DNA from: a bacterium
Lineage (GTDB): Bacteria; Bacteroidota; Bacteroidia; B-17B0; Aurantibacillaceae
NCBI GenBank assembly: GCA_029945625.1
Contig: JAQSCW010000048.1
Coordinates: 1 to 64,000 of the forward strand
Reading direction: 5' to 3'
DNA length: 64,000 nt
The translations under genes and the position numbers were made by a program. Under the pieces are notes generated by a model, which did not search any database, was not told the DNA's origin, and worked only from the letters and a program-made list of their open reading frames with translations. This document shows, one piece after another, positions 1-64,000 of this stretch; within the stretch, counting starts at the first letter, position 1, and each line of letters opens with the position of its first letter.

Positions 1-55
1 TTTGCTCTTCCCTGCTGAGTTTTGGTCCTGCCGGAGCCAAGACAACAAGACAGCA
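1..55. repeat. 55-bp direct repeat, copy 1
   Basis: The first 55 bases recur identically at 381-435. In both copies the segment then runs into a purine-rich array of related 7-8 base units (AAGACAGC, AGGATGC and similar). The left copy may be cut by the window edge. No protein-coding signal is seen across it. Confidence 0.85.
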
Positions 56-120
56 AGACAGCAGGAAGCAAGACGGAATGTTCTATACCACCTATATCTC
101 CACCCCTATTTTATTTACAC

Positions 121-263
121 CGTCATTCAGAGGCCGCTTAAAGAAAAATAAAGGAGGCGGCCGAAGAATCTGTCACTTCGATTTGAATATAAACAAACAT
201 AATATTGCTCTATAAGAGATTCATCGCGCTGCAGTTTCATAGTGCAAAGCGCTCTGAATGACG
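121..263. repeat. 143-bp palindromic MITE-like element
   Basis: The element begins CGTCATTCAGAG and ends with its exact reverse complement CTCTGAATGACG, a perfect 12-bp terminal inverted repeat. Inside, GAAGAATCT near 162 is mirrored by AGATTC near 216, so much of the element can fold on itself. It resembles the widespread non-coding repeats whose ends read GTCATTCTGAG and that carry GAAGAATCT inside; this likeness is from memory of the pattern. No transposase or target-site duplication was identified. Confidence 0.6.
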
Positions 264-380
264 TTTTGTTGAAGTTTTGAAGCACCCCCAACCGCGCAGA
301 TCTTTGCTTTCGCTTGCGTCCGCCAATCTATGCGTTTACACTATTTGTTTCAAACTCCTCAACACTAATCTTCACAATCC

Positions 381-445
381 TTTGCTCTTCCCTGCTGAGT
401 TTTGGTCCTGCCGGAGCCAAGACAACAAGACAGCAGGATGCAGGA
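381..445. repeat. 55-bp direct repeat, copy 2, with purine-rich tail
   Basis: Bases 381-435 are identical to 1-55. They are followed by imperfect units (AGGATGC, AGGACAAC, AGGATGC, AAGACTA). A 98-codon open frame crosses this copy, but its composition is unlike a protein, so the stretch 1-696 is treated as non-coding. Confidence 0.8.
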
Positions 446-696
446 CAACAGGATGCAAGACTAAAAAACGAAATAGGCAGAAATGGAATTTGATATATGC
501 ACTACCCCATCAGTTTCAGGGACCTAAAGATTTTTTCTTGATTTTTTGGGAATATGAAAATCGGAAATTATAGATCTATGAACATGAAATCATTGTGATG
601 TCAAGTAGTTAACATTTACAGCACTAAGCTTTTCTGATAAGGAAAGCGTATTATTCTTACAGCTGCCTTTGAATTTTGAGTGTCTTAGGTAAAAGA

Positions 697-1257
697 CTAC
701 ACGGTCATGATTTCTTTTTCCTTTAATTCAATGTGTTTATCCACCTTTGCCACATGGGTATCGGTTAACACTTGAACTTTTGCCTCACTGTCTTTTGCTT
801 CGTCGGCAGGCAGACCATCTTTTTGGAGTTTCTTAATGAACTCCATCGATTCTTTACGAATATTCCGAATCCCCACCTTTGCGTCCTCACCCAAACTCTT
901 TGCGGTTTTGGTCAATTCTTTACGGCGTTCTTCGGTTAATGCCGGAATCATAATACGAATAATTACCCCATCGTTTTGCGGGTTTAATCCCAGATTGGCG
1001 GCCTGAATGGCTTTTTCAATGGGTGTGAGCATGGTTTTGTCCCAAGGCTGTATCACCAGGGTTCTTGAATCTTGCGTATTTACACTTGCGGTATTGCTAA
1101 TAGGCACTCTGCTCCCATAAAAATCAACCATCACATTCTCAAGCATCATAGGGTTTGCTTTACCCGCTCTCACTTTTTGAAGTTCCATTTCGAGATGCGA
1201 AATGGCTTTTTCCATCGCATTTTTCGCATTGTCCAAAACTGTTTTAACGTCTGACAT
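697..1257 (-). CDS. frr: Ribosome recycling factor
   Basis: This 186-residue protein splits post-termination 70S ribosomes together with EF-G so that subunits can be reused. The full-length family pattern is visible: an N-terminal helix with LEMELQKVRAGKANPMMLENV, the beta-rich domain around residues 30-105 with VDFYGSRVPI and LVIQPWDKTM, and the C-terminal helical arm with RRKELTKTAKSLGEDAKVGI. Length matches the usual 185 or so. It lies 37 bp downstream of the cysteine desulfurase on the same strand, with its own TAnnTTTG-type box at 1272-1279. The usual pyrH neighbour is not present. Confidence 0.97.
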   Translation of the reverse strand: MSDVKTVLDNAKNAMEKAISHLEMELQKVRAGKANPMMLENVMVDFYGSRVPISNTASVNTQDSRTLVIQPWDKTMLTPIEKAIQAANLGLNPQNDGVIIRIMIPALTEERRKELTKTAKSLGEDAKVGIRNIRKESMEFIKKLQKDGLPADEAKDSEAKVQVLTDTHVAKVDKHIELKEKEIMTV

Positions 1258-1271
1258 AATCTTATTTTTTA

Positions 1272-1279
1272 CAAAAATA
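1272..1279 (-). promoter_or_regulatory. Candidate -7 box for frr
   Basis: The minus strand reads TATTTTTG here, matching the Bacteroidota -7 consensus TAnnTTTG, about 15 bases upstream of the frr ATG. No clear -33 TTTG is seen at the expected distance, so this is a weak call. Confidence 0.35.
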
Positions 1280-1294
1280 TAATTAAAATCGTAT

Positions 1295-2443
1295 TTAGTG
1301 CTTTACTTTTTCTTTCAGGGCAAAAATATCCACCAGCTTCGATACCACAAAATCAATTTCTTCTTTGGTAGTGTATTTGCTAAAACTGAATCGTACCGAG
1401 GGTTTGGCCATATCAATGCCCAGACCGCGCAATACATGACTTCCCTGATTGCTGCCGCTACTGCAGGCACTGCCTCCACTGGCTGCGATGCCTTGTATGT
1501 CTAAATTAAAAAGTAACATTTCCGCATCGGGATGATGAGGAAAGCGACAATTCAATACCGTATACAAAGAGGTCTCATCGGCTGTTTCGCCATTAAATTC
1601 AATGTCCGTGATTTCTCTTTGCAAGCGTTCGCGCATGTAGTTCTTAATGCCCCTAATGTACTGTTGGTGCTCGTCCATGTGACTGTTGCAGATCTCAAGC
1701 GCTTTCGCCAACCCCACAATGCCCGAAATATTTTCTGTTCCCCCGCGCATGTTCCTTTCCTGAGCGCCGCCGTGTATAAAAGGTGTGATTTTACTTAAAT
1801 GATTTATGTACAAAAATCCCACCCCTTTTGGTCCATGAAATTTATGAGCCGCACAGGTGATAAAATGTACTTTCAGATCACGAAGGTCCATTTTGTAATG
1901 TCCCATGGTTTGCACGGTATCGCTGTGAAAAAACGCGTTGTACGTCTCACACAATTCACCAACGGCTTTGATGGGAAGCAAGGTGCCCAATTCGTTATTG
2001 GCATGCATGAGTGAAACCAAACTGCGGGGATTATTCTGCAATAACTCTTCGAGGTGTTGCAGATCCATGTTGCCATTTCTATCGAATTTGAGCCAACTCA
2101 CTTTAATTTTGCCGGCCTGTTCCAGCACTTTTACTGTTTGTTCAACGGCATGGTGCTCTATTTCACTGGTGATGACGTGGGTGATGTTGTGCGCTGCAAT
2201 ACACTGCGTGATGGCCATGTTATCGGCCTCTGTTCCTCCCGAAGTAAAAAAGATCTCAGCGGGAGTTACATTCAATAATTTGGCCACTGTTTTTCGGGCA
2301 TTCTCAATAAAAGAACGTGTTTTACGTCCATACGAGTGAATGGAGGATGGATTACCAAAGTCCTCCGTTAAAAGCGGCAACATCGCTTTGAGTACCTCTT
2401 CATCGAGTTTGGTAGTAGCGGCATTATCCAAATAAACTTTCAT
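1295..2443 (-). CDS. Cysteine desulfurase (IscS/NifS family)
   Basis: PLP-dependent class V aminotransferase fold of 382 residues that removes sulfur from cysteine for Fe-S cluster assembly or tRNA thiolation. Visible features: YLDNAATTKL at the N-terminus; TSGGTEADN (residues 68-75) for cofactor phosphate binding; the PLP lysine K201 in AAHKFHGPKG; and the catalytic persulfide cysteine C327 in GGSACSSGS. The short spacing around this cysteine suggests the IscS-like group I rather than SufS. No iscU, sufU or thiI gene is adjacent, so the specific pathway is not settled by context. Confidence 0.95.
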   Translation of the reverse strand: MKVYLDNAATTKLDEEVLKAMLPLLTEDFGNPSSIHSYGRKTRSFIENARKTVAKLLNVTPAEIFFTSGGTEADNMAITQCIAAHNITHVITSEIEHHAVEQTVKVLEQAGKIKVSWLKFDRNGNMDLQHLEELLQNNPRSLVSLMHANNELGTLLPIKAVGELCETYNAFFHSDTVQTMGHYKMDLRDLKVHFITCAAHKFHGPKGVGFLYINHLSKITPFIHGGAQERNMRGGTENISGIVGLAKALEICNSHMDEHQQYIRGIKNYMRERLQREITDIEFNGETADETSLYTVLNCRFPHHPDAEMLLFNLDIQGIAASGGSACSSGSNQGSHVLRGLGIDMAKPSVRFSFSKYTTKEEIDFVVSKLVDIFALKEKVKH

Positions 2444-2639
2444 ACGTTACAATAAGCTTGTTTTTAAAGTAATTTATTAACCCGTAAAGTTAACCAAATC
2501 ATTTTAAATGGCCCACCCTCAATTTTAACATTAGAGCAGCAGCAGACACAATACCGTGGCCATAAAGAAGAGATTTTCACAAATTCTGTCAAAATTTCTC
2601 GCCATATAATTAATTAAAATATTAGTTCGGGATCTGCCT

Positions 2640-2915
2640 TTAGTGGTTAGAGAGGCAGAAACCACAAAGAAACACAGAGAAAGGGCAACACAAAGAAACA
2701 CAAAGAAACACAAAGAAAAATTAAATGCTGAGACCGCGTGCCCTTTGTGTATGCCTTTGCGACCTTTGTGCCCGCCTGAACGACCAAATATATTCAATTA
2801 AGCCGGCAGGGTTAAAGAGGCAGAAACCCCGCCCGACCAGAGTAAACTTCCTCTCTTGTCGGTCGGGCGGGCACAGAGCACACAGAGAAAAAAACACAGA
2901 GATTATGTGTTTAAT
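2640..2915. repeat. CACAAAG-type repeat patch with inverted arms
   Basis: A 10-base unit near CACAAAGAAA recurs five times between 2660 and 2720. Its reverse complement (CCTTTGTG, GCCTTTGCG, CCTTTGTGCCC) appears at about 2740-2775, so the patch can form a long imperfect hairpin. A second hairpin has perfect 11-bp arms, CCCGCCCGACC at 2828-2838 and GGTCGGGCGGG at 2861-2871. ACAGAG units follow at 2875-2902. The intergenic region 2444-2983 contains nothing else I recognise. Confidence 0.65.
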
Positions 2916-2983
2916 TTCTATAAAAAAGAAAGACTTGCCCTGAAAGCGTATAGTTTAAACCAACGATTAAAACCAAATGAATC

Positions 2984-4381
2984 CTATTTCCGAATAATCT
3001 CTTTAATATCAGAAATAATTTTTTTGGCAAGATTATCGGCCGTGGCCATGGATCGGCTTTCGCTGTATATTCGAATAATGGGTTCGGTATTGCTCTTACG
3101 TAAATGCACCCATTCTTTGTCGAATTCAATCTTCACCCCGTCGATACTGTTGATAGGCTGTTTTTTATATTTCTCTTTGATGGCCACCAATACCTCGTCC
3201 ACATTGATCTGCGGCGTTAATTCTATTTTATTTTTAGAAATATAATATTCGGGATATGTAGTTCTCAGCATGGATACCGATTTTCCGTATTTGGCAAGAT
3301 GCGTGAGAAAAATTGCGATTCCCACCAGGGCATCACGTCCGTAATGAAGTTCAGGAAGAATAATACCGCCGTTTCCTTCACCGCCAATTACAGCTTTGGT
3401 TTCTTTCATCATCGTCACCACATTTACCTCTCCTACTGCCGAAGCAGAATATTTGCCCCCATTGAGTTCCGTTACATCACGCAAAGCTCTGGTGCTTGAT
3501 AAATTACTTACCGTGTTTCCCTTCTTTTTACTTTTCAAAACATAATCGGCCACCGCAACCAAAGTGTATTCTTCTCCAAACATTTCCCCGTCTTCGCACA
3601 CAAAAGCCAAACGATCCACATCGGGGTCAACACTAATGCCCACATGAGCTTTTTCTTTAAGAACTGCTTTGCTTAAGTCTGATAAATGTTCGGGCAAAGG
3701 CTCGGGATTATGTGCAAAATTTCCATTTGCTTCACCATGAATTACAGTGATCTCATTTACTCCCAGTTTTTTTAGAAGTGCGGGAACAGCAATACTACCA
3801 CTCGAATTGATGGCATCTACCACAACCGAAAAATTCGCTTTTTGAATGGCTTTTATATCTACATAAGGCAATGCAAGAATCTTACCGATATGGGTATTCA
3901 GAAAATCTTTGTTCACCGAATACGTTCCCAAATCATTTATTTCGGCATAGGTAAAATTACCTGCTGCAGCAATGCTCAATATTTCCTGTCCGGCTTTTTC
4001 GCTAATAAATTCTCCTTGCTCATTAAGTAATTTAAGTGCGTTCCATTGTTTTGGATTGTGACTCGCCGTTAAGATGATTCCGCCCTGTGCTTTTAGCTCG
4101 GTCACTGCCATTTCAACGGTGGGCGTGGTGCTAAGTTCAAGATCAATCACATGAATGCCCATGCCAATTAACGTGCTGCTCACCAGTTGAGAGATCATTT
4201 GACCGCTAATTCTGGCATCGCGGCCAATCACCACGCTTAATTTTTTAGTGCCTTTCGAATTCTTAATGATCCAGGTTCCGTAGGCAGACGCGTATTTTAC
4301 CGCATCCAGCGGCGTTAAACCATTATCGGGTGTTCCGCCAATGGTTCCCCTTATTCCTGATATACTTTTTATGAGTGTCAA
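2984..4381 (-). CDS. Phosphoglucosamine mutase / phosphomannomutase family
   Basis: Alpha-D-phosphohexomutase of 465 residues that moves phosphate between C1 and C6 of a hexose phosphate for cell-wall precursor or glycan synthesis. The phosphoserine loop is TASHNPKQWNALK with Ser107, the Mg-binding loop is DPDVDRLAF (252-260), the sugar-binding loop is GEGNGG, and the C-terminal phosphate-binding loop is RKSNTEPIIRIY. The loop sequence and the archaeal/bacteroidal style N-terminus (SGIRGTIGG) fit the group annotated as GlmM in Bacteroidota. Sequence alone does not separate GlmM from ManB activity. It appears monocistronic. Confidence 0.9.
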   Translation of the reverse strand: MTLIKSISGIRGTIGGTPDNGLTPLDAVKYASAYGTWIIKNSKGTKKLSVVIGRDARISGQMISQLVSSTLIGMGIHVIDLELSTTPTVEMAVTELKAQGGIILTASHNPKQWNALKLLNEQGEFISEKAGQEILSIAAAGNFTYAEINDLGTYSVNKDFLNTHIGKILALPYVDIKAIQKANFSVVVDAINSSGSIAVPALLKKLGVNEITVIHGEANGNFAHNPEPLPEHLSDLSKAVLKEKAHVGISVDPDVDRLAFVCEDGEMFGEEYTLVAVADYVLKSKKKGNTVSNLSSTRALRDVTELNGGKYSASAVGEVNVVTMMKETKAVIGGEGNGGIILPELHYGRDALVGIAIFLTHLAKYGKSVSMLRTTYPEYYISKNKIELTPQINVDEVLVAIKEKYKKQPINSIDGVKIEFDKEWVHLRKSNTEPIIRIYSESRSMATADNLAKKIISDIKEIIRK

Positions 4382-4496
4382 TTTACTTTATTTTAACGGC
4401 GCCAAAGATAAAAATTCTAAATCAATGAGCGGGTATTCCGGCTAATTTTATTAGGCTTTCTGTTCCTTATTATTAGAGTTTCTGTTACTAAATGAA

Positions 4497-4504
4497 TACT
4501 TTTG
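4497..4504 (+). promoter_or_regulatory. Candidate -7 box before the TM2 gene
   Basis: TACTTTTG matches TAnnTTTG. It ends only two bases before the ATG at 4506, so if it is used, that ATG would be leaderless or upstream of the transcript, and the true start would lie further in. No good -33 element is visible. Confidence 0.3.
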
Positions 4505-4505
4505 A

Positions 4506-4976
4506 ATGCTGATGCCAAGTGCCCTCAAATACCTTGATCCTGCTCTGTTTTCAAACAAATTGACGGCTCTGTTGCTTCTATTCTGTGCTTTTAATGTGGC
4601 AAAAGGCACTTCGGGCAAAGATGCATGCAACGAGCGGTCGGCACATCTGCTCATCAGCGCTTCTGTTCTGACGGAATTGAATGAGGTCGCTATTTCGCAG
4701 AGGAGTCGCCCCAGTCCCCTCCTTCACTTGTTCCGAATCAAAAGAAGCGAAAACAGGAAAGTTACTGCCGCCATCTTGGCATTCCCATTTCCTTTCGGCA
4801 TTGTGGGGCTTCACCGCATTTATATGGGCACTGCTCCCTTTGTGCCCGTGGTATATATCGCTACCCTGGGAGGTGTGTTCGGCGTGCTCCCCTTCATCGA
4901 TTTTTGGGTAATCGTGTTTGATAAGAATCAGGATAAGTACCTAAATAACGAAAAAGTGTTTATGTGGGTCGAATGA
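4506..4976 (+). CDS. TM2 domain-containing membrane protein
   Basis: The C-terminal 75 residues are a typical Bacteroidota TM2 domain: RKVTAAILAFPFPFGIVGLH, then RIYMG, two hydrophobic helices (PVVYIATLGGVFGVLPFIDF) and the closing FMWVE. The function of TM2 proteins is not established. A hydrophobic stretch near residues 19-33 (LTALLLLFCAFNVAKG) looks like a signal peptide, which would make residues 1-18 extraneous. A TTG at about 4560, or another internal start, may therefore be the true one. It precedes asnB by 13 bp on the same strand. Confidence 0.75.
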   Translation: MLMPSALKYLDPALFSNKLTALLLLFCAFNVAKGTSGKDACNERSAHLLISASVLTELNEVAISQRSRPSPLLHLFRIKRSENRKVTAAILAFPFPFGIVGLHRIYMGTAPFVPVVYIATLGGVFGVLPFIDFWVIVFDKNQDKYLNNEKVFMWVE

Positions 4977-4989
4977 CCTCTTCAAGTAT

Positions 4990-6906
4990 ATGTGTGGTAT
5001 TGCAGGGATAATTTTAAAACAACAGGGAGCCCTTTCTCTGCATGAAAAGATTGGAGCCATGAGTTCGGCCATTCAACATCGTGGACCCGATGGAGAGGGA
5101 TTTATGCTCGCCAATAAAACGAATTGTACCCCTTACTTTAATAGCCTTAAAACAAATTATCAAAACACACACTTGGCCTACATTCCCACAAAGGAATTGC
5201 CTCATAATAGCAGCGATGACATTCTCGCTTTTGCCCACCGACGTTTGGCCATCATCGATTTGAGTGAAACCGGACATCAACCCATGTGCGACAGTACCGG
5301 CGACTTATGGATCACCTATAACGGCGAGGTGTATAATTTTCTTGAGTTAAGAGCAGAATTGCAGGCACTGGGACATCAATTTATTTCTCAAAGCGATACC
5401 GAAGTAGTTCTGCACGCCTACCGCGAATGGGGCCCCGCCTGCGTGAACCGCTTCAACGGCATGTGGGCCTTTTGTATTTACGATGTGAAGAAAGCGCAGT
5501 GCTTTGCGTCGCGCGACCGTTTCGGCGTGAAACCATTCTATTATTTCTCAAGCCCCTCCTTTTTTGCATTTGCCAGCGAACAAAAGGCATTTATTCATTC
5601 GGGTTTGGTAGGCGCCAAGGCCTCTGCTGCCTCTCTGGCAAATTACCTGGTGAACGGTGCTATGGAGTATGAACCTGAGAATTTTTTTGAAGGTATAAGC
5701 GAGTTATTTCCCGGACATAATTTGATTTATGATCTCAGTACACATTCATTTAAAGTATCGTGTTTTTACAAAATTGAAGATAGTTTTTCTAATGAAAATG
5801 AGGCGCTTTCAGAAAAGGATCTGATAGAAAAAATCCGCACTGTACTTGAGAAATCGGTGAAGTTGCGTTTGAGAAGTGATGTGGAAGTAGGCACCTGTTT
5901 GAGCGGAGGAATTGACAGCAGCGCGCTGGCGGTAACGATGGCCGCTCAAAATAAAGATCCCATTTACTGTTTTAGTTCGGTGTTTAGAGATCAATTATTA
6001 AATGAGGAAAGATTTGCCGATGAGGTGACACAGCAGATTCATGCGCGTCATTTTAAAGTAGAACCCAATTTGAGTGGCTTCATAAAAGAAGCCGACGCTC
6101 TTATCTATTCGCAGGATGTGCCTATTTGGTCGACCAGCACCTACGCACAGCACAAAGTAATGGCGCTGGCCAAAGAACATGGCATTAAGGTGGTGCTCGA
6201 CGGACAAGGAGCCGACGAATTATTTGGAGGCTATCACCATCACTTCCTTGCCAAATGGAATAATCTTTTTTCGCTGGGAAATTACGGCGCTGCCATGCGT
6301 GACATGAATAGCTCGCGAAAAACCATCGCGAATCCCTATTTATTTTATGTGAAGGAAAAAACAAAGGAGCGGTACAACCTCAACAGAAATCGTTTTTCTC
6401 AATTTATGCAGGAGGACTTCCTGAAAAAAAGCGATCCAAAAAATCCGATCGTCTATTTTAACGATGTAAATCTGCAATTGGCAGACGATATTACCCGAAC
6501 ACGGTTGAAAGCGTTTTTAAAATGTGAAGACCGTTGCGGTATGTGGCATGGTGTTGAAAGCCGCACCCCGTTTAGCGATGACATTGACCTCATTGAGATG
6601 ATGTTTTCATTTAATGGTAATAAAAAGATCAAACATGGCATTTCAAAATTCTTGCTTCGCGAGGCCGTAAAAGACAAATTGCCTCAAACTATTTACGCCC
6701 GTTACGATAAAGTAGGATTTGAAACACCTATGAAACAATGGATGAAGGCCATGCGGCAACAAATGAATGAAGAGATTAATTCTGCCAATTTTGAATTTAT
6801 AAAAAAAGGCTCGCTCGAAAAATTAAACGTCGACCGCAATTTCGACGGCCAGTTCCTGTTTAAATTATTTGTTTTTGCGAGATGGAAGAAACTCTTTCAT
6901 GCTTAG
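4990..6906 (+). CDS. asnB: Asparagine synthetase (glutamine-hydrolysing)
   Basis: Two-domain amidotransferase of 638 residues that makes asparagine, or amidates a related carboxylate, from aspartate, ATP and glutamine. The N-terminal class II glutaminase domain begins MCGIAGII with the catalytic Cys2 and carries QHRGPDGEG (29-37). The synthetase domain has the ATP pyrophosphatase motif SGGIDSS (305-311) and DGQGADELFGGY. Length and the AsnB-like loop fit the family found in Bacteroidota exopolysaccharide and general asparagine metabolism. No glycosyltransferases are adjacent, so a housekeeping role is more likely. Confidence 0.95.
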   Translation: MCGIAGIILKQQGALSLHEKIGAMSSAIQHRGPDGEGFMLANKTNCTPYFNSLKTNYQNTHLAYIPTKELPHNSSDDILAFAHRRLAIIDLSETGHQPMCDSTGDLWITYNGEVYNFLELRAELQALGHQFISQSDTEVVLHAYREWGPACVNRFNGMWAFCIYDVKKAQCFASRDRFGVKPFYYFSSPSFFAFASEQKAFIHSGLVGAKASAASLANYLVNGAMEYEPENFFEGISELFPGHNLIYDLSTHSFKVSCFYKIEDSFSNENEALSEKDLIEKIRTVLEKSVKLRLRSDVEVGTCLSGGIDSSALAVTMAAQNKDPIYCFSSVFRDQLLNEERFADEVTQQIHARHFKVEPNLSGFIKEADALIYSQDVPIWSTSTYAQHKVMALAKEHGIKVVLDGQGADELFGGYHHHFLAKWNNLFSLGNYGAAMRDMNSSRKTIANPYLFYVKEKTKERYNLNRNRFSQFMQEDFLKKSDPKNPIVYFNDVNLQLADDITRTRLKAFLKCEDRCGMWHGVESRTPFSDDIDLIEMMFSFNGNKKIKHGISKFLLREAVKDKLPQTIYARYDKVGFETPMKQWMKAMRQQMNEEINSANFEFIKKGSLEKLNVDRNFDGQFLFKLFVFARWKKLFHA

Positions 6907-6958
6907 GAGCGGGTTGCATATAATTAGTCGAACCTCAAATTACATTTTTTTCATTTCT

Positions 6959-7190
6959 TGGGCGTGCCCCTCATGAAGCAGAAGCCGGTCAAAAAACGGG
7001 AGAAATTCGCTTCGTGAGCACGCCAATGAAGCGAAAAACTATCCGAAAAAATTCCTTGTTTTTCTGCTTCAGGGGTCAGGCTGCTTGGTTGCCATCATAT
7101 TGCCATTTGCGCAACAAGTATTTCGCCGGCACACAGGCTGGCTCAAAAACCCACCGGGTTTTTGCCGTCCTTCACGCGGCATCAGGCCTT
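6959..7190. repeat. GGGCG-type palindromic intergenic repeat, copy 1
   Basis: Begins GGGCGTGCCCCTCATGAAGC and later shows the mirrored GCTTCAGGGGTC at about 7065-7076, followed by GCTTGGTTGCCATC. The same order of landmarks (GGGCGTGCCCC, TGAAGC, GCTTCAGGGGTC) occurs at 38301-38400. The pattern is that of the structured GGGCG...GGGTCGGGCT repeats common between genes in Bacteroidota genomes. Confidence 0.55.
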
Positions 7191-7484
7191 CATTCAACTT
7201 TAAAGTCCTATTTGGAAAACAAATTGAATTTTGAATGTGAGGCCATCAGAATTAAAATACTTTTTTCATTCTATCCTCCCATTATAACTTCATACTGCAC
7301 AAATTTTAATGAATAATTAGTGGACCCTCAAAAACTCCAAAAGCCTTATCAATATTGAATCATTAACGAAAACACTAAGGACTTAGAATGCAGGAAAGTT
7401 AAATGATGGGAACTAAAGCTGGCAGATATTTATAAGTGTATTATTAAAAATCCTAGCTATTTGAAATTTTTACAAAAAGGTGAT

Positions 7485-7655
7485 TTCGCGCCAGGGACAC
7501 ACGGCCAAAGCCCGGTGGGCTTTGGAGCGAGCATGTGCGTTGGCCAGTTCTTTTCGGCCTTTTCGGCCGAAAAAACCACGGCAAAAGTTCGGTGAACTTT
7601 TGAGCGAGAATGTGCGAAAGCAGCGGAGCCCGATTGGCCCGCTCGGGCGCCCAAG
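7485..7655 (-). repeat. GGGCG-type palindromic intergenic repeat, copy 2
   Basis: Read on the minus strand from 7653 this begins GGGCGCCCGAGCGGGCCAAT and continues with TCGGGCTCCGCTGCTTTCG and then ACATTCTCGCTC. Several nested hairpins are visible, for example AAAGCCCGGTGGGCTTTGG at about 7513-7531. Orientation is opposite to copy 1. Confidence 0.5.
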
Positions 7656-7688
7656 AAAAAAAAGGACTTTTTGAGGTTCGACTAATTA

Positions 7689-7888
7689 GGAAATAATTTA
7701 GCAAGACCCTAAATAATTATTCAAGCCCCAAATTTATTTTGATTTTTAAATTTTAATTTTTAGAATAAGAGTTACTTGAGGTCACATGTGTACCGCCGAA
7801 GGCTACACACAGGATCCAAGAAATAAAAAAAGACGTTTTGATAATCGATTAATTAAATGGGGAAAAGAATCACCCATAAAAATGCATT
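7689..7888. other. Intergenic DNA, nothing recognised
   Basis: A/T-rich spacer before the stop codon of the OmpA-domain gene. Only a weak imperfect hairpin (GTGTACC...GGCTACACAC, about 7787-7810) is visible. There is no clear terminator. Confidence 0.4.
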
Positions 7889-9889
7889 CTACTTCGCTAC
7901 TATTTTAAACTCAGTTCTGCGGTTCTTCGCTTTATTTTCAGGAGTATCGTTTGGTACTTTTGGTTTGGTATCGCCGTAGCCCTTAAAGGTGAGTCGTTCG
8001 GCCTTAATTTTTCCTGTTGTAACCAAATAATCGTTCACTGCTTTTGCACGGTTAGACGACAAGGTCAAGTTCGCTTTTTTATCGCCGGTGTTATCAGTAT
8101 GTCCGCCAAGCTCAATCTTGAGTGAGGGATTTTTGTTAAGGAACGAAACTAATTTTTCCAATTCAACTTTGCTTTCGGGTTTCAGATCCCATTTATCCAC
8201 ATCAAAGAATATGTTCTTTAATTCAACAGCTACATCAATTGCAATTGGTTGTAAAGGAATATCAAGTTGATAGGGTTTATTAAAATCGGCAACCACTTCC
8301 TTTAAACTAAAATTATCGCTGTAAAATAAAAAACCATCTTTACTCACATTTACCAGGTAATTTTTATTTGAATTTAAGGTTACCAAAAATTCACCGTTTG
8401 CCTGTGAATACGAGCGCGTCACTAACTTTTGGGTCTCCAAATCAATTAATTCAAAGCTGGCTTCGAGGGGCTGCTTAGAAGTAGCATTGTAAACTTTTCC
8501 CTTCACATAGGTGATCTTTTCAGGCTTCATGTCCTGAGGCACTTCAAATTGATACAAGTCCAGGCCACCCATTCCACCTTCGCGATCGGAGGCAAAATAG
8601 GCGAGCTTTCCGCTGGGTGATACCAATAAACTATTTTCATCTCTCGAAGAGTTAATGGGAAAACCCAAATTAACCGGTTCAGCCCAGGAGCCATCGGCAT
8701 TTTTCTTCGACATAAAGATATCGGAGCCTCCAAGTCCCACATGCCCGTCACTCGCAAAGTACAAAGTTTGATTATCGGGGTGAATAAATACCGATTGTTC
8801 TTCACGTTTGGTGTTGATGACCGACGACAATCGTTCGGCCTGCGAGAATTTCCCATCATCGCCCACCACCGAATAATAAATATCAATGCCTTTTACTGTG
8901 CCATTACGCTGTGGTGTACCTCTTACAAAATAAAGAGTTTTGCCATCGCTGCTGAAACTAGGCTGACTTTCCCACATGGCTGAATTGATTCGCGTCCCTA
9001 AATTTACAGGCTTTGCCCACCGGCCATTGATCTTTTGGGTGTAAAAAATATCGCAACTCCCAAAGCCCTGAGCTAAACCGCCCATATAACCCCCGCCCAT
9101 TTCCTGCGACATGGTAATGAACATATAATTACCGTCCGCCGAAATAGAAGGTGCTCCTTCATTGCCCTTACTGGCAAGTTCTGCTACCACATGCGATTCT
9201 GACCACACTCCCTTTTGATCGGCCTTCGCAATAAACAAATCTTCCTGACCCCCGCTCATGCAGTCAGAACAAGGCAAGCGACGGGTATATAAAAAGTAGC
9301 GCTCATCGGCAGTGATAGAAGGGAAATATTCGTTCTGCGCCGAATTCACAGCTCCTCCCATGTTTGAGAAGATCACGTTTTTTGAATTCTTGCGGGCAGC
9401 AACAGAAAAATCGAGACATTTCAATTTAAATTCAGCTTCTTCTCTGCTATCGGGATTGATGCGGTCAAACTTCAAAAACTGAGTATAATGCAGTTTTGCA
9501 TTATCAAAATCGGTAAGCTCAAATTCAAGATCGGCCAGAGTAAAATAATTTTCAACGTATAATCTTGGAGCAATTTGAATGGCTTTTCTCAGATGCTCCA
9601 CTGCCTCGGGTAAACGGTCTTGTTCTTGACATAAAACAGCGAGAATCACATGCGGTTCCATAAAATTTTCATCCACCTTCAGGGCCTTTACCAAACATTC
9701 CTCCGCACGTTTGTCCTGATGCGCGTTATAGTAACGTTTCCCTTCTTCATAAATCTTTTTAGCTTTGGGATTCGAGCTGGTGAGTTGCCCGGGCATCAGT
9801 GCCTCCTGTGAGAAAACAGGACTGAACGAAAAAAAAGTAAGGGCCATCAACGCAAGTAAGTTCTTCATCATTTTCTTTATTAGGATCAT
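7889..9889 (-). CDS. TPR / beta-propeller / OmpA-domain envelope protein (PorE-like)
   Basis: A 666-residue secreted protein with a signal peptide (MKNLLALMALTFFSFSPVFSQ, start Met1 or Met8). Domain order: TPR repeats at about 30-150; PD40/WD40-like blades with repeated motifs such as SADGNYMFITM, SSDGKTLYFVRG and SPSGKLAYFASD at about 175-450; a carboxypeptidase-regulatory-like domain at about 460-540; and a C-terminal OmpA peptidoglycan-binding domain with GGHTDNTGDKKANLTLSSNR. This order is that of PorE (PG1058), the peptidoglycan-linked T9SS component. Bacteroidota carry several proteins of this type, so orthology is not proven, and no lipobox is seen. Last gene of a three-gene operon. 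Confidence 0.88.
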   Translation of the reverse strand: MILIKKMMKNLLALMALTFFSFSPVFSQEALMPGQLTSSNPKAKKIYEEGKRYYNAHQDKRAEECLVKALKVDENFMEPHVILAVLCQEQDRLPEAVEHLRKAIQIAPRLYVENYFTLADLEFELTDFDNAKLHYTQFLKFDRINPDSREEAEFKLKCLDFSVAARKNSKNVIFSNMGGAVNSAQNEYFPSITADERYFLYTRRLPCSDCMSGGQEDLFIAKADQKGVWSESHVVAELASKGNEGAPSISADGNYMFITMSQEMGGGYMGGLAQGFGSCDIFYTQKINGRWAKPVNLGTRINSAMWESQPSFSSDGKTLYFVRGTPQRNGTVKGIDIYYSVVGDDGKFSQAERLSSVINTKREEQSVFIHPDNQTLYFASDGHVGLGGSDIFMSKKNADGSWAEPVNLGFPINSSRDENSLLVSPSGKLAYFASDREGGMGGLDLYQFEVPQDMKPEKITYVKGKVYNATSKQPLEASFELIDLETQKLVTRSYSQANGEFLVTLNSNKNYLVNVSKDGFLFYSDNFSLKEVVADFNKPYQLDIPLQPIAIDVAVELKNIFFDVDKWDLKPESKVELEKLVSFLNKNPSLKIELGGHTDNTGDKKANLTLSSNRAKAVNDYLVTTGKIKAERLTFKGYGDTKPKVPNDTPENKAKNRRTEFKIVAK

Positions 9890-9921
9890 GTAAATATAAC
9901 GGATTAATCACACAAGGGAAA

Positions 9922-11778
9922 CTAAGTTCCCAGCCAGGCACTGAGAGTCTTTTTTTGTTGTTCGCTTGCGTTTTCGATCAAGGTAATTCTGTTTTTATAA
10001 GTGGTTTTCACTTTCCTGGCAATGGCTTCTAAGGTGAGCGTTTTGTATTTTGTTTTTTTTCTATTCGGACGGAAGATCTCAATGCTCACTTTTTCGCCTT
10101 CCTTTATTGTATCATAATATTCGGCGATGAGTTCCTTAATTTCCCCGATCTTAATTTCTTTGCCGTTGAGTTTTCCGAGTTCATCATTTTTTTTATACTT
10201 CAATTCTTTACCAAAGTCATCCAACTCATCGGCGCGTTCTACAAACAAACGTTTGGTCTCAGGATTATAGCCCAGATCGGGGTTGCCAAGGGAAAATTCG
10301 TAGCGAATGTCCTCTTTCATAAATTCAATTCCAATTCTGTTCAATACATCTTTCATGGGTAAAGGAGTCCCGCCGCCGACATAAGTTCTGAGAAACGACC
10401 CAATTTGAGGATAGGTAAACTTTTCAATATCGTTAAACAGGTCTTCGTCGTTAAATGATCGCGTCTTCCCATACTTTCCGGCCAGATCTTTCATCAATTG
10501 CTGAGTGCCGTACGTACCCCCGCTCAGATCCCTCAATAGTATATCAAGACACATGCCAATTACTGCGCCTTTTTCATATACATTGTTGTATTGGGTGTGG
10601 ATCTTTTTTTCTAAAACGTGTTTACTCATGTACGTAAAACTCATGGTATCGTTAAAACCCTCCAGACTCGTTTCGTATTTCTGCATCATGGTACTCATAA
10701 ACTGATTGATGTCGATGATGCCTGACTTCACTTGTGCATGGTGCGCCGCATACTCCGTCATACCTTCGTACAGCCATAAATGCGCACTCATTTGGGGACG
10801 ATTAAAATCAAAGTCACCTATTTCTTTGGAATGAATGCTTAGGGGTGTGACAATGTGAAAAAACTCGTGTGCCGACACATCCCTCAACTGTTGTTGCAAC
10901 GACAGGCTGTCGAATTCCGGCATCACATAAAAAGAGGAATACGAATGTTCGAGTGCGCCGTTAGATCCCGATAAGGTTGGTGACTCATTAAAATAAAAGA
11001 GAAAGGCATATTTATTCACCGGCAATTCACCTCCCAAATAATCGCTCTGTGCATGAAGAAGTTCCTGAAGAGTAGTGGCAATAAAATTACTGGTCACCAT
11101 TTTTCGCGGCGAATAACACGCCACGAGGATGCGGGTTTTACCCACTAAAATGGTAGAGGTATCGGGCAAAAAATACATGATGGGAGAATCTACGAGCTCA
11201 TGATAATCGTTGGCTAGGATCACATCCTTTTTTTCTCCCAAAGTAAGACCCGACAAACCTGTAGCGGGATAGAACCCGGTTGGTTTTTCAAATTCGATGA
11301 TAAAATTACGATTGATCATGCCGGTGATATAACCGAAAAGGCAATGGGTATTGAGGGAGAAATTTTTATTCTCTTCAAAATTACTCCCTCCCGGTTCAAA
11401 AATAATTTTCTCCTTTGTTTGGTGAAGATCACATTTGTCAAAGGTATCGTCTACCTCGTATGAAATTTGATCTACTGCGCCGGCGGGTTTTATCCTGTAG
11501 GTGTTAGTATTCACTTTGGTGACCGAAATTACCGCACCATTTTTTCCGCTTACTTTAAAATTGGAAATAAATCGTCCGAAATCATAAACTTCGTAGGTTC
11601 CCGGAACCATGGCGGGAAATGAAAATTCCATTTCATCTGCTTTTTGATCGGGCGGGGTTAATACCACGCGCAAACGGTCGTTACTCACCTTTTTTAGATC
11701 CACAAAATAATGGTAGTTTTCATCGGCCCTTACCGGAAAGAGTGCTAATAAAGCAAGAAGGATTAAGGTGATTCGCAT
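9922..11778 (-). CDS. M61 family peptidase with PDZ domain
   Basis: Secreted zinc aminopeptidase of the glycyl aminopeptidase family, 618 residues, signal peptide ending near VRA-DENYHY. The M61 N-terminal beta domain covers about 20-230. The catalytic motif is HEFFH (His304, Glu305, His308), with the third zinc ligand expected in LWLYEGMTEY (Glu338). A PDZ-like region follows near 500-590. It starts 2 bp after the CPBP gene and lies 32 bp upstream of the OmpA-domain gene, so the three are probably co-transcribed. Substrate unknown; family members prefer N-terminal Gly or Ala. Confidence 0.92.
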   Translation of the reverse strand: MRITLILLALLALFPVRADENYHYFVDLKKVSNDRLRVVLTPPDQKADEMEFSFPAMVPGTYEVYDFGRFISNFKVSGKNGAVISVTKVNTNTYRIKPAGAVDQISYEVDDTFDKCDLHQTKEKIIFEPGGSNFEENKNFSLNTHCLFGYITGMINRNFIIEFEKPTGFYPATGLSGLTLGEKKDVILANDYHELVDSPIMYFLPDTSTILVGKTRILVACYSPRKMVTSNFIATTLQELLHAQSDYLGGELPVNKYAFLFYFNESPTLSGSNGALEHSYSSFYVMPEFDSLSLQQQLRDVSAHEFFHIVTPLSIHSKEIGDFDFNRPQMSAHLWLYEGMTEYAAHHAQVKSGIIDINQFMSTMMQKYETSLEGFNDTMSFTYMSKHVLEKKIHTQYNNVYEKGAVIGMCLDILLRDLSGGTYGTQQLMKDLAGKYGKTRSFNDEDLFNDIEKFTYPQIGSFLRTYVGGGTPLPMKDVLNRIGIEFMKEDIRYEFSLGNPDLGYNPETKRLFVERADELDDFGKELKYKKNDELGKLNGKEIKIGEIKELIAEYYDTIKEGEKVSIEIFRPNRKKTKYKTLTLEAIARKVKTTYKNRITLIENASEQQKKTLSAWLGT

Positions 11779-11780
11779 AG

Positions 11781-12767
11781 TTATTTAATAATAAGTTTGA
11801 AATTTTTCCAACGGTACCTCATCCAAAAAATTCCGAAGGTGAGCGCCGCCATCACAAACCAAACTACGATCTCTGATTGCGGATCTTCTGCTTTTGCTTC
11901 AAAGATGGAATAAGGCTTAATAACAGCATGAGGGGAAGATACCAAAATGCTGCTCACCATATTATTGGCAAAATGCAAACCAAAAGCCAATTCCAGTCCC
12001 TCATCCAGCAACGTGATAGCTCCCATAAATAAAGCGAAACAACAATAATAGGTGAGCATCACCGGAATTCCAAACTCCTTCACTTCGGGATTGGTGATGT
12101 GTGCCAAACCAAACAGCAAAGAGGTGAGGAATAAAGGAATGATACCATTGTGAAAAATCTGCGCCAAACCCTGCACGAGGTAACCTCTGAATACCAATTC
12201 TTCTAATCCGGTTTGAATGGGCATAAAAATTACCATGATGAGTAGGGAAAATAAAATGCCCTGCACATTAAAGGAAACAGTCATTTCGCCGGGATTAAGA
12301 AAATAATCCAGCAGCACCATGGCCACTAATAATGCTCCCCAAACTAGAAATGCGAACCAAAACCTCCCGAATCTGAACTTTTCATACCCGGTGAGTACAC
12401 TGGTAATTGTTTTTTTATGTATGTATTTTAAACCCATAAAAAAACCTATGGCCGCAAACACAAACATTCCCAGTTCGAGAAGCAAGACCAGATTTTGATC
12501 CATCCCCAGGGCTTTGCTATCGAACAGTAAATTGGCATTTTCAAGAATTTGTTCGTGCGAATACCCTTTGCTCTGCAAAATGGCCATTAAGGGAAAGAGC
12601 GCAATAGATTGAAAAAATACGTATCCGGCAATGAGAAAAGTGAGTGTGAGGAAATACATCCAACTGTTGTTGAACCCATTTACGAGTCCCGATAATAAAT
12701 AAAGGTTGTTAAAAGGCGGGGTTCTTTTGGTGTTATCGGGGCTGGTAGTTTCGTCCATTAAGAGCAA
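11781..12767 (-). CDS. CPBP family intramembrane metalloprotease
   Basis: Polytopic membrane protein of 328 residues with about eight hydrophobic segments. It carries the Abi/CPBP (Rce1-like) motifs: EELVFRGY (Glu189, Glu190, Arg194), FGLAH (His223) and HFANN near 270. Such enzymes cleave within or near the membrane; cargo varies and cannot be predicted here. The cytosolic N-terminus is short and hydrophilic. First gene of a CPBP, M61, OmpA operon, which suggests envelope-protein processing as a shared theme. Confidence 0.9.
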   Translation of the reverse strand: MLLMDETTSPDNTKRTPPFNNLYLLSGLVNGFNNSWMYFLTLTFLIAGYVFFQSIALFPLMAILQSKGYSHEQILENANLLFDSKALGMDQNLVLLLELGMFVFAAIGFFMGLKYIHKKTITSVLTGYEKFRFGRFWFAFLVWGALLVAMVLLDYFLNPGEMTVSFNVQGILFSLLIMVIFMPIQTGLEELVFRGYLVQGLAQIFHNGIIPLFLTSLLFGLAHITNPEVKEFGIPVMLTYYCCFALFMGAITLLDEGLELAFGLHFANNMVSSILVSSPHAVIKPYSIFEAKAEDPQSEIVVWFVMAALTFGIFWMRYRWKNFKLIIK

Positions 12768-12851
12768 ATAGAATCTGTAAGATTATTAGTAATTTAGCAA
12801 CCATAAAAGTATCGATTTTTATTTGAAACCCCCTTTTACCTAATTATAAAA

Positions 12852-13811
12852 ATGAAAGCCATTTTCAAACCCCTGCTCCTCCTTGCTTCTGCTGTTATTG
12901 TAGGTGCTTGCAGCAGTAACAAACCTGCAGAAGTGATCACCTCTGAGTTGAGTCTTGGAGAGAAACTTTTTTTTGATCCCATTCTTTCGCGCGACAGCAC
13001 CATTAGCTGCGCCAGTTGTCACCAACCTCAATTTGCATTCGCCGATAACGAACCCACCAGCAAGGGAGTAGGTGGAAAATTGGGTGCACGCAATGCGCCA
13101 AGTTGCATGAACCAATCGGACCGAAATTTTTATTTTTGGGATGGACGAGCGGAAACGTTGGAGCAACAGTCTCTTGGTCCCATTGAAAATCCGGTAGAAA
13201 TGGATCTTCCCCTCACAGTGGCCGTTCGGCGACTCACCAACAACGCCGTGTATAAGGCTGCTTTTGTCGCTGTTTATGGGAAAGTGCCCGACAGGGATTT
13301 ACTCGCAAAAGCCATCTCTACCTTCGAACGCACTCTTGAAACCAGTAATACACCCTTCGACAGGTATCTAAAAGACGGGGATAGTCTTGCTCTCACTGCC
13401 AGTCAGAAGCGGGGATTGGAGATTTTTAATGTAAAAGGAAAATGTTTTTCGTGTCATTTCGGGGTTGACTTTACCGGCAACGATCAATTTAGAAATATAG
13501 GATTATATAATGGCAAAGACCTCAACGATGAAGGAAGGTCTAAAATTTCGGGAAATCCCAAAGATTTGGGGAAATTTAAAATCCCGGGTTTACGCAACAT
13601 TGCGCAAACAGCCCCTTACATGCACAATGGCATGCATAAAACTTTGGCGGAAGTGATCGAGTATTATAATGTGCCCGATAAATTTATCAGCAATTCCATC
13701 AACCGCGATTCATTGCTCAGCAAACCATTGGGTTTGACCACTGATGAAAAGAAAGATCTTGAGAATTTTCTGTTGGCTTTGAGCGACGATCGCTTCACGG
13801 CGAAAAAATAA
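12852..13811 (+). CDS. Dihaem cytochrome-c peroxidase (CcpA/MauG family) lipoprotein
   Basis: Periplasmic or outer-membrane-anchored dihaem peroxidase of 319 residues that reduces hydrogen peroxide with electrons from cytochrome c. The lipoprotein signal is LLLLASAVIVGAC with Cys20. Haem sites are CASCH (53-57) and CFSCH (198-202). The family tryptophan region NFYFWDGRAETLEQQ and the Met/His ligand region PYMHNGMHKTLAEV are intact. Divergent from the CPBP operon and convergent with the cyclase gene, so it is probably transcribed alone. Confidence 0.95.
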   Translation: MKAIFKPLLLLASAVIVGACSSNKPAEVITSELSLGEKLFFDPILSRDSTISCASCHQPQFAFADNEPTSKGVGGKLGARNAPSCMNQSDRNFYFWDGRAETLEQQSLGPIENPVEMDLPLTVAVRRLTNNAVYKAAFVAVYGKVPDRDLLAKAISTFERTLETSNTPFDRYLKDGDSLALTASQKRGLEIFNVKGKCFSCHFGVDFTGNDQFRNIGLYNGKDLNDEGRSKISGNPKDLGKFKIPGLRNIAQTAPYMHNGMHKTLAEVIEYYNVPDKFISNSINRDSLLSKPLGLTTDEKKDLENFLLALSDDRFTAKK

Positions 13812-13821
13812 ATGCGCTTCT

Positions 13822-14583
13822 TTATTTTGAACTAAAGACCTTGTAGAGTACAGGCTTACTCGGACTCGCGTCATTTTCAAACGGCGCTATCTGCAGGTTT
13901 AGTAGGTATGTGCCATCTTCAATGTCGTTGGAGACATAAATAAATTCGGTGATGGTTTTATGTAATTCTGTTTTTTCAGGATAGTGCCAAAAAGTATGGT
14001 GTGCTTCCAGCTTTCCACCGTCTCTCTCTTTATCAATACTTGGCATGTCGATGAGCAGGTGAAGGACGCCAAGCTCATTCAGATAGTCAATGCCTTCTTT
14101 TAAAATGTAAGGAGGATTGGTATTACTGTAATTGGTACTTAATTTGTTGAGGCCGTTACTCAATGTTCTAATCACCACTGCCTCGGGCTTGTCTTCGGCT
14201 CTCAGAGAACTTTCGAGTTGTTTGCGGCCAATGACATGATCTCCGTTCTCAAGTTGTAGGGGAAGTAGGGTGATGAGTTCTGCCATAAAAAAGAAGCGCT
14301 CGAGTGATTTATTGATGGTATAAAATTCTTTGCTGATATGTCCCACACATTCGGTATGTGTGCCATTACCATGGGGGTTAAACGTGATGTTTCTGAAATT
14401 CACAGAACCACCCTGATTAACATCGCCCACCCACGAGTCGGTAATAACAGGTTCCAATTTCATGGGACCAACATACCAAGCACTTGCATTTGGACCCGAT
14501 GCCGACAGGGGCATAGAGATATCGAGCGGTTTAAAAAAATCAACCCTAAATTCTTTTCCCCTGTGAAAAATGGTAGCAATCAT
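13822..14583 (-). CDS. Cyclase family protein (kynurenine formamidase-like)
   Basis: Metal-dependent hydrolase of the PF04199 cyclase family, 253 residues. The metal-binding motif is HGNGTHTECVGH, corresponding to HxGTHxDxPxH with Glu replacing Asp, and EAHHTFW supplies the second-shell histidines. Bacterial relatives include KynB arylformamidase, and a tryptophan 2,3-dioxygenase lies 14 kb away (28569-29570), so a kynurenine role is possible. The family also contains unrelated hydrolases and the motif variant is atypical, so substrate is left open. It follows thyA by 41 bp on the same strand. Confidence 0.8.
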   Translation of the reverse strand: MIATIFHRGKEFRVDFFKPLDISMPLSASGPNASAWYVGPMKLEPVITDSWVGDVNQGGSVNFRNITFNPHGNGTHTECVGHISKEFYTINKSLERFFFMAELITLLPLQLENGDHVIGRKQLESSLRAEDKPEAVVIRTLSNGLNKLSTNYSNTNPPYILKEGIDYLNELGVLHLLIDMPSIDKERDGGKLEAHHTFWHYPEKTELHKTITEFIYVSNDIEDGTYLLNLQIAPFENDASPSKPVLYKVFSSK

Positions 14584-14624
14584 GTGTTTTATGGAATTAC
14601 AGGAAGTTGAATAAGATCTTTAAA

Positions 14625-15419
14625 TTAAACAGCCACTGCTGCTTTAATATGTGGATGCGGATCGTAGTTCTGCAACTCAAAATCCTCAAACTTAAAATCA
14701 AAAATAGAATGTACGTTTTTATTTATTTTTAGAGTTGGCAAGGGCCTGAAATCACGGCTTAGCTGTAATTTCGCCTGATCTAGATGATTGGAATACAAGT
14801 GGGCATCTCCAAGGGTGTGAACAAACTCACCTACTTCCAAATCACATACCTGTGCCACCATCATGGTGAGTAAGGCATACGACGCAATATTAAATGGTAC
14901 TCCCAAAAAGATATCCGCGCTGCGTTGGTAAAGCTGGCAACTTAATTTTCCATCGGCTACGTAGAACTGAAAAAACGCATGGCAGGGTGGTAATTTCATA
15001 GTGTTGATATCTGCCACATTCCAAGCACTAACAATCAACCTTCTGGAGTCGGGATTTTTTTTAATCATCTCCAGTACCTGCGTAATCTGGTCTATATGAC
15101 CTCCATTGGGCAAAGGCCAGTTGCGCCATTGATAGCCATATACCGGACCGAGATTGCCGTTTTCATCGGCCCAGTCATCCCAAATACTTACGCCATTTTC
15201 TTTCAGATAGTTAATATTGGTATCGCCTTTCAGAAACCACAATAATTCATGGATGATACTTTTGGTATGCAATTTTTTTGTGGTGAGGAGCGGAAAACCT
15301 TGTTGCAAATCAAATCGCATTTGGTAGCCAAAAACGCTTTTGGTGCCGGTACCTGTACGGTCGGTTTTTAATGCGCCTTTATCCAGCACATGCTGCATCA
15401 ATTCATGGTATTGTTTCAT
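14625..15419 (-). CDS. thyA: Thymidylate synthase
   Basis: Makes dTMP from dUMP using methylenetetrahydrofolate as methyl donor and reductant. Motifs: [12 protein letters not shown] near the start, the catalytic cysteine in [30 protein letters not shown], and a C-terminal AVAV end. I chose the ATG at 15419, giving [15 protein letters not shown] and 264 residues, exactly the usual length. An upstream in-frame ATG at 15473 abuts the T-tract of a strong terminator, which leaves no room for a leader. No dihydrofolate reductase gene is adjacent. Confidence 0.96.
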
Positions 15420-15473
15420 TTTCTTTTTTTGATATTCCGGCAAAACACCAAGGTGCTGCGGAATTAATTTCAT

Positions 15474-15514
15474 CTAAAAATAAAAAATCCCCTGATGCGA
15501 ACATCGGGGGATTT
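15474..15514 (-). terminator. Intrinsic terminator with UUCG tetraloop
   Basis: On the minus strand, 13-bp arms (15502-15514 and 15485-15497) with a single G-T pair close on a TTCG loop and are followed by TTTTTTATTTTT. This is a classic rho-independent terminator placed just after the 966-residue protein gene and just before thyA. Confidence 0.9.
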
Positions 15515-15532
15515 ATCAAAAGTTTTAAATTC

Positions 15533-18433
15533 TTATTTAATCACCGTAACGTAGCCCGATATTTCTTTTCGGCCTTCGCCATTTTGGCCCACTACTTTCA
15601 AATAATAATTATACACCCCGTCGCGCACTACAACACCATTGTAGCGGCCATCCCAGGCCTCATTGATATCTTTTGAACTAAACACCACATCGCCCCAGCG
15701 ATCAACGATCTGGAGGCTATAATTGTCGGTTTTCATGCCCTGACCTTTCACTGCAAACACATCGTTGATACCATCATCATTTGGTGTAAATGCATTTGGA
15801 ATGTAGATTCGGAGGTCATCAATTACCTTTATGTATTTTACCAGCGTGTCGATGCACTGCGAATCGGTAGTAGTGATGAGTAAAACAGGGTATTTTCCGG
15901 GATTGCTATAAAGACGTACCGGTTCTTTTTGACTGGTGGTATCGGTGCCCGGAGCTTTAACTTTAATGGCACTGGTATCGTGAGGATCTATGGCTCCCGC
16001 AAAGAGCCATCGGTAGCCTTCAATGGGACTGTAAGAGGAAGATGGTTTAAAGGTGATCTCATCCACTGTGGTAGGAAGTTCGGGTTCAATGATAAAATCA
16101 GTTCCCGGATTTGCATTTACAACAATAGGGTATGGGTAAGTATAAGAGCCACCACATCCATTTTTTCCTTTGGTATAAATATTCATAATATAAGTACCCG
16201 GCTCATTAAGTGTGTAGGGGATACTATCACCCTGTACCTGAAGAATCCCTCCAAAATCGTAGGTCGTAATGGCAGCACTTCCTCTTGTCTTACTATTCAA
16301 AAACATTTTGAAAGGAGCACAGCCCGTTGCCGGATTCAATTGAATATCGGGATTCGGCGGCTGGTTTACGGTAATGGAAAAGGAGTGAGCAATGGTATAA
16401 TTTGGACAAGCGATATCGAATACAATGAGGTTATAAAGTACTGTACCCAGAGGAGCCACTACTTTTTTGGGACCATTTGGAGAATCGAGATATACAGCAG
16501 GGTTCCAGGTGTACGCATAGTTTTCGCTGCCACTGGTAACTCCGCCCTCGAGCACAATTGTGTCTCCTCTACAAATTGTCTTACTGGAAGGTACCAGGGT
16601 AAAGAAGATCGGACTCACTACATCAATGGTTGTTTCTCCGCTTGTGATGCAGGGTCCAAGTGATACATTTAAGGTATAGGTGCCCGCATTTTTAGGCTGT
16701 ATGGCAGTAAAAGAAACATCCTTTGTGTTCGACTTATAGCCGGTTGAACTTGTCCATGTATACGACGTGGCGCCTGCAGGACCAACAATATTCACCGCTT
16801 CACCATAACACATTTGCAGCCGTGGCACCAGGGTAAAATTTAACACCGGATTCACCACCAATTGCGCGGTATTGGTGTTTTTGCAGGTAATATTTCCTCC
16901 GCCAAAATAGGCCGTCACCGTATAAATACCGCTGGCAGCAGGTGTAGGATAATATACAATCACATTGGCTCCAGGTGTGGAATACCCATTGGGACCTACC
17001 CAGGTAAATAAATTGGCGCCATAGGCATTGGCTTGAAGATTGGCATTGGTAGGCGTACAAACTTGTCCCGGTGGAATTACGGTAATGGTGCTCACCGGCA
17101 CCACACTGAGCACTGCCGAGGAAGTGGAAATACACTGTGTGCCAAAGTAACTGAATTTTGCGCTTACATAATAAGTTCCCGAACAATTAGGTTGAGCACT
17201 TGTTATGGATTGAACCTGTCCGGTTGTTCCCGGTCCAAAACAAGGACCAATCCAATCGTAGGTTGGCGCTCCGCCACTTGTGGTAGCCGACATCGTAACT
17301 TGCGCATTCTGACAAACACTGTTGGGCATAGTAATAACAGGCTGGTACACCGGAATAACTGAAACATTTACAATCGCACTTGTTTGACACGTTGTAAATG
17401 AACCTATAAAAAGTGCCGTAACGGTATAATTACCGCTGTTCAAGGGGCTTGCTAAAGAAATTACGGGAGCTTGCAGCGTTGAATAAAAGGATGCCGGCCC
17501 ATTCCATGTCCACCCACTGGCCGGAACGCCGGTGCTGCCCGATAAATTTAAATTGGTGCCTTGACAAATGATATTTGAGGGCGATGCGGTGGCAAGTACC
17601 GGAGACGTTTGCACCACCGTAACTTGAGTAGTGGCCGTACGAGGGCATTTTAAGGCTCCGCCCGCAAATACTATGTTTGCAGTCACTGTGTAAACACCCG
17701 ACTGATTAATTGTGAGTCCGGTAAGCGGCATTGGGTTTGTGTTTGCGCCAATGGGTGTATTTGTATTATCGAACCATTGGTAATCAGCGCCGGTATTAAG
17801 GGTGGCAGTAAGAAGAGCTGATCCCCCTTGGCAAATATTGCTGGCGGTATTCACTGATATTTGATTATTTGGTGCTACGTTGATGCTCGTAACTCCTGTT
17901 GTGGTGCATCCCGCAATGAGTGAGCTTACCGTATACTGTCCGGTACAATTGGGAACATTTAACGGAAAAGTAATGACATTAGAGGAAGATGTGCTGTTAA
18001 AACATCCATTAGAAGTTACCGAATACAAGGTGCCACCACTGGGGCAAATTAAGCTGGCATTATCGCCGTAACAATAATTCACAGTATTGGTGATGGACAT
18101 AGCTCCGGGAGGAATCACTGCAAATGAAAAGTAGCAAGTAGAAGTCACAACACCCAAATTGCCATTTCCGGTGCCCATTAATGTGTAGTTAAGAGTTGTA
18201 GGGACCTGACTGGCGTTAACCAGCGTAAAAGTGGGACCCACGGGAACACCGGGGGTAAGAACAGGAGGTGAAAATAAGGTATAGGTAATATTTGCCACAT
18301 TGTTCCAAGTAGCCGTAAGAGTCATGACCTGATTAGGGCAGGCAGTTACGTTTGGCACGGTGATTTGCGCCGAAGTAACCCCTTCGAGAAACAAAAAACA
18401 GAGGAGAAGTAAAATTTTACCGGTTCTTTTCAT
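15533..18433 (-). CDS. Ig/PKD-repeat secreted protein with gliding-motility C-terminal domain
   Basis: Secreted protein of 966 residues. Signal peptide MKRTGKILLLLCFLFLEGVTSA. About seven Ig-like beta-sandwich repeats of roughly 90 residues follow, each opening with a conserved Cys (ICQGGSALLTA, VCQNAQVTMSAT, MCYGEAVNI) and ending GTYTLNV-like. Two PKD-type domains lie near 700-860. The C-terminal 90 residues (IPNAFTPNDDGINDVFAV ... DRWGDVVF ... GYVTVIK) are the gliding-motility-associated CHU_C sorting domain that sends cargo through T9SS. Likely a surface adhesin or structural protein. The same ending occurs in the two giant proteins at 54-64 kb. Confidence 0.9.
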   Translation of the reverse strand: MKRTGKILLLLCFLFLEGVTSAQITVPNVTACPNQVMTLTATWNNVANITYTLFSPPVLTPGVPVGPTFTLVNASQVPTTLNYTLMGTGNGNLGVVTSTCYFSFAVIPPGAMSITNTVNYCYGDNASLICPSGGTLYSVTSNGCFNSTSSSNVITFPLNVPNCTGQYTVSSLIAGCTTTGVTSINVAPNNQISVNTASNICQGGSALLTATLNTGADYQWFDNTNTPIGANTNPMPLTGLTINQSGVYTVTANIVFAGGALKCPRTATTQVTVVQTSPVLATASPSNIICQGTNLNLSGSTGVPASGWTWNGPASFYSTLQAPVISLASPLNSGNYTVTALFIGSFTTCQTSAIVNVSVIPVYQPVITMPNSVCQNAQVTMSATTSGGAPTYDWIGPCFGPGTTGQVQSITSAQPNCSGTYYVSAKFSYFGTQCISTSSAVLSVVPVSTITVIPPGQVCTPTNANLQANAYGANLFTWVGPNGYSTPGANVIVYYPTPAASGIYTVTAYFGGGNITCKNTNTAQLVVNPVLNFTLVPRLQMCYGEAVNIVGPAGATSYTWTSSTGYKSNTKDVSFTAIQPKNAGTYTLNVSLGPCITSGETTIDVVSPIFFTLVPSSKTICRGDTIVLEGGVTSGSENYAYTWNPAVYLDSPNGPKKVVAPLGTVLYNLIVFDIACPNYTIAHSFSITVNQPPNPDIQLNPATGCAPFKMFLNSKTRGSAAITTYDFGGILQVQGDSIPYTLNEPGTYIMNIYTKGKNGCGGSYTYPYPIVVNANPGTDFIIEPELPTTVDEITFKPSSSYSPIEGYRWLFAGAIDPHDTSAIKVKAPGTDTTSQKEPVRLYSNPGKYPVLLITTTDSQCIDTLVKYIKVIDDLRIYIPNAFTPNDDGINDVFAVKGQGMKTDNYSLQIVDRWGDVVFSSKDINEAWDGRYNGVVVRDGVYNYYLKVVGQNGEGRKEISGYVTVIK

Positions 18434-18751
18434 AATGGTGTGACAAATTACTACAATTTATCCGAATTTCAAGCATATAATACTAGAACAAAGTTACAAA
18501 TAATCCAAGTAAAACTTGAGTCTTTTACTAAGTTAAAGGGGGGCTTTACTCATTAGACTACTAATCTTTATCACCACTCCTTTGTTTATAAACATCTCCG
18601 GATGACGATGAATCGTTTACCCGCAGCAAAAAGACCTTGTTTTTATGTCCCCCGTTCCCATGGCGCACCTTTCTGATTCTGCGCAAAATTGATTGCCAAT
18701 AGGCCTCAATTGTTATAATTTTGTACCTTTCCGAACCTTAATTTTGAAACT
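18434..18751. other. Intergenic region between divergent genes
   Basis: 318 bp holding the rfbA promoter near its right end. The left part, upstream of the 966-residue protein gene, should hold that gene's promoter, but no clean TAnnTTTG box was found. No RNA gene or repeat is recognised. Confidence 0.5.
18693..18723 (+). promoter_or_regulatory. Bacteroidota-type promoter of rfbA
   Basis: TTG at 18693-18695, a 20-base spacer, then TAATTTTG at 18716-18723, matching the -33/-7 arrangement of the Bacteroidota primary sigma factor. The rfbA ATG is 28 bases further on. Confidence 0.6.
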
Positions 18752-19618
18752 ATGAGAGGAATAATATTAGCCGGCGGATCCGGTACCCGTTTACACCCAC
18801 TTACACTTGCTATCAGCAAACAGATGATGCCGATCTATGATAAACCCATGATCTATTACCCCTTGTCGGTGTTAATGATGGCGGGCATCCATGAGATCCT
18901 AATCATTTCCACGCCGCACGATCTGCCGCAATTTGAGCGACTGCTTGGAAATGGCGAACGATTGGGTTGCAAGTTCACCTATGCGGTTCAGGAAATTCCC
19001 AACGGACTGGCGCAGGCCTTTGTGATTGGCGAAAAATTTATTGGAAAAGAAAAAGTGGCTCTCGTATTGGGAGATAATATTTTTTACGGTGTAGGATTGG
19101 GGGGTTCCTTAAAAAAAATCAATGACCCCGACGGAGGTGTCGTGTTTGCTTACCACGTGAGTGATCCGGAACGTTACGGTGTGGTTGAGTTCGACGATCA
19201 TAACAAGGTGCTATCCATTGAGGAAAAACCCAAAGAACCAAAATCGAATTATGCGGTGCCGGGTTTGTACTTTTATGATAATGAGGTGGTGACGATCGCT
19301 AAAACCCTCAAACCTAGTCCGCGCGGCGAATACGAGATTACCGATGTGAATAAAGAATATTTGAAAAGAGGCAAACTAAAAGTGTCTATTATGGACCGGG
19401 GCACTGCTTGGCTGGATACAGGCACCTTCGCTTCTTTAATGCAAGCCGGTCAGTTTGTTCAAGTAATTGAAGAAAGACAAGGACTCAAAATTGGCTGCAT
19501 TGAAGAGATAGCTTATAATTTGGGCTATATCACCAAAGAGCAACTGATTAAGATTGCACAACCACTTACGAAAAGTGGTTATGGTAATTATCTTCTCGAA
19601 TTGGCAAATAACTCCTAA
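18752..19618 (+). CDS. rfbA: Glucose-1-phosphate thymidylyltransferase
   Basis: Condenses dTTP with glucose-1-phosphate to give dTDP-glucose, the first step of dTDP-rhamnose synthesis. The 288 residues match RmlA in full: nucleotide-binding [11 protein letters not shown] at 8-18, [15 protein letters not shown], the sugar site [15 protein letters not shown] and [20 protein letters not shown]. The rest of the rml pathway is not in the window. It leads a three-gene set with the prenyl synthase (10-bp gap) and a thioesterase. Its own promoter is visible upstream. Confidence 0.96.
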
Positions 19619-19628
19619 CACCTTTTAA

Positions 19629-20609
19629 GTGAACGATCACGCACACCTTCTTGAACTATTTTTAGACCACTTAAAGAAACATACAACTTCTTTATCCGAC
19701 AAGCATCCGGTTGAATTGTATGCCCCCGAAAAGTATATTCTTTCATTGGGCGGCAAACGTATTAGGCCTCTGCTGGCCTTGGTGGCTTGTGATCTGTTTG
19801 ATGCCGACCCCAAACAAGCATTAGGTTCGGCACTGTGCGTTGAATTGTTTCATAATTTTTCGCTCGTACACGACGATATTCTGGATGGCGCCCCCTTGCG
19901 TCGGAATAAACCCACGGTGCACACCAAATGGAATGTGAACATTGCGATTTTAAGTGGCGATGCCATGTTGGTAAAAGCATTTCAGGCCCTCGAGCCATAC
20001 TCAGGCGTGGAACGGCAAGCTCTTTTTGCCTTGTTCAGCAAAACAGCTATTGACGTGTGCGAAGGACAACAATTCGACATGAACTTTGAAACCCAAAAGG
20101 ATGTAGCTGTAAGTGATTACCTGCACATGATTCTGTTAAAAACTGCAGTGCTACTGGGCTGCAGTTTAAAAATGGGTGCTATTAATGCCGGATCCTCCGA
20201 AGGTGATCAAAATTATTTATACGATTTCGGAAAACATTTAGGAATAGCCTTCCAATTAATGGACGACTATTTAGATGCGTTTGCGGAAGATTCTGAAAAA
20301 TTTGGCAAACAACTAGGTGGAGATATTATTTCAAATAAAAAAACATTTCTATTACTCAAGGCTATGGAACTGGCCAATACGGAGCAGCGTGGGCAACTAA
20401 ACAAAATCCTCAACTGTAGTGATCCAAAAGAGAAAGTGAGCGACATGCTAAAAATCTATGACCTGCTGCACATTAAACAATATTGCATGGAGGAAGCCGA
20501 TAAACACACCGCACTCGCTATTCAGGCCCTCGAACACGTGTCGGGTTCCCCTCCCAAAAAACTGGCGTTAAAAACATTTGCACTCGACTTACTAAACCGG
20601 CAAATTTAA
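19629..20609 (+). CDS. Polyprenyl diphosphate synthase
   Basis: Trans-isoprenyl diphosphate synthase, 326 residues, condensing IPP with allylic diphosphates. First Asp-rich motif DDILD (82-86) and second DDYLD (212-216), both with their usual Mg-binding aspartates; GGKRIRP binds IPP. The residues before the first motif (FHNFSLVHDD, bulky aromatic at -8) suggest a short product such as farnesyl or geranylgeranyl diphosphate, but this cannot be fixed by eye. The start is GTG. It abuts the thioesterase gene with no gap. Confidence 0.92.
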   Translation: MNDHAHLLELFLDHLKKHTTSLSDKHPVELYAPEKYILSLGGKRIRPLLALVACDLFDADPKQALGSALCVELFHNFSLVHDDILDGAPLRRNKPTVHTKWNVNIAILSGDAMLVKAFQALEPYSGVERQALFALFSKTAIDVCEGQQFDMNFETQKDVAVSDYLHMILLKTAVLLGCSLKMGAINAGSSEGDQNYLYDFGKHLGIAFQLMDDYLDAFAEDSEKFGKQLGGDIISNKKTFLLLKAMELANTEQRGQLNKILNCSDPKEKVSDMLKIYDLLHIKQYCMEEADKHTALAIQALEHVSGSPPKKLALKTFALDLLNRQI

Positions 20610-21035
20610 ATGATGTTTGATGGCTATAAACACAAGGTACCTGTTCAATTGCGTTTCTCCGATATAGACCGGCTGAATCATGTGAACAATGCGCTTTATC
20701 ACACCTACATTGAACTCGGGCGTGTACATTATCTCAACGAGGTACTCAATAGGTCGGTTGACTGGGAACAAAGGGGCTTTATTTTGGCGCACATGGAAGT
20801 GGATCATCTCACTCCCATTTTTTTAACCGACGAAGTGTTTTGTTTTACCAAAGTTTCAAAAGTTGGAACCAAGAGTATTACCTTGAAAAATGCGGTAACG
20901 AAACTCGTTCATTCTGAATGGGTTCTTTGCGCCGATGCAAGCAGTGTTCTGGTGGCTATGGATTATCAGGACAACGTAACGATTCCCCTACCTCCTGAAT
21001 GGCGCCGGCTCATTAGCAGCTTTGACAACATCTGA
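20610..21035 (+). CDS. Acyl-CoA thioesterase (hotdog fold)
   Basis: 141-residue single-hotdog thioesterase of the 4-hydroxybenzoyl-CoA thioesterase / FadM type. The signature RFSDIDRLNHVNNALYHTYI contains the catalytic Asp and the following His/Asn. The first codon follows the stop of the prenyl synthase directly, so translation is likely coupled. The physiological acyl-CoA substrate is unknown. Confidence 0.88.
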   Translation: MMFDGYKHKVPVQLRFSDIDRLNHVNNALYHTYIELGRVHYLNEVLNRSVDWEQRGFILAHMEVDHLTPIFLTDEVFCFTKVSKVGTKSITLKNAVTKLVHSEWVLCADASSVLVAMDYQDNVTIPLPPEWRRLISSFDNI

Positions 21036-21037
21036 GT

Positions 21038-22573
21038 TTACCTGATATCGTTCAAATTAACAATGTGCACCTTTTCATTGTCAATAAAATACAATTTATT
21101 GCCCAAAGCCACATTTCTCGACGCTAATTTAAGGGTGCCAAGAAGTTCAAAATTTTTATTGGTGACGATGGTTTCGGTAAGTCCTACCAGAATTGTACGG
21201 TCGCCAATTCGTTTGTCGAACCGGTATAGATCTGAGAAATGATACTCGTACACTAGTTTGTTACTTTGCACACCGTAAATTTTGTTGTTATCGGCCTTCA
21301 GATAAATGAGCTGGTCGTCGATAAAATTAAGTGGCACAAAATAACCTTCCTTCAAAACATAATAGCTGTCGCCGTCAACAAATTCAACAAATTGGCCATA
21401 GGCCGTGATGTTGAGGGGAATCTTAGTTTGAACATCTTCGGCACCCATACCACTTATCTCCAGTATAGTTTGTTTGCCCCCGAAACTTAAACCGCGTTTG
21501 CTAATCATAAAATCGGCCAAATTGCGAATATCTCCTAAATTATGTTGATCAACAATTTCTCCTCGAGCACAAGTGATGTCCAGAACAAAAGGCAAGCCAT
21601 GGGTTACAAAATTAGTGCCATGCTTAGCAATGCCAAAGTTCACCAATAACAAGGTGCTGTCGCTGATGATCAGAAATGTTTTTGAGGGTGAATAATCACT
21701 CAGGTCGGTCTTCCACTTCAATTCCCCTCCAAACGAAAATGCCATAATTCCATCCTTTGAGGCAATATAGATTCGTTGATTCGCAATTAATATGTTAGAT
21801 GCCAACTGTGTAATAAGATTGTCATCAACTGAGGTGGCAATATGTGTACTCAGCTGTTGGATGCTTTTGTGTTTTGCCGCCGAATACACCAGTGTGCCGG
21901 TATTCGTGTGGGCCGTTTGAAAGGGCACCGACCAGAGTAATCCGGAATTTATATTTACGGCATGCAACCCGTTTGCGGCAATAATTATTACCGAATCGTT
22001 GAGTGGTGTCACATCTACCCAATCTTCGCGAGAAGGCACATTTGCCGTCCAACGCGTATTCCCGTTCATCAGATCCACGCAACTGAGCGTGCTTGTTCCG
22101 GGCTTTGCATAGGTAAATCCTAAATTGCCGGAAGGAACGGTATAGATGATTTTTGAATTAAATCGCGTTTCGTCGTAACCAAAATCTCGGTTGAACTTAA
22201 TTGTTCTGCTTTCGCTGGAAACCAGAAGATTTGAGCCCGGCAGAGCAAGGTCAAAGAGTGCGCTTTCGTTTTTCCATTTCAACGAATCACCACTATCGGC
22301 AATTGACAAAAAGCCTCCTTTGTTGAAATAAACTTCTTCATTGTTCTCGCCTTTTTGCCGTGTTGAAAAAATTACCTGTTTGTAAAGTGTGTCGGGTGCA
22401 CAATCGAATACAGGGTAAATGAAATGAAATGTTTTTGCGCGCAGAGAGTCAACACTAATGGCCGACCAACCCACGGTACCGGTGGTGCTATAAACGCCGT
22501 TGATGTTAAGTTGTGCAGATACCCTGCAAATGAATAGAAACGTGATGCAGGCTAAACTTGTCCATGCTCTCAT
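21038..22573 (-). CDS. Secreted PQQ-like beta-propeller protein
   Basis: 511-residue protein with a signal peptide (SLACITFLFICRVSAQ). Repeated blade motifs fit a PQQ-type propeller: GNTRWTANVPS, ANGLHAVNINSGLLWSVPF and FSFGGELKWKTDLSD, each pairing a Gly-x-x-x-Trp turn with two or three beta strands. No PQQ-dehydrogenase active-site residues were recognised, so it is more likely a binding or scaffold propeller. It is the last gene of the YfiR, TPR, SpoIIE operon, 16 bp after the phosphatase gene, and may act outside the inner membrane as a ligand-binding or assembly partner. Confidence 0.75.
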   Translation of the reverse strand: MRAWTSLACITFLFICRVSAQLNINGVYSTTGTVGWSAISVDSLRAKTFHFIYPVFDCAPDTLYKQVIFSTRQKGENNEEVYFNKGGFLSIADSGDSLKWKNESALFDLALPGSNLLVSSESRTIKFNRDFGYDETRFNSKIIYTVPSGNLGFTYAKPGTSTLSCVDLMNGNTRWTANVPSREDWVDVTPLNDSVIIIAANGLHAVNINSGLLWSVPFQTAHTNTGTLVYSAAKHKSIQQLSTHIATSVDDNLITQLASNILIANQRIYIASKDGIMAFSFGGELKWKTDLSDYSPSKTFLIISDSTLLLVNFGIAKHGTNFVTHGLPFVLDITCARGEIVDQHNLGDIRNLADFMISKRGLSFGGKQTILEISGMGAEDVQTKIPLNITAYGQFVEFVDGDSYYVLKEGYFVPLNFIDDQLIYLKADNNKIYGVQSNKLVYEYHFSDLYRFDKRIGDRTILVGLTETIVTNKNFELLGTLKLASRNVALGNKLYFIDNEKVHIVNLNDIR

Positions 22574-22589
22574 TTGAAGATTATTTTTC

Positions 22590-24371
22590 TCAAACTTTTA
22601 CGCCAATTACAAGTACGTCGTCTACTTGTTCTTGTCCGCCCTGCCAAGTGAGGAGAGTTTCGTCGAGTTTTTGCTTTTGCGTTTCAGAATCCAGTTCTGC
22701 GATTTGCAGTAGAAGTTTTCGGAAGTTGCCCACCATAAATTTCTTGCCGCTGGGTCCGCCAAATTGATCGGCATACCCGTCACTGAATATAAAGATCTGA
22801 TCTCCCTTTAGCAATGGTATAACGTGATTATCGAAATTTGTTTTTTCGCCCACAAAAGAACCAATCGGAAATTTATTTGCCGCGTGCAGCATCAACTCAC
22901 CATTTCGAATAATATACAATGGATTAAACGCCGCGGCATACTGCAACTCCATGGTTTTGTAATTAATGGCGCATAAGGTCATGTCCATGCCATCTTTGGC
23001 CTGTTTGCCCGTATCATCCACCCGCAAGGTGCTCACTACACCCTCTCGCAAGCGGTCTAAAATCTCTGCGGGTTTTGTGGCGGTGGTGTTATTGATAATA
23101 TCCTTCAAAATATTGTGTCCCACCAAACTCATAAAAGCTCCTGGAACACCATGACCGGTGCAGTCAACGGCAGCAAAATAAACTAGATCTTTCTTTTTCT
23201 CGATCCAGTAAAAGTCGCCGCTGACAATATCTTTTGGCTTAAACAGAATAAACGCATCTTTCAACATCTGCTTCACCGCGTTGTTGGTTGGCAAGATCGC
23301 ATCCTGAATGCGTTTCGCGTAATGAATACTATCGGTTACTTGTTTATAAAGAATCTCCAGCTCCTCGTTCTTGTTTTCAATTTCTGATTTTTGACGCACC
23401 ACTTCTTCGGTACGTTCAATTACCTTTTGTTCGAGAACACGTTCATTCTCGGCAAGGTCGTCACGCATTTTAAGAAGGGCATGTCCCAGAGAGTCGTCTT
23501 TACTCAGAGGAGTATAAGAGGCATCAAAATTTCCGGCACCTGTTTCTTTAGCAAAATCAGTGGTGTGTTGCATCGACCGAATAAGATCATTGAGGGCATT
23601 TCCCATTTCTCCTATTTCGTCGCGACTGGCGCTTACCCGCTCTTTGGGGAGAATTCCGAGACCCATGGACAGCAGCATTTTCTTGAGTACTTGAATAGGT
23701 CGGGTGATAGATCGGGTAGTAAAGATTCCGATGAGAATTCCGCCGATCACAAGGGTAATGCCCAACCAAATTACAAACGTTTTAAGGAAATTAATGGAGG
23801 AGAACATGGAATTGGTCTCATCTTCGGCTACCCTTTGTTTGAGATCGATTAGCTCATTCAGGTTCTTATAAATCACTTTAATGTCAACCTCCGAATCTTC
23901 GTAGGGAAGTCGGGCAAGTAGATATATATTGGGATCGTCGTACGCTTCCGGTGTATTTAATTGATCGATGATGTCTTCCTGGTAAACAGTGAAGAGGTGA
24001 CTGATGGTATCGAACAATTCCACAAGTTGATCTTTTTCTTCCTTCGACCACAGTTTGGAAAACTCGATCAGTGTGGCTTTCTTTTTGGGGTATTCGGTCC
24101 TGATAATGGCCCTCAGCTCATCACGAAAAACAACATCGTTAAAACTTTTGTTGTAATACCATTTTGAAATGTCGGTGTGTGAACGCTGAAGCAACAAATT
24201 AAGTTCCTTCAATTCGGCCACGCTCGGTGCCACCTGCCCTACCACCGTCTCAGTGCGGCGCTTACTGTCGTTGAGCGTGTATACGGTAAGTACAAAGGCC
24301 ACAACGGTGAGTAAAATGAAGATGGCGAAACCAAAACCAATTCTCCTGCCTATGGTAAATCTTATTTTCAT
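22590..24371 (-). CDS. Membrane sensor with HAMP and SpoIIE-type PP2C phosphatase
   Basis: 593 residues. TM1 at about 11-32, a helical periplasmic region (33-193) with an MCP-like 4-helix look, TM2 at 195-218, HAMP at about 216-270, a further helical linker, a coiled coil at 305-350 with the typical Bacteroidota stretch VTDSIHYAKRIQDAILP, then the PP2C domain. Metal ligands are seen in VSGDFYWI (Asp386), VDCTGHGVPGA (Asp403) and IFSDGYADQFGG. Such phosphatases usually dephosphorylate STAS anti-anti-sigma proteins. It overlaps the TPR gene by 4 bp (ATGA). With a YfiR protein in the same operon, it resembles YfiN with its output domain replaced. Confidence 0.93.
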   Translation of the reverse strand: MKIRFTIGRRIGFGFAIFILLTVVAFVLTVYTLNDSKRRTETVVGQVAPSVAELKELNLLLQRSHTDISKWYYNKSFNDVVFRDELRAIIRTEYPKKKATLIEFSKLWSKEEKDQLVELFDTISHLFTVYQEDIIDQLNTPEAYDDPNIYLLARLPYEDSEVDIKVIYKNLNELIDLKQRVAEDETNSMFSSINFLKTFVIWLGITLVIGGILIGIFTTRSITRPIQVLKKMLLSMGLGILPKERVSASRDEIGEMGNALNDLIRSMQHTTDFAKETGAGNFDASYTPLSKDDSLGHALLKMRDDLAENERVLEQKVIERTEEVVRQKSEIENKNEELEILYKQVTDSIHYAKRIQDAILPTNNAVKQMLKDAFILFKPKDIVSGDFYWIEKKKDLVYFAAVDCTGHGVPGAFMSLVGHNILKDIINNTTATKPAEILDRLREGVVSTLRVDDTGKQAKDGMDMTLCAINYKTMELQYAAAFNPLYIIRNGELMLHAANKFPIGSFVGEKTNFDNHVIPLLKGDQIFIFSDGYADQFGGPSGKKFMVGNFRKLLLQIAELDSETQKQKLDETLLTWQGGQEQVDDVLVIGVKV

Positions 24372-25312
24372 TTGCCCTGTCCTTTTTGGTTGTTTTTATC
24401 CTCCGACTCATCCGTGAATTTTTCCCCTAAATCCTCGGCCTTTTTCTTAAACTCTTCTGATTTTGGTATGTCCAAAAGCATTCTGTAAATGTAGAATAAG
24501 GCGGTACATGCCTTCACATTTTTATTATCATTTTTATACACTTTATAAATGAATTGTTCACCTTGTTTGGCAAACTTCACCATATTATCCTGAATATAAT
24601 CGAGCTGTTCAAACGGCGCTCCATAATCCATGGCCTTACTTAAATTGGCTGCCTGATTATAGTAGAGCAGGCCTAAATTGAGATTTCCGGAAGGGCTCTC
24701 GGGTTGAATTTCAAGCACCTTGAGGTAGGCCAGCTTCGCAATGTTAAGTGCTTTGGTATTGCTGCTGTCTTTACCAAATACACCCGAATACACACTTCCA
24801 ACAGCCATGTTATATTCGCTATCCTTGGCATTTACATTCGCATTGGCATCGGTGAGTTTGAGCAATTCTTTATATCGGTTATACGCAATTAAACTACGGT
24901 CGTAATTGATCGAATCCTGCAATAAATTCTTGGCGATGTTAAAATACTGGGCAGCCAAAATGGTTAGTAATTTTTTGTTATTGGAAATATAATCGGAATC
25001 CGGGTTTAAGGTAATGGATTTCCGAATTGAGATTAGCACTGTATCGCGCAATTTAGAATCTAATTTTGCTTTGTCGGTACGAACGTAAATATAATAATAG
25101 ATGTAAGCTCTGGTAGTCCATGAGGTAAAGTCTTTAGAGGTTTGTGGGTTAACAACAACACTGTCGATGGCTTTGGCAGCCAGATCGTAATTTTTTGCGC
25201 CGTACAATTGCTGCGCTCTCACAAGCTTCGCTTCCTGCGCATATATGCCCACACTAACAAGCATGAGAATGCCCAGAAGTAAGATTTTAGATATATGGCG
25301 CCAATTGCCCAT
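24368..25312 (-). CDS. Secreted TPR-repeat protein
   Basis: 314 residues with a signal peptide (ISKILLLGILMLVSVGIYAQ). The body is all helical with tetratricopeptide-like pairs: AQQLYGAKNYDLAAKAID, AYLKVLEIQPESPSGNLNLG and ALFYIYRMLLDIPKSEEF. The C-terminus is charged (DESEDKNNQKGQGK). TPR proteins serve as protein-binding scaffolds. Placed between the YfiR gene (15 bp upstream) and the phosphatase gene (4-bp overlap), it is a likely periplasmic adaptor of the same signalling unit. Confidence 0.82.
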   Translation of the reverse strand: MGNWRHISKILLLGILMLVSVGIYAQEAKLVRAQQLYGAKNYDLAAKAIDSVVVNPQTSKDFTSWTTRAYIYYYIYVRTDKAKLDSKLRDTVLISIRKSITLNPDSDYISNNKKLLTILAAQYFNIAKNLLQDSINYDRSLIAYNRYKELLKLTDANANVNAKDSEYNMAVGSVYSGVFGKDSSNTKALNIAKLAYLKVLEIQPESPSGNLNLGLLYYNQAANLSKAMDYGAPFEQLDYIQDNMVKFAKQGEQFIYKVYKNDNKNVKACTALFYIYRMLLDIPKSEEFKKKAEDLGEKFTDESEDKNNQKGQGK

Positions 25313-25327
25313 GTTAATTGGTTTTAA

Positions 25328-25867
25328 TTATTCAATATTTACTGCTGCCAGAGCTTTGAAGTCTTCGTTCGTTTTTAATCCGGCTTTTACCGCTGTGTTT
25401 TTGTTGTATTCAAATTTTAGTTTGCTTTCTGCTACAATGAAATTAATGCTTGCCCCCGCTTTACACGCACCGGGCACCTCTGCAACTACCAGTGCCCCCT
25501 TCTTCTTATTTTTGGAAGCGGCATCGGTGATCGGTTTCAAGACATCGGGTGTAAAATAAATGATGTTGGATGAAATGGAAGGATCGAACGAAGAGGAATT
25601 CTTGATCTCAATGTCCTGGTTGCCCACTTTTTTCTTTCCTGCCAAATTTTTTAATTCTGAAATGAGGGCCTCATTTTTGCCTACCACATAGATCACGAAA
25701 TTATTCTCCTTCTTTTCGTCGGGCCACTCAAAATAACGTGTAAAATTATACAGATATACGGCCTTGATTTTTGAGTTTGGGTCAAAACTAGAGGGCTGCT
25801 GAAATCGAAAAGATATCAGGCAAATAAATGCAAGTAAATATTTGGTCGTCCTCTGCAGATTCGGAAT
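25328..25867 (-). CDS. YfiR-family periplasmic regulator with no standard start codon
   Basis: The reading frame carries the DUF4154/YfiR pattern: KIKAVYLYNFTRYFEWP near the N-terminus, FVIYVVGKNE, an internal ASINFIVAESKLKFEYN and AVKAGLKTNEDFKALA at the end. YfiR of Pseudomonas restrains the inner-membrane cyclase YfiN. The frame is open from about 25906 and encodes a signal peptide (KYLLAFICLISFRF), but it contains no ATG, GTG or TTG before the GTG at 25696, which lies inside the conserved domain. Translation probably starts at ATT 25867 or CTG 25858 (about 176-179 residues). A strong promoter sits directly upstream. First gene of the operon. Confidence 0.72.
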   Translation of the reverse strand: MPNLQRTTKYLLAFICLISFRFQQPSSFDPNSKIKAVYLYNFTRYFEWPDEKKENNFVIYVVGKNEALISELKNLAGKKKVGNQDIEIKNSSSFDPSISSNIIYFTPDVLKPITDAASKNKKKGALVVAEVPGACKAGASINFIVAESKLKFEYNKNTAVKAGLKTNEDFKALAAVNIE

Positions 25868-25875
25868 GAATTTTA

Positions 25876-25905
25876 CAAAGATAATATTTGATTTTAATTG
25901 GCAAA
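25876..25905 (-). promoter_or_regulatory. Promoter of the YfiR-TPR-SpoIIE operon
   Basis: The minus strand reads TTTG (25905-25902), an 18-base spacer, then TATCTTTG (25883-25876), a good match to the Bacteroidota -33/-7 pair. The predicted transcript would begin near 25870, only a few bases before the ATT codon at 25867. Confidence 0.6.
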
Positions 25906-25940
25906 TTTAATATTGTTTATTTTGACTAATTTAGCCTCTC

Positions 25941-25946
25941 AGGAGG
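25941..25946 (+). promoter_or_regulatory. Strong Shine-Dalgarno of the ECF sigma gene
   Basis: AGGAGG lies 9 bases before the GTG at 25956. Such a full anti-SD match is uncommon in Bacteroidota and supports GTG as the true start. Confidence 0.6.
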
Positions 25947-25955
25947 GATATTCAG

Positions 25956-26543
25956 GTGGTTTTCAACGACAAGTACGGCAATTGTTCTGACCAAGAGCTC
26001 CTTGGCAATTATTTAACGCTGGGCGATCCCAATTTCGTTGGACTTCTTTACGAACGCTACGGCCATTTGGTGTTGGGTCTTTCCATCAAGTACCTTAAAA
26101 ATAAAGACGATGCCGAAGACGCGGTTATACAAATTTTCACCAACTTGCTGAGCGACCTCAAAAAATACAAGATCGAGTACTTCAAAAGCTGGTTATACGT
26201 GTATTCAAAGAACTTTTGTTTGATGGAATTGCGAAAACGGCAGAGCAACCTTAAAAAAGAGCTGGAACTTCATGAAAATGTGCATATCATTATGGATTTC
26301 TCCGACCCTGAGCATCTTAAAGAGAAGGAGCGGCAAATCCAAGTCATGGAGCACGCCATCCACTCCCTGAATGAAGACCAACGGCAATGCGTAGAACTGT
26401 TTTATCTTAAGAATAAGTCCTATCAGGAAATCAGCCAAGAAACAGGCTATAGCACCAACGAAGTAAAAAGTTATATACAAAACGGCAAAAGAAATTTAAA
26501 ACTAAAAATGGAAGCAATTCGAAATGGCCAACAGGGGAAATAA
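25956..26543 (+). CDS. ECF-type RNA polymerase sigma factor
   Basis: 195 residues. Region 2 spans about 25-95 (YERYGHLVLGLSIKYLKNKD, DAEDAVIQIF, KSWLYVYSKNFC) and region 4 spans about 125-185 (LNEDQRQCVELFYLKNKSYQEI, a helix-turn-helix ending in EVKSYIQNGKRNLK). No sigma 1.1 or region 3, so this is an ECF. GTG start with a strong SD. The downstream membrane protein gene overlaps by 20 bp, as expected for a sigma/anti-sigma pair. It diverges from the YfiR-SpoIIE operon across less than 90 bp, suggesting shared control. Confidence 0.92.
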   Translation: MVFNDKYGNCSDQELLGNYLTLGDPNFVGLLYERYGHLVLGLSIKYLKNKDDAEDAVIQIFTNLLSDLKKYKIEYFKSWLYVYSKNFCLMELRKRQSNLKKELELHENVHIIMDFSDPEHLKEKERQIQVMEHAIHSLNEDQRQCVELFYLKNKSYQEISQETGYSTNEVKSYIQNGKRNLKLKMEAIRNGQQGK

Positions 26544-27591
26544 AACTAACAACAACAAGGCACTACGCGACTTTCTAAGCAAAGATCCCAATTCAGGGGG
26601 CGCCGCAGATGACTTCGAAAAAGAAGCCCTAGAGGGTTTTACCATGTTAGGTGACCAAAAGGAGATCCTTGCTGCCAAGGAAAAATTGGATCAACGCATG
26701 TATACGCACGTGTTTTCGGATAAAAAAAGTTCAAGCAAGAGGAGCTACTGGTTAGCCGCAGCCGCACTCATACTCATTGTGGGATTTGCCGTCTTTATCG
26801 TGCAACAAGCCGAGGTGTCGCAGCCGAAAGACCTGGCCATTCTTGAACCAAAAAAAATTGAGAAAGTGCCCGCTCCCACAGAGCCATCTTTTAGGGCACC
26901 AGGAGAAACCATGCCGGAAAATAAAACAACTAAAACAATTCCTATTACGCCGGCGGCAGACCAAGCACTAACACGGTCCGCCAAACCTTCAGAGGACCTG
27001 AATGAAGAATCGGAGGTGAAAGAGATGCCCGCAGTAAAAACGTTGAAACAGACAGAAAAGGCGGAATCTAAAATGAATGAGGCTGAGGGGGCGTCCGGCA
27101 TGGATGGCGAAAAAGTACCTGAAAATGCAGAAGAAAGAAAAGAGCGGGCTAGTCAGGCTGCATCACCCTCATTGGCGGGGGCAGGCATAAATGCAAACAG
27201 CCCCTCGGTTGCCAATGGCGCCGGCGCAAACCAAACAACTATTAGTGAAGTGGAAGTGGTGTCGGTAAAAAAATCGCAGGCAAAAAAAATGGAATCCACC
27301 GCTCAAAAAGATCTAATCTCTAATTGTTATTATAAGGGGGGGGAGAAAATTCTTCGGAAAGAACTAAAACAGAAACTCTTTCAAAAAAATCTTCTAAAAT
27401 CGTTTGAGGCAAAATTATTTATTAACGAAGAAAGGAAAGTTGAAAAGGTGGAATTCATCAATGTGTTCGAATTGAGTGTGGCGGAACAAACTCAAGTTAT
27501 TACCCTGCTTAAATCGCTTGCTAATTTTGAGTTTCATGAAATGCCAAAGGCCCAAAGTTTGACTGAATACAGACTTATTTTTAAACCCTGA
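26524..27591 (+). CDS. Single-pass membrane partner of the ECF sigma factor, TonB-like C-terminus
   Basis: 355 residues: a cytoplasmic N-terminus of about 75 residues, one membrane helix (YWLAAAALILIVGFAVFIV, about 76-95), a long Pro/Glu/Ala/Lys-rich low-complexity periplasmic linker (about 100-250), and a compact C-terminal domain (YKGGEKILRKELKQKL to the end) similar in layout to TonB_C-like domains of Bacteroidota. By position and topology it is a candidate anti-sigma factor, but no zinc-finger HxxxCxxC motif is present. It overlaps the sigma gene by 20 bp. The role of the C-terminus is inferred only. Confidence 0.7.
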   Translation: MANRGNKTNNNKALRDFLSKDPNSGGAADDFEKEALEGFTMLGDQKEILAAKEKLDQRMYTHVFSDKKSSSKRSYWLAAAALILIVGFAVFIVQQAEVSQPKDLAILEPKKIEKVPAPTEPSFRAPGETMPENKTTKTIPITPAADQALTRSAKPSEDLNEESEVKEMPAVKTLKQTEKAESKMNEAEGASGMDGEKVPENAEERKERASQAASPSLAGAGINANSPSVANGAGANQTTISEVEVVSVKKSQAKKMESTAQKDLISNCYYKGGEKILRKELKQKLFQKNLLKSFEAKLFINEERKVEKVEFINVFELSVAEQTQVITLLKSLANFEFHEMPKAQSLTEYRLIFKP

Positions 27592-27604
27592 AGATTTTCA
27601 GAAA

Positions 27605-28507
27605 CTACTTGGTTAACTGTTTGAAGACGTCTTCCATTTTTTGTTCTTCCTTGTTTAACGTAAGAACGCCAAGGTGATTGGCCACCGCAAAATTGAAGAT
27701 CTCTTTTCGAACATCGGCTTTTGACGAACTCATGAGTTGCCAGGTATTATGTTCGAGCGAGCGCACTACGTCTATTTCGGGAATGGTTTTGAGCAATTCT
27801 TCGGAAACAACTTTGTCAAATTCAACCGTGATAATTTGTCGGGTACTGTTTCGCCGGAGATTTTTGGTATCGTCGTTCGCCACAATAACGCCTTTGTTGA
27901 TGATAATTACTTTGTCGCAAATGGCTTCCACTTCTTGCATGATATGCGTGCTCAACATCACTGTTTTTTGTTTGCCCAGCGCTTTTATCAATCCGCGGAT
28001 CTCTTCGAGCTGATTCGGATCTAATCCCGTAGTAGGTTCATCCATGATAAGTACCTTTGGATCATGAATCATGGCTTGGGCCAGACCAACACGTTGACGG
28101 TAACCTTTACTCAGCGCCCCAATCTTTTTATTTTGTTCAAGTTGTAAACCGGTGAGTTCAATCATTTCTTTTACCCGTTTACCGCATTGAGCAATCTTAT
28201 GTAAGTTCCCCGCAAATTCAAGAAATTCTTTCACATACATATCGAGGTACAACGGATTATGCTCGGGTAAATAACCAATTTGTTTTCTCACGTCAATACT
28301 TTGGTGTGAAATATCAAATCCCCCTACTTTCGCTGTACCATGCGTAGGCGGAATGTAGCAGGTAAGAATCTTCATCATGGTGCTCTTGCCCGCACCATTG
28401 GGACCTAAAAACCCCACAATCTCATTATCCCCTACCTCGAAGGAGATAGAATCAAGAGCCTTTTGAGTTCCGTACACTTTGATAATATTTTGAACCTGAA
28501 TTGACAT
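27605..28507 (-). CDS. gldA: Gliding-associated ABC transporter ATPase GldA
   Basis: 300-residue ABC ATPase. Walker A is FLGPNGAGKSTMMKIL, the signature is LSKGYRQRVGLAQAM, Walker B is VLIMDEPTTGLDP, and the switch His is in LSTHIMQE. The opening MSIQVQNIIKVYGTQKALDSI and YIPPTHGTAKVGGFDI are typical of GldA, which works with GldF and GldG in flavobacterial gliding. Those partners are not in the window. Downstream of tryptophan dioxygenase on the same strand. Confidence 0.88.
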   Translation of the reverse strand: MSIQVQNIIKVYGTQKALDSISFEVGDNEIVGFLGPNGAGKSTMMKILTCYIPPTHGTAKVGGFDISHQSIDVRKQIGYLPEHNPLYLDMYVKEFLEFAGNLHKIAQCGKRVKEMIELTGLQLEQNKKIGALSKGYRQRVGLAQAMIHDPKVLIMDEPTTGLDPNQLEEIRGLIKALGKQKTVMLSTHIMQEVEAICDKVIIINKGVIVANDDTKNLRRNSTRQIITVEFDKVVSEELLKTIPEIDVVRSLEHNTWQLMSSSKADVRKEIFNFAVANHLGVLTLNKEEQKMEDVFKQLTK

Positions 28508-28568
28508 TACTAACTACTTATTCTATGTAAGATCTTCCATGTTTTGTTCTGATTTAGAAAACCAGAAT

Positions 28569-29570
28569 CTACGCCTTTGTTTTAAACACATTTGTTTCCA
28601 CCCAGGCTTTCCCCCACTCTTCTTTTTCCTCTTTGCTCCACAGCAGTGGGTAGAAAATGCGTTTTTGAAAACGGGGAGGCAGGTATTTTTGCCAGTTTGT
28701 ACCTCCTGTGGCAGGGGCATCACCCGAATCCTGGGCCAAATAACTTACAGCAGTTTTATAATGCACAAGCGGCCAGTTCACATTTACATTTACGTCCAAT
28801 TCCTTTAATGCGTTCACCACTCTTTTGTTGGCGCGATCGGTTTCGCTTAAACTCATGTATTTGGCCCAAATGTTTTTGGTGACTGTGTCGTTTGCGAGGG
28901 CAATAAATTTAGCTGCATACTTTTTTTCAAATTGTTTGAGGGTAAGCGTCTTTTTACCGGTGGCCAGTTCGGTGGCTCCTTTATTCCAATAAATATGTTC
29001 AAAGAGTGTTTCAATGGGTTCATTTTTGCCAATGAAGCTTTCACGCACGTCTTTATCCACCAAATTGATAAAATCGGTACTGAAAATCTCGATCATTCGG
29101 TATTGTGCACTTTGAAAGCCGCTTGCCGGAAGCAGAGCCATTCGGTAACGGAGAAACTGTTCTTTCTCCATGCCATTGATCATAATTTCGAATGATTTTG
29201 TAAGAGCTTCAAAATAACGGTTCACTCGGTTCACACGTTCTGCAAAGAAAATGGGATCTAGTTTTTCATTCCAACCCTCATCTTTTCCATTTACCCCCAT
29301 CCGTTTGCCGTTCTTTGAGATCTGTTCAAGCTCATGCAAACACAACTTAAAATATAATTCGGTGATCTGATGGTACATGATAAAGATCAATTCGTCGGGG
29401 TAATCCGTTTTAGGATTCTGAAGCGTTAAGAGCGTGTCCACCTGCGTATAATCCCAATACGTTAGGTAATTTGACAACAAAAGGCCATCTAGGTAGCTAT
29501 TAATATCCTGACCCATCTGCGCGTATTTCTCCTCGAGCAACTTTACTTTTTCGTTCACTGTATTATCCAT
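28569..29570 (-). CDS. kynA: Tryptophan 2,3-dioxygenase
   Basis: Haem dioxygenase that opens the indole ring of tryptophan to N-formylkynurenine. Of 333 residues, the family signatures are clear: YWDYTQVDTLLTLQ, FIMYHQITELYFKLCLHEL (with the substrate-contacting His), RYRMALLPASGFQSAQYRMIE, and near the C-terminus NWPLVHYKTAVSYL with the haem-ligand His and the Gly-rich ATGGTNWQKYLPPRFQKR. A promoter is likely at 29617-29624, so it can be transcribed apart from mltG. The cyclase-family gene at 13822-14583 might supply the next step, but it is not linked. Confidence 0.95.
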   Translation of the reverse strand: MDNTVNEKVKLLEEKYAQMGQDINSYLDGLLLSNYLTYWDYTQVDTLLTLQNPKTDYPDELIFIMYHQITELYFKLCLHELEQISKNGKRMGVNGKDEGWNEKLDPIFFAERVNRVNRYFEALTKSFEIMINGMEKEQFLRYRMALLPASGFQSAQYRMIEIFSTDFINLVDKDVRESFIGKNEPIETLFEHIYWNKGATELATGKKTLTLKQFEKKYAAKFIALANDTVTKNIWAKYMSLSETDRANKRVVNALKELDVNVNVNWPLVHYKTAVSYLAQDSGDAPATGGTNWQKYLPPRFQKRIFYPLLWSKEEKEEWGKAWVETNVFKTKA

Positions 29571-29616
29571 GAAATTGAATTTATGTGATCTAAATTTGAT
29601 CCGTTTTCCCTTTTTT

Positions 29617-29624
29617 CAAAATTA
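29617..29624 (-). promoter_or_regulatory. Candidate -7 box of tryptophan dioxygenase
   Basis: TAATTTTG on the minus strand, about 47 bases upstream of the ATG. No clear -33 TTTG partner. Confidence 0.4.
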
Positions 29625-29630
29625 GCATAA

Positions 29631-30677
29631 TTACCTGCTTATTCCTATTTTATCAAGGGCCTTTTGATAAGCACGCGCGTATTTTAAGTGCTCGGTATAG
29701 GTACGCGAGTAATCTGAAAACCCATTAAGTTTTGGCTTGGCACAAAAATAAATGAAATTGTGTTTACTGAAGTTAAGCGTGGCGTCAATGGCCTGTTGTG
29801 ATACCAAACAAATTGGCCCCGGAGGCAGGCCTTTTCGTCTGTAAGTATTGTAAGGCGAATTAATTTCCTTATCTACGTCTAATACGCGAAGCGCCGAATA
29901 GTTCTTATTTGCAAATTTTAATGTGGGATCTGCCTGTAATGGCATGTTCATTTTTAATCGGTTAATGTAAACGCCGGCAATTTTTTCCTGCTCACTTTCT
30001 ATCGAACTTTCACTTTGTACTATGGAAGCAATGGTAGTGATTTCTGCGGGACTAAATCCCAATTTTTGTGACTGACCAACTCGTTGTGGTCCCCAGAATT
30101 TTTGATATCGATCCTTTAAGATCACCATGAACTCCTCGGGACTAATGGCCCAACTTACCTCAATTACTCCGGGGATGATCATGGCGAAGGAATTATCGGG
30201 ATCAAGTCCAAAGTATTCATTCAGTTTCTTTTCATCTTCGAGGAGATCTTCTATTTCCGAATCCGTAAGATCCAACTTGTCATCAGTATATTCAATAAAT
30301 TCATTCAGATCGTGGATCTGTGAATTAAACGTAAGCTTTACTTTTTCCTGTTTGTTGTATTTGAGCAAATTGATGATCTGCCGCATGGTCATGCCATTGA
30401 TGATCCTATAACGACCGGGATGAATGTTCTGATCAAGTTCCATTTTTTTTGCTAACCAATCAAAGGTTTCTTCATTTTCAATGATCTTCTCGGCATTGAT
30501 GTCGCGCAGCACGTCTTCAAAGGTATCCTCGCGATCAATAAAAATATAGGTGTAATTTTTATCCTTTAAGTGCACACTTGCGGTGAAGAATTTCAGATAA
30601 ATGTATACCAGCATAGCCAACACAATCGCCACTGTGAGCAAAGTCTTGAGGAATCCCGATCTTTTTTTCTTCGTCAT
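29631..30677 (-). CDS. mltG: Endolytic transglycosylase MltG
   Basis: Inner-membrane murein lytic transglycosylase thought to end glycan-strand growth. 348 residues: short basic N-terminus, one membrane helix (FLKTLLTVAIVLAMLVYIYL, about 9-28), a LysM-like subdomain, then the YceG catalytic core with IASIVQSESS (catalytic Glu), EQEKIAGVYINRLKMNMPLQ, ADPT, SPYNTYRRKGLPPGPI and FCAKP. The start is 1 bp after the stop of the haem-protein gene, so the two are translationally coupled. Confidence 0.95.
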   Translation of the reverse strand: MTKKKRSGFLKTLLTVAIVLAMLVYIYLKFFTASVHLKDKNYTYIFIDREDTFEDVLRDINAEKIIENEETFDWLAKKMELDQNIHPGRYRIINGMTMRQIINLLKYNKQEKVKLTFNSQIHDLNEFIEYTDDKLDLTDSEIEDLLEDEKKLNEYFGLDPDNSFAMIIPGVIEVSWAISPEEFMVILKDRYQKFWGPQRVGQSQKLGFSPAEITTIASIVQSESSIESEQEKIAGVYINRLKMNMPLQADPTLKFANKNYSALRVLDVDKEINSPYNTYRRKGLPPGPICLVSQQAIDATLNFSKHNFIYFCAKPKLNGFSDYSRTYTEHLKYARAYQKALDKIGISR

Positions 30678-30678
30678 G

Positions 30679-32736
30679 TCAATTATCCAATTGCTTCAAC
30701 ATGCTGATAGCCCTCTGATTCAGTGGATCATGTGCTATTACCTGTTTTAAATAAGTACGGCCTGTTTTGGTATCGTTCATGTATAAATAATATGCGCTCA
30801 AATTTAATAAAAGTGCTGCATTGTCGGGATCTAAATTTTTTCCCGTTGTATAAAATTGAAGTGCTTCGGCATAAGAGCCCTCCAGCATTTTTAAATAGCC
30901 CAAATTGGAATAGGCCGAAACGAAGCGCGGGTTTTCTTTCAGTAAAAATTCAAATTCTTGTTTTGCCTCTTTGAGTTTATTTTCGCTTGCATAGAGGGAC
31001 CCTAATTTATTTCTAAAATCAGGGTAAAAGGGGGCAAGTTCAACCGCTCTTTTTAGCCATTTTTCTGCGTTCCGGATGTCGTGTGTACTTGAATAAGATT
31101 CACCAATGCGATAAGCCGTCCAGGCGTCACGGTTGTCGTAGGACTTGCTCACAACTAATTTTTCATAACAATATGATTCGCCAATACTAGTAACTAACTG
31201 AATAACTTTGGCGAATTCCTGTTTAATGAAATACAATTGAATAAGAGCGGGACTGTTTTTTTGCCGGTCTCCCTTTTTATCCAACAAGGTTAGGGCCGAA
31301 TCGAGGTACTCGCTTTTTGGATCAAATTTTTCGTACTGATTGATGTAGGCTTTGGCACGGGTTAAGGCATCGGGTTGTTTTTCGTTTATGGAATACAATC
31401 CTATAAATTTTTTGATCTTTTCTTTCTCGTTTTTGCCAAGCGGTTTTCGGATATAATGGTCATGCACCGACACGTGAGGGATATCGGTGGAACCGGAAGC
31501 CGGCATGTGGCAAGTAACACAATTGGAGGGTCCGGTACCCTTCAGTCCACAATTGGCCACACGCAAACGTACGAGTTCCTTCGACTCTACAGGTATTTGA
31601 GAATGGCATTTCACACAAGCCTCGTTAAAAACGGTGGAATTCGTTTTTTTCACACTTACATGGGGATTGTGGCAGGTGATACACGTAAGCGCATCTTTGT
31701 ATGGCTTTAAAGTAGAACTGTTTTTTCTATTTTCGAGTGACTTTATAAAACAAGCGCTTTGTTTGAGTCTGTCGGAATGGGAAGCCATGATGAATTCATC
31801 ATCTGCATGTTCGTATTTGGGCAGGAAAACCGAAATATAATCACTTAGTTTCTGACCGGGCTTGAAATCAAAAAAGGACTTTCCCTCTTTGAGCACCGCA
31901 TTTCCCTGCAAATGGCAACGTTGACAAATATCAAATTGCGCATCCACCGATAACTTTGAAGGGTTTACGATGGAATAATCAATGAATTTAGAGGTGTCGA
32001 TTCTTGTCCCTGATTTTCGCTCTGCCACGTGCACACTTCCCGGACCATGGCAACGCTCACAATCAATGCCACCGGGCACGCTTGTAAATTTATTTTCTGA
32101 TCCCATCACAAAACCGGGAAAGGCGTTATGACACGACATACATTCCAGTCCGATTTTTCTCGAAAACCGGGTATTTACCCCATTTTCAAAGCCCGGAGGA
32201 AGATCCCACTTTTTCTTTTGGGTATAATAGGTCATGGGCATTTGATTTACATAACCGTTCACTATTTGCAGATGTGAATTGGTATGTTGTCCCGAACCAA
32301 TAATGAAGTTTACTTGCTCTGTTCGTGAAAAAACGGTGTCGTTGTGGGCCAATCTGTATTCTTTGATGAATAAACTATCTTGATTCCAAAATGCGTTATA
32401 ATGAAAATTGGCTATTTGATCGTATATAAGAGAATTAGAAAAATTACCGGATGATTTTTTTTTGAGGGCTCGATCAAAGGATCTGCCCATGCCTGTTTCC
32501 ATAAAGGTGTTATAGATCTCTTGATGACAGAGCCGGCAAGTTGCCATGCCCACATAGTTAGCAGAGTCAGAGTGATTGAGGTATAAACTTCCTGGTTGCT
32601 GCTTAGTTAATTCGTGAGGCTCTGAATGGGTATTGCAAGAGGAGAAAAATAAAACGAAAACCAGAAGGAAGGCCATCACTGAAAAAAATGACCTGTCGGT
32701 GCTCACGAAACGTATACTTTTCTTCTTCAAGGTCAC
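30679..32736 (-). CDS. Seven-haem c-type cytochrome lipoprotein with C-terminal TPRs
   Basis: Seven CxxCH haem sites are readable in order: CRLCH, CMSCH, CERCH, CQRCH, CITCH, CVKCH and CVTCH. They are followed by about 200 residues of TPR repeats (YRIGESYSSTHDIRNAEKWL, LGYLKMLEGSYAEALQFY). Lipoprotein signal LLVFVLFFSSC. The frame opens further up (ATG at 32784), but that start overlaps the GNAT gene by 41 bp and adds a non-signal-like segment. GTG at 32736 sits 7 bp after the GNAT stop and gives a sensible lipoprotein signal. The layout resembles tetrahaem/octahaem c554-type proteins; electron donor and acceptor unknown. Confidence 0.88.
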   Translation of the reverse strand: MTLKKKSIRFVSTDRSFFSVMAFLLVFVLFFSSCNTHSEPHELTKQQPGSLYLNHSDSANYVGMATCRLCHQEIYNTFMETGMGRSFDRALKKKSSGNFSNSLIYDQIANFHYNAFWNQDSLFIKEYRLAHNDTVFSRTEQVNFIIGSGQHTNSHLQIVNGYVNQMPMTYYTQKKKWDLPPGFENGVNTRFSRKIGLECMSCHNAFPGFVMGSENKFTSVPGGIDCERCHGPGSVHVAERKSGTRIDTSKFIDYSIVNPSKLSVDAQFDICQRCHLQGNAVLKEGKSFFDFKPGQKLSDYISVFLPKYEHADDEFIMASHSDRLKQSACFIKSLENRKNSSTLKPYKDALTCITCHNPHVSVKKTNSTVFNEACVKCHSQIPVESKELVRLRVANCGLKGTGPSNCVTCHMPASGSTDIPHVSVHDHYIRKPLGKNEKEKIKKFIGLYSINEKQPDALTRAKAYINQYEKFDPKSEYLDSALTLLDKKGDRQKNSPALIQLYFIKQEFAKVIQLVTSIGESYCYEKLVVSKSYDNRDAWTAYRIGESYSSTHDIRNAEKWLKRAVELAPFYPDFRNKLGSLYASENKLKEAKQEFEFLLKENPRFVSAYSNLGYLKMLEGSYAEALQFYTTGKNLDPDNAALLLNLSAYYLYMNDTKTGRTYLKQVIAHDPLNQRAISMLKQLDN

Positions 32737-32743
32737 TGCTTCT

Positions 32744-33271
32744 TTACCCGGGATTGATACATTGCAGAAACCATACATTCTCAAAATCAGAAATACCGCT
32801 CTTTGTCCAGGCCTTTTTTAGGCCGCTTTTTTCGAATCCTGATTTCTCAAAGAGGGCGATGCTGGCCTCATTGGATTCGTTGATGTGCACGTAGAGTTGT
32901 TTGAGATGCAGGATTGTAAATGCGTAGTTCTTCATGAGTTCGATGCATTCTGCAGCACTGCCTCTTTTACGGAAATCGCTGTGGATATATATTCCCAGAC
33001 CTGCGCGGGCATTTTGAGGGTCAAATTCAAAGAGGTCAACAATTCCAATAATTGCATCGGAAACTAGATCAGTGACCATTAAGCGTAACTGTTTATTGGT
33101 ATAAATGTCGTTGTGCGCCGAGTTCACAAATTCTTCGAGAATGAATTTACTGAAGGGCACTTGGGTAAAACTTACAGGCCACAAACTCATGTCATTCTCC
33201 CAGCGATACAGCAGATCGGCGTCTGAAGGTTCGAGTGCCCGAAGAGTAGTATTATTTCCTTTAAGAAACAT
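32744..33271 (-). CDS. GNAT family N-acetyltransferase
   Basis: 175-residue Gcn5-related acetyltransferase of the RimJ/RimL or SpeG-like subgroup. It opens LRALEPSDADLLYRWENDMS, has the acetyl-CoA loop FRKRGSAAECIELMKNYAF (motif A, R-x-x-G-x-A) and the closing LYVHINESNEASIALFEKSGFE. The substrate cannot be told from sequence. It lies 32 bp after dapF and just before the multihaem gene. Confidence 0.9.
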   Translation of the reverse strand: MFLKGNNTTLRALEPSDADLLYRWENDMSLWPVSFTQVPFSKFILEEFVNSAHNDIYTNKQLRLMVTDLVSDAIIGIVDLFEFDPQNARAGLGIYIHSDFRKRGSAAECIELMKNYAFTILHLKQLYVHINESNEASIALFEKSGFEKSGLKKAWTKSGISDFENVWFLQCINPG

Positions 33272-33303
33272 ATTTTTTTGTTTTGGTAGAACGTGATGCC
33301 GAT

Positions 33304-34083
33304 TTAGATCGAAATATTTCCGCTAAATACGAATTGTGCCGGACCTTTCAGCCAAATGTTATAAAAATTCTGTTCCAGTACTTTTTCAAAGCTCACTTCC
33401 AGTTTGCCGCCCAACGTTCTGATCATGCATTCGTTTTTTCCCGTAGAGATTCCTAAAAGGGCCGCCACCAGGGCAGCTGCCGTAACACCTGTTCCGCATG
33501 AAAGAGTTTCATTTTCTACACCACGTTCGTAGGTTCGCACAAAGACCTCGTCATTTATCCGTTCAATAAAATTTACGTTGGTACCTTCTTCTTTAAACCG
33601 ATCGCTGTTCCTGATATTTTTTCCTTCTGTTGACACATCGGTATGTTCCACGTCGTTCACCAACTTTACATAATGGGGCGAGCCCGTATTCAGAAAAAAA
33701 TAATCACTTCCCTGTTCCATCTGATTTACATCTTGCATTTTGAGGGAAATCAAATCTCCCTCTACAAGCGCCAAATGAGGGCCGTCAATGGCCAGAAATC
33801 TGGCTTCATCGCGAATGATTCCTAATTGTTTCGCAAATGCGGTGATGCATCTGCCCCCGTTGCCGCACATGCTGCTTTGATTTCCATCGCTGTTAAAATA
33901 CACCATTTTAAAATCGTAGCCACTCTCTTTTTCCAAGAGCATCAAACCATCGGCCCCGATTCCAAAACGGCGGTCGCACAAAAATTGAATGTGTTCGGTA
34001 CTCAGTTCAACGGCTTTTAGTCGATTATCAATCAAAATAAAATCGTTACCTGTGCCCTGGTATTTATGAAAATCAACGTTCAT
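33304..34083 (-). CDS. dapF: Diaminopimelate epimerase
   Basis: Interconverts LL- and meso-diaminopimelate for lysine and peptidoglycan synthesis. 259 residues with KYQGTGNDFILIDNR at the N-terminus, the first catalytic cysteine in MCGNGGRCITAFA and the second in LSCGTGVTAAALVA. The full duplicated fold is present. It follows the gene of unknown function at 34092 by 8 bp. Its operon also holds mltG, so two cell-wall genes share the transcript. Confidence 0.96.
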   Translation of the reverse strand: MNVDFHKYQGTGNDFILIDNRLKAVELSTEHIQFLCDRRFGIGADGLMLLEKESGYDFKMVYFNSDGNQSSMCGNGGRCITAFAKQLGIIRDEARFLAIDGPHLALVEGDLISLKMQDVNQMEQGSDYFFLNTGSPHYVKLVNDVEHTDVSTEGKNIRNSDRFKEEGTNVNFIERINDEVFVRTYERGVENETLSCGTGVTAAALVAALLGISTGKNECMIRTLGGKLEVSFEKVLEQNFYNIWLKGPAQFVFSGNISI

Positions 34084-34091
34084 AGTTTGTG

Positions 34092-34775
34092 TTAGTTGAT
34101 TTTTGCCAGAAGATTCGAATCTATAACACGCTCGAGTTGTTTAAACTCGCCGCCATAAAACAGGCGATAAACCTGGTCAGAACATTTGATGTAATAAGAG
34201 GTGTCGAGTTGGTACAACAACACATTATTAAAATCAACAAAACCATAGAGCATGATTTTGTTCTTAGAAAAACGATAGCCTTTTGAATTTAATGGAGTTT
34301 TCCAGAACTCAATAAAATAAAGATCAGAATTGTTTTCACTTTCATCCACGTGAGCCAGCTTAGCTGCAAGCGTATCCTGCTCCCCTGCCCCATCGCCAAT
34401 CTTTATGACCTTTACATTTTTTACCGAAACCAGCTCGTCGGTGGCAATATTAATCTTGGAGTCTTGCGCGATTAAACTATCTACCTCTTTGTAATTTGTC
34501 TTCTTATGTTTGTCAAAATTTAGTTTGAACCGTTCGTGGTCTTTTCTCGCCGACTCATTTTCCTGTGGGACATTTTTTATGGGTTGTTGAATCACCGTTA
34601 TTTTTTCGGTTGCGGAAGCGCGCAATCGGTCGAACAGATCATTAAATTTGAAGACAAAGAATGCAACGCCTACAAATAACCCTATTGAAACACCAAATAT
34701 GAAGGTGGGTATTTTCCTTTTCAACCTCATTAATTTTAGTGTAAATTTAAGAAAATTCCTCAAGGCTTTGAACAC
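34092..34775 (-). CDS. Unknown single-pass membrane protein
   Basis: 227 residues, not recognised. A basic N-terminus is followed by one membrane helix (IPTFIFGVSIGLFVGVAFFVF, about 23-43), a charged, probably coiled stretch (about 45-110), and a beta-rich C-terminal domain of about 100 residues with YFIEFWKTPLNSKGYRFSKN and LLYQLDTSYYIKCSDQVYRL. The topology suggests a periplasmic domain tethered to the inner membrane. First gene of the operon with dapF, GNAT, cytochrome and mltG, so a cell-envelope role is plausible but unproven. Confidence 0.7.
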   Translation of the reverse strand: MFKALRNFLKFTLKLMRLKRKIPTFIFGVSIGLFVGVAFFVFKFNDLFDRLRASATEKITVIQQPIKNVPQENESARKDHERFKLNFDKHKKTNYKEVDSLIAQDSKINIATDELVSVKNVKVIKIGDGAGEQDTLAAKLAHVDESENNSDLYFIEFWKTPLNSKGYRFSKNKIMLYGFVDFNNVLLYQLDTSYYIKCSDQVYRLFYGGEFKQLERVIDSNLLAKIN

Positions 34776-34856
34776 TTCCGTTTTGAATTTTTAACATGCC
34801 GGAGCCCTTGCCGGTTAAGGATTGTTAAAAACAAACTAATAACGTATCCCTCGCGT

Positions 34857-34864
34857 TAACTTTG
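34857..34864 (+). promoter_or_regulatory. -7 box of the HtrA gene
   Basis: TAACTTTG, 29 bases upstream of the ATG at 34894. The -33 region has no clear TTTG. Confidence 0.45.
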
Positions 34865-34893
34865 TATTGGACACGTAAAACAATTGTATTCAA

Positions 34894-36342
34894 ATGAAAA
34901 AACTAGTTTCCACCGTTTTGGTTGCAAGTATAGGCGGCTTTATTGCCCTATCAGCATCACACCTTCTGTCATTGGGCGCAAATGCACCTTCTGATCAGGC
35001 GAGACATCCTGAATCTATTTACCACCTTACTTCCGGCAGCGCAAGTTCAGGCACCATGAATGACTTTACGATGGCTGCCGAGAAATCTCTTAACTCAGTG
35101 GTACATATCATGACCACCAGTGAGCAAGTGAACAATCTCGCCTACGATCCCTTTGCTGAATTATTTTTTGGACCCCAGCGCCGTCAGCAAAATTTCACGC
35201 AGCAGGGAAGCGGTAGTGGCGTCATCATTAGTGAGGACGGATATATTGTAACGAATAACCACGTGGTGAACGGCGCCACAAAAATTGAAGTGACCTTGAA
35301 CGACAAACGGACCTATGAAGCCGAACTGATTGGCGCTGATGCCAGCACGGATGTGGCACTGATCCGAATCAAAGAAAAAGGACTTCCTTATCTTGCCTAC
35401 GGCAACAGCGATGCCGTGAAAATTGGTGAGTGGGTACTGGCGGTAGGAAATCCGTTCAACCTCAACAGCACCGTAACGGCAGGAATTATAAGCGCTAAGG
35501 GCCGCAATAATATTTTAAACGGCAACTCACGCCCCATTGAATCATTTATTCAGACCGACGCCGTCGTAAATCCGGGTAACAGCGGTGGCGCTCTTGTAAA
35601 TACAGAAGGAGAATTAATTGGTATTAATACAGCCATTGCATCTAATAATGGAACATTTCAGGGGTATTCGTTTGCCGTGCCGGTAAACATTGTTAAGAAA
35701 ATTGTGAGCGACCTCATCGAATATGGCACTGTTCAACGTGCTTATATTGGCGTAAGTATACAGGACATTGATTCAAAATTGGCAACAGCCAAAGATATCA
35801 AACAATTAAAAGGAGTCTATGTGAATGGGATAAATGAAGGAGGAAGCGCTCAGGATGCCGGCATTAAAAGCGGAGACGTGATTACACACATTCACGATGT
35901 TTCGGTATCGTCGGTAAGCGAACTTCAAGAACAAGTAAGCAGGTACCGTCCCGGAGACAAGATTCGCGTAATGGTGCTGCGGGGAGAAAAAGAAATGAAT
36001 TTACCGGTAGTACTAAAAACTCTCGACAATACGACCAATCTGGTGAAGAAAAGTGATCTACCGAGCACGTCTGCAATAGCACTGGGGGCCGAATTCAGAG
36101 ACATAGATAGTGATGAACTAGCTAATTTAAGAACGGATCATGGCGTGAAGGTGTTTAAATTGAATAACGGGAAACTCGCTCAGGTTGGAATCCAGCAAGG
36201 CTTTGTGGTAACGAGCATCGATCGGAAGCGCGTAAATTCGGCGGCCGAGGTGGAAAAGTTACTCAACAATAAAACCGGAATTGTAATGATAGAGGGTTTT
36301 TATCCTAATGGTATGAGGGCCTCTTATAGTTTTGGATTATAA
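34894..36342 (+). CDS. HtrA/DegP-type serine protease
   Basis: Periplasmic quality-control protease and chaperone, 482 residues. N-terminal signal/anchor segment at about 5-25; trypsin-like domain with the triad His123 (TNNHVV), Asp153 (STDVALIRI) and Ser230 (NPGNSGGAL); PDZ1 at about 275-365 (YIGVSIQDIDSKL, GSAQDAGIKSGDVIT); and a divergent PDZ2 at about 385-480. Bacteroidota usually have one such DegP-like enzyme. Monocistronic, with its own -7 box and a strong terminator. Confidence 0.95.
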   Translation: MKKLVSTVLVASIGGFIALSASHLLSLGANAPSDQARHPESIYHLTSGSASSGTMNDFTMAAEKSLNSVVHIMTTSEQVNNLAYDPFAELFFGPQRRQQNFTQQGSGSGVIISEDGYIVTNNHVVNGATKIEVTLNDKRTYEAELIGADASTDVALIRIKEKGLPYLAYGNSDAVKIGEWVLAVGNPFNLNSTVTAGIISAKGRNNILNGNSRPIESFIQTDAVVNPGNSGGALVNTEGELIGINTAIASNNGTFQGYSFAVPVNIVKKIVSDLIEYGTVQRAYIGVSIQDIDSKLATAKDIKQLKGVYVNGINEGGSAQDAGIKSGDVITHIHDVSVSSVSELQEQVSRYRPGDKIRVMVLRGEKEMNLPVVLKTLDNTTNLVKKSDLPSTSAIALGAEFRDIDSDELANLRTDHGVKVFKLNNGKLAQVGIQQGFVVTSIDRKRVNSAAEVEKLLNNKTGIVMIEGFYPNGMRASYSFGL

Positions 36343-36361
36343 TTTTTTGAAAAAGATTTTT

Positions 36362-36390
36362 AAAAGCGAATCATTTGATTCGCTTTTTTT
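36362..36390 (+). terminator. Intrinsic terminator after the HtrA gene
   Basis: Perfect 11-bp arms AAAAGCGAATC (36362-36372) and GATTCGCTTTT (36377-36387) with a 4-base loop and a run of T. Located 20 bp after the stop. Confidence 0.92.
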
Positions 36391-36411
36391 ATGTTATTTG
36401 GGGCTATCTAA

Positions 36412-37134
36412 ATGAAGCGCGCTCTATATATCGTTTTTCTATTGCTTTTTGTAATTTGTCTAAAGGCTCAGAATTCCGGTAAAAAACATTTTCAGGCCGA
36501 TTCACTCCGAAATAAACTGGCAATGGATTCGGCGCGCATCTTCCGAAAAACATTCGCGAAACCCTATTTTAAATTTGAAAACTCTATTTCTTTGTTTGGT
36601 GAGGATCGGGTGAATCTCTTGGGGTTTATGGGCGGTGTAACTATGTTGCAGAGACATTCGGTGAGTGCAGGGTATTATTTTTTAGATTCGAAAAATAATG
36701 GAGCTTTTCCTGTCAATCAAAATGGCATTGAATCCTATCATTTTACGGATATTCATTATTTCGCTGTAGGTTATCAATACGTGTTACTGAATAAACGGTT
36801 TTTTCTCATTAACACACCTTTCACCGTTGGATACGGCAGTTATCAAGTGGACATTATTCGCGAGAGCGATCAGTTGATGCGAACAGATAAGGCTCATATT
36901 TTACCGTTATATGCCGGACTGCAATTAGTTCTCAAACCCACAAAATGGATGGGCGTTTCGGGCACGGTGGGTTATAGAACTATTTCATCCCTCTCTAATT
37001 CGCAGTTGAAATTAACCGGTTTGTTTTACTCGGTGGGAATTTGGATGGATGCGCGCATTGTAAATCGCACGCTGCGGTACCAGCGCAAAAAACACATTTA
37101 CCGACGGGAAATTCATAAGCTGGATCATCATTAA
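36412..37134 (+). CDS. Secreted protein of unknown function, possible beta-barrel
   Basis: 240 residues. Signal peptide MKRALYIVFLLLFVICLKAQ. After it come alternating hydrophobic/aromatic strands: SVSAGYYFLDSKN, IHYFAVGYQYVLLN, FFLINTPFTVGYGSYQVDII, LPLYAGLQLVLKPTKWMGV and LFYSVGIWMDARIV. The pattern suits a small outer-membrane barrel or lipocalin-like fold. No named family is recognised. It sits alone between HtrA and the deoxyhypusine synthase-like gene. Confidence 0.7.
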   Translation: MKRALYIVFLLLFVICLKAQNSGKKHFQADSLRNKLAMDSARIFRKTFAKPYFKFENSISLFGEDRVNLLGFMGGVTMLQRHSVSAGYYFLDSKNNGAFPVNQNGIESYHFTDIHYFAVGYQYVLLNKRFFLINTPFTVGYGSYQVDIIRESDQLMRTDKAHILPLYAGLQLVLKPTKWMGVSGTVGYRTISSLSNSQLKLTGLFYSVGIWMDARIVNRTLRYQRKKHIYRREIHKLDHH

Positions 37135-37204
37135 TGGTAAAGTGGCTCTTTTCAAATTATCCGGCACTGTCATTCTTAATCTTTCCCTATTTGTCTAAAA
37201 ATTT

Positions 37205-37212
37205 TATCTTTG
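37205..37212 (+). promoter_or_regulatory. -7 box of the deoxyhypusine synthase-like gene
   Basis: TATCTTTG overlaps an in-frame TTG at 37210 that could otherwise be taken for a start. A transcript from this box begins downstream of that TTG, so the ATG at 37231 is the start. Confidence 0.5.
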
Positions 37213-37230
37213 CAACTCAAAAAATTGATC

Positions 37231-38223
37231 ATGACAAACACAGCAACTTCTACAAAAGGACCCATCTCCAACTTCATTGAACATCATTATAAACACTTTA
37301 ATGCGGCAGCCCTTGTTGATGCAGCAAAGGGATACGAGACCCATTTGACTGAAGGCGGAAAAATGATGGTAACCCTGGCAGGAGCCATGAGCACTGCCGA
37401 ATTAGGGAAATCTTTCGCGGAAATGATCCGCCAGGGAAAAGTGGATATTATTTCTTGTACCGGTGCCAATCTGGAAGAAGACATCATGAACCTGGTTGCT
37501 CACAGTCATTACAAGAGGGTACCACATTACCGCGACCTTTCGCCGCAAGATGAATGGGATTTATTGGAAAATCACTATAACCGGGTAACCGATACTTGCA
37601 TTCCTGAAGAAGAAGCATTTCGCCGTTTGCAAAAACACATCCATAAAATATGGAAAGATGCGGACAAGGCAGGAGAACGCTATTTTCCTCATGAATACAT
37701 GTACAAGATCCTTAACAGTGGGGAACTAAAACAATACTATGAAATTGACCCTAAAAATAGTTGGATGCTCGCTGCCGCAGAGCTTAATATACCTATTGTG
37801 GTGCCGGGTTGGGAAGACAGCACCATGGGAAACATTTTTGCGTCGTACGTGATTAAGGGAGAACTGAAAGCAAGTACGATGAAGAGTGGAATTGAATACA
37901 TGGCATGGCTTGCCGATTGGTACATTAAAAACAGTGCGGGAAAAGGTGTTGGATTTTTTCAGATTGGTGGTGGCATTGCCGGCGATTTTCCAATTTGTGT
38001 GGTACCTATGTTGTATCAGGATATGGAAATGCATGAGATTCCATTTTGGAGTTATTTCTGTCAGATCTCCGACTCCACTACTTCTTACGGATCTTATTCG
38101 GGAGCCGTTCCAAATGAAAAAATTACCTGGGGGAAATTAGATATTCACACACCAAAATTTATTGTGGAGAGTGACGCAACCATTGTGGCACCGCTCATTT
38201 TTGCATGGATTCTGGGTTGGTAA
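37231..38223 (+). CDS. Deoxyhypusine synthase-like protein
   Basis: 330 residues of the NAD-dependent deoxyhypusine / homospermidine synthase family, which transfers the aminobutyl group of spermidine. Visible: MVTLAGAMSTAELGKSFAEM and DIISCTGANLEEDIMNLV (NAD binding), PIVVPGWEDSTMGNIFASY, and near the C-terminus YSGAVPNEKITWGKLD with the lysine that forms the enzyme-substrate imine. Bacteria lack eIF5A, so the product is more likely a polyamine or a modified non-eIF5A protein. No agmatinase or arginine decarboxylase gene is adjacent. ATG at 37231 chosen because an upstream TTG lies in the promoter. Confidence 0.9.
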   Translation: MTNTATSTKGPISNFIEHHYKHFNAAALVDAAKGYETHLTEGGKMMVTLAGAMSTAELGKSFAEMIRQGKVDIISCTGANLEEDIMNLVAHSHYKRVPHYRDLSPQDEWDLLENHYNRVTDTCIPEEEAFRRLQKHIHKIWKDADKAGERYFPHEYMYKILNSGELKQYYEIDPKNSWMLAAAELNIPIVVPGWEDSTMGNIFASYVIKGELKASTMKSGIEYMAWLADWYIKNSAGKGVGFFQIGGGIAGDFPICVVPMLYQDMEMHEIPFWSYFCQISDSTTSYGSYSGAVPNEKITWGKLDIHTPKFIVESDATIVAPLIFAWILGW

Positions 38224-38296
38224 ACTCAAGGGCTCAAAATTAAGCGGAATTTGTTCCTCCTTTTTTTGAATCAAGCGGAATAGCCGAGGAGAAAGC

Positions 38297-38476
38297 TTTT
38301 GGGCGTGCCCCCTGAAGCAGGGCAGCAAGCCAGTGGCTTGATGAGCCAGTCTGTGCGGTGGCTGGTGATTCTTACCAAGTCCTTAGCTTCAGGGGTCGCG
38401 CTTTCCGTTCCAAGTCCTCGCCACGCAAAGAGACAGGCGTGGCTGTGGGCTTTCCACTACAATCGCTCACGCAGCA
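38297..38476. repeat. GGGCG-type palindromic intergenic repeat, copy 3
   Basis: Begins GGGCGTGCCCCCTGAAGCAG and has the mirror GCTTCAGGGGTCGCGCTTTCC at about 38387-38406. It then continues with CGCCACGC, GCGTGGC and GGGCTTTCCACTACAATCGC, again palindromic. It shares the landmark order of the copy at 6959. It lies between the convergent deoxyhypusine synthase-like and cyclophilin genes and fills most of the gap 38224-38642. Confidence 0.65.
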
Positions 38477-38642
38477 AACTAGTTGTTGCCATTTTAAAAA
38501 AAATCCAAGGAATAAATTATATACATTTCCCTAACAATTCCGATTGATCCCTTTTTTTTGCCCAACTGGTCAGTATTGAAAGAGAAATTTTTTAAAACGT
38601 CATTTTTTCTTCGTAATTTTTTTCAAGAAAAAAAAGAAAAAT

Positions 38643-39821
38643 TTATTGCTGCAAAACAAGTTTGCCTCTCAGAACTTCTTTCGAATTTCGGGTGATTCTA
38701 TATAAATAAGCGCCTTTTGCCACATAGGGCAATTCCACTGCCGCCATTTTATCTTTGGCAATTTGCTGATGCACCAATTTACCGCTTAGGTCAGTGATCT
38801 CAATAAGATCCCCCGGACTAACATTAGCGAAAGTAAATTTGTCACGGCCGGGATTTGGAAATACCATAGGGTTTTCTGTTGGCAGCAAGATTGTTTTAAT
38901 TTGAGTGGTATTTGGTTCAGTTTTGGCTGTTGTAAAATTCCAGATCTGAGAGTCTTTATAAAATCCACCGTTATTTACTTTCACCTTCCAATAAAATTTA
39001 GTTCCGGGAGACAAAAAAGACAAACCATACGTGAGGCCCGCCAAATCCAATGATTTTACAGTATCTTTAAAAAGGGAGTCGCGCGCCACATCCAATCGGT
39101 AAAAAATACCGTCACTCACTTTATTCCATTTTAACGCCACGTAGTTTGTGTCAATACCCACCGTTGCTGTTGGCGGGCTCGTCAATACTGGCGGATTTGG
39201 AACAGTATCATTAAGTCCTATATAGGTCACAAACATTTCAACTTTCTGTAAAGGCATGTCGTTGCTGGTATTACGGGGAGTATTCACAATCGCATCTACT
39301 ACACTCATTCCCGAAGTAACGCGGCCATATACGGAGTATAAACCGTCTAATTGAGCTGCTGTTGCCACGCAGATAAAAAACTGGGAGGTAGCGCTATTAA
39401 TGTTGGACGATCGCGCTGCTGATAGAATACCTCTTACATGATTTGCTGCAGAAAACTCTGCCTTTACTTTCGTTTGAGTTGGTTGCCCCATACCCCAGGT
39501 AGAAGTAGGTCCATGCCGCGAATTGGGATCGCCTCCCTGGATCATAAAACCCGGTATTACCCTATGAAATGCAGTAGTGTCGTAAAATTTAGTGCTTACC
39601 AGGCTATCGAAGTTGGCAGCATGACGAGGTGCAATATTAGGGAACAGTTCCACAATAATGGTGCCCAAAGGGAGCCCCGCTTGCTTGGCAATGATCTGAT
39701 ACCGAGGCTTTCCGGCATAAGAGGACTGAGAAATGAGAGTCCCTTGACCAAAAAACAAAATACTAAAAGCTACGAAAAGAGATGATACAAAACCTGAATG
39801 ATACTTTTCCATGCCTTTCAT
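38643..39821 (-). CDS. Secreted cyclophilin-type PPIase with T9SS sorting domain
   Basis: 392 residues. Signal peptide near 10-32 (SSLFVAFSILFFGQGTLISQ). The cyclophilin domain at about 38-205 carries FYDTTAFHRVIPGFMIQGGD, the catalytic Arg/Phe block, and SQFFICVATAAQLDGLYSVYG. Next comes a fibronectin III-like domain (about 210-300, ending FYWKVKVNNGG...WNFTT). The C-terminal 75 residues (VFPNPGRDKFTFAN ... ITDLSGKLVHQQ ... GKLVLQQ) are a type A T9SS sorting signal. The foldase is thus predicted to be exported to the surface or medium. Orphan gene. Confidence 0.93.
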   Translation of the reverse strand: MKGMEKYHSGFVSSLFVAFSILFFGQGTLISQSSYAGKPRYQIIAKQAGLPLGTIIVELFPNIAPRHAANFDSLVSTKFYDTTAFHRVIPGFMIQGGDPNSRHGPTSTWGMGQPTQTKVKAEFSAANHVRGILSAARSSNINSATSQFFICVATAAQLDGLYSVYGRVTSGMSVVDAIVNTPRNTSNDMPLQKVEMFVTYIGLNDTVPNPPVLTSPPTATVGIDTNYVALKWNKVSDGIFYRLDVARDSLFKDTVKSLDLAGLTYGLSFLSPGTKFYWKVKVNNGGFYKDSQIWNFTTAKTEPNTTQIKTILLPTENPMVFPNPGRDKFTFANVSPGDLIEITDLSGKLVHQQIAKDKMAAVELPYVAKGAYLYRITRNSKEVLRGKLVLQQ

Positions 39822-40021
39822 TTTTTATGGTAATTACTGAATTAAAGGTAATTTAATTTTGATGTAAGTACAAATAATATCACGAATGGGAGAAATCAAA
39901 TAAACTGGGACTGATTTGGTCCTGCACTTGCAGGGCATAAGAAGTAATTGACCGGCACCAATTCAACCGCGGGTTTTGGGGTATGTTAGCAACGTGTGCA
40001 TGAAAATTCCTTTTATTTCCG

Positions 40022-40029
40022 TACATTTG
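40022..40029 (+). promoter_or_regulatory. -7 box of the cold-shock-domain gene
   Basis: TACATTTG, giving a leader of about 65 nt before the ATG at 40100. The leader contains a 7-codon ORF (40045-40068, MKKLRLC). Confidence 0.4.
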
Positions 40030-40099
40030 TCTAAATCTAATCCTATGAAAAAGTTAAGACTTTGTTGAGGAAACAGATATCACGCAAATTAATACATAC

Positions 40100-40549
40100 A
40101 TGGGTCGCTCACAAGAAACGTACAGTAAAAAAGAAAACGAAAAGAAAAAACAGCAAAAGCGTAAAGAGAAGCAGGAACGCAAGGAAGAACGCAAAGCAAA
40201 TTCAAATAAAGGCAAAAGCTTTGAAGAAATGCTGGCCTATGTGGATGAAAACGGACAGTTAACTTCCACCCCACCCGATCCCAACAAAAAGAAAGTACTT
40301 AACCTTGATGACATTCAATTGGGTGCCAAAATAGAAACATTTGAAGTGGTAGATAAAGTAAGAAATGGTACTATCATTTCCTTTATTGAATCAAAAGGAT
40401 ACGGATTTATTAAGGACGACCGCACGCAAGAGAACATCTTCTTTCACGTGAACGGCCTGCTCACGCAAGTGAAAGAACGTGACAAAGTGAGTTTTGAAAC
40501 TGAGCAAGGCAAAAAAGGTTTGAATGCTATTTCGGTAAGAGCAATTTGA
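40100..40549 (+). CDS. Cold-shock-domain RNA-binding protein with basic N-terminal tail
   Basis: 149 residues. The first 45 are almost all Lys, Arg, Glu and Gln (ENEKKKQQKRKEKQERKEER). The C-terminal 65 form a CSD with the RNP motifs KGYGFIKDD and ENIFFHVNGL. The domain probably binds single-stranded RNA or DNA, and the tail adds non-specific affinity. Similar proteins occur in many Bacteroidota. The 5' leader is long, as in cold-shock mRNAs. A shared terminator follows. Confidence 0.9.
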   Translation: MGRSQETYSKKENEKKKQQKRKEKQERKEERKANSNKGKSFEEMLAYVDENGQLTSTPPDPNKKKVLNLDDIQLGAKIETFEVVDKVRNGTIISFIESKGYGFIKDDRTQENIFFHVNGLLTQVKERDKVSFETEQGKKGLNAISVRAI

Positions 40550-40585
40550 TTTTTCTTTACTAAGAAGAATTTCTCTATAAGAAAA

Positions 40586-40614
40586 TGTGCCCGGTAATGC
40601 CGGGCATTTTAATT
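40586..40614. terminator. Bidirectional terminator between CSD and MFS genes
   Basis: Arms TGCCCGG (40588-40594) and CCGGGCA (40600-40606) with a 5-base loop; A-rich on the left and T-rich on the right, so it can act on both converging transcripts. Confidence 0.8.
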
Positions 40615-41871
40615 TCTGCTTTTTACAATAATGCTCACACGCCTTACCATGTAGAGGCACCAAATAAAAATCCCAACCATAATGTAACCCAGTACATTAA
40701 AATTTTCAATAGGTGCCGTTTTTGTAGCTTGCACCACGATGAGGCCCGCAAAAATAGCAGCTACCCCACCCGACATTTGTTGCAAGGATGAATTAATGCT
40801 CATATAGGCCCCGCGATCGTGAGCGGCGGGAATTGCAGAGTTTAGCGCTGTAGCCGGCACCATACGACTCATAATCCCCATAAATAAGATCATGTTAATG
40901 ACAATCACTAACCAAATTGGTGTGGGCCCAAGATTGGTGTAGATCACCACCATCACCCCCGCAATTATGGTTCCAAGTGTGAACAACTTTAACTTATCGA
41001 TGCGATCACTCAATTTTCCAATGATGGGCATGATGATCATGGAGGATATTCCGGTAAATAAAAAGATAATGGGCAGCTGCTGTTGTGAAATATGTACGTT
41101 ATTGACAATAAATGCACTCGTAAAAGGCATGATCAAGAACCCCCCTAGCGACAACAAGGCTGTTGCCATAAACCCGATCCGGTAATCCTTCTTTCTGATG
41201 GTATGCCACAAGTGCACCATAGCATGTTTTTTGTTTTCAGTGTTTAGATGTCCGGTAAGAGGTTGCAATTTTATCACCACAAAAACGCCAATCAAAGAAG
41301 CAAGTCCCACCACCATAAAAAATGTGGCATTCCATCCCCAAACATTCGCCACCACCAACCCAATGGGTACACCAAGAATCTGACTTCCGGCAAATGCCAT
41401 TTGAATAAACCCCATTACCCTGCCCCGCTGCTGCAAATTAAAAATATCGGTAACGATGGCCATTGAAATGGAGCCAATAACCCCGCCAAAAACTCCGGTT
41501 ATAACACGCGCAATTAATAACGCGTGATAATTAGCCGCCAGCCCGCAAAAAATGGTGCCAATAATGAAACCCAGATAAAAAAACAACAGTAACTTTTTGC
41601 GATCAAACTTATCGGCGAATCCAGCGGCTAGAAATCCTGAAATTCCGGCGCTGATGCCATAAGCAGAAACCACCGACCCAAACTGCGCAGTGCTCATGTT
41701 CATGGTTTTCAACAAGAGATCTCCCAAAGGTGAGAGAATCATGAAGTCGAGCACCACTGTAAACTGCAGCAGAGCCAGCATCACCACAACCATTTTTTGA
41801 TAGGCCGTAAATGGAAGGGGGCTAAGAATGTCGACCTTATCCGATTTAGCTGTTGAATCTGTGTCTTTCAA
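40609..41871 (-). CDS. MFS transporter (DHA1-like)
   Basis: 420 residues with 12 predicted membrane helices. The loop 2-3 motif is GFLAAGFADKFDRKKLLLFF and an antiporter-like motif C region is GSQILGVPIGLVVANVWGW. The family includes sugar and drug exporters; substrate is unknown and no regulator lies next to it. A -7 box (41882-41889, minus) is 11 bases upstream. Confidence 0.9.
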   Translation of the reverse strand: MKDTDSTAKSDKVDILSPLPFTAYQKMVVVMLALLQFTVVLDFMILSPLGDLLLKTMNMSTAQFGSVVSAYGISAGISGFLAAGFADKFDRKKLLLFFYLGFIIGTIFCGLAANYHALLIARVITGVFGGVIGSISMAIVTDIFNLQQRGRVMGFIQMAFAGSQILGVPIGLVVANVWGWNATFFMVVGLASLIGVFVVIKLQPLTGHLNTENKKHAMVHLWHTIRKKDYRIGFMATALLSLGGFLIMPFTSAFIVNNVHISQQQLPIIFLFTGISSMIIMPIIGKLSDRIDKLKLFTLGTIIAGVMVVIYTNLGPTPIWLVIVINMILFMGIMSRMVPATALNSAIPAAHDRGAYMSINSSLQQMSGGVAAIFAGLIVVQATKTAPIENFNVLGYIMVGIFIWCLYMVRRVSIIVKSRN

Positions 41872-41881
41872 TGTGTAAGTT

Positions 41882-41889
41882 CAAAATTA
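41882..41889 (-). promoter_or_regulatory. Candidate -7 box of the MFS gene
   Basis: TAATTTTG on the minus strand just upstream of the ATG at 41871. No -33 partner at normal spacing. Confidence 0.35.
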
Positions 41890-41937
41890 AATTACTTGTT
41901 AGGGGAGCTATCTCTTCAAAATAATAATATCGCGCGT

Positions 41938-44088
41938 TTACTTGATGATCTTCATTTCATTGAGAAGATATCCTGCCCCGGCATATTTATCAACGATCCA
42001 TAAGGTATAGCGCACATCGAGCGTGATGTTGCGACAGAATGCCGGATTGTACATCACATCACTCATGGTACCTTCCCAGTTGCGATCAAAATTAGTTCCA
42101 ATTAATTCCCCACTCTTGTTCAGTACCGGACTGCCGCTATTTCCTCCCGTAGTATGATTACTTCCAATAAATGCGGTTCGTAATTTACCATTCTTATCGG
42201 CATACATGCCGAAATCCTTTTTGTCATAAAGATCAAGCAATCGTTGCTTCACGAAATAGTCTTCTTCTCCCGTTTTATTTTTTTCCACCAATCCATCTAA
42301 AGTAGTATAGTGCTTGTACTCAATTCCATCACGGCCATTGTAATCGGCTACCTTCCCATAAGTGATCCTCATGGTACCATTGGCATCTGGATAGAATTTA
42401 CGATTAGCCACATTTTCCCGCAAACCTTGCATATACTCTTTCTGAAGCTGTGTGATCTCACGGTCGTAATACGTCATTTGCGGAACTACCGTTTTTTGGT
42501 AGTGTGAATAAATAGCTGCAGCCAATTGATAAAGAGGGTCTCTTTCATAGAGCGCGGCATTGACTTCAAAATCAGTAAACATGACGGAGGCTTTTTTATT
42601 ATCAATGAAGCTGGAATTGGCGAATAAAAAATCGCTGAGTTCATCGGTATTACCTTTGTAAACAGTGATCATCGAATCCAGATAATTCGGCATCAACGAA
42701 GGATCAACATTGGCTTTGTAGGTTGCCAGCATGCTCTTACAAATCTTTTTGTCGGTTTCTTTATTATAATTCCGAAATGGAATTAGTGGTGTGGCATTCT
42801 TTAATACCTCTCCAAATTTATTCTCTTTACCTGCCTGTTTCTTTTTTAATTCAGCAAACACGGTGATGAAATTCCCTGCCATCCGCATGCCGTCGATACC
42901 CCAAAGGCATTCAGTAAAGTAATCGTACTGTCGACTTAATGGTGCGTAGTCAGCATAAATTTTTTGAAACTGACCCATCAAAGCCGAATACTTCTCTTTT
43001 TTAGCGGCATCATTGGCAAAAAGATTTATAAAATCACTCTCGGTCTTTTTCTTTTTATTAACGGCATCCGATTTCTTGAGACCAAGCATTTCGCCTTTCC
43101 ATTTTTTATAGGCATTGGCCACACCGGCATAACGGGTTGCGTACATCAGCCGCAGGGTATCATTTCGTTTCATGTCCTCTGCCATGATCTTCAGTCGTTT
43201 TTCGCGCAATTCTACACGAAGAGGGTCTTGTTGATCCACCAATAGTTCCACCGCGTACGAAGTGAGGTACTCTTGCGTGCGGCCCGGAAAACCATACACC
43301 ATGGTGAAGTCGCCCTTTTCGGCACCCTTTAGTGAAATGGGAAATGAATAGGCAGGGGTAAAAGGAACATTGTCGGCGCTGAATGCCGAAGGTTTATTTT
43401 CGCGATTGGCGTAAATCCTGAACATGCTGAAATCGGCATTGTGGCGCGGCCAAACCCAATTATCGGTTTCCCTGCCAAATTTTCCAATACTTTCGGGCGG
43501 CGCACCTACCAGACGAATATCGGTGAAGACCTCTGTCACAAATAAATAATATTCGTTGCCGTAATAGAAAGGGCGAATAAATGTTTCCAACTGGGTAGTT
43601 CCCCTTGCGGTCTTTTCAAGTTCTTTTATATTAAACTGAATAATCGAGTCTTTACTTTTCTCTGACCATTCCTGTTTCACATTCGTGAGTACTTTAGCGG
43701 TAACATCTTCTATTCGCTTAATAAATGTTACAGTTAGACCCTTACAATAGATCTCTTCGTTGTTCGTCATTGCAAAATAACCGTTTTTCAGATAGTCCTT
43801 TTCAACAGTGCTTAAGCCGGCAATGGCTCCGTAACCACAATGGTGATTGGTTAGAATCAATCCTTTGTTTGAAATTACCTCCGCGGTGCAACCTCCTCCA
43901 AAAATAGCTACGGCATCTTTCATGCTGGCCTTATTGATGCTGTAAATCTGTTCAGCAGTCAGCTTAAAGCCGTTCTTCTTCATATCCTTAAAATTCAAGG
44001 CATCAATGAGCTGCGGCATCCACATGCCTTCATCGGCCCGACCCACCAACGTGAGCATCATTAAATAAAGTACAATTTTTCTCGTCAT
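41938..44088 (-). CDS. S46 family dipeptidyl-peptidase, DPP11-like
   Basis: 716-residue periplasmic serine exopeptidase that releases dipeptides. Signal peptide MTRKIVLYLMMLTLVGRADE. Catalytic His is in LILTNHHCGYG (about residue 83), Asp in NADFSMFRIYA, and Ser in TTGGNSGSPV near 650. Eighteen residues after the catalytic Ser is Arg (NFDRNWEG), the position where Porphyromonas DPP11 has Arg and DPP7 has Gly. This points to Asp/Glu preference at P1. Bacteroidota use such enzymes to feed on protein. Monocistronic. Confidence 0.93.
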   Translation of the reverse strand: MTRKIVLYLMMLTLVGRADEGMWMPQLIDALNFKDMKKNGFKLTAEQIYSINKASMKDAVAIFGGGCTAEVISNKGLILTNHHCGYGAIAGLSTVEKDYLKNGYFAMTNNEEIYCKGLTVTFIKRIEDVTAKVLTNVKQEWSEKSKDSIIQFNIKELEKTARGTTQLETFIRPFYYGNEYYLFVTEVFTDIRLVGAPPESIGKFGRETDNWVWPRHNADFSMFRIYANRENKPSAFSADNVPFTPAYSFPISLKGAEKGDFTMVYGFPGRTQEYLTSYAVELLVDQQDPLRVELREKRLKIMAEDMKRNDTLRLMYATRYAGVANAYKKWKGEMLGLKKSDAVNKKKKTESDFINLFANDAAKKEKYSALMGQFQKIYADYAPLSRQYDYFTECLWGIDGMRMAGNFITVFAELKKKQAGKENKFGEVLKNATPLIPFRNYNKETDKKICKSMLATYKANVDPSLMPNYLDSMITVYKGNTDELSDFLFANSSFIDNKKASVMFTDFEVNAALYERDPLYQLAAAIYSHYQKTVVPQMTYYDREITQLQKEYMQGLRENVANRKFYPDANGTMRITYGKVADYNGRDGIEYKHYTTLDGLVEKNKTGEEDYFVKQRLLDLYDKKDFGMYADKNGKLRTAFIGSNHTTGGNSGSPVLNKSGELIGTNFDRNWEGTMSDVMYNPAFCRNITLDVRYTLWIVDKYAGAGYLLNEMKIIK

Positions 44089-44195
44089 TTTTTCTTTTTA
44101 TTATTTGCTTATCTCCTTCAACAGGCTAAGCACGCTGGTTTGATTATTCGTTCCGTTATAAATTTAGGCAGTATTCAACATTTCAAACATTTGCC

Positions 44196-44250
44196 GGACC
44201 TTTCATTTTTAATTTTTCATTCAAAATTTATCATTCAAAATTTATCATTT
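44196..44250. repeat. A/T-rich heptad repeat, site 1
   Basis: The unit CATTCAAAATTTAT occurs twice in tandem (44218-44231, 44232-44245). On the minus strand the tract reads in 7-base steps: ATAAATT, TTGAATG, ATAAATT, TTGAATG, AAAAATT, AAAAATG. The same units flank the four-helix-bundle gene at 51 kb. The last unit provides the TGA stop of the AlgJ-like gene. Confidence 0.7.
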
Positions 44251-45561
44251 CCCAAATCCCGCCATTCGCATCGCATCCAGCGTGATCGCACTGTCCAGTG
44301 GAATCATAAGATCATTGCTTTTGTGCGTTGACTTTTTAAGCAAGGCCGGAATCTCGCGGATTTGCTTAGCATAGGTTTGAATTTGTTTTTTTCGTTCGCG
44401 TCGTTCGTAAAAGGTTTTTGGGGAAGTGTACAACTCATAAGCATCGTCGATGAATTCATTTCCGTAAGTTGGATAATTCCCATCTGCATACATCAACATG
44501 ATCACCTGGTTTTTTTCAATTTCCTCTTTTAAGTCTAATTCCCATACTTCTATTTTTTGGCCCACCACCCGCGTTGGAACGATTCTGTTATAATAATACC
44601 AGAACTCTCCGAAGCCAAAACATTTTTGCGATACCCCCATATACACGGGTCCGTACCAGTAACTATCGCCAATCACCAACACCCGGTTTCTATTTTTTAA
44701 AGAGTCTATTTCAAACATAATTTTGGGATAAGCCAAGTTCATATTCTGCGCCGGGTTAGAATACAGATTCATGCTCTTTAACACGTCCGCATCGCGACTT
44801 CTAGCGGAATCTATCACCTCTACCTCATCCCATTTTAAATCGGGCAGATCGGTGTTTCGCAGCTTCTCAATATAACGGATCGTCAGTTCCACGGCTAAAC
44901 ATTCTCCATAATAACTCCAGTGATGACCGAATTTGGTAAAGAGTGGGTATTTAGCCTGCGATTTCAATTTTCCGAAATAATCATAAAGATCCAGCAGGTT
45001 GAGTCCGTATTCTTGCGCGAATTTTACAAACAGTTCGTGATTGGTCCCTTTCACAGGATGTTTATATTTATCTTGAATGTACTCCACACAATACTCCCCC
45101 TTACCGGGCGCAAGACCAATAATGAGATCGATCCCCTTCCGTTTTAAGGTATCCTGAACCACTTTTGCTTTCCTGAGTTTTTCAGAGACCTTACTTTCCT
45201 TCAACAAATCATCACCGAAGGCAGAAAAGATGTACCCTTCCGCAAACACATAATTATCTTTTCCACTTACAAAATTATTTACCCGTACATCATTAAAAGC
45301 ATCATAATAAAACTGATTGTTCAAACGTACCATGAGTTCTTTAAAAGCCCAACGGTCGCTTGTATACTCATCCATTTCATCCTGGTACGTGCCATCCAGC
45401 CAATCGGCACGTGAGAATTTTGGTTTTTCATCGCTGATCACTATTCCCACCAAATTAGGTTTGTTATCGCTTTTTATAAACGACATAAGTAGTGGGAATC
45501 CAATAACAAGAAGGGCCACAAGACTATGCACAGAATATGTTTTAATCTTACCTGCCATCAA
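44245..45561 (-). CDS. AlgJ/AlgX-like SGNH O-acetyltransferase component
   Basis: 438 residues. An N-terminal membrane anchor (VALLVIGFPLLMSFI, about 14-28) precedes an extracytoplasmic SGNH-like domain. It has LIIGLAPGKGEYCVEYIQ, TKFGHHWSYYGECLAV (the Asp/His-like motif region of AlgJ) and RVLVIGDSYWYGPV (nucleophile Ser in GDSY). Such proteins take acetyl from an AlgI-type partner and add it to an exopolysaccharide. It overlaps the MBOAT gene by 4 bp (ATGA), so the two form one unit. No polysaccharide synthase is adjacent, so the acceptor glycan is unknown. Confidence 0.85.
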   Translation of the reverse strand: MMAGKIKTYSVHSLVALLVIGFPLLMSFIKSDNKPNLVGIVISDEKPKFSRADWLDGTYQDEMDEYTSDRWAFKELMVRLNNQFYYDAFNDVRVNNFVSGKDNYVFAEGYIFSAFGDDLLKESKVSEKLRKAKVVQDTLKRKGIDLIIGLAPGKGEYCVEYIQDKYKHPVKGTNHELFVKFAQEYGLNLLDLYDYFGKLKSQAKYPLFTKFGHHWSYYGECLAVELTIRYIEKLRNTDLPDLKWDEVEVIDSARSRDADVLKSMNLYSNPAQNMNLAYPKIMFEIDSLKNRNRVLVIGDSYWYGPVYMGVSQKCFGFGEFWYYYNRIVPTRVVGQKIEVWELDLKEEIEKNQVIMLMYADGNYPTYGNEFIDDAYELYTSPKTFYERRERKKQIQTYAKQIREIPALLKKSTHKSNDLMIPLDSAITLDAMRMAGFGK

Positions 45562-46970
45562 AATCGGAAATAAATGAAAGGATTAAATTCAAGCGCAGAA
45601 ATATAACTCAGAGAAACATAAAACAGAACAGTTCCCATCAGCACCGCCGCCCACTTAGCATTCTTCGAAAATTTCTCACCGTAAATCCCGTCCTGAACTC
45701 TTTTAGTAGTTTCTGTAATTGCAAAGAACGCAAAGAAAGCCGCCACAATAGCCATCCAGGTAAAATCATTGTTCAAAGCAAATTTTCCGTCAAAAAAGTT
45801 AAACGAATACATCTGTTTAATGGCATGAAAGGCATACGAAAGATCTTCATTTCTAAAAAGTACCCAGCCGGTGACCAAAATCAAAAATGTAAATGGTACC
45901 GCCACAAATTTCCCTAATCGCTTCAGTACATTCCCAAGAAATAAACGTTCGAGAACTAAAAATGTTCCATGATAAGCACCCCAAAGCACAAAATTCCAAC
46001 TGGCGCCATGCCAAAGTCCCGAAAAAAGAAATACCAAAATTAAATTTCGGTACATCTTTGTGGTCGACACTTTGTTTCCTCCCATAGGAATGTACAGGTA
46101 ATTTTTCATCCAGGCCCCCAACGTGATGTGCCATTTACGCCAGAATTCAGTGATACTGCCAGAAGTATAAGGATTGCGAAAATTTTCAGGTAATCGAAAT
46201 CCCATAATTTTTGCCAAACCAATGGCCATGTCGCTATACCCGCTAAAATCGAAATAGATTTGAAAAGTATAGGCAAGCGCACCAACCCAAGCTGCAGCTG
46301 TATCCATTTCTTCGGGTGAGAGTTTGTACACCGCATCGGCCTGCATGCCCAGGGTATTGGCAATAATCGTCTTCTTAGCCAGACCAATACAGAAGATCAG
46401 AAACCCACTTAACTTCACATCGGGGGTATAATTTTTCTCACGGTTGGTGATCTGATCGGCAATATCGTGATACCGCACAATGGGGCCGGCAATTAATTTC
46501 GGAAATAAAATAATATAGGTCTGATAATTCCACACATTTTTCAAAGGCTTGTGAACACCGCGGTACACGTCGATTACATAGGTGAGACTTTCAAACGTAT
46601 AAAAGGAGATCCCGATAGGCAGAGCCACTTTCAACCATCCAATATCTGAGCCTAGTAGTGCATTAATATTCTCAATAAAAAAATTACAATACTTAAAATA
46701 GAAGAGTAAACTTAAGTTAAGACAGAGTGAAAGAATCAGATAAACTTTCTTCGCACCTTGTGTTTTCTGCCCGTCCATGGTTTGCACCAGAAAAAAATCG
46801 AGAAAGGTGGTGCCCAGGATCACAAAAATAAATTTGGGTCCGCCCCAACTATAAAAATAAATACTCGCTAAAAGGATGACCCCGTTTTTGAATTTGTGAG
46901 GCACCAAATGATAGGCTAGCAGGAAGACCGGAAGAAAATAAACTAAAAACGTAATACTGCTGAATACCAT
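45558..46970 (-). CDS. MBOAT family O-acyltransferase (AlgI-like)
   Basis: Polytopic membrane acyltransferase, 470 residues from the ATG at 46970 (MVFSSITFLVYFLPVFLLAY, the typical AlgI opening). The conserved core FSGYSDMAIGLAKIMGFRLP, then NFRNPYTSGSITEFWRKWHI, and LWHGASWNFVLWGAYHG with the catalytic His are intact. It passes acetyl groups across the membrane to the AlgJ-like protein. An in-frame ATG at 46988 overlaps the -7 box, so the second ATG is preferred. Confidence 0.93.
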   Translation of the reverse strand: MVFSSITFLVYFLPVFLLAYHLVPHKFKNGVILLASIYFYSWGGPKFIFVILGTTFLDFFLVQTMDGQKTQGAKKVYLILSLCLNLSLLFYFKYCNFFIENINALLGSDIGWLKVALPIGISFYTFESLTYVIDVYRGVHKPLKNVWNYQTYIILFPKLIAGPIVRYHDIADQITNREKNYTPDVKLSGFLIFCIGLAKKTIIANTLGMQADAVYKLSPEEMDTAAAWVGALAYTFQIYFDFSGYSDMAIGLAKIMGFRLPENFRNPYTSGSITEFWRKWHITLGAWMKNYLYIPMGGNKVSTTKMYRNLILVFLFSGLWHGASWNFVLWGAYHGTFLVLERLFLGNVLKRLGKFVAVPFTFLILVTGWVLFRNEDLSYAFHAIKQMYSFNFFDGKFALNNDFTWMAIVAAFFAFFAITETTKRVQDGIYGEKFSKNAKWAAVLMGTVLFYVSLSYISALEFNPFIYFRF

Positions 46971-46985
46971 AAATTTGCGGAGGTA

Positions 46986-46993
46986 CAAAAGTA
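46986..46993 (-). promoter_or_regulatory. -7 box of the AlgI/AlgJ-like operon
   Basis: TACTTTTG on the minus strand, 16 bases before the ATG at 46970. It overlaps the alternative ATG at 46988. Confidence 0.5.
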
Positions 46994-46999
46994 GAATTT

Positions 47000-47339
47000 T
47001 TTAGCAATTTCCGTGCCTCGGAAAGGGGATATTTGAGCAATTTTCAAGAAGTGCTTTTATAGTATTTGGGCGCCTGCCGGGCTGCGTAGTTTATCCCGAC
47101 GAATGGAGGGAGGCTCCTTTTCACTCCGGCTTTTTGCGCTTCCTCCTCCTTATCACCCAATTGCGGAAGCTCAAAAGAGCTAAACCCTTCGCATCCCTGG
47201 CACAATATCTGCCATTAACATTTTGAATAATTTCGATTTCTGGAATGGGAATCTGTTTAATCACAGGGCTTTTCTTTCTTTATCTCTACTAGAGGTTATG
47301 AATTTGCGTTGTAAAATTCGGGAGCAGCTCAAAAGCCGC
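47000..47339. other. Intergenic region, possible degenerate GGGCG repeat
   Basis: Contains GGGCGCCTGCCGGGCTGCG at 47069-47087, reminiscent of the GGGCG repeats, with no clear mirror arm. No ORF, RNA gene or terminator is recognised in the rest. Confidence 0.3.
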
Positions 47340-48299
47340 CTAATTTTGGGCCTTTACCAATTTGGAATAGTTGCAGCCGGAGGAGGTGGTAACTTTTACA
47401 ATATACAATCCATCAGAAAGTGAACGAAGATCAAGTATCTGCTTTTCATTTCCCATAGCTAAGACCCTCAACACTTCTCTGCCACCAGTATCCATCACCC
47501 GTAGTTCCGCCGGTTCAGCTATTAAAAAAGTAAAAAGTCCGTTTGATGGATTTGGGTATGGATTCACAGGTGAAGACAAACTATATTTTGAAATTCCCAC
47601 CCCATTGTAATTGCAGTTAGTACCCGGAGATAGTTTGTAAATCGGAAATTGATTGTCCTCATAACAAAGGAAATCACCTCCAAGACCAGGATCATCTTTT
47701 GCAGCACAAAAATCTTCTGCATAAAGAAAACTGCTTCCGGAAAAAAATTTGCACTGTACACCCCCTATCTTTTCAATCATTACATATTTCTGAGAAGTAT
47801 CATTATTTACCTTCAGGGTTAATTTCCGAAGGGTTTGGCCATTTAATACCACAAAAACACTGTCCATCACCGTTAATTTTCGTCGCTGCATAGCACTGCA
47901 ATTAGTTCCAAAATCACCTGAAAACAGCCAGGAGTCACCTATGCGAGCATAGAAGTTGGCAAGGGTGTCGAAGTTTCCACGCGCATCGCTATAGACCCTG
48001 ATCACTTTATTCAATTCATACGTTTTTAGAACCACATAATTATTTATAACAATAGTGGGACTAGCAGGTGCTAATCCTGCGCTAGCACCATAATAAGTAC
48101 CCTTTACTACTTTACATAGAATTCCATTTACGCTCACCGTGTCTGTGTATTTCAATTCAATTACACCATCCCGGTATACCACACCTAAAAAACTATAATA
48201 TTTATAATAATGCCATGTGGCACCCGGTGGGCACCAGGTTTGAGACTTTGACTCAATAAAGTGAAAAATAATAAACCAGACAATAAATAATTTTTTCAT
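47340..48299 (-). CDS. Secreted protein with T9SS type A sorting domain
   Basis: 319 residues. Signal peptide MKKLFIVWFIIFHFIESKSQ. The central region (about 21-235) is beta-rich and not recognised, with several Cys residues (TWCPPGATWHYY, FGTNCSAMQRRK, CKFFSGSSFLYAEDFC). The C-terminus (NPYPNPSNGLFTFLIAEPAE ... VMDTGGREVLRVL ... KLVKAQN) is a type A T9SS sorting domain. Likely a surface or secreted protein of unknown function, transcribed alone. Confidence 0.88.
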   Translation of the reverse strand: MKKLFIVWFIIFHFIESKSQTWCPPGATWHYYKYYSFLGVVYRDGVIELKYTDTVSVNGILCKVVKGTYYGASAGLAPASPTIVINNYVVLKTYELNKVIRVYSDARGNFDTLANFYARIGDSWLFSGDFGTNCSAMQRRKLTVMDSVFVVLNGQTLRKLTLKVNNDTSQKYVMIEKIGGVQCKFFSGSSFLYAEDFCAAKDDPGLGGDFLCYEDNQFPIYKLSPGTNCNYNGVGISKYSLSSPVNPYPNPSNGLFTFLIAEPAELRVMDTGGREVLRVLAMGNEKQILDLRSLSDGLYIVKVTTSSGCNYSKLVKAQN

Positions 48300-48409
48300 A
48301 GGTTGAATCTAGTTCTATATAAAAGTAGATCAAATTCTTGTCAATGAGGTGCAATTTCGCAGGTATTAATCCTGATAGAAATCATGAGGATCTACTAAAC
48401 CTCGAAATA

Positions 48410-49447
48410 TTAAAAACTCAAAAACTCAGGATTCGGCGCAATGCCCAGGCCGGGAAGATCATTCAGCACCACTCTGCCTTTATCATATTTCAAGCCTATA
48501 AAAGGGTCATTGGTGTACAATTGCGGTGCATCCAGATCAACAAAATCGGCGAATTGCATCAGTTGCGCCATGGCTGTGGTGGCACAGGAACTCTCGGCCA
48601 TACAACCCAGCATGATCTTTAGGTCTTTGCGTTTGCAAAAATTGATCATCCTTACTGCTTCTCTTAAACCGGTACATTTCATTAATTTAATATTGATGCC
48701 CGAAAATACTTCCTCTAAATGTTCGAGATCAGACAGTCTTTTGGCGCTTTCGTCGGCAATGGTGGGAATGGGACTTTGTTCGGTAACCCAGGCCATATCA
48801 TCAATTCTGTCGGTCGCCATGGGTTGTTCGATGAGCAAAACATTTTGTTCGCTCATCCAGTGGATCATTTCCAAAACAAATTCCTTTTCCTTCCAACCTT
48901 GGTTCACGTCCACATACAAAGGTTTATCACTAAACTTCCTGATTCGAGTAATCAGTTCCTTATCCTGCGTGGTTCCGGCTTTTATCTTCAGGATGCTGAA
49001 TGCATCGGCCTCTTTTATTTTCTGTTCCATCAATTCCTCTTTATCAATCCCAATGGTAAAGGAGGTAGCACGGGGTTTGCTTTTTGGGATTCCCATCATT
49101 TGGGAATACGTTTTGTTCAGGATTTTGCCATAAAGATCATGCAGGGCGATGTCGATGGCTGCTTTAGCGGCATGATGTCCGGTAGCCAGACGATCCACTT
49201 CGTTCAAAAAAAAATTAAGTGGCAAGGTAGGGTCGTAATTTCGGAAGAGTTCCTTTGATTTTTTGAAAAACAACAAGGTCTCTTCCACTTTTTCGCCAAG
49301 GTATATGGGTAAACAGGCCTCCCCGTAACCGATGCGATTCTCTGCTTCAATCTTAATGAAAACGCAGGGAGTTTCCTTTCTAATGTTGGAGGAAACGCCA
49401 AAGGGGTGTTTGAATTCCAAACGGTATGGCTGGCATTTTAGTAGCAT
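48410..49447 (-). CDS. Dipeptide epimerase (L-Ala-D/L-Glu epimerase type)
   Basis: Enolase-superfamily enzyme, 345 residues, that epimerises the second residue of dipeptides, often from murein turnover. The KxK motif is in ILKIKAGT, metal ligands in YVDVNQGW (Asp), LIEQPMA (Glu) and TIADESAK (Asp), and the second catalytic lysine in NIKLMKCTG. Specificity within the family cannot be read by eye. It is divergent from pdhA. Confidence 0.92.
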   Translation of the reverse strand: MLLKCQPYRLEFKHPFGVSSNIRKETPCVFIKIEAENRIGYGEACLPIYLGEKVEETLLFFKKSKELFRNYDPTLPLNFFLNEVDRLATGHHAAKAAIDIALHDLYGKILNKTYSQMMGIPKSKPRATSFTIGIDKEELMEQKIKEADAFSILKIKAGTTQDKELITRIRKFSDKPLYVDVNQGWKEKEFVLEMIHWMSEQNVLLIEQPMATDRIDDMAWVTEQSPIPTIADESAKRLSDLEHLEEVFSGINIKLMKCTGLREAVRMINFCKRKDLKIMLGCMAESSCATTAMAQLMQFADFVDLDAPQLYTNDPFIGLKYDKGRVVLNDLPGLGIAPNPEFLSF

Positions 49448-49559
49448 AATCCTGCAACCTTAAAATTAACAAAGAATATCAAATCAAGGTCTGTAAAAAG
49501 GAGTCCATAGGAAAAAAGTTCCAAACCAAATTAAAGCTATTTTTTCGCGATTTCTTTGT

Positions 49560-49567
49560 TATTTTTG
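49560..49567 (+). promoter_or_regulatory. -7 box of pdhA
   Basis: TATTTTTG overlaps an upstream in-frame GTG at 49567, so translation must begin at the ATG at 49588, 20 bases downstream of the box. Confidence 0.5.
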
Positions 49568-49587
49568 TGTCTTTATATCTCATCTCT

Positions 49588-50601
49588 ATGGGCAAAACAG
49601 CTATTGAAAAGAAATTAAAGTTTACCAAAGAACAATACCTTCATTGGTACGAATCGATGTTGTTAATGCGCCGTTTCGAAGAAAAAACCGGACAGGTATA
49701 TGTTCAACAAAAAATAAAAGGATTTTGCCACCTGTACATTGGTCAGGAAGCCATTGTGGCCGGCACGGTGAGCGCTACTAAAAAAGGAGATAAACACATT
49801 ACTGCTTACCGCTGTCATGCCCACCCTATTGGATTGGGTCTGCATCCAAAATACGTGATGGCCGAAATGTATGCAAAGATCACAGGTTGCAGTAAAGGAA
49901 AAGGTGGAAGTATGCACATTTTCAGCAAAGAGCATGGTTTTGTAGGAGGGCATGGAATCGTGGGTGGTCAGGTGCCTCTGGGGGCGGGGATTGCCTTCGC
50001 TGAAAAATATTTGGGAACCGATCACGTATGTGTATGCTCCATGGGCGATGGCGCAGTTCGTCAGGGCGCCCTTCACGAGGCTTTTAACATGGCCATGACC
50101 TGGAAATTACCTGTAATTTTTATTGTTGAAAATAACATGTACGCGATGGGAACCTCCGTGGAACGCACCAGTAATGTACGCGATTTGTGGAAATTAGGTC
50201 TTGCCTACGATATGCCGAGCAAACCGGTTGACGGTTTAACGGTTGAGGCCGTACACGATGCCATGGAAGAAGCAGTGGCAAGGGCCCGACGCGGCGATGG
50301 TCCTACGTTTTTAGAAATGAAAACCTACCGGTACAAAGGTCATAGTATGAGCGACGCCCAGACTTATAGAACCAAAGACGAAGTAAAAGAATACCAAACT
50401 CAGGATCCGATTCAAAAAGTGCTGGATACCTTGACTAAAAATAATTGGATCACAGAAGCCGACATTGAGGCAATGGAAGAAAAGATCAAGGCAATTGTGA
50501 ATGAATCCGTGCAATTTGCCGAAGAGAGTCCTTACCCCGAGCCGGATGAATTGTACAAGGACGTGTATGCGGATGAGGGGTATCCCTTTATTATTGAATA
50601 A
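49588..50601 (+). CDS. pdhA: Pyruvate dehydrogenase E1 component, alpha subunit
   Basis: 337 residues. Thiamine-diphosphate fold with YRCHAHPIGLGLHP, GGSMHIFSKEHGFVGGHGIVG and the ThDP/Mg motif GDGAVRQGALHEAFNMA ... VENN. The phosphorylatable loop RYKGHSMSDAQTYR is conserved. With E1 beta it decarboxylates pyruvate and acetylates the E2 lipoyl group. E1 beta (pdhB) is not in the window, as is common in Flavobacteriia, where pdhA and pdhC are adjacent and pdhB lies elsewhere. Confidence 0.96.
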   Translation: MGKTAIEKKLKFTKEQYLHWYESMLLMRRFEEKTGQVYVQQKIKGFCHLYIGQEAIVAGTVSATKKGDKHITAYRCHAHPIGLGLHPKYVMAEMYAKITGCSKGKGGSMHIFSKEHGFVGGHGIVGGQVPLGAGIAFAEKYLGTDHVCVCSMGDGAVRQGALHEAFNMAMTWKLPVIFIVENNMYAMGTSVERTSNVRDLWKLGLAYDMPSKPVDGLTVEAVHDAMEEAVARARRGDGPTFLEMKTYRYKGHSMSDAQTYRTKDEVKEYQTQDPIQKVLDTLTKNNWITEADIEAMEEKIKAIVNESVQFAEESPYPEPDELYKDVYADEGYPFIIE

Positions 50602-50604
50602 TTT

Positions 50605-50646
50605 TAAATGTTAAATGCTGAATGTTAAATGCTGAATGTTAAATTG
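50605..50646. repeat. A/T-rich heptad repeat, left flank of the four-helix-bundle gene
   Basis: Tandem 14-base unit AATGTTAAATGCTG (50607-50620, 50621-50634) plus a partial third copy. It is also readable as 7-base steps TTAAATG, CTGAATG, TTAAATG, CTGAATG, TTAAATT. The tract at 51012-51042 is its imperfect inverted counterpart. Confidence 0.8.
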
Positions 50647-50662
50647 TAAAAAGAAATAAATT

Positions 50663-51013
50663 ATGGAACATAAACCCAACGTAATTGTAGACAAGACTTT
50701 TGAGTTCTCTAAGAGAATTATCACATTGTATGTAAATTTGAAAGAAGACAAAATCTTTGAATTGGCAAGTCAACTATTTAGATGTGGGACTAGCATTGGC
50801 GCAAATGTAGAAGAAGCACAAGCAGCCCAATCAAAGAAAGATTTTATTTCCAAAATGAGCATTTCAGCTAAAGAAGCAAGAGAAACCCGATACTGGCTTA
50901 GACTTCTTTCTGAAACTGAAATTACACAATTGGATGTAAAATATGAACTCAAGGAAATCGAAGAAATAATCAATATCCTAACTAAAATTGTAAAGACATC
51001 ATCCGGAAAATAA
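50663..51013 (+). CDS. Four-helix-bundle protein (23S-IVP / Avd-like)
   Basis: 116 residues of the PF05635-type family, with FEFSKRIITLYVNLKED in helix 1, FRCGTSIGANVEEAQAAQSK across the helix 2 turn, KDFISKMSISAKEARETRYW in helix 3 and ELKEIEEIINILTKIVK in helix 4. The family includes proteins encoded in 23S rRNA intervening sequences and the Avd accessory protein of diversity-generating retroelements. No reverse transcriptase or variable repeat is nearby. Its place between pdhA and pdhC and the inverted heptad tracts on both sides suggest insertion. Cellular function unknown. Confidence 0.9.
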   Translation: MEHKPNVIVDKTFEFSKRIITLYVNLKEDKIFELASQLFRCGTSIGANVEEAQAAQSKKDFISKMSISAKEARETRYWLRLLSETEITQLDVKYELKEIEEIINILTKIVKTSSGK

Positions 51014-51042
51014 TTTATCATTTATCATTCAAAATTTAACAT
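51012..51042. repeat. A/T-rich heptad repeat, right flank of the four-helix-bundle gene
   Basis: On the minus strand it reads TTAAATT, TTGAATG, ATAAATG, ATAAATT in 7-base steps. This is an imperfect inverted copy of the left tract (about 22 of 25 positions alike over the best stretch). It begins inside the stop codon of the four-helix-bundle gene. Confidence 0.75.
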
Positions 51043-51050
51043 CTCATAAA

Positions 51051-52664
51051 ATGGCCGAAATAGTAAGAATGCCCAAATTAAGCGATACCATGACCGATGG
51101 TGTGATCGCCAAATGGCATAAAAAAGTGGGGGATAAAGTGAAAAGTGGTGATCTGTTGGCGGATATTGAAACCGACAAGGCCACTATGGAATTTGAGTCC
51201 TTTCAGGATGGCGTTCTGCTTCACATTGGTGTGCAGGAAAAGGGCACAGTGCCTGTAGATTCTGTGATAGCCATACTTGGAAAAGAAGGAGAGGACATCA
51301 GCGCTTTGCTGAATGGTGCTTCAAAGAACGGACAATCTGCAAAAACTCCTACTACAGATGAACCTGCAAAGATGCCCAACACAGCAACACCTGGTTCTCC
51401 TGCTAAATTGCCTGCAGGTGTTGAAGTGGTGCGGATGCCAAAATTGAGTGATACGATGACCGATGGCGTGGTAGCAAAATGGCATAAAAAAGTAGGCGAT
51501 AAAGTAAAGAGCGGCGATTTGTTGGCCGATATTGAAACCGACAAAGCCACCATGGAATTTGAATCTTTTCAGGATGGCATCTTGTTATATCAGGGTATTG
51601 AAGAAGGAAAAAGTGTTGCCGTAAATAGCATCATTGCAATTTTAGGGAAGGGAGGAGAAGATGTAAAAGCGATCCTGGCTTCTATTGTAACAGAGTCGGC
51701 AGGCAGCAGTCAACAGGCGGCAGGCGGCAGTCAGCAGGCAGCAGTTGGCAGCGAGCAGTTGGCAGTAAGCAGTGGGAAAGTTTCAGCTTCTAACGTTTCG
51801 CACAGTGACGCAAGAATAAAAGCCTCACCTTTGGCAAAAGTGCTTGCGAAAGAAAAAGGCATTGATTTGTCGATTGTAAAAGGCAGTGCTGAAAATGGCC
51901 GTATTACCAAATTAGATGTTGAAAATTATGTGCCCGGTAAGTCTTCAAGAAGCAGTGCTCCTTCTTTTGTTGCGTCGGGGACTGAAGGATATAGCGATGA
52001 ACCCATTTCGCAGATGCGTAAAACCATTGCGCGCCGTTTATTGGAAAGTAAAAACGGGGCACCGCATTTCTATTTGAATATTGAAGTGGACATGGACAAT
52101 GCCATTGCCTCCCGAAATGCCATCAATGCTATTCCCGACACAAAAATCTCTTTTAACGACATGGTTATAAAAGCCTGTGCGGCAGCGTTACGTCGACACC
52201 CCAAAGTAAACGTGAGTTGGCTGGGAGATAAGATCCGCTCGTATTCGCACATTCATATTGGTGTGGCGGTTGCCGTTGAAGATGGTCTATTGGTTCCTGT
52301 TATCAGATTCGCTGATCAAAAATCTTTCTCCCAAATTTCTGCTGAAGTAAAAGATCTGAGTAAACGCGCAAAAGATAAAAAATTACAGCCCTCCGACTGG
52401 GAAGGCAATACCTTTACTGTTTCGAATTTAGGAATGTTCGGCATTGAATCTTTTACATCAATCATTAATTCCCCTGAGTCTTGTATACTTTCTGTTGGAG
52501 CGATCCGACAACTACCAGTTGTAAAAAATAATGCTGTTGTTCCCGGAAACGTGATGAAACTCTCGCTGGCATGTGATCACCGCACGGTTGACGGTGCCAC
52601 GGGGGCCGCATTTTTGCAGACCCTCAAAGGTTTTATTGAGAATCCGGTGACGATGCTAGTTTAA
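51051..52664 (+). CDS. pdhC: Pyruvate dehydrogenase E2 (dihydrolipoamide acetyltransferase)
   Basis: 537 residues with two N-terminal lipoyl domains (about 1-80 and 125-205), each with the lipoylated lysine in IETDKATMEFES. A Gln/Ser/Ala-rich linker follows (220-255), then the E1/E3-binding domain (about 262-300, ASPLAKVLAKEKGIDL ... NGRITKLDVENY) and the catalytic domain with DHRTVDGATGA. It transfers acetyl to CoA. The two lipoyl domains are nearly identical in stretches, so recent duplication or conversion is likely. The linker is coded by a GCAGNNN heptad tract (see separate entry). Confidence 0.96.
   Translation: MAEIVRMPKLSDTMTDGVIAKWHKKVGDKVKSGDLLADIETDKATMEFESFQDGVLLHIGVQEKGTVPVDSVIAILGKEGEDISALLNGASKNGQSAKTPTTDEPAKMPNTATPGSPAKLPAGVEVVRMPKLSDTMTDGVVAKWHKKVGDKVKSGDLLADIETDKATMEFESFQDGILLYQGIEEGKSVAVNSIIAILGKGGEDVKAILASIVTESAGSSQQAAGGSQQAAVGSEQLAVSSGKVSASNVSHSDARIKASPLAKVLAKEKGIDLSIVKGSAENGRITKLDVENYVPGKSSRSSAPSFVASGTEGYSDEPISQMRKTIARRLLESKNGAPHFYLNIEVDMDNAIASRNAINAIPDTKISFNDMVIKACAAALRRHPKVNVSWLGDKIRSYSHIHIGVAVAVEDGLLVPVIRFADQKSFSQISAEVKDLSKRAKDKKLQPSDWEGNTFTVSNLGMFGIESFTSIINSPESCILSVGAIRQLPVVKNNAVVPGNVMKLSLACDHRTVDGATGAAFLQTLKGFIENPVTMLV
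51702..51778 (+). repeat. GCAGNNN heptad tract inside the pdhC linker
   Basis: About eleven 7-base units in a row: GCAGGCA, GCAGTCA, ACAGGCG, GCAGGCG, GCAGTCA, GCAGGCA, GCAGTTG, GCAGCGA, GCAGTTG, GCAGTAA and GCAGTGG. Because 7 is not a multiple of 3, the peptide repeats every seven residues (QQAAGGS, QQAAVGS, EQLAVSS). The tract stays in frame and forms a flexible linker between the lipoyl and E3-binding domains. Confidence 0.8.
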
Positions 52665-52670
52665 AAAAAT

Positions 52671-52793
52671 TATGAATTTTAAATGGTAAATTTTAAATCA
52701 ATAAGCTCTAATTTATCTTCAAGCAAAATATAATAAACGTTTCCCCTGAGAGATTTTCATTCATAATTTGTCATTTCACATTTATCATTTCAA
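52671..52793. repeat. Paired heptad repeats without a gene inside
   Basis: The left arm at 52671-52698 is two 14-base units (TATGAATTTTAAAT, GGTAAATTTTAAAT). The right arm at about 52758-52793 is two inverted 14-base units (CATTCATAATTTGT, CATTTCACATTTAT) plus CATTTC. The arms have the same polarity as those around the four-helix-bundle gene, but only about 60 bp of unremarkable sequence lies between them. Confidence 0.65.
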
Positions 52794-52794
52794 C

Positions 52795-53553
52795 ATGGAT
52801 GCTTTCGTAAAATCAGAACTTCAAAACGGAATTGGAACAATTACTTTTTTTCATCCGCAAAGTAATTCAATGCCGGGAACTCAATTGCGTAAGCTGGCGA
52901 CGGAAATAGAAAAACTGGGCAAGGACGATTCGGTGAAAGTTATTGTTTTAAAAAGTGAAGGTGAAAAAGCATTTTGTGCCGGAGCCAGTTTTGATGAATT
53001 GATCGCTATCAAAGACCTTGAAACAGGAACAACCTTCTTTTCAGGTTTCGCTATGGTGATTAATGCCATGCGTAAAGCTCCAAAATTTATTCTGGCAAGA
53101 GTGCAGGGCAAAGCGGTGGGCGGTGGTGTTGGCATTGCTTCCAGTGCTGATTATACATTTGCCGTTGAAACTGCTTCCGTGAAGTTAAGTGAACTCGCTG
53201 TGGGCATCGGTCCTTTTGTAGTGGGCCCGGCGGTTGAACGCAAAGTAGGAACCGCCGCATTTTGTCAGTTGACTATTAATGCCACCGAATGGCAATCGGC
53301 TGCTTGGGCTAAGGAAAAAGGATTGTATGCCGAATTATTTTCAACGGTGGAAGAAATGGATAAAGGCATTTCCATTCTTGCAAGCAAATTGGCCTCGAGT
53401 AATCCCGAAGCCATGAGCATGCTCAAAAAAGTAATGTGGAAGGGCACCGAAGATTGGGATCAATTACTCATCGAACGCGCGGGCATGAGTGGCAAGCTGG
53501 TATTGAGCGAATTTACGGTGAACGCCATTAACAAGTTTAAGCAGAAATCTTAG
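52795..53553 (+). CDS. Enoyl-CoA hydratase/isomerase family protein
   Basis: 252-residue crotonase-fold protein. Oxyanion-hole segments are AFCAGASFDELIA and QGKAVGGGVGIASSADYTF; the usual catalytic Glu positions are partly replaced (LSELAVGIGPFVVGP), so the reaction (hydration, isomerisation or ring cleavage as in PaaG-like proteins) is uncertain. The ATG at 52795 is chosen because the upstream TTG would place the N-terminus in the repeat tract. It follows pdhC on the same strand. Confidence 0.88.
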   Translation: MDAFVKSELQNGIGTITFFHPQSNSMPGTQLRKLATEIEKLGKDDSVKVIVLKSEGEKAFCAGASFDELIAIKDLETGTTFFSGFAMVINAMRKAPKFILARVQGKAVGGGVGIASSADYTFAVETASVKLSELAVGIGPFVVGPAVERKVGTAAFCQLTINATEWQSAAWAKEKGLYAELFSTVEEMDKGISILASKLASSNPEAMSMLKKVMWKGTEDWDQLLIERAGMSGKLVLSEFTVNAINKFKQKS

Positions 53554-54061
53554 TCGTTAAGTTATAATCTGTTTTTTTCTTAGAAATAGAAATTGCTTTC
53601 TTCAACTTTAAAAAACATTTATGAAGCAGCATCCCTCCTTCTTCAAAATAAATTAAATTTCATCAAAATGCTAACTCACTTATTTTTTTAAAAACGGTTG
53701 TCGAACCATAAATAAATCGCCTTGCAATCGAAAATTCAAATCCCCTATCCTGTTGCATGTGGAAATTGATTTTTTTTAGCGACAAAAGAGGATGAAAATT
53801 TTTTGTCCAATTAAATTTCGCGAGAAAAAATTTTTCGAACTTTATTGCCCCTACCTAAAATTGAAAATAACAATTGGGGCAGGTGCATACAATCCCCCTT
53901 CAACTGTGAATCGTTAATTTTTAATTCATAATTAAACTTTTCAGGCAAAAACAAGTCCTCACCGAGTATACTAGGTGATTGACTGAGTGAATATATCGCT
54001 CCAAACGGTGTCTTTTTGTTAAATTACGTAGGATAAACCTGCCGACACAATACCACCTAAA
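53554..54061. other. A/T-rich intergenic region with heptad-like tract
   Basis: 508 bp upstream of the first giant gene. Around 53915-53945 a short tract on the minus strand reads in 7-base steps TTTAATT, ATGAATT, AAAAATT, AACGATT, related to the other heptad tracts. No gene, RNA or clear promoter is recognised; a promoter for the giant gene is expected here. Confidence 0.45.
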
Positions 54062-57000
54062 GTGAAAGGTCATTTTATACGGATTTTAATTTTTTTCTTC
54101 CTTTATCAATCGAAGGTTTATTCACAAGTCATTTCCAATTCAACAGCATCGTTACACGAGAATTCACATTTTATAAGTGGAAGTGATATTTTTGGAACCC
54201 GGGTCTTTATTAAGAACACTGGTCAGTTTAATGACGCCCTTCCGAAGGGCGAGAAAGTAAATTACCTCTATGAACACGGAGGTGAAAAAATCTACTTTAC
54301 ACCAAACGGCCTTATTTATGAATTTACAAAATCCTTTCCCTTGACCGAAGAACAGCAAGAAAAAAAAGAGCGGGGTGAAGATGCACATGAAAAACCATCT
54401 CAGCATTATTTTGTGACGATGAATTGGCCGGGGTCTTCAGCCGACATTGAGATAGATGCTTCCCTTAAACAAGATCATTACATTACTTATGGATCCAAAG
54501 AACTTAATGCTTCCTGCTTTAAAAAAATAATTTACAAAAATGTGTATGATCACATTGATATCGAATATTGTATTCCCGAAGACAAAGAATATGGCATAAA
54601 ATACAACGTTATCCTGCATCCCGGCGCTGATATCCGGAATTTATCCATTTCTTACTCCGGAGATATAACAAAAATGAAGCTATTGGAAAATGGCGAAATA
54701 GTTGTGAAGACCCCACTCCAAGACATTACCGAACATGCACCGAAGACATACTATGAAGGTGGTGTTGCGGTAGATTCTAAATTTGAACTCCAAAAGAATA
54801 TTTTTTCGTTTACACTTCCCTTTTCTCAGCCGGTTTCCAAAACCGTGATTATTGATCCTTGGGTAACCACGGTTACTACCCTAGCTTCAAACAATAATGC
54901 ATACGATGTGGATTTCGATAATAATGGCAATACGTTTATTTATGGAGGATCACCCGGAACCGGTGGTCGCTGTAAGGTTGCCAAGTATAACAACACGGGA
55001 ATTCTTCAATGGACTTTCTCGGGGATTATATTGTCGCCCTCCTGGAGTTCGGGGAGTTCATGGTCAAGTAATTTTAAAATTCATAAGCCAAGCGGAAAAA
55101 CTTATGTGGGCCGACACATTGTTGGTCCTGCAGGAGCAATACGCTTGGATGCAGCCGGAAACTATGATAATTTTATGGCCCAGGGAGGAACGCCCGCCAT
55201 GCAGGAGTTATGGCATCTCGAATTTGCGTGCAATGGTGATTTGATGGCCTTTTTAGGAAATCAATATTCAGGTGCATTAATAAGTGCGACAACAGCAAGT
55301 GTGACGCAGGTTTCCACATTTAATTCCGGAATCACGGGATGCTGTCAGGATATACTGGCAGAAGTGGTTGATGGAATCGGTGACCTTTTTGTGTACTTTT
55401 CGGGTTCTTCCCCATTAAATAATACAATCTCCAAAATTGCACCATCTTATACCTCCACCGTTTGGAACGCATCAAGTACGTTCGCGAACTTCCAGTATTT
55501 ACAAAGCAAAAATTTTTATGTGGGCGGTACCTCATCAAATGGAAGTGCTGTCGCCTTTAACGCTCTTGCGGTGAACATGAGTTTTTTGTATTATTACGAT
55601 GGCTCCGTTGTGGCGGCTTATAACAAAAACAATGGTTCATTGGTTGCTTCTACAACAGTGCCAGGCCAATCTCAAAGAGTGCAGGGAGGAATTGCCGTTG
55701 ACGATTGCAATAATATTTATTTGGGAGGAAATGGCTTTATACGCTGCTATAATTTTAATGGCACCGCTTTTAGCACGTTAACCCCAATTGCACTGGGCAC
55801 TACTGTTACCAGCCAATTTGTATACGATCTTCAATTAAATAAAACAACCAATTTACTGCATGCTTGTGGCAGTGAGTTTGTGGGAACATACACCGCGCAA
55901 TACAGTACCGGGTGTTTAGCTATGATCAATACCTGCTCTTGCATTCAACCTTTTCTTTCCGTTAACACGTCATCTACAAACTGTGTAAACATCGGATCCT
56001 CTACCGTTAATGTCGGGGGGATGCCCGGCCCTTATACCTATTCGTGGCTGCCAGGCGGACAGACAACGTCCGTCATTACTGCCATGAATCCGGGAAGTTA
56101 TACAGTGGCGGTGACTAGCACATCCTGCAACGTGACGACGAGTGCCGTTACAATTTTCACCTCTTCACTTCCCCCTTATAGTTTATCGGTTCCAAGCACC
56201 TCCATTACCTGCGCCAATTTGGGTTCTGCAACAGTTGCTACAACAGGTATGCCGGGTCCATTTTCCTATACCTGGCTACCTACCTCGCAAACCAGCTCTG
56301 TGGCTAACGGTCTGAGCCCGGGTACATACACGTTACTCATATTTAGCGGGGGCTGCAATCTTACTTTTTCGGCCACTACTGTTTTTAATTCATTGATTCC
56401 ACTTACTGCCAATATTTCCTATGTGAGCAGTGTCACCTGCAACGCTGCCAACACGGGTACCGGTGCCATCACCAATTTAGCGGGTGGCTCAGGGAATCAA
56501 ACCTTTTCGTGGTTCAATGGCATCACCAACTATTCAACCGCCCTTACCAATTCATTGAGTGCCGGTATATGGACAGCAAATGTGACCGATGCGCTCACCG
56601 GTTGCCAAGTGTATCAGTCATTCTTCATTTCACAACCCGCGCCTTTGAATATAAATCTTTCGGCGACTTCTCCTACTACGTGTGTTGGCACATCTATCGT
56701 GTTAACAGGAACTAATTCGGGGGGAACTCCCGGTTATACCTATACATGGACGGCCGGACCGGTTTCCGATACGCGCACGGTGACGTCGGCTGTTGCAGGA
56801 ACAATCGTATATACTTTAAGCAGCAGAGATTCACTTAACTGTTTAAGCACGGCAACAATTTCAGCGCAGTATATTCCGGCACCTACCATGAGTGTGCCCA
56901 ACACTTCCATTTGTCCACTGGAAACAGGAACTCTGATTGCAAACGGAGCAACCTCCTACACGTGGAACACTTCCGCAACAGGAAATGTATTTACTGCAAA

Positions 57001-59281
57001 TCCAATTACGTCTCAACAATATACTGTGATTGGGAGCGCCCTGGGATGCACAAGCACAGCCACCTCCAGCATTATTATTAAACCACTTCCCACTCCTTTC
57101 TTTACGTCAAATAGTCCGGTGTGTAATGGTCAAAATCTTATACTCAGTGCCTCCGGAGGAACAGCTTTTATTTGGCGCGGACCTTTATCCTTTTCATCTA
57201 CCAGCCAAAACACACTGGTAACGGGGGCAAGTCCCAATAACAGCGGTTCTTATCAACTTACAGTAACAGCTGTCAATTCCTGCAGCGCGAGCACTTCGGC
57301 AAATTTGCAGGTGAACCCCACGCCAACAATTTCAGCACTTGGCGCTACCGTTTGTAGTTCACAAACTCTGAATTTAAGTTCAACTTCATTTCCGGGATCA
57401 GGTTTCCTCTGGGCGGGGCCACTGGGATTTTATTCGAATCTACAAAATCCGAGTTATGCCAATCCGGCACCCAACCGATCGGGATTATATACAGTGACTG
57501 CTACCAGCCCTGTGGGTTGCACCAATACGGCAGTTGCGCAGGTAACGGTTACCTTATTGCCGGTTCCACTTGCTTTCAGCGACGGCCCTAAGTGCATGGG
57601 TTCAACCATTAATTTTTCAGGTACCGGCGGTAGCACTTACTCATGGATTGGGCCCGCAGGCTTTAACAGCAATCAGCAAAATCCTCAAATAAATTTCGTC
57701 AGCATGGCCGGTATGGGTACTTATTCTCTCACCGTATTTACGGGGCCATGTGTGAACTCAACGAGCTACTCACTTACAGTATATCCGCTTCCCAATCCGG
57801 CAGCTACCAATAACGGACCAGTTTGCGAAACCAAAACACTTAATTTATTTGCAAGCACCGGTAATACAGTTAGCACGTACTCCTGGATGGGGCCTCTCTT
57901 TTACAGCTCAAATCAAAATCCACGACGCGATTCAAGCAAACTATCTTTCTCGGGAATATATACTTTAACAGTTCAGGATTACCATATGTGCCAGGCCTCC
58001 GCACAAACCACCGTTGTAATTCTACAAAACCCTGTTGTAAGCGCGAGCGGCGCAACTGTGTGTTTGTACCAGCCGGCTACCCTTTCGGCAAATGGTGCTT
58101 CGTCCTTTCTCTGGTCGGGCCCTGCTTTCTATCAATCTAATATTGCCAATGCTTTTATTGCATCGGTGTCACCTGACCGAACGGGAACCTACACGGTTGT
58201 GGGCACTGCTGCAAATTCCTGCACCGGCACGACCACTGCAAAAGTGCGCACGCGGAGTTTGCCAAGTCCGAGTTTAACAATTTTACCCGGATCAATAGTA
58301 TGTTTAAATGATGCCCTTACACTTAATGGAGGGGGAGGGCTAACCTATCAATGGTATGGACCAAATTCAGTGTATTACGAAGGCCAATCTGTAAATTTTG
58401 TTGCTTCCAACCTGAGCACCGCCGGCACCTATACACTAAAAGTAACAGATGAAACCGGTTGCGCAGCTTCTATCGCCACTCTCATTGTAGTGAACGATTT
58501 GCCCAATGGAAATTTGATTGGCACCAAAATGCAGGGCTGTGTACCACTCTGTTCCGATTTTGTTTTTAGCACGTCATCCGGAAATCCTAATAAAGTAATG
58601 GCGACCTGGTATATGAACGGAAGAACATTAATGGGCCAGAAATTCACACATTGTTTTACGGAACTTGGCGATAACAAGATTTCCGGTTCACTTTTCGATT
58701 CCACCACATCGTGCGCCAATAAAGTTGATTTCTTCGTGAAAACATTTGCCAAACCCGAAGCAGACTTCGACTATTCTCCGCTCAAGCCAATTGAAAATAC
58801 CGATGAAGTAATTTTTACCAACACCACCCGCGGTGAAAAACAACAAAATTGGAACTGGTACTTTTCAAGCACTAAAGGGTATCGCACGAACAGTCAAAAT
58901 ACAAGTTACCTTTTTCAGGAACAGGGCCACTACCCTGTGGTACTTGTGGTAAGAAATACCTGGGGTTGCGTGGATAGTGTGCTAAAAGTAATTGATGTAG
59001 AAGAAGATTTTCAGGTTTTTGTACCAAATGTTTTTTCTCCGAATGATGACAACCTAAATGACGTATTTGTAGTTTTAGGGAGAGGAATTAAGTACCTTCA
59101 TCTTTCGGTTTACAACCGTTGGGGGACAATAATTTTTGAAAGTAAGGATCAAATGAGTGGATGGGACGGAACGTATAAAGGTGAACCCTGCAAGAGCGAC
59201 ATTTATAACTGGAAATTGGAAGTAACCAGTATCAGGGGAGAAAGTAAGAACATGACCGGACATGTAAGTTTGATTCGGTAG
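54062..59281 (+). CDS. Giant secreted DUF7948 / Ig-repeat protein with gliding-motility C-terminus
   Basis: 1739 residues, GTG start. Signal peptide (FIRILIFFFLYQSKVYSQ). Residues 30-270 are the conserved N-terminal domain seen in many Bacteroidota surface proteins (FIKNTGQFNDALPKGEKVNY, ENGEIVVKTPLQDITEHAPK, TVIIDPWVTTV). Residues 275-640 form a propeller-like region (GGIAVDDCNNIYLGGNG), then SprB-like repeats (GPYTYSWLPGGQTTSVI) to about 900, and many Ig-like repeats starting with CxxQ or CxGQN. The gliding-motility C-terminal domain (FVPNVFSPNDDNLNDVFVV) ends it. Predicted T9SS-exported adhesin. A paralogue follows 4 bp later. Confidence 0.92.
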   Translation: MKGHFIRILIFFFLYQSKVYSQVISNSTASLHENSHFISGSDIFGTRVFIKNTGQFNDALPKGEKVNYLYEHGGEKIYFTPNGLIYEFTKSFPLTEEQQEKKERGEDAHEKPSQHYFVTMNWPGSSADIEIDASLKQDHYITYGSKELNASCFKKIIYKNVYDHIDIEYCIPEDKEYGIKYNVILHPGADIRNLSISYSGDITKMKLLENGEIVVKTPLQDITEHAPKTYYEGGVAVDSKFELQKNIFSFTLPFSQPVSKTVIIDPWVTTVTTLASNNNAYDVDFDNNGNTFIYGGSPGTGGRCKVAKYNNTGILQWTFSGIILSPSWSSGSSWSSNFKIHKPSGKTYVGRHIVGPAGAIRLDAAGNYDNFMAQGGTPAMQELWHLEFACNGDLMAFLGNQYSGALISATTASVTQVSTFNSGITGCCQDILAEVVDGIGDLFVYFSGSSPLNNTISKIAPSYTSTVWNASSTFANFQYLQSKNFYVGGTSSNGSAVAFNALAVNMSFLYYYDGSVVAAYNKNNGSLVASTTVPGQSQRVQGGIAVDDCNNIYLGGNGFIRCYNFNGTAFSTLTPIALGTTVTSQFVYDLQLNKTTNLLHACGSEFVGTYTAQYSTGCLAMINTCSCIQPFLSVNTSSTNCVNIGSSTVNVGGMPGPYTYSWLPGGQTTSVITAMNPGSYTVAVTSTSCNVTTSAVTIFTSSLPPYSLSVPSTSITCANLGSATVATTGMPGPFSYTWLPTSQTSSVANGLSPGTYTLLIFSGGCNLTFSATTVFNSLIPLTANISYVSSVTCNAANTGTGAITNLAGGSGNQTFSWFNGITNYSTALTNSLSAGIWTANVTDALTGCQVYQSFFISQPAPLNINLSATSPTTCVGTSIVLTGTNSGGTPGYTYTWTAGPVSDTRTVTSAVAGTIVYTLSSRDSLNCLSTATISAQYIPAPTMSVPNTSICPLETGTLIANGATSYTWNTSATGNVFTANPITSQQYTVIGSALGCTSTATSSIIIKPLPTPFFTSNSPVCNGQNLILSASGGTAFIWRGPLSFSSTSQNTLVTGASPNNSGSYQLTVTAVNSCSASTSANLQVNPTPTISALGATVCSSQTLNLSSTSFPGSGFLWAGPLGFYSNLQNPSYANPAPNRSGLYTVTATSPVGCTNTAVAQVTVTLLPVPLAFSDGPKCMGSTINFSGTGGSTYSWIGPAGFNSNQQNPQINFVSMAGMGTYSLTVFTGPCVNSTSYSLTVYPLPNPAATNNGPVCETKTLNLFASTGNTVSTYSWMGPLFYSSNQNPRRDSSKLSFSGIYTLTVQDYHMCQASAQTTVVILQNPVVSASGATVCLYQPATLSANGASSFLWSGPAFYQSNIANAFIASVSPDRTGTYTVVGTAANSCTGTTTAKVRTRSLPSPSLTILPGSIVCLNDALTLNGGGGLTYQWYGPNSVYYEGQSVNFVASNLSTAGTYTLKVTDETGCAASIATLIVVNDLPNGNLIGTKMQGCVPLCSDFVFSTSSGNPNKVMATWYMNGRTLMGQKFTHCFTELGDNKISGSLFDSTTSCANKVDFFVKTFAKPEADFDYSPLKPIENTDEVIFTNTTRGEKQQNWNWYFSSTKGYRTNSQNTSYLFQEQGHYPVVLVVRNTWGCVDSVLKVIDVEEDFQVFVPNVFSPNDDNLNDVFVVLGRGIKYLHLSVYNRWGTIIFESKDQMSGWDGTYKGEPCKSDIYNWKLEVTSIRGESKNMTGHVSLIR

Positions 59282-59285
59282 TAGA

Positions 59286-60704
59286 ATGCCTATAAAAGGA
59301 AGATCTGCATATTTATACCTTGCCTCACTGATTATTTCAGTGGGAGTGCTTTTTGGTCAATCGGGAAAGTATACATTTTTGCCTACTAGTGCTGTCTCTC
59401 AAAAACGCAGTTCATTTGTTAAAGGCGGTGATGTTTTTGGGACACGAGTTTTTGTTGAGAACAAGGGACAATTCGATTCAAAAGGTCCAAACAACGAAAA
59501 AATTCACTATGCGTACGACGATGGTGTGGAAAGGATCTATTTCACCTCGCGCGGCCTGATTTACGAAAAGATAAAGAACTTTCCGCTCAGTGAAAAACAG
59601 AGAGAAGCACAGGAGGAAGGTAAAAATGTAAAGGAAAAAGATCCTGAGATTCATTACACCTTTATGAACTGGGTGAATACAGGTGCAACAGAACCAACTA
59701 TTGAATCGGGCGAAATGCAGCACCATTATATTACTTATGGCAGCGCCGAGTATAACTCAAGAACCTTTAAAAAAATCACCTATAAAAATGTGTACAATAA
59801 TATTGATGTCGAATACTCGATCCCTGAGAACAAAGAATATGGCATCAAATATTCTGTGATGATGCATCCCGGAGCCGATCCAACTAAAATTCGAATCCTC
59901 TATTCAGGGGCGGTGAATAAGGTCAAACTCAATAGTTCCGGGGAGGTAGTAATCAAAACACCGCTTGACGACATTACTGAACATCTTCCAACCAGTTATT
60001 ACGAAAATCAGGAAAAAGTCGCCTCCAAATTTACCTTGCACCACGACACCATTGGGTTTGAATTTCCAGAAGGAATTCAAAAAAACAGATCGGTGATAAT
60101 TGACCCTTGGGTAACTTCGGTTACAACACTTACTCTTAACAATCTTTGTTTTGACGTAGATTACGATTTGGGTGGTAATGCTTTTGTATTTGGAAGTTTT
60201 GGGTATGCAAAATTAGCGATGTATAATTTAGCCGGGATTCTGCAATGGACGTTTAGTGGGATCCTTGTAACCCCCTCTTGGAGTTCACAGGCAGGGTTAA
60301 GTGGGTCGGTGGGAAATTTTGTGGTAGACAAGTTCACGAGCAAGACGTATATCGGACCTGGCCAGGGTAATCCACGGATCATTCGCTTAACTCAAAACGG
60401 CGTGTATGATAATTTTATAACACCTACTACTACGCTATATCAAGAGCTTTGGGAAATGGGTTTTCACTGTATGAGTGGTGAAATTTTTGTACTGGGGGGT
60501 GGACATACGTCAAACCTATCGGCCGCCACTATTAATACTGTTAGCGCCACTCTTAACCTTTCCACGTTTCAACCTCTCAATACAGCCTTCGTTCATGATA
60601 TATCCGCGCAGTGCATCGACGATGCCGGTAATATTTTTGTATATTATGCCTGTTCCAATGGGCCTCTCAATCACAAAATCTGCCGGGTAAATTCCACCTT
60701 TTAA
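59286..60704 (+). CDS. Second giant DUF7948 protein, N-terminal part up to a frameshift
   Basis: 472 residues before the stop. Signal peptide, then the same N-terminal domain as the neighbour (VFGTRVFVENKGQFDSKGPN, SGEVVIKTPLDDITEHLPTS, VIIDPWVTSV) and the first part of the propeller, ending CRVNSTF and TAA. The paralogy with the first giant gene continues without a gap in the next frame (60703 onward), so the stop comes from one extra T in the run CCACCTTTTAACG (60698-60702). It is either a sequencing/assembly slip or a real pseudogene; programmed frameshifting is less likely. Starts 4 bp after the first paralogue. Confidence 0.88.
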   Translation: MPIKGRSAYLYLASLIISVGVLFGQSGKYTFLPTSAVSQKRSSFVKGGDVFGTRVFVENKGQFDSKGPNNEKIHYAYDDGVERIYFTSRGLIYEKIKNFPLSEKQREAQEEGKNVKEKDPEIHYTFMNWVNTGATEPTIESGEMQHHYITYGSAEYNSRTFKKITYKNVYNNIDVEYSIPENKEYGIKYSVMMHPGADPTKIRILYSGAVNKVKLNSSGEVVIKTPLDDITEHLPTSYYENQEKVASKFTLHHDTIGFEFPEGIQKNRSVIIDPWVTSVTTLTLNNLCFDVDYDLGGNAFVFGSFGYAKLAMYNLAGILQWTFSGILVTPSWSSQAGLSGSVGNFVVDKFTSKTYIGPGQGNPRIIRLTQNGVYDNFITPTTTLYQELWEMGFHCMSGEIFVLGGGHTSNLSAATINTVSATLNLSTFQPLNTAFVHDISAQCIDDAGNIFVYYACSNGPLNHKICRVNSTF

Positions 60705-63700
60705 CGGAAACGTGTGGACGCAACCCAGCACCTTCACGAATTTGCAGGAAATAAATAATAAGAACGTCTACGCCGCAGTATACGGAGGAGCAGTTGCGTC
60801 GGCAGGATATAACGGCCTTTCAGCAAATGCCAACTTTCTCTACTATTATGATGGCGCCAATCTGGCTGCCTATAATAAAGCAACCGGAACATTGGTGGCA
60901 ACTACCGCCACGGGTCTAGTGCCAAAAAGGACCGGAGGTATTGCCGTTGACGATTGCAACAGAATTTATTTGGGTGGAAATGGTGCAATTTTAACCTACA
61001 GTTTTAATGGAACAACATTTAGTACCCTCACTCCCATCTCGCTATCACTTACTCTCACAAACCAGGTTGTATTTGATGTTAAATTAAATCGCAATACTCA
61101 AACGCTTTTTGTTTGTGGAAGTGGTTTTGTGGGTACCTACCCAGCACTTGGCGGAATCTCATGTCCTGCTCCACTTAGTCTGTGCATCTTCAGTCAGGCG
61201 GGACTTGCAGCAAGCACCTCCTCAATTACCTGTGCTACACTAGGCTCTGCCACCGTAACTCCCAGTGGCGGTATGGGACCATTTACCTACACCTGGTTGC
61301 CTTCTAATCAAACGGGCAATGTGGGTACAGGACTAAGTCCGGGCACCTACACGATTCTTGTCTACGACGTTGGATATAATGCCACGTACGTTACTACTAC
61401 TACGTTCTTATCAGCCGTGCCACTAACGGGCAGTCTGTCAGCCACCAGCATGCTCAATTGTGCCAGCGTGAATAATGGAACTGCTGCAATTCTCAATTTA
61501 AGTGGAGGTTCCGGAAACCAAAGTTATTTATGGACTAATGGAATTAACACCTACACCACCTCCACCGTATCAGGTTTAAACGCGGGTAATTATAGTGTTA
61601 CTGTAACCGATGCACTAACAGGATGTGTCTTTAGCCCCACCTTTACGATCCTCCAGCCCTTCTTGCTCAGTTCATTTATTATTGCTTCTACACCCACGGC
61701 ATGTATTGGTGCGTCAATTACACTTACAGGAATTACATCCGGAGGAATCCCCTCGTATACATTTTCCTGGACACCCGGTATTAATAGTGGACCCGGCACT
61801 AATACCTTGATGGTTTCTCAAACTGTAGCCGGAAGCTATACATATACATTATTGAACCGTGATGTGAATAACTGCACAGTAAGCGCGACGGCAATAGTGA
61901 ATTTTATTCCTGAACCCTCTCTAACGGTTATTAACACGTCGCTCTGCCCACTTACAACCGGCACTCTCACCGCCCTCGGAGCAACAAGTTATACATGGGA
62001 AAACGGATCAAGCGGAAATATATTCACGGCATCCCCCCTTACAACTATTTCCTATTCACTTATTGGTTCTGCCCTGGGTTGTACGGCCTCTGCCAGCGCC
62101 TTCATGATTCTACACCCCATTCCGGTTCCGGTATTAAATAGCAATAGTCCCGTATGTAACGGACAAGTGCTTCAAATGGCAGGAACGGGAGGCTCTTCCT
62201 ATAGATGGAACGGCCCACTTGCATTTTCCTCTTTTGTTCAATCGCCTTTAATTAATCCCTCAAATCCCAATCACAGCGGTGTATATAACTTAACAGTGAC
62301 TTCCGTTAACGGATGTACTGCTGCCACTTCTGCCTCTTTAACCGTTAACCCCACACCCACACTCTCTGCGGCAGGAAGCACAGTATGTGTTACCGGCGTC
62401 ATCACTCTTAATTCAAATTCGGTTCCCGGAGCGCTTTATGCATGGCTGGGGCCAATAGGGTATACTTCTTCTATCGCTAATCCTACATACAACTATCCAA
62501 CTGTTAACCGGTCGGGTTTTTACACGGTCACTGCTACGAGTGCTCAGGGATGCACCAATTCTGCTGTAGCACATGTAACGGTTACCGCCTTGCCAATTCC
62601 ATTTGCAGGTAGCGACGGGCCAAAATGTGCCGGCTCTGTCATCAACTTTCTAGGAAGTGGTGCCTCCTCCTACGCATGGGCGGGACCCGGAGGCTTTTTG
62701 AGCAATCAGCAAAATCCCCAAATCACTGCCGTGAGTATGGCGGCCATGGGAAACTATACACTAACTGCGACAACCGGCCCCTGTATAAATACAACAACTT
62801 ACGCACTCATGGTGTACCCGCTTCCTACCCCCACTGCTTCAAATAGCGGTCCGGTATGTGAAACAAAAACCTTGCAACTTTTTGCCGCCACCGGAAATAC
62901 CGTAAGCACCTATTTCTGGCTTGGACCAAATTTCTCAACTTCAACAAAAAATCCGGTCAGAGATTCTACCAAACTAAGTTTCTCGGGGGTTTATACGTTA
63001 ACTGTTCAGGACCAGCACATGTGTCAGGCTACTGCTCACACCACGGTGTCAATCCTTTCTAACCCAATGGTAACAGCGAGTGGCGCCACTGTATGTTTAT
63101 ATGCGTCCGCTCTTCTTAGCGCCAATGGTGCGTCTTCTTATATCTGGACCGGTCCCGCATTTTTTCAATCCACTAAACCAAATGCGCTCATCGCATCCGT
63201 TACACTTGATCGCAATGGCCTCTATTCGGTAGTAGGTACTGCCGCTAATTCATGTACAGCCACCACAACGGTAAAAGTACTCACGAGGAGTTTACCTCAA
63301 CCAAGTTTGACACTCCTTCCGAAATCAGAAATCTGTTTGAATGAAAGCATTACGCTGAATGGGAAGGGTGGACAAAAATATGAATGGTACGGGCCAAATG
63401 ATGTTTACTATGAAGGCCAAGAAGTGAATTTTACGGCGACAAATTTAAGTGCTGCCGGCACCTATACGCTGAAGGTGACGGACGACAAGGGTTGCTCTGC
63501 ATCAATCTCTACGCTTATAACTGTTTATAATTTACCGAACGGAAGTTTAATGGGATCGAAATTGCAGGGTTGCGTGCCATTATGTTCTGACTTTGTTTTT
63601 GAATCGTCCTCAATTATTCCATCAAGAGTTTTATCAAGTTGGGATATCAACGGCAGAAATATTACCGGACAAACTTTCAACCATTGTTTCACAGAAGTGG

Positions 63701-64000
63701 GTCTTAATCTCATCACCGGCAATTTATACGACTCAAGCACCACATGTACTAACAAAGTTGACTTTTATGTACACACATTTCCAAAACCGGAAGCTGACTT
63801 TGAATTTGCACCGGCAAAACCGGTTGAAAATTCGGATGAAGTCATATTCACAAATACATCCAGGGGTGAGCAACAAAAAATGTGGAATTGGTCAATAGGA
63901 GATAGTAGAATTTATAAATCAACCAGTCAAAACACAGCGTATTTATTTACCGAACAAGGTCGTTATCCGGTGGCACTCATAGTTAGAAATACCTGGGGTT
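60703..64000 (+). pseudogene. Second giant DUF7948 protein, continuation after the frameshift (cut by window end)
   Basis: The frame opens at NGNVWTQPSTF and stays open to the last base. It continues the propeller (GGIAVDDCNRIYLGGNG), the SprB-like repeats (MGPFTYTWLPSNQTGNV) and the Ig-like repeats in the same order as the first paralogue (GSALGCTASASAFMIL, GPAFFQSTKPNALIAS, GCVPLCSDFVFESSS, EQGRYPVALIVRNTWG). The expected C-terminal sorting domain would lie past the window. Spot checks at about 61980 and 63961 are in the same frame, so a single one-base event explains the break. Confidence 0.85.

Follow-up and report, generated by a model that had tools for sequence, protein, structure and literature searches.

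The window analyzed here is a 64,000-nt stretch of contig JAQSCW010000048.1 from an Aurantibacillaceae genome (Bacteroidota; assembly GCA_029945625.1). It contains, as open reading frames on the forward strand, pdhA, encoding pyruvate dehydrogenase E1 alpha (49588-50601; stop codon 50599-50601), and pdhC, encoding the E2 dihydrolipoamide acetyltransferase (51051-52664; ATG at 51051). Between them lies a gene for a 116-amino-acid four-helix-bundle (4HB) protein (50663-51013, forward strand), bracketed by two arms with a 7-nt period. The left arm (50602-50651, forward strand) is of the TRAATGY type (TTAAATGCTGAATGTTAAATGCTGAATG); the right arm (51012-51046, reverse strand) is the left arm inverted and overlaps the end of the 4HB gene. 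Both were recognized by consensus matches and by their pairing, the left one also by its period. Together, gene and arms (hereafter the unit) extend from the pdhA stop codon to the pdhC start codon and fill the spacer completely (50602-51050). The first-pass annotation had located the unit correctly at 50605-51048 but had stopped slightly short of both codons.

The 7-base inverted flanks described in that annotation were borne out. A 7-nt period runs through the left tract (50598-50651), for which Tandem Repeats Finder reports periods of 7 and 14. The pattern (TRAATKN)3 with at most two mismatches occurred 22 times in the window versus 0.75 expected, and none of 100 shuffles reached this count. 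In the best ungapped pairing, 24 of 29 positions of the two arms agreed, giving a score of 19; among 376 control genes the mean was 8.3 and the maximum 19. A pair of inverted arms of the same TRAATK type follows pdhC and encloses no gene (left arm 52666-52699, forward; right arm 52758-52791, reverse). Both arms were identified by consensus matches, and the RNA fold of the pair is weak; heptad tracts are therefore not exclusive to the 4HB gene. Heptads also occur elsewhere in the window. An array of the GCAGTNG type lies within the pdhC reading frame, in a linker between domains (51694-51773), and is of the type that flanks another 4HB gene of the genome (C32). Direct repeats with CAAGACA heptads, possibly with an inverted partner, are present at 1-75 and 390-470; the stretch between them yielded no 4HB gene, and in relatives heptads of this type flank the 4HB units of the ntrC-like junction. 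Finally, a TRAATK-type tract lies at 44204-44251, where a partner arm is not obvious.

The first-pass annotation had assigned the gene between pdhA and pdhC to the four-helix-bundle family, and profile searches agreed: the 116-aa frame matched PF05635 (E 1.7e-23; 83.3 bits against a curated cut-off of 33.8) and TIGR02436 (E 1.3e-28; score 99.4 against a curated cut-off of 24). An AlphaFold2 model (pLDDT 93.8) matched S23-family structures in Foldseek, 2rld with a TM score of 0.85 and 2gsc with 0.80; judged from this model, the protein is a four-helix bundle of the S23-family fold. A weaker match was to Avd (4dwl; TM 0.57-0.68, 14-18% identity). Among same-site relatives, dN/dS was 0.05-0.12 for pairs with computable dS, which places the protein under purifying selection. 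Structures of PF05635 proteins have been solved, yet to our knowledge the family has no known function.

A search of the 4.12-Mb genome for heptad-flanked PF05635 genes, as proposed in the first-pass annotation, recovered only three members of the family. All three lie between conserved genes and within matched inverted heptad arms, each with a different heptad: TRAATG at pdh, GGCAGTY in the C32 unit and TTTACGA/TTGACAA in the C10 unit, whose neighbors look like nuoJ and nuoK. Across 82 distinct units of the bacterial family, flank identity was 0.40 at lag 7, 0.37-0.39 at lag 14 and 0.35-0.37 at lag 21; other lags, and a set of 257 other intergenic gaps, gave about 0.30. The two arms of a unit matched each other with a mean score of 12.8, whereas arms swapped between units scored 8.4 and the flanks of 376 control genes 8.3 (p~1e-19); about a third of the family units scored <10 in this simple ungapped test. 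In sequence, an arm matches its partner in the unit but not the arms of other units. The inverted flanks are thus real but do not constitute one terminal repeat, since they differ among units. Within one pdh clade, own arms matched no better than those of a sister, providing no sign of arm coevolution there.

Heptad tracts were also counted beside and away from the gene. We found 43 tracts in about 15 kb next to 4HB genes versus 44 in 44 kb of other intergenic DNA, a density per base about three times higher beside the gene, and the association between tracts and gene family holds genome-wide. Away from 4HB genes, seven PF05635-bearing genomes had 5-18 tracts per 100 kb and eight genomes lacking the family had 1-6 (p=0.001), in a comparison of small samples that differ in base composition. 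Background DNA and the genomes lacking PF05635 both spoke against heptads being generally characteristic of these genomes, and this idea was rejected. All 45 units for which both neighbors were called are co-directional with both, compared to 78.5% of adjacent gene pairs in the background of the same DNA. Several variants were seen among the family units. The arms of L349 and L350 (G055 and G053), from one 4HB lineage, read as units of about 8 nt (AAGGTTAT). At junctions where relatives hold a heptad unit, L137 (G051) and L033 (G076) have a different, GC-richer hairpin (TTCGAGCG...CGCTCGA and CCCCTCCC...GGGGAGGGG, respectively). In the suf operon, the sufA|B, sufB|C and sufC|D junctions hold 4HB units of related lineages (L103, L097, L062, L063, L075, L076, L056 and L052), as if spreading within the operon.

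The first-pass annotation had also called for a comparison of the pdhA|pdhC junction in relatives, in search of empty sites and precise ends. Full-length pdhA copies are 82-93% identical in most genomes of the family, and the 4HB gene is present at the junction in 16 of about 50. All 16 spacers, of 418-573 nt, have repeat arms, so the gene was found here in no relative without repeats. In other relatives the spacer is clean and measures 3-54 nt; in yet others it is 60-134 nt long and often holds an inverted heptad hairpin without a gene. The spacer of L005 contains the apparent first and last codons of the 4HB gene, fused, and looks like a remnant of it. Mapped onto the pdhA tree, presence of the unit required 14 changes, compared to a mean of 13.6 for shuffled labels; by this measure its distribution over the tree is random. 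The two gene trees also conflict. Clade A of the 4HB tree (G000, G040, G034 and G079) has full support there and was rejected for pdhA (AU p 1e-4), and in two pairs of pdhA sisters one member carries clade A and the other clade B (AU p 1e-5 and 6e-7). Consistent with exchange of the unit, the pdhC flanks of L106 and L024 are 92% identical and their units 58%, and the heptad type at the junction follows the 4HB clade, not the host.

Turnover was most directly visible between two sister species, G051 and G052, which are 95-97% identical around most unit sites. Of eight G052 units compared, five were absent from G051, one was swapped and two were the same. The swapped unit is roughly 65% identical and has different arms, between flanks of about 97% identity. 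At filled and empty sites the difference is junction-exact: it spans stop codon to start codon, such that the whole spacer has been exchanged, and the five filled/empty pairs have no target duplication. A simple insertion, which would leave the old spacer in place and duplicate the target, was accordingly rejected. Beside some junctions a short divergent tract (<100 nt) extends into coding sequence, a pattern that recombination with a diverged donor would be expected to leave. This direct evidence of turnover comes chiefly from the one sister pair, and most genomes are metagenome assemblies; the swaps, at 95-97% identity, recur in several independent contigs and would be hard to explain by misassembly.

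Two observations bear on how units arrive. At serA|DUF1015 and one further junction, G052 is filled and G051 and the outgroups seen are clean, a pattern most simply read as a gain in G052. The serA|DUF1015 unit has its closest relatives at this very junction, one in a different genus (G031, 65% identical) and one in G057 (51%; junction judged by the upstream gene); near relatives are clean there. By comparison, another G052 unit has its nearest relatives (72-75%) at two other junctions, glycosyltransferase|ORF (G053 and G055) and sdhA|sdhB (G003), showing from the sequences that one 4HB lineage occupies three junctions. Units therefore mostly return to their own junction and sometimes enter a new one. 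This fits the 4HB tree of the whole family, which is sorted by junction with hardly an exception, with 15 changes for 15 groups against a minimum of 14 and a shuffled value of 53. The same tree indicates that jumps to new sites are rare and that much of the history could be allelic spacer exchange and loss; recent family-wide hopping as the main mode was rejected on this ground. The suggestion in the first-pass annotation that the unit is mobile or formerly mobile is well supported by the empty sites, the tree conflict, the turnover between sister species and the multi-junction lineage.

The arrangement extends beyond this family. At 29 loci in other Bacteroidota families, own arms scored 15.1 versus 8.4 for swapped arms. 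Plasmid-borne 4HB genes with inverted heptads were found in Nostoc, Anabaena and Dolichospermum (Cyanobacteriota), in Treponema (Spirochaetota) and Chlorohelix (Chloroflexota), and in Bernardetia. These plasmid units had a mean own-arm score of 24.7 versus 10.8 swapped and a lag-7 identity of 0.495; two Nostoc units have perfect arms of 36 and 40 nt. The sequences thus show PF05635 genes associated with inverted heptads in four phyla. In two plasmid loci from Cyanobacteriota and Chloroflexota (L265 and L273), the 4HB gene has a helicase-related gene on one side and a DNA methylase on the other, with an additional gene intervening in Dolichospermum; the two phyla may share this junction. In Nostoc and Anabaena plasmids (L262 and L263) the 4HB gene is flanked by cas2 and cas1, which are encoded on the opposite strand; unlike in the Bacteroidota family, it is thus not co-directional with its neighbors.

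We also looked for signs of an RNA role, a reverse transcriptase and phage carriage. RNA folding of the window unit predicted end-to-end pairing of its arms at a z-score of -1.2, which is not significant, and the gene-less pair after pdhC folded no better than shuffled sequence. Sense-strand G-U wobbles in the arms were not in excess (56 vs 45, p=0.32, from the asymmetry of G-U and A-C). The first-pass annotation had considered a role related to Avd and reverse transcriptase. The fold is indeed Avd-like, yet RVT_1 (PF00078) had no match in 56 of 87 family genomes, including this one and the unit-rich G057, G050, G053, G029 and G058 (6-10 units). Dependence on reverse transcriptase was rejected on the basis of these unit-rich genomes: the enzyme is not needed for the units, and the suggested link to Avd and reverse transcriptase found no support. 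Phages were rejected as main carriers, since only one viral contig and two phage records were recovered, in a strict-pattern scan that is a weak negative.

The closest known parallel is the intervening sequence (IVS) of 23S rRNA. In Coxiella it is 428 nt long, holds an S23p frame inside a 28-bp stem and was acquired horizontally, its mobility mechanism being given as unknown; 25 years on, the function and origin of such elements are still described as unclear (PMC4990558). Like the IVSs of Coxiella and Leptospira, the present units are elements of about 430 nt that enclose a PF05635-family gene in terminal inverted repeats, occur sporadically at the same site in different species and are transferred horizontally. 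Unlike them, they lie between protein genes (pdhA and pdhC in the window) rather than in rRNA helices, have arms that are unit-specific 7-nt tandem arrays, occur at several different junctions per genome and carry a gene under strong purifying selection. The units have the gene family, the size, the inverted ends and the transfer to a fixed site in common with IVSs but not their location in a 23S or 16S rRNA gene, and so are IVS-like but not IVSs as defined.

Heptamer arrays are themselves described, in the passages of two reports that treat them, from Beggiatoaceae (TAACTGA), Cyanobacteria (STRR/LSSR) and Bacteroidota (PMC4679880) and from Xanthomonas (GGGAATC) and Nostoc (GGGGATT), often as convergent pairs, 70 in Xcc and 75 in Xac (PMC4692102). 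As characterized there, these repeats share with the present arms a 7-nt period, an intergenic location, variability between close relatives and frequent convergent pairing; those passages name no associated gene (PMC4679880, PMC4692102), whereas the present pairs bracket a PF05635 gene. The arms are, as in STRR/LSSR, 7-nt tandem units in intergenic DNA, with one lineage at about 8 nt. Avd of diversity-generating retroelements (DGRs) shares the four-helix-bundle fold (4dwl) but differs in its genetic context, at 14-18% identity, and the present genome lacks a reverse transcriptase. REPIN/RAYT elements and MITEs are short, inverted, hairpin-prone intergenic elements, some with a small gene and some without. 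In contrast to these, the present units have no transposase, their ends are not common to copies and the spacer is replaced. They have neither the shared terminal inverted repeats nor the target-site duplication that define classical transposons and MITEs, and no conserved termini were found. In the open-license literature, we found no published link between PF05635 and heptad or inverted repeats.

We favor, with a probability of roughly 0.7, the reading that the gene together with its arms belongs, as a single unit, to a mobile family of IVS-like design that occupies gaps between co-directional operon genes. Each unit consists of a tandem array, mostly of 7-nt period, a PF05635 gene and the inverse array. 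Running from stop codon to start codon, it can be co-transcribed with the operon and leaves it unbroken. Units would reach a junction mainly by recombination with a relative's DNA in the conserved flanking genes, would rarely enter new junctions and would be lost by way of gene-less hairpins. The arms probably act as a DNA hairpin or cruciform, or as an RNA stem as in the 23S rRNA intervening sequences, and the 4HB protein probably binds arm nucleic acid and favors copying of the unit or its tolerance by the host.

Some of the same evidence could point to an intervening sequence of mRNA, in which RNase III or another nuclease trims the arm stem, shielding the operon mRNA from its passenger gene, and mobility is incidental. 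Protein family and layout are those of the Coxiella and Leptospira elements (PMC4990558), all 45 units are co-directional and the arms of the window unit pair end to end in the predicted RNA fold. An RNA stem of this kind is harder to reconcile with fold energies no better than shuffled, in the window unit and the gene-less pair alike, and with the lack of excess G-U wobbles, and we regard this reading as possible but doubtful. Alternatively, an operon gene with a regulatory hairpin could have been inherited vertically and lost many times, with ancient tandem copies lost differentially in a way that mimics exchange. This would account for the junction-sorted tree, the low dN/dS and the apparently fused gene ends of L005. 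It would not readily account for pdhA sisters with different 4HB clades and different arms, for 58% identical units beside 92% identical pdhC in L106 and L024, for G052 units where G051 and outgroups are clean or for one lineage at three junctions, and we consider it improbable.

Less probable still is that the heptads are ordinary products of intergenic slippage, or translation signals, and that the 4HB gene merely sits in long spacers. The 44 other intergenic tracts without a gene fit this idea, as do the heptamer repeats known elsewhere, described without mention of a PF05635 gene in the passages that treat them. However, the per-base density of tracts is roughly threefold higher beside the gene, the two arms of a unit match each other but not those of other units, PF05635-less genomes have few tracts and the association recurs in four phyla. 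We give the least credence to a transposon- or MITE-like element moved in trans by a transposase, or a DGR/Avd-type retroelement moved by reverse transcriptase. Inverted ends around a small gene, the Avd-like fold and gene-less hairpins resembling non-autonomous copies recall such elements; against them stand ends that are not common to copies, the replacement rather than splitting of the spacer with no target duplication, and the lack of reverse transcriptase here and in the majority of genomes that carry units.

Returning to the mobile IVS-like family, a broader and tentative extension, which we think somewhat likelier to fail than to hold, is that PF05635 genes with heptad arms form a class of self-spreading, transposase-free elements that home to operon junctions across phyla. 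The gene-less hairpins and some heptamer repeats of cyanobacteria, xanthomonads and Bacteroidota would then be its products or remnants. Bacterial heptamer repeats are a separate, old puzzle, and the units may explain some of these 7-base repeats. The data tie together PF05635 proteins, rRNA intervening sequences and heptamer repeats. Within the family, core operons (pdh, sdh, suf, his and nuo) have been colonized without breakage by a unit that holds nothing recognizable as a transposase or reverse transcriptase, and the change of six of eight units in one sister pair is frequent enough to allow direct tests of movement.
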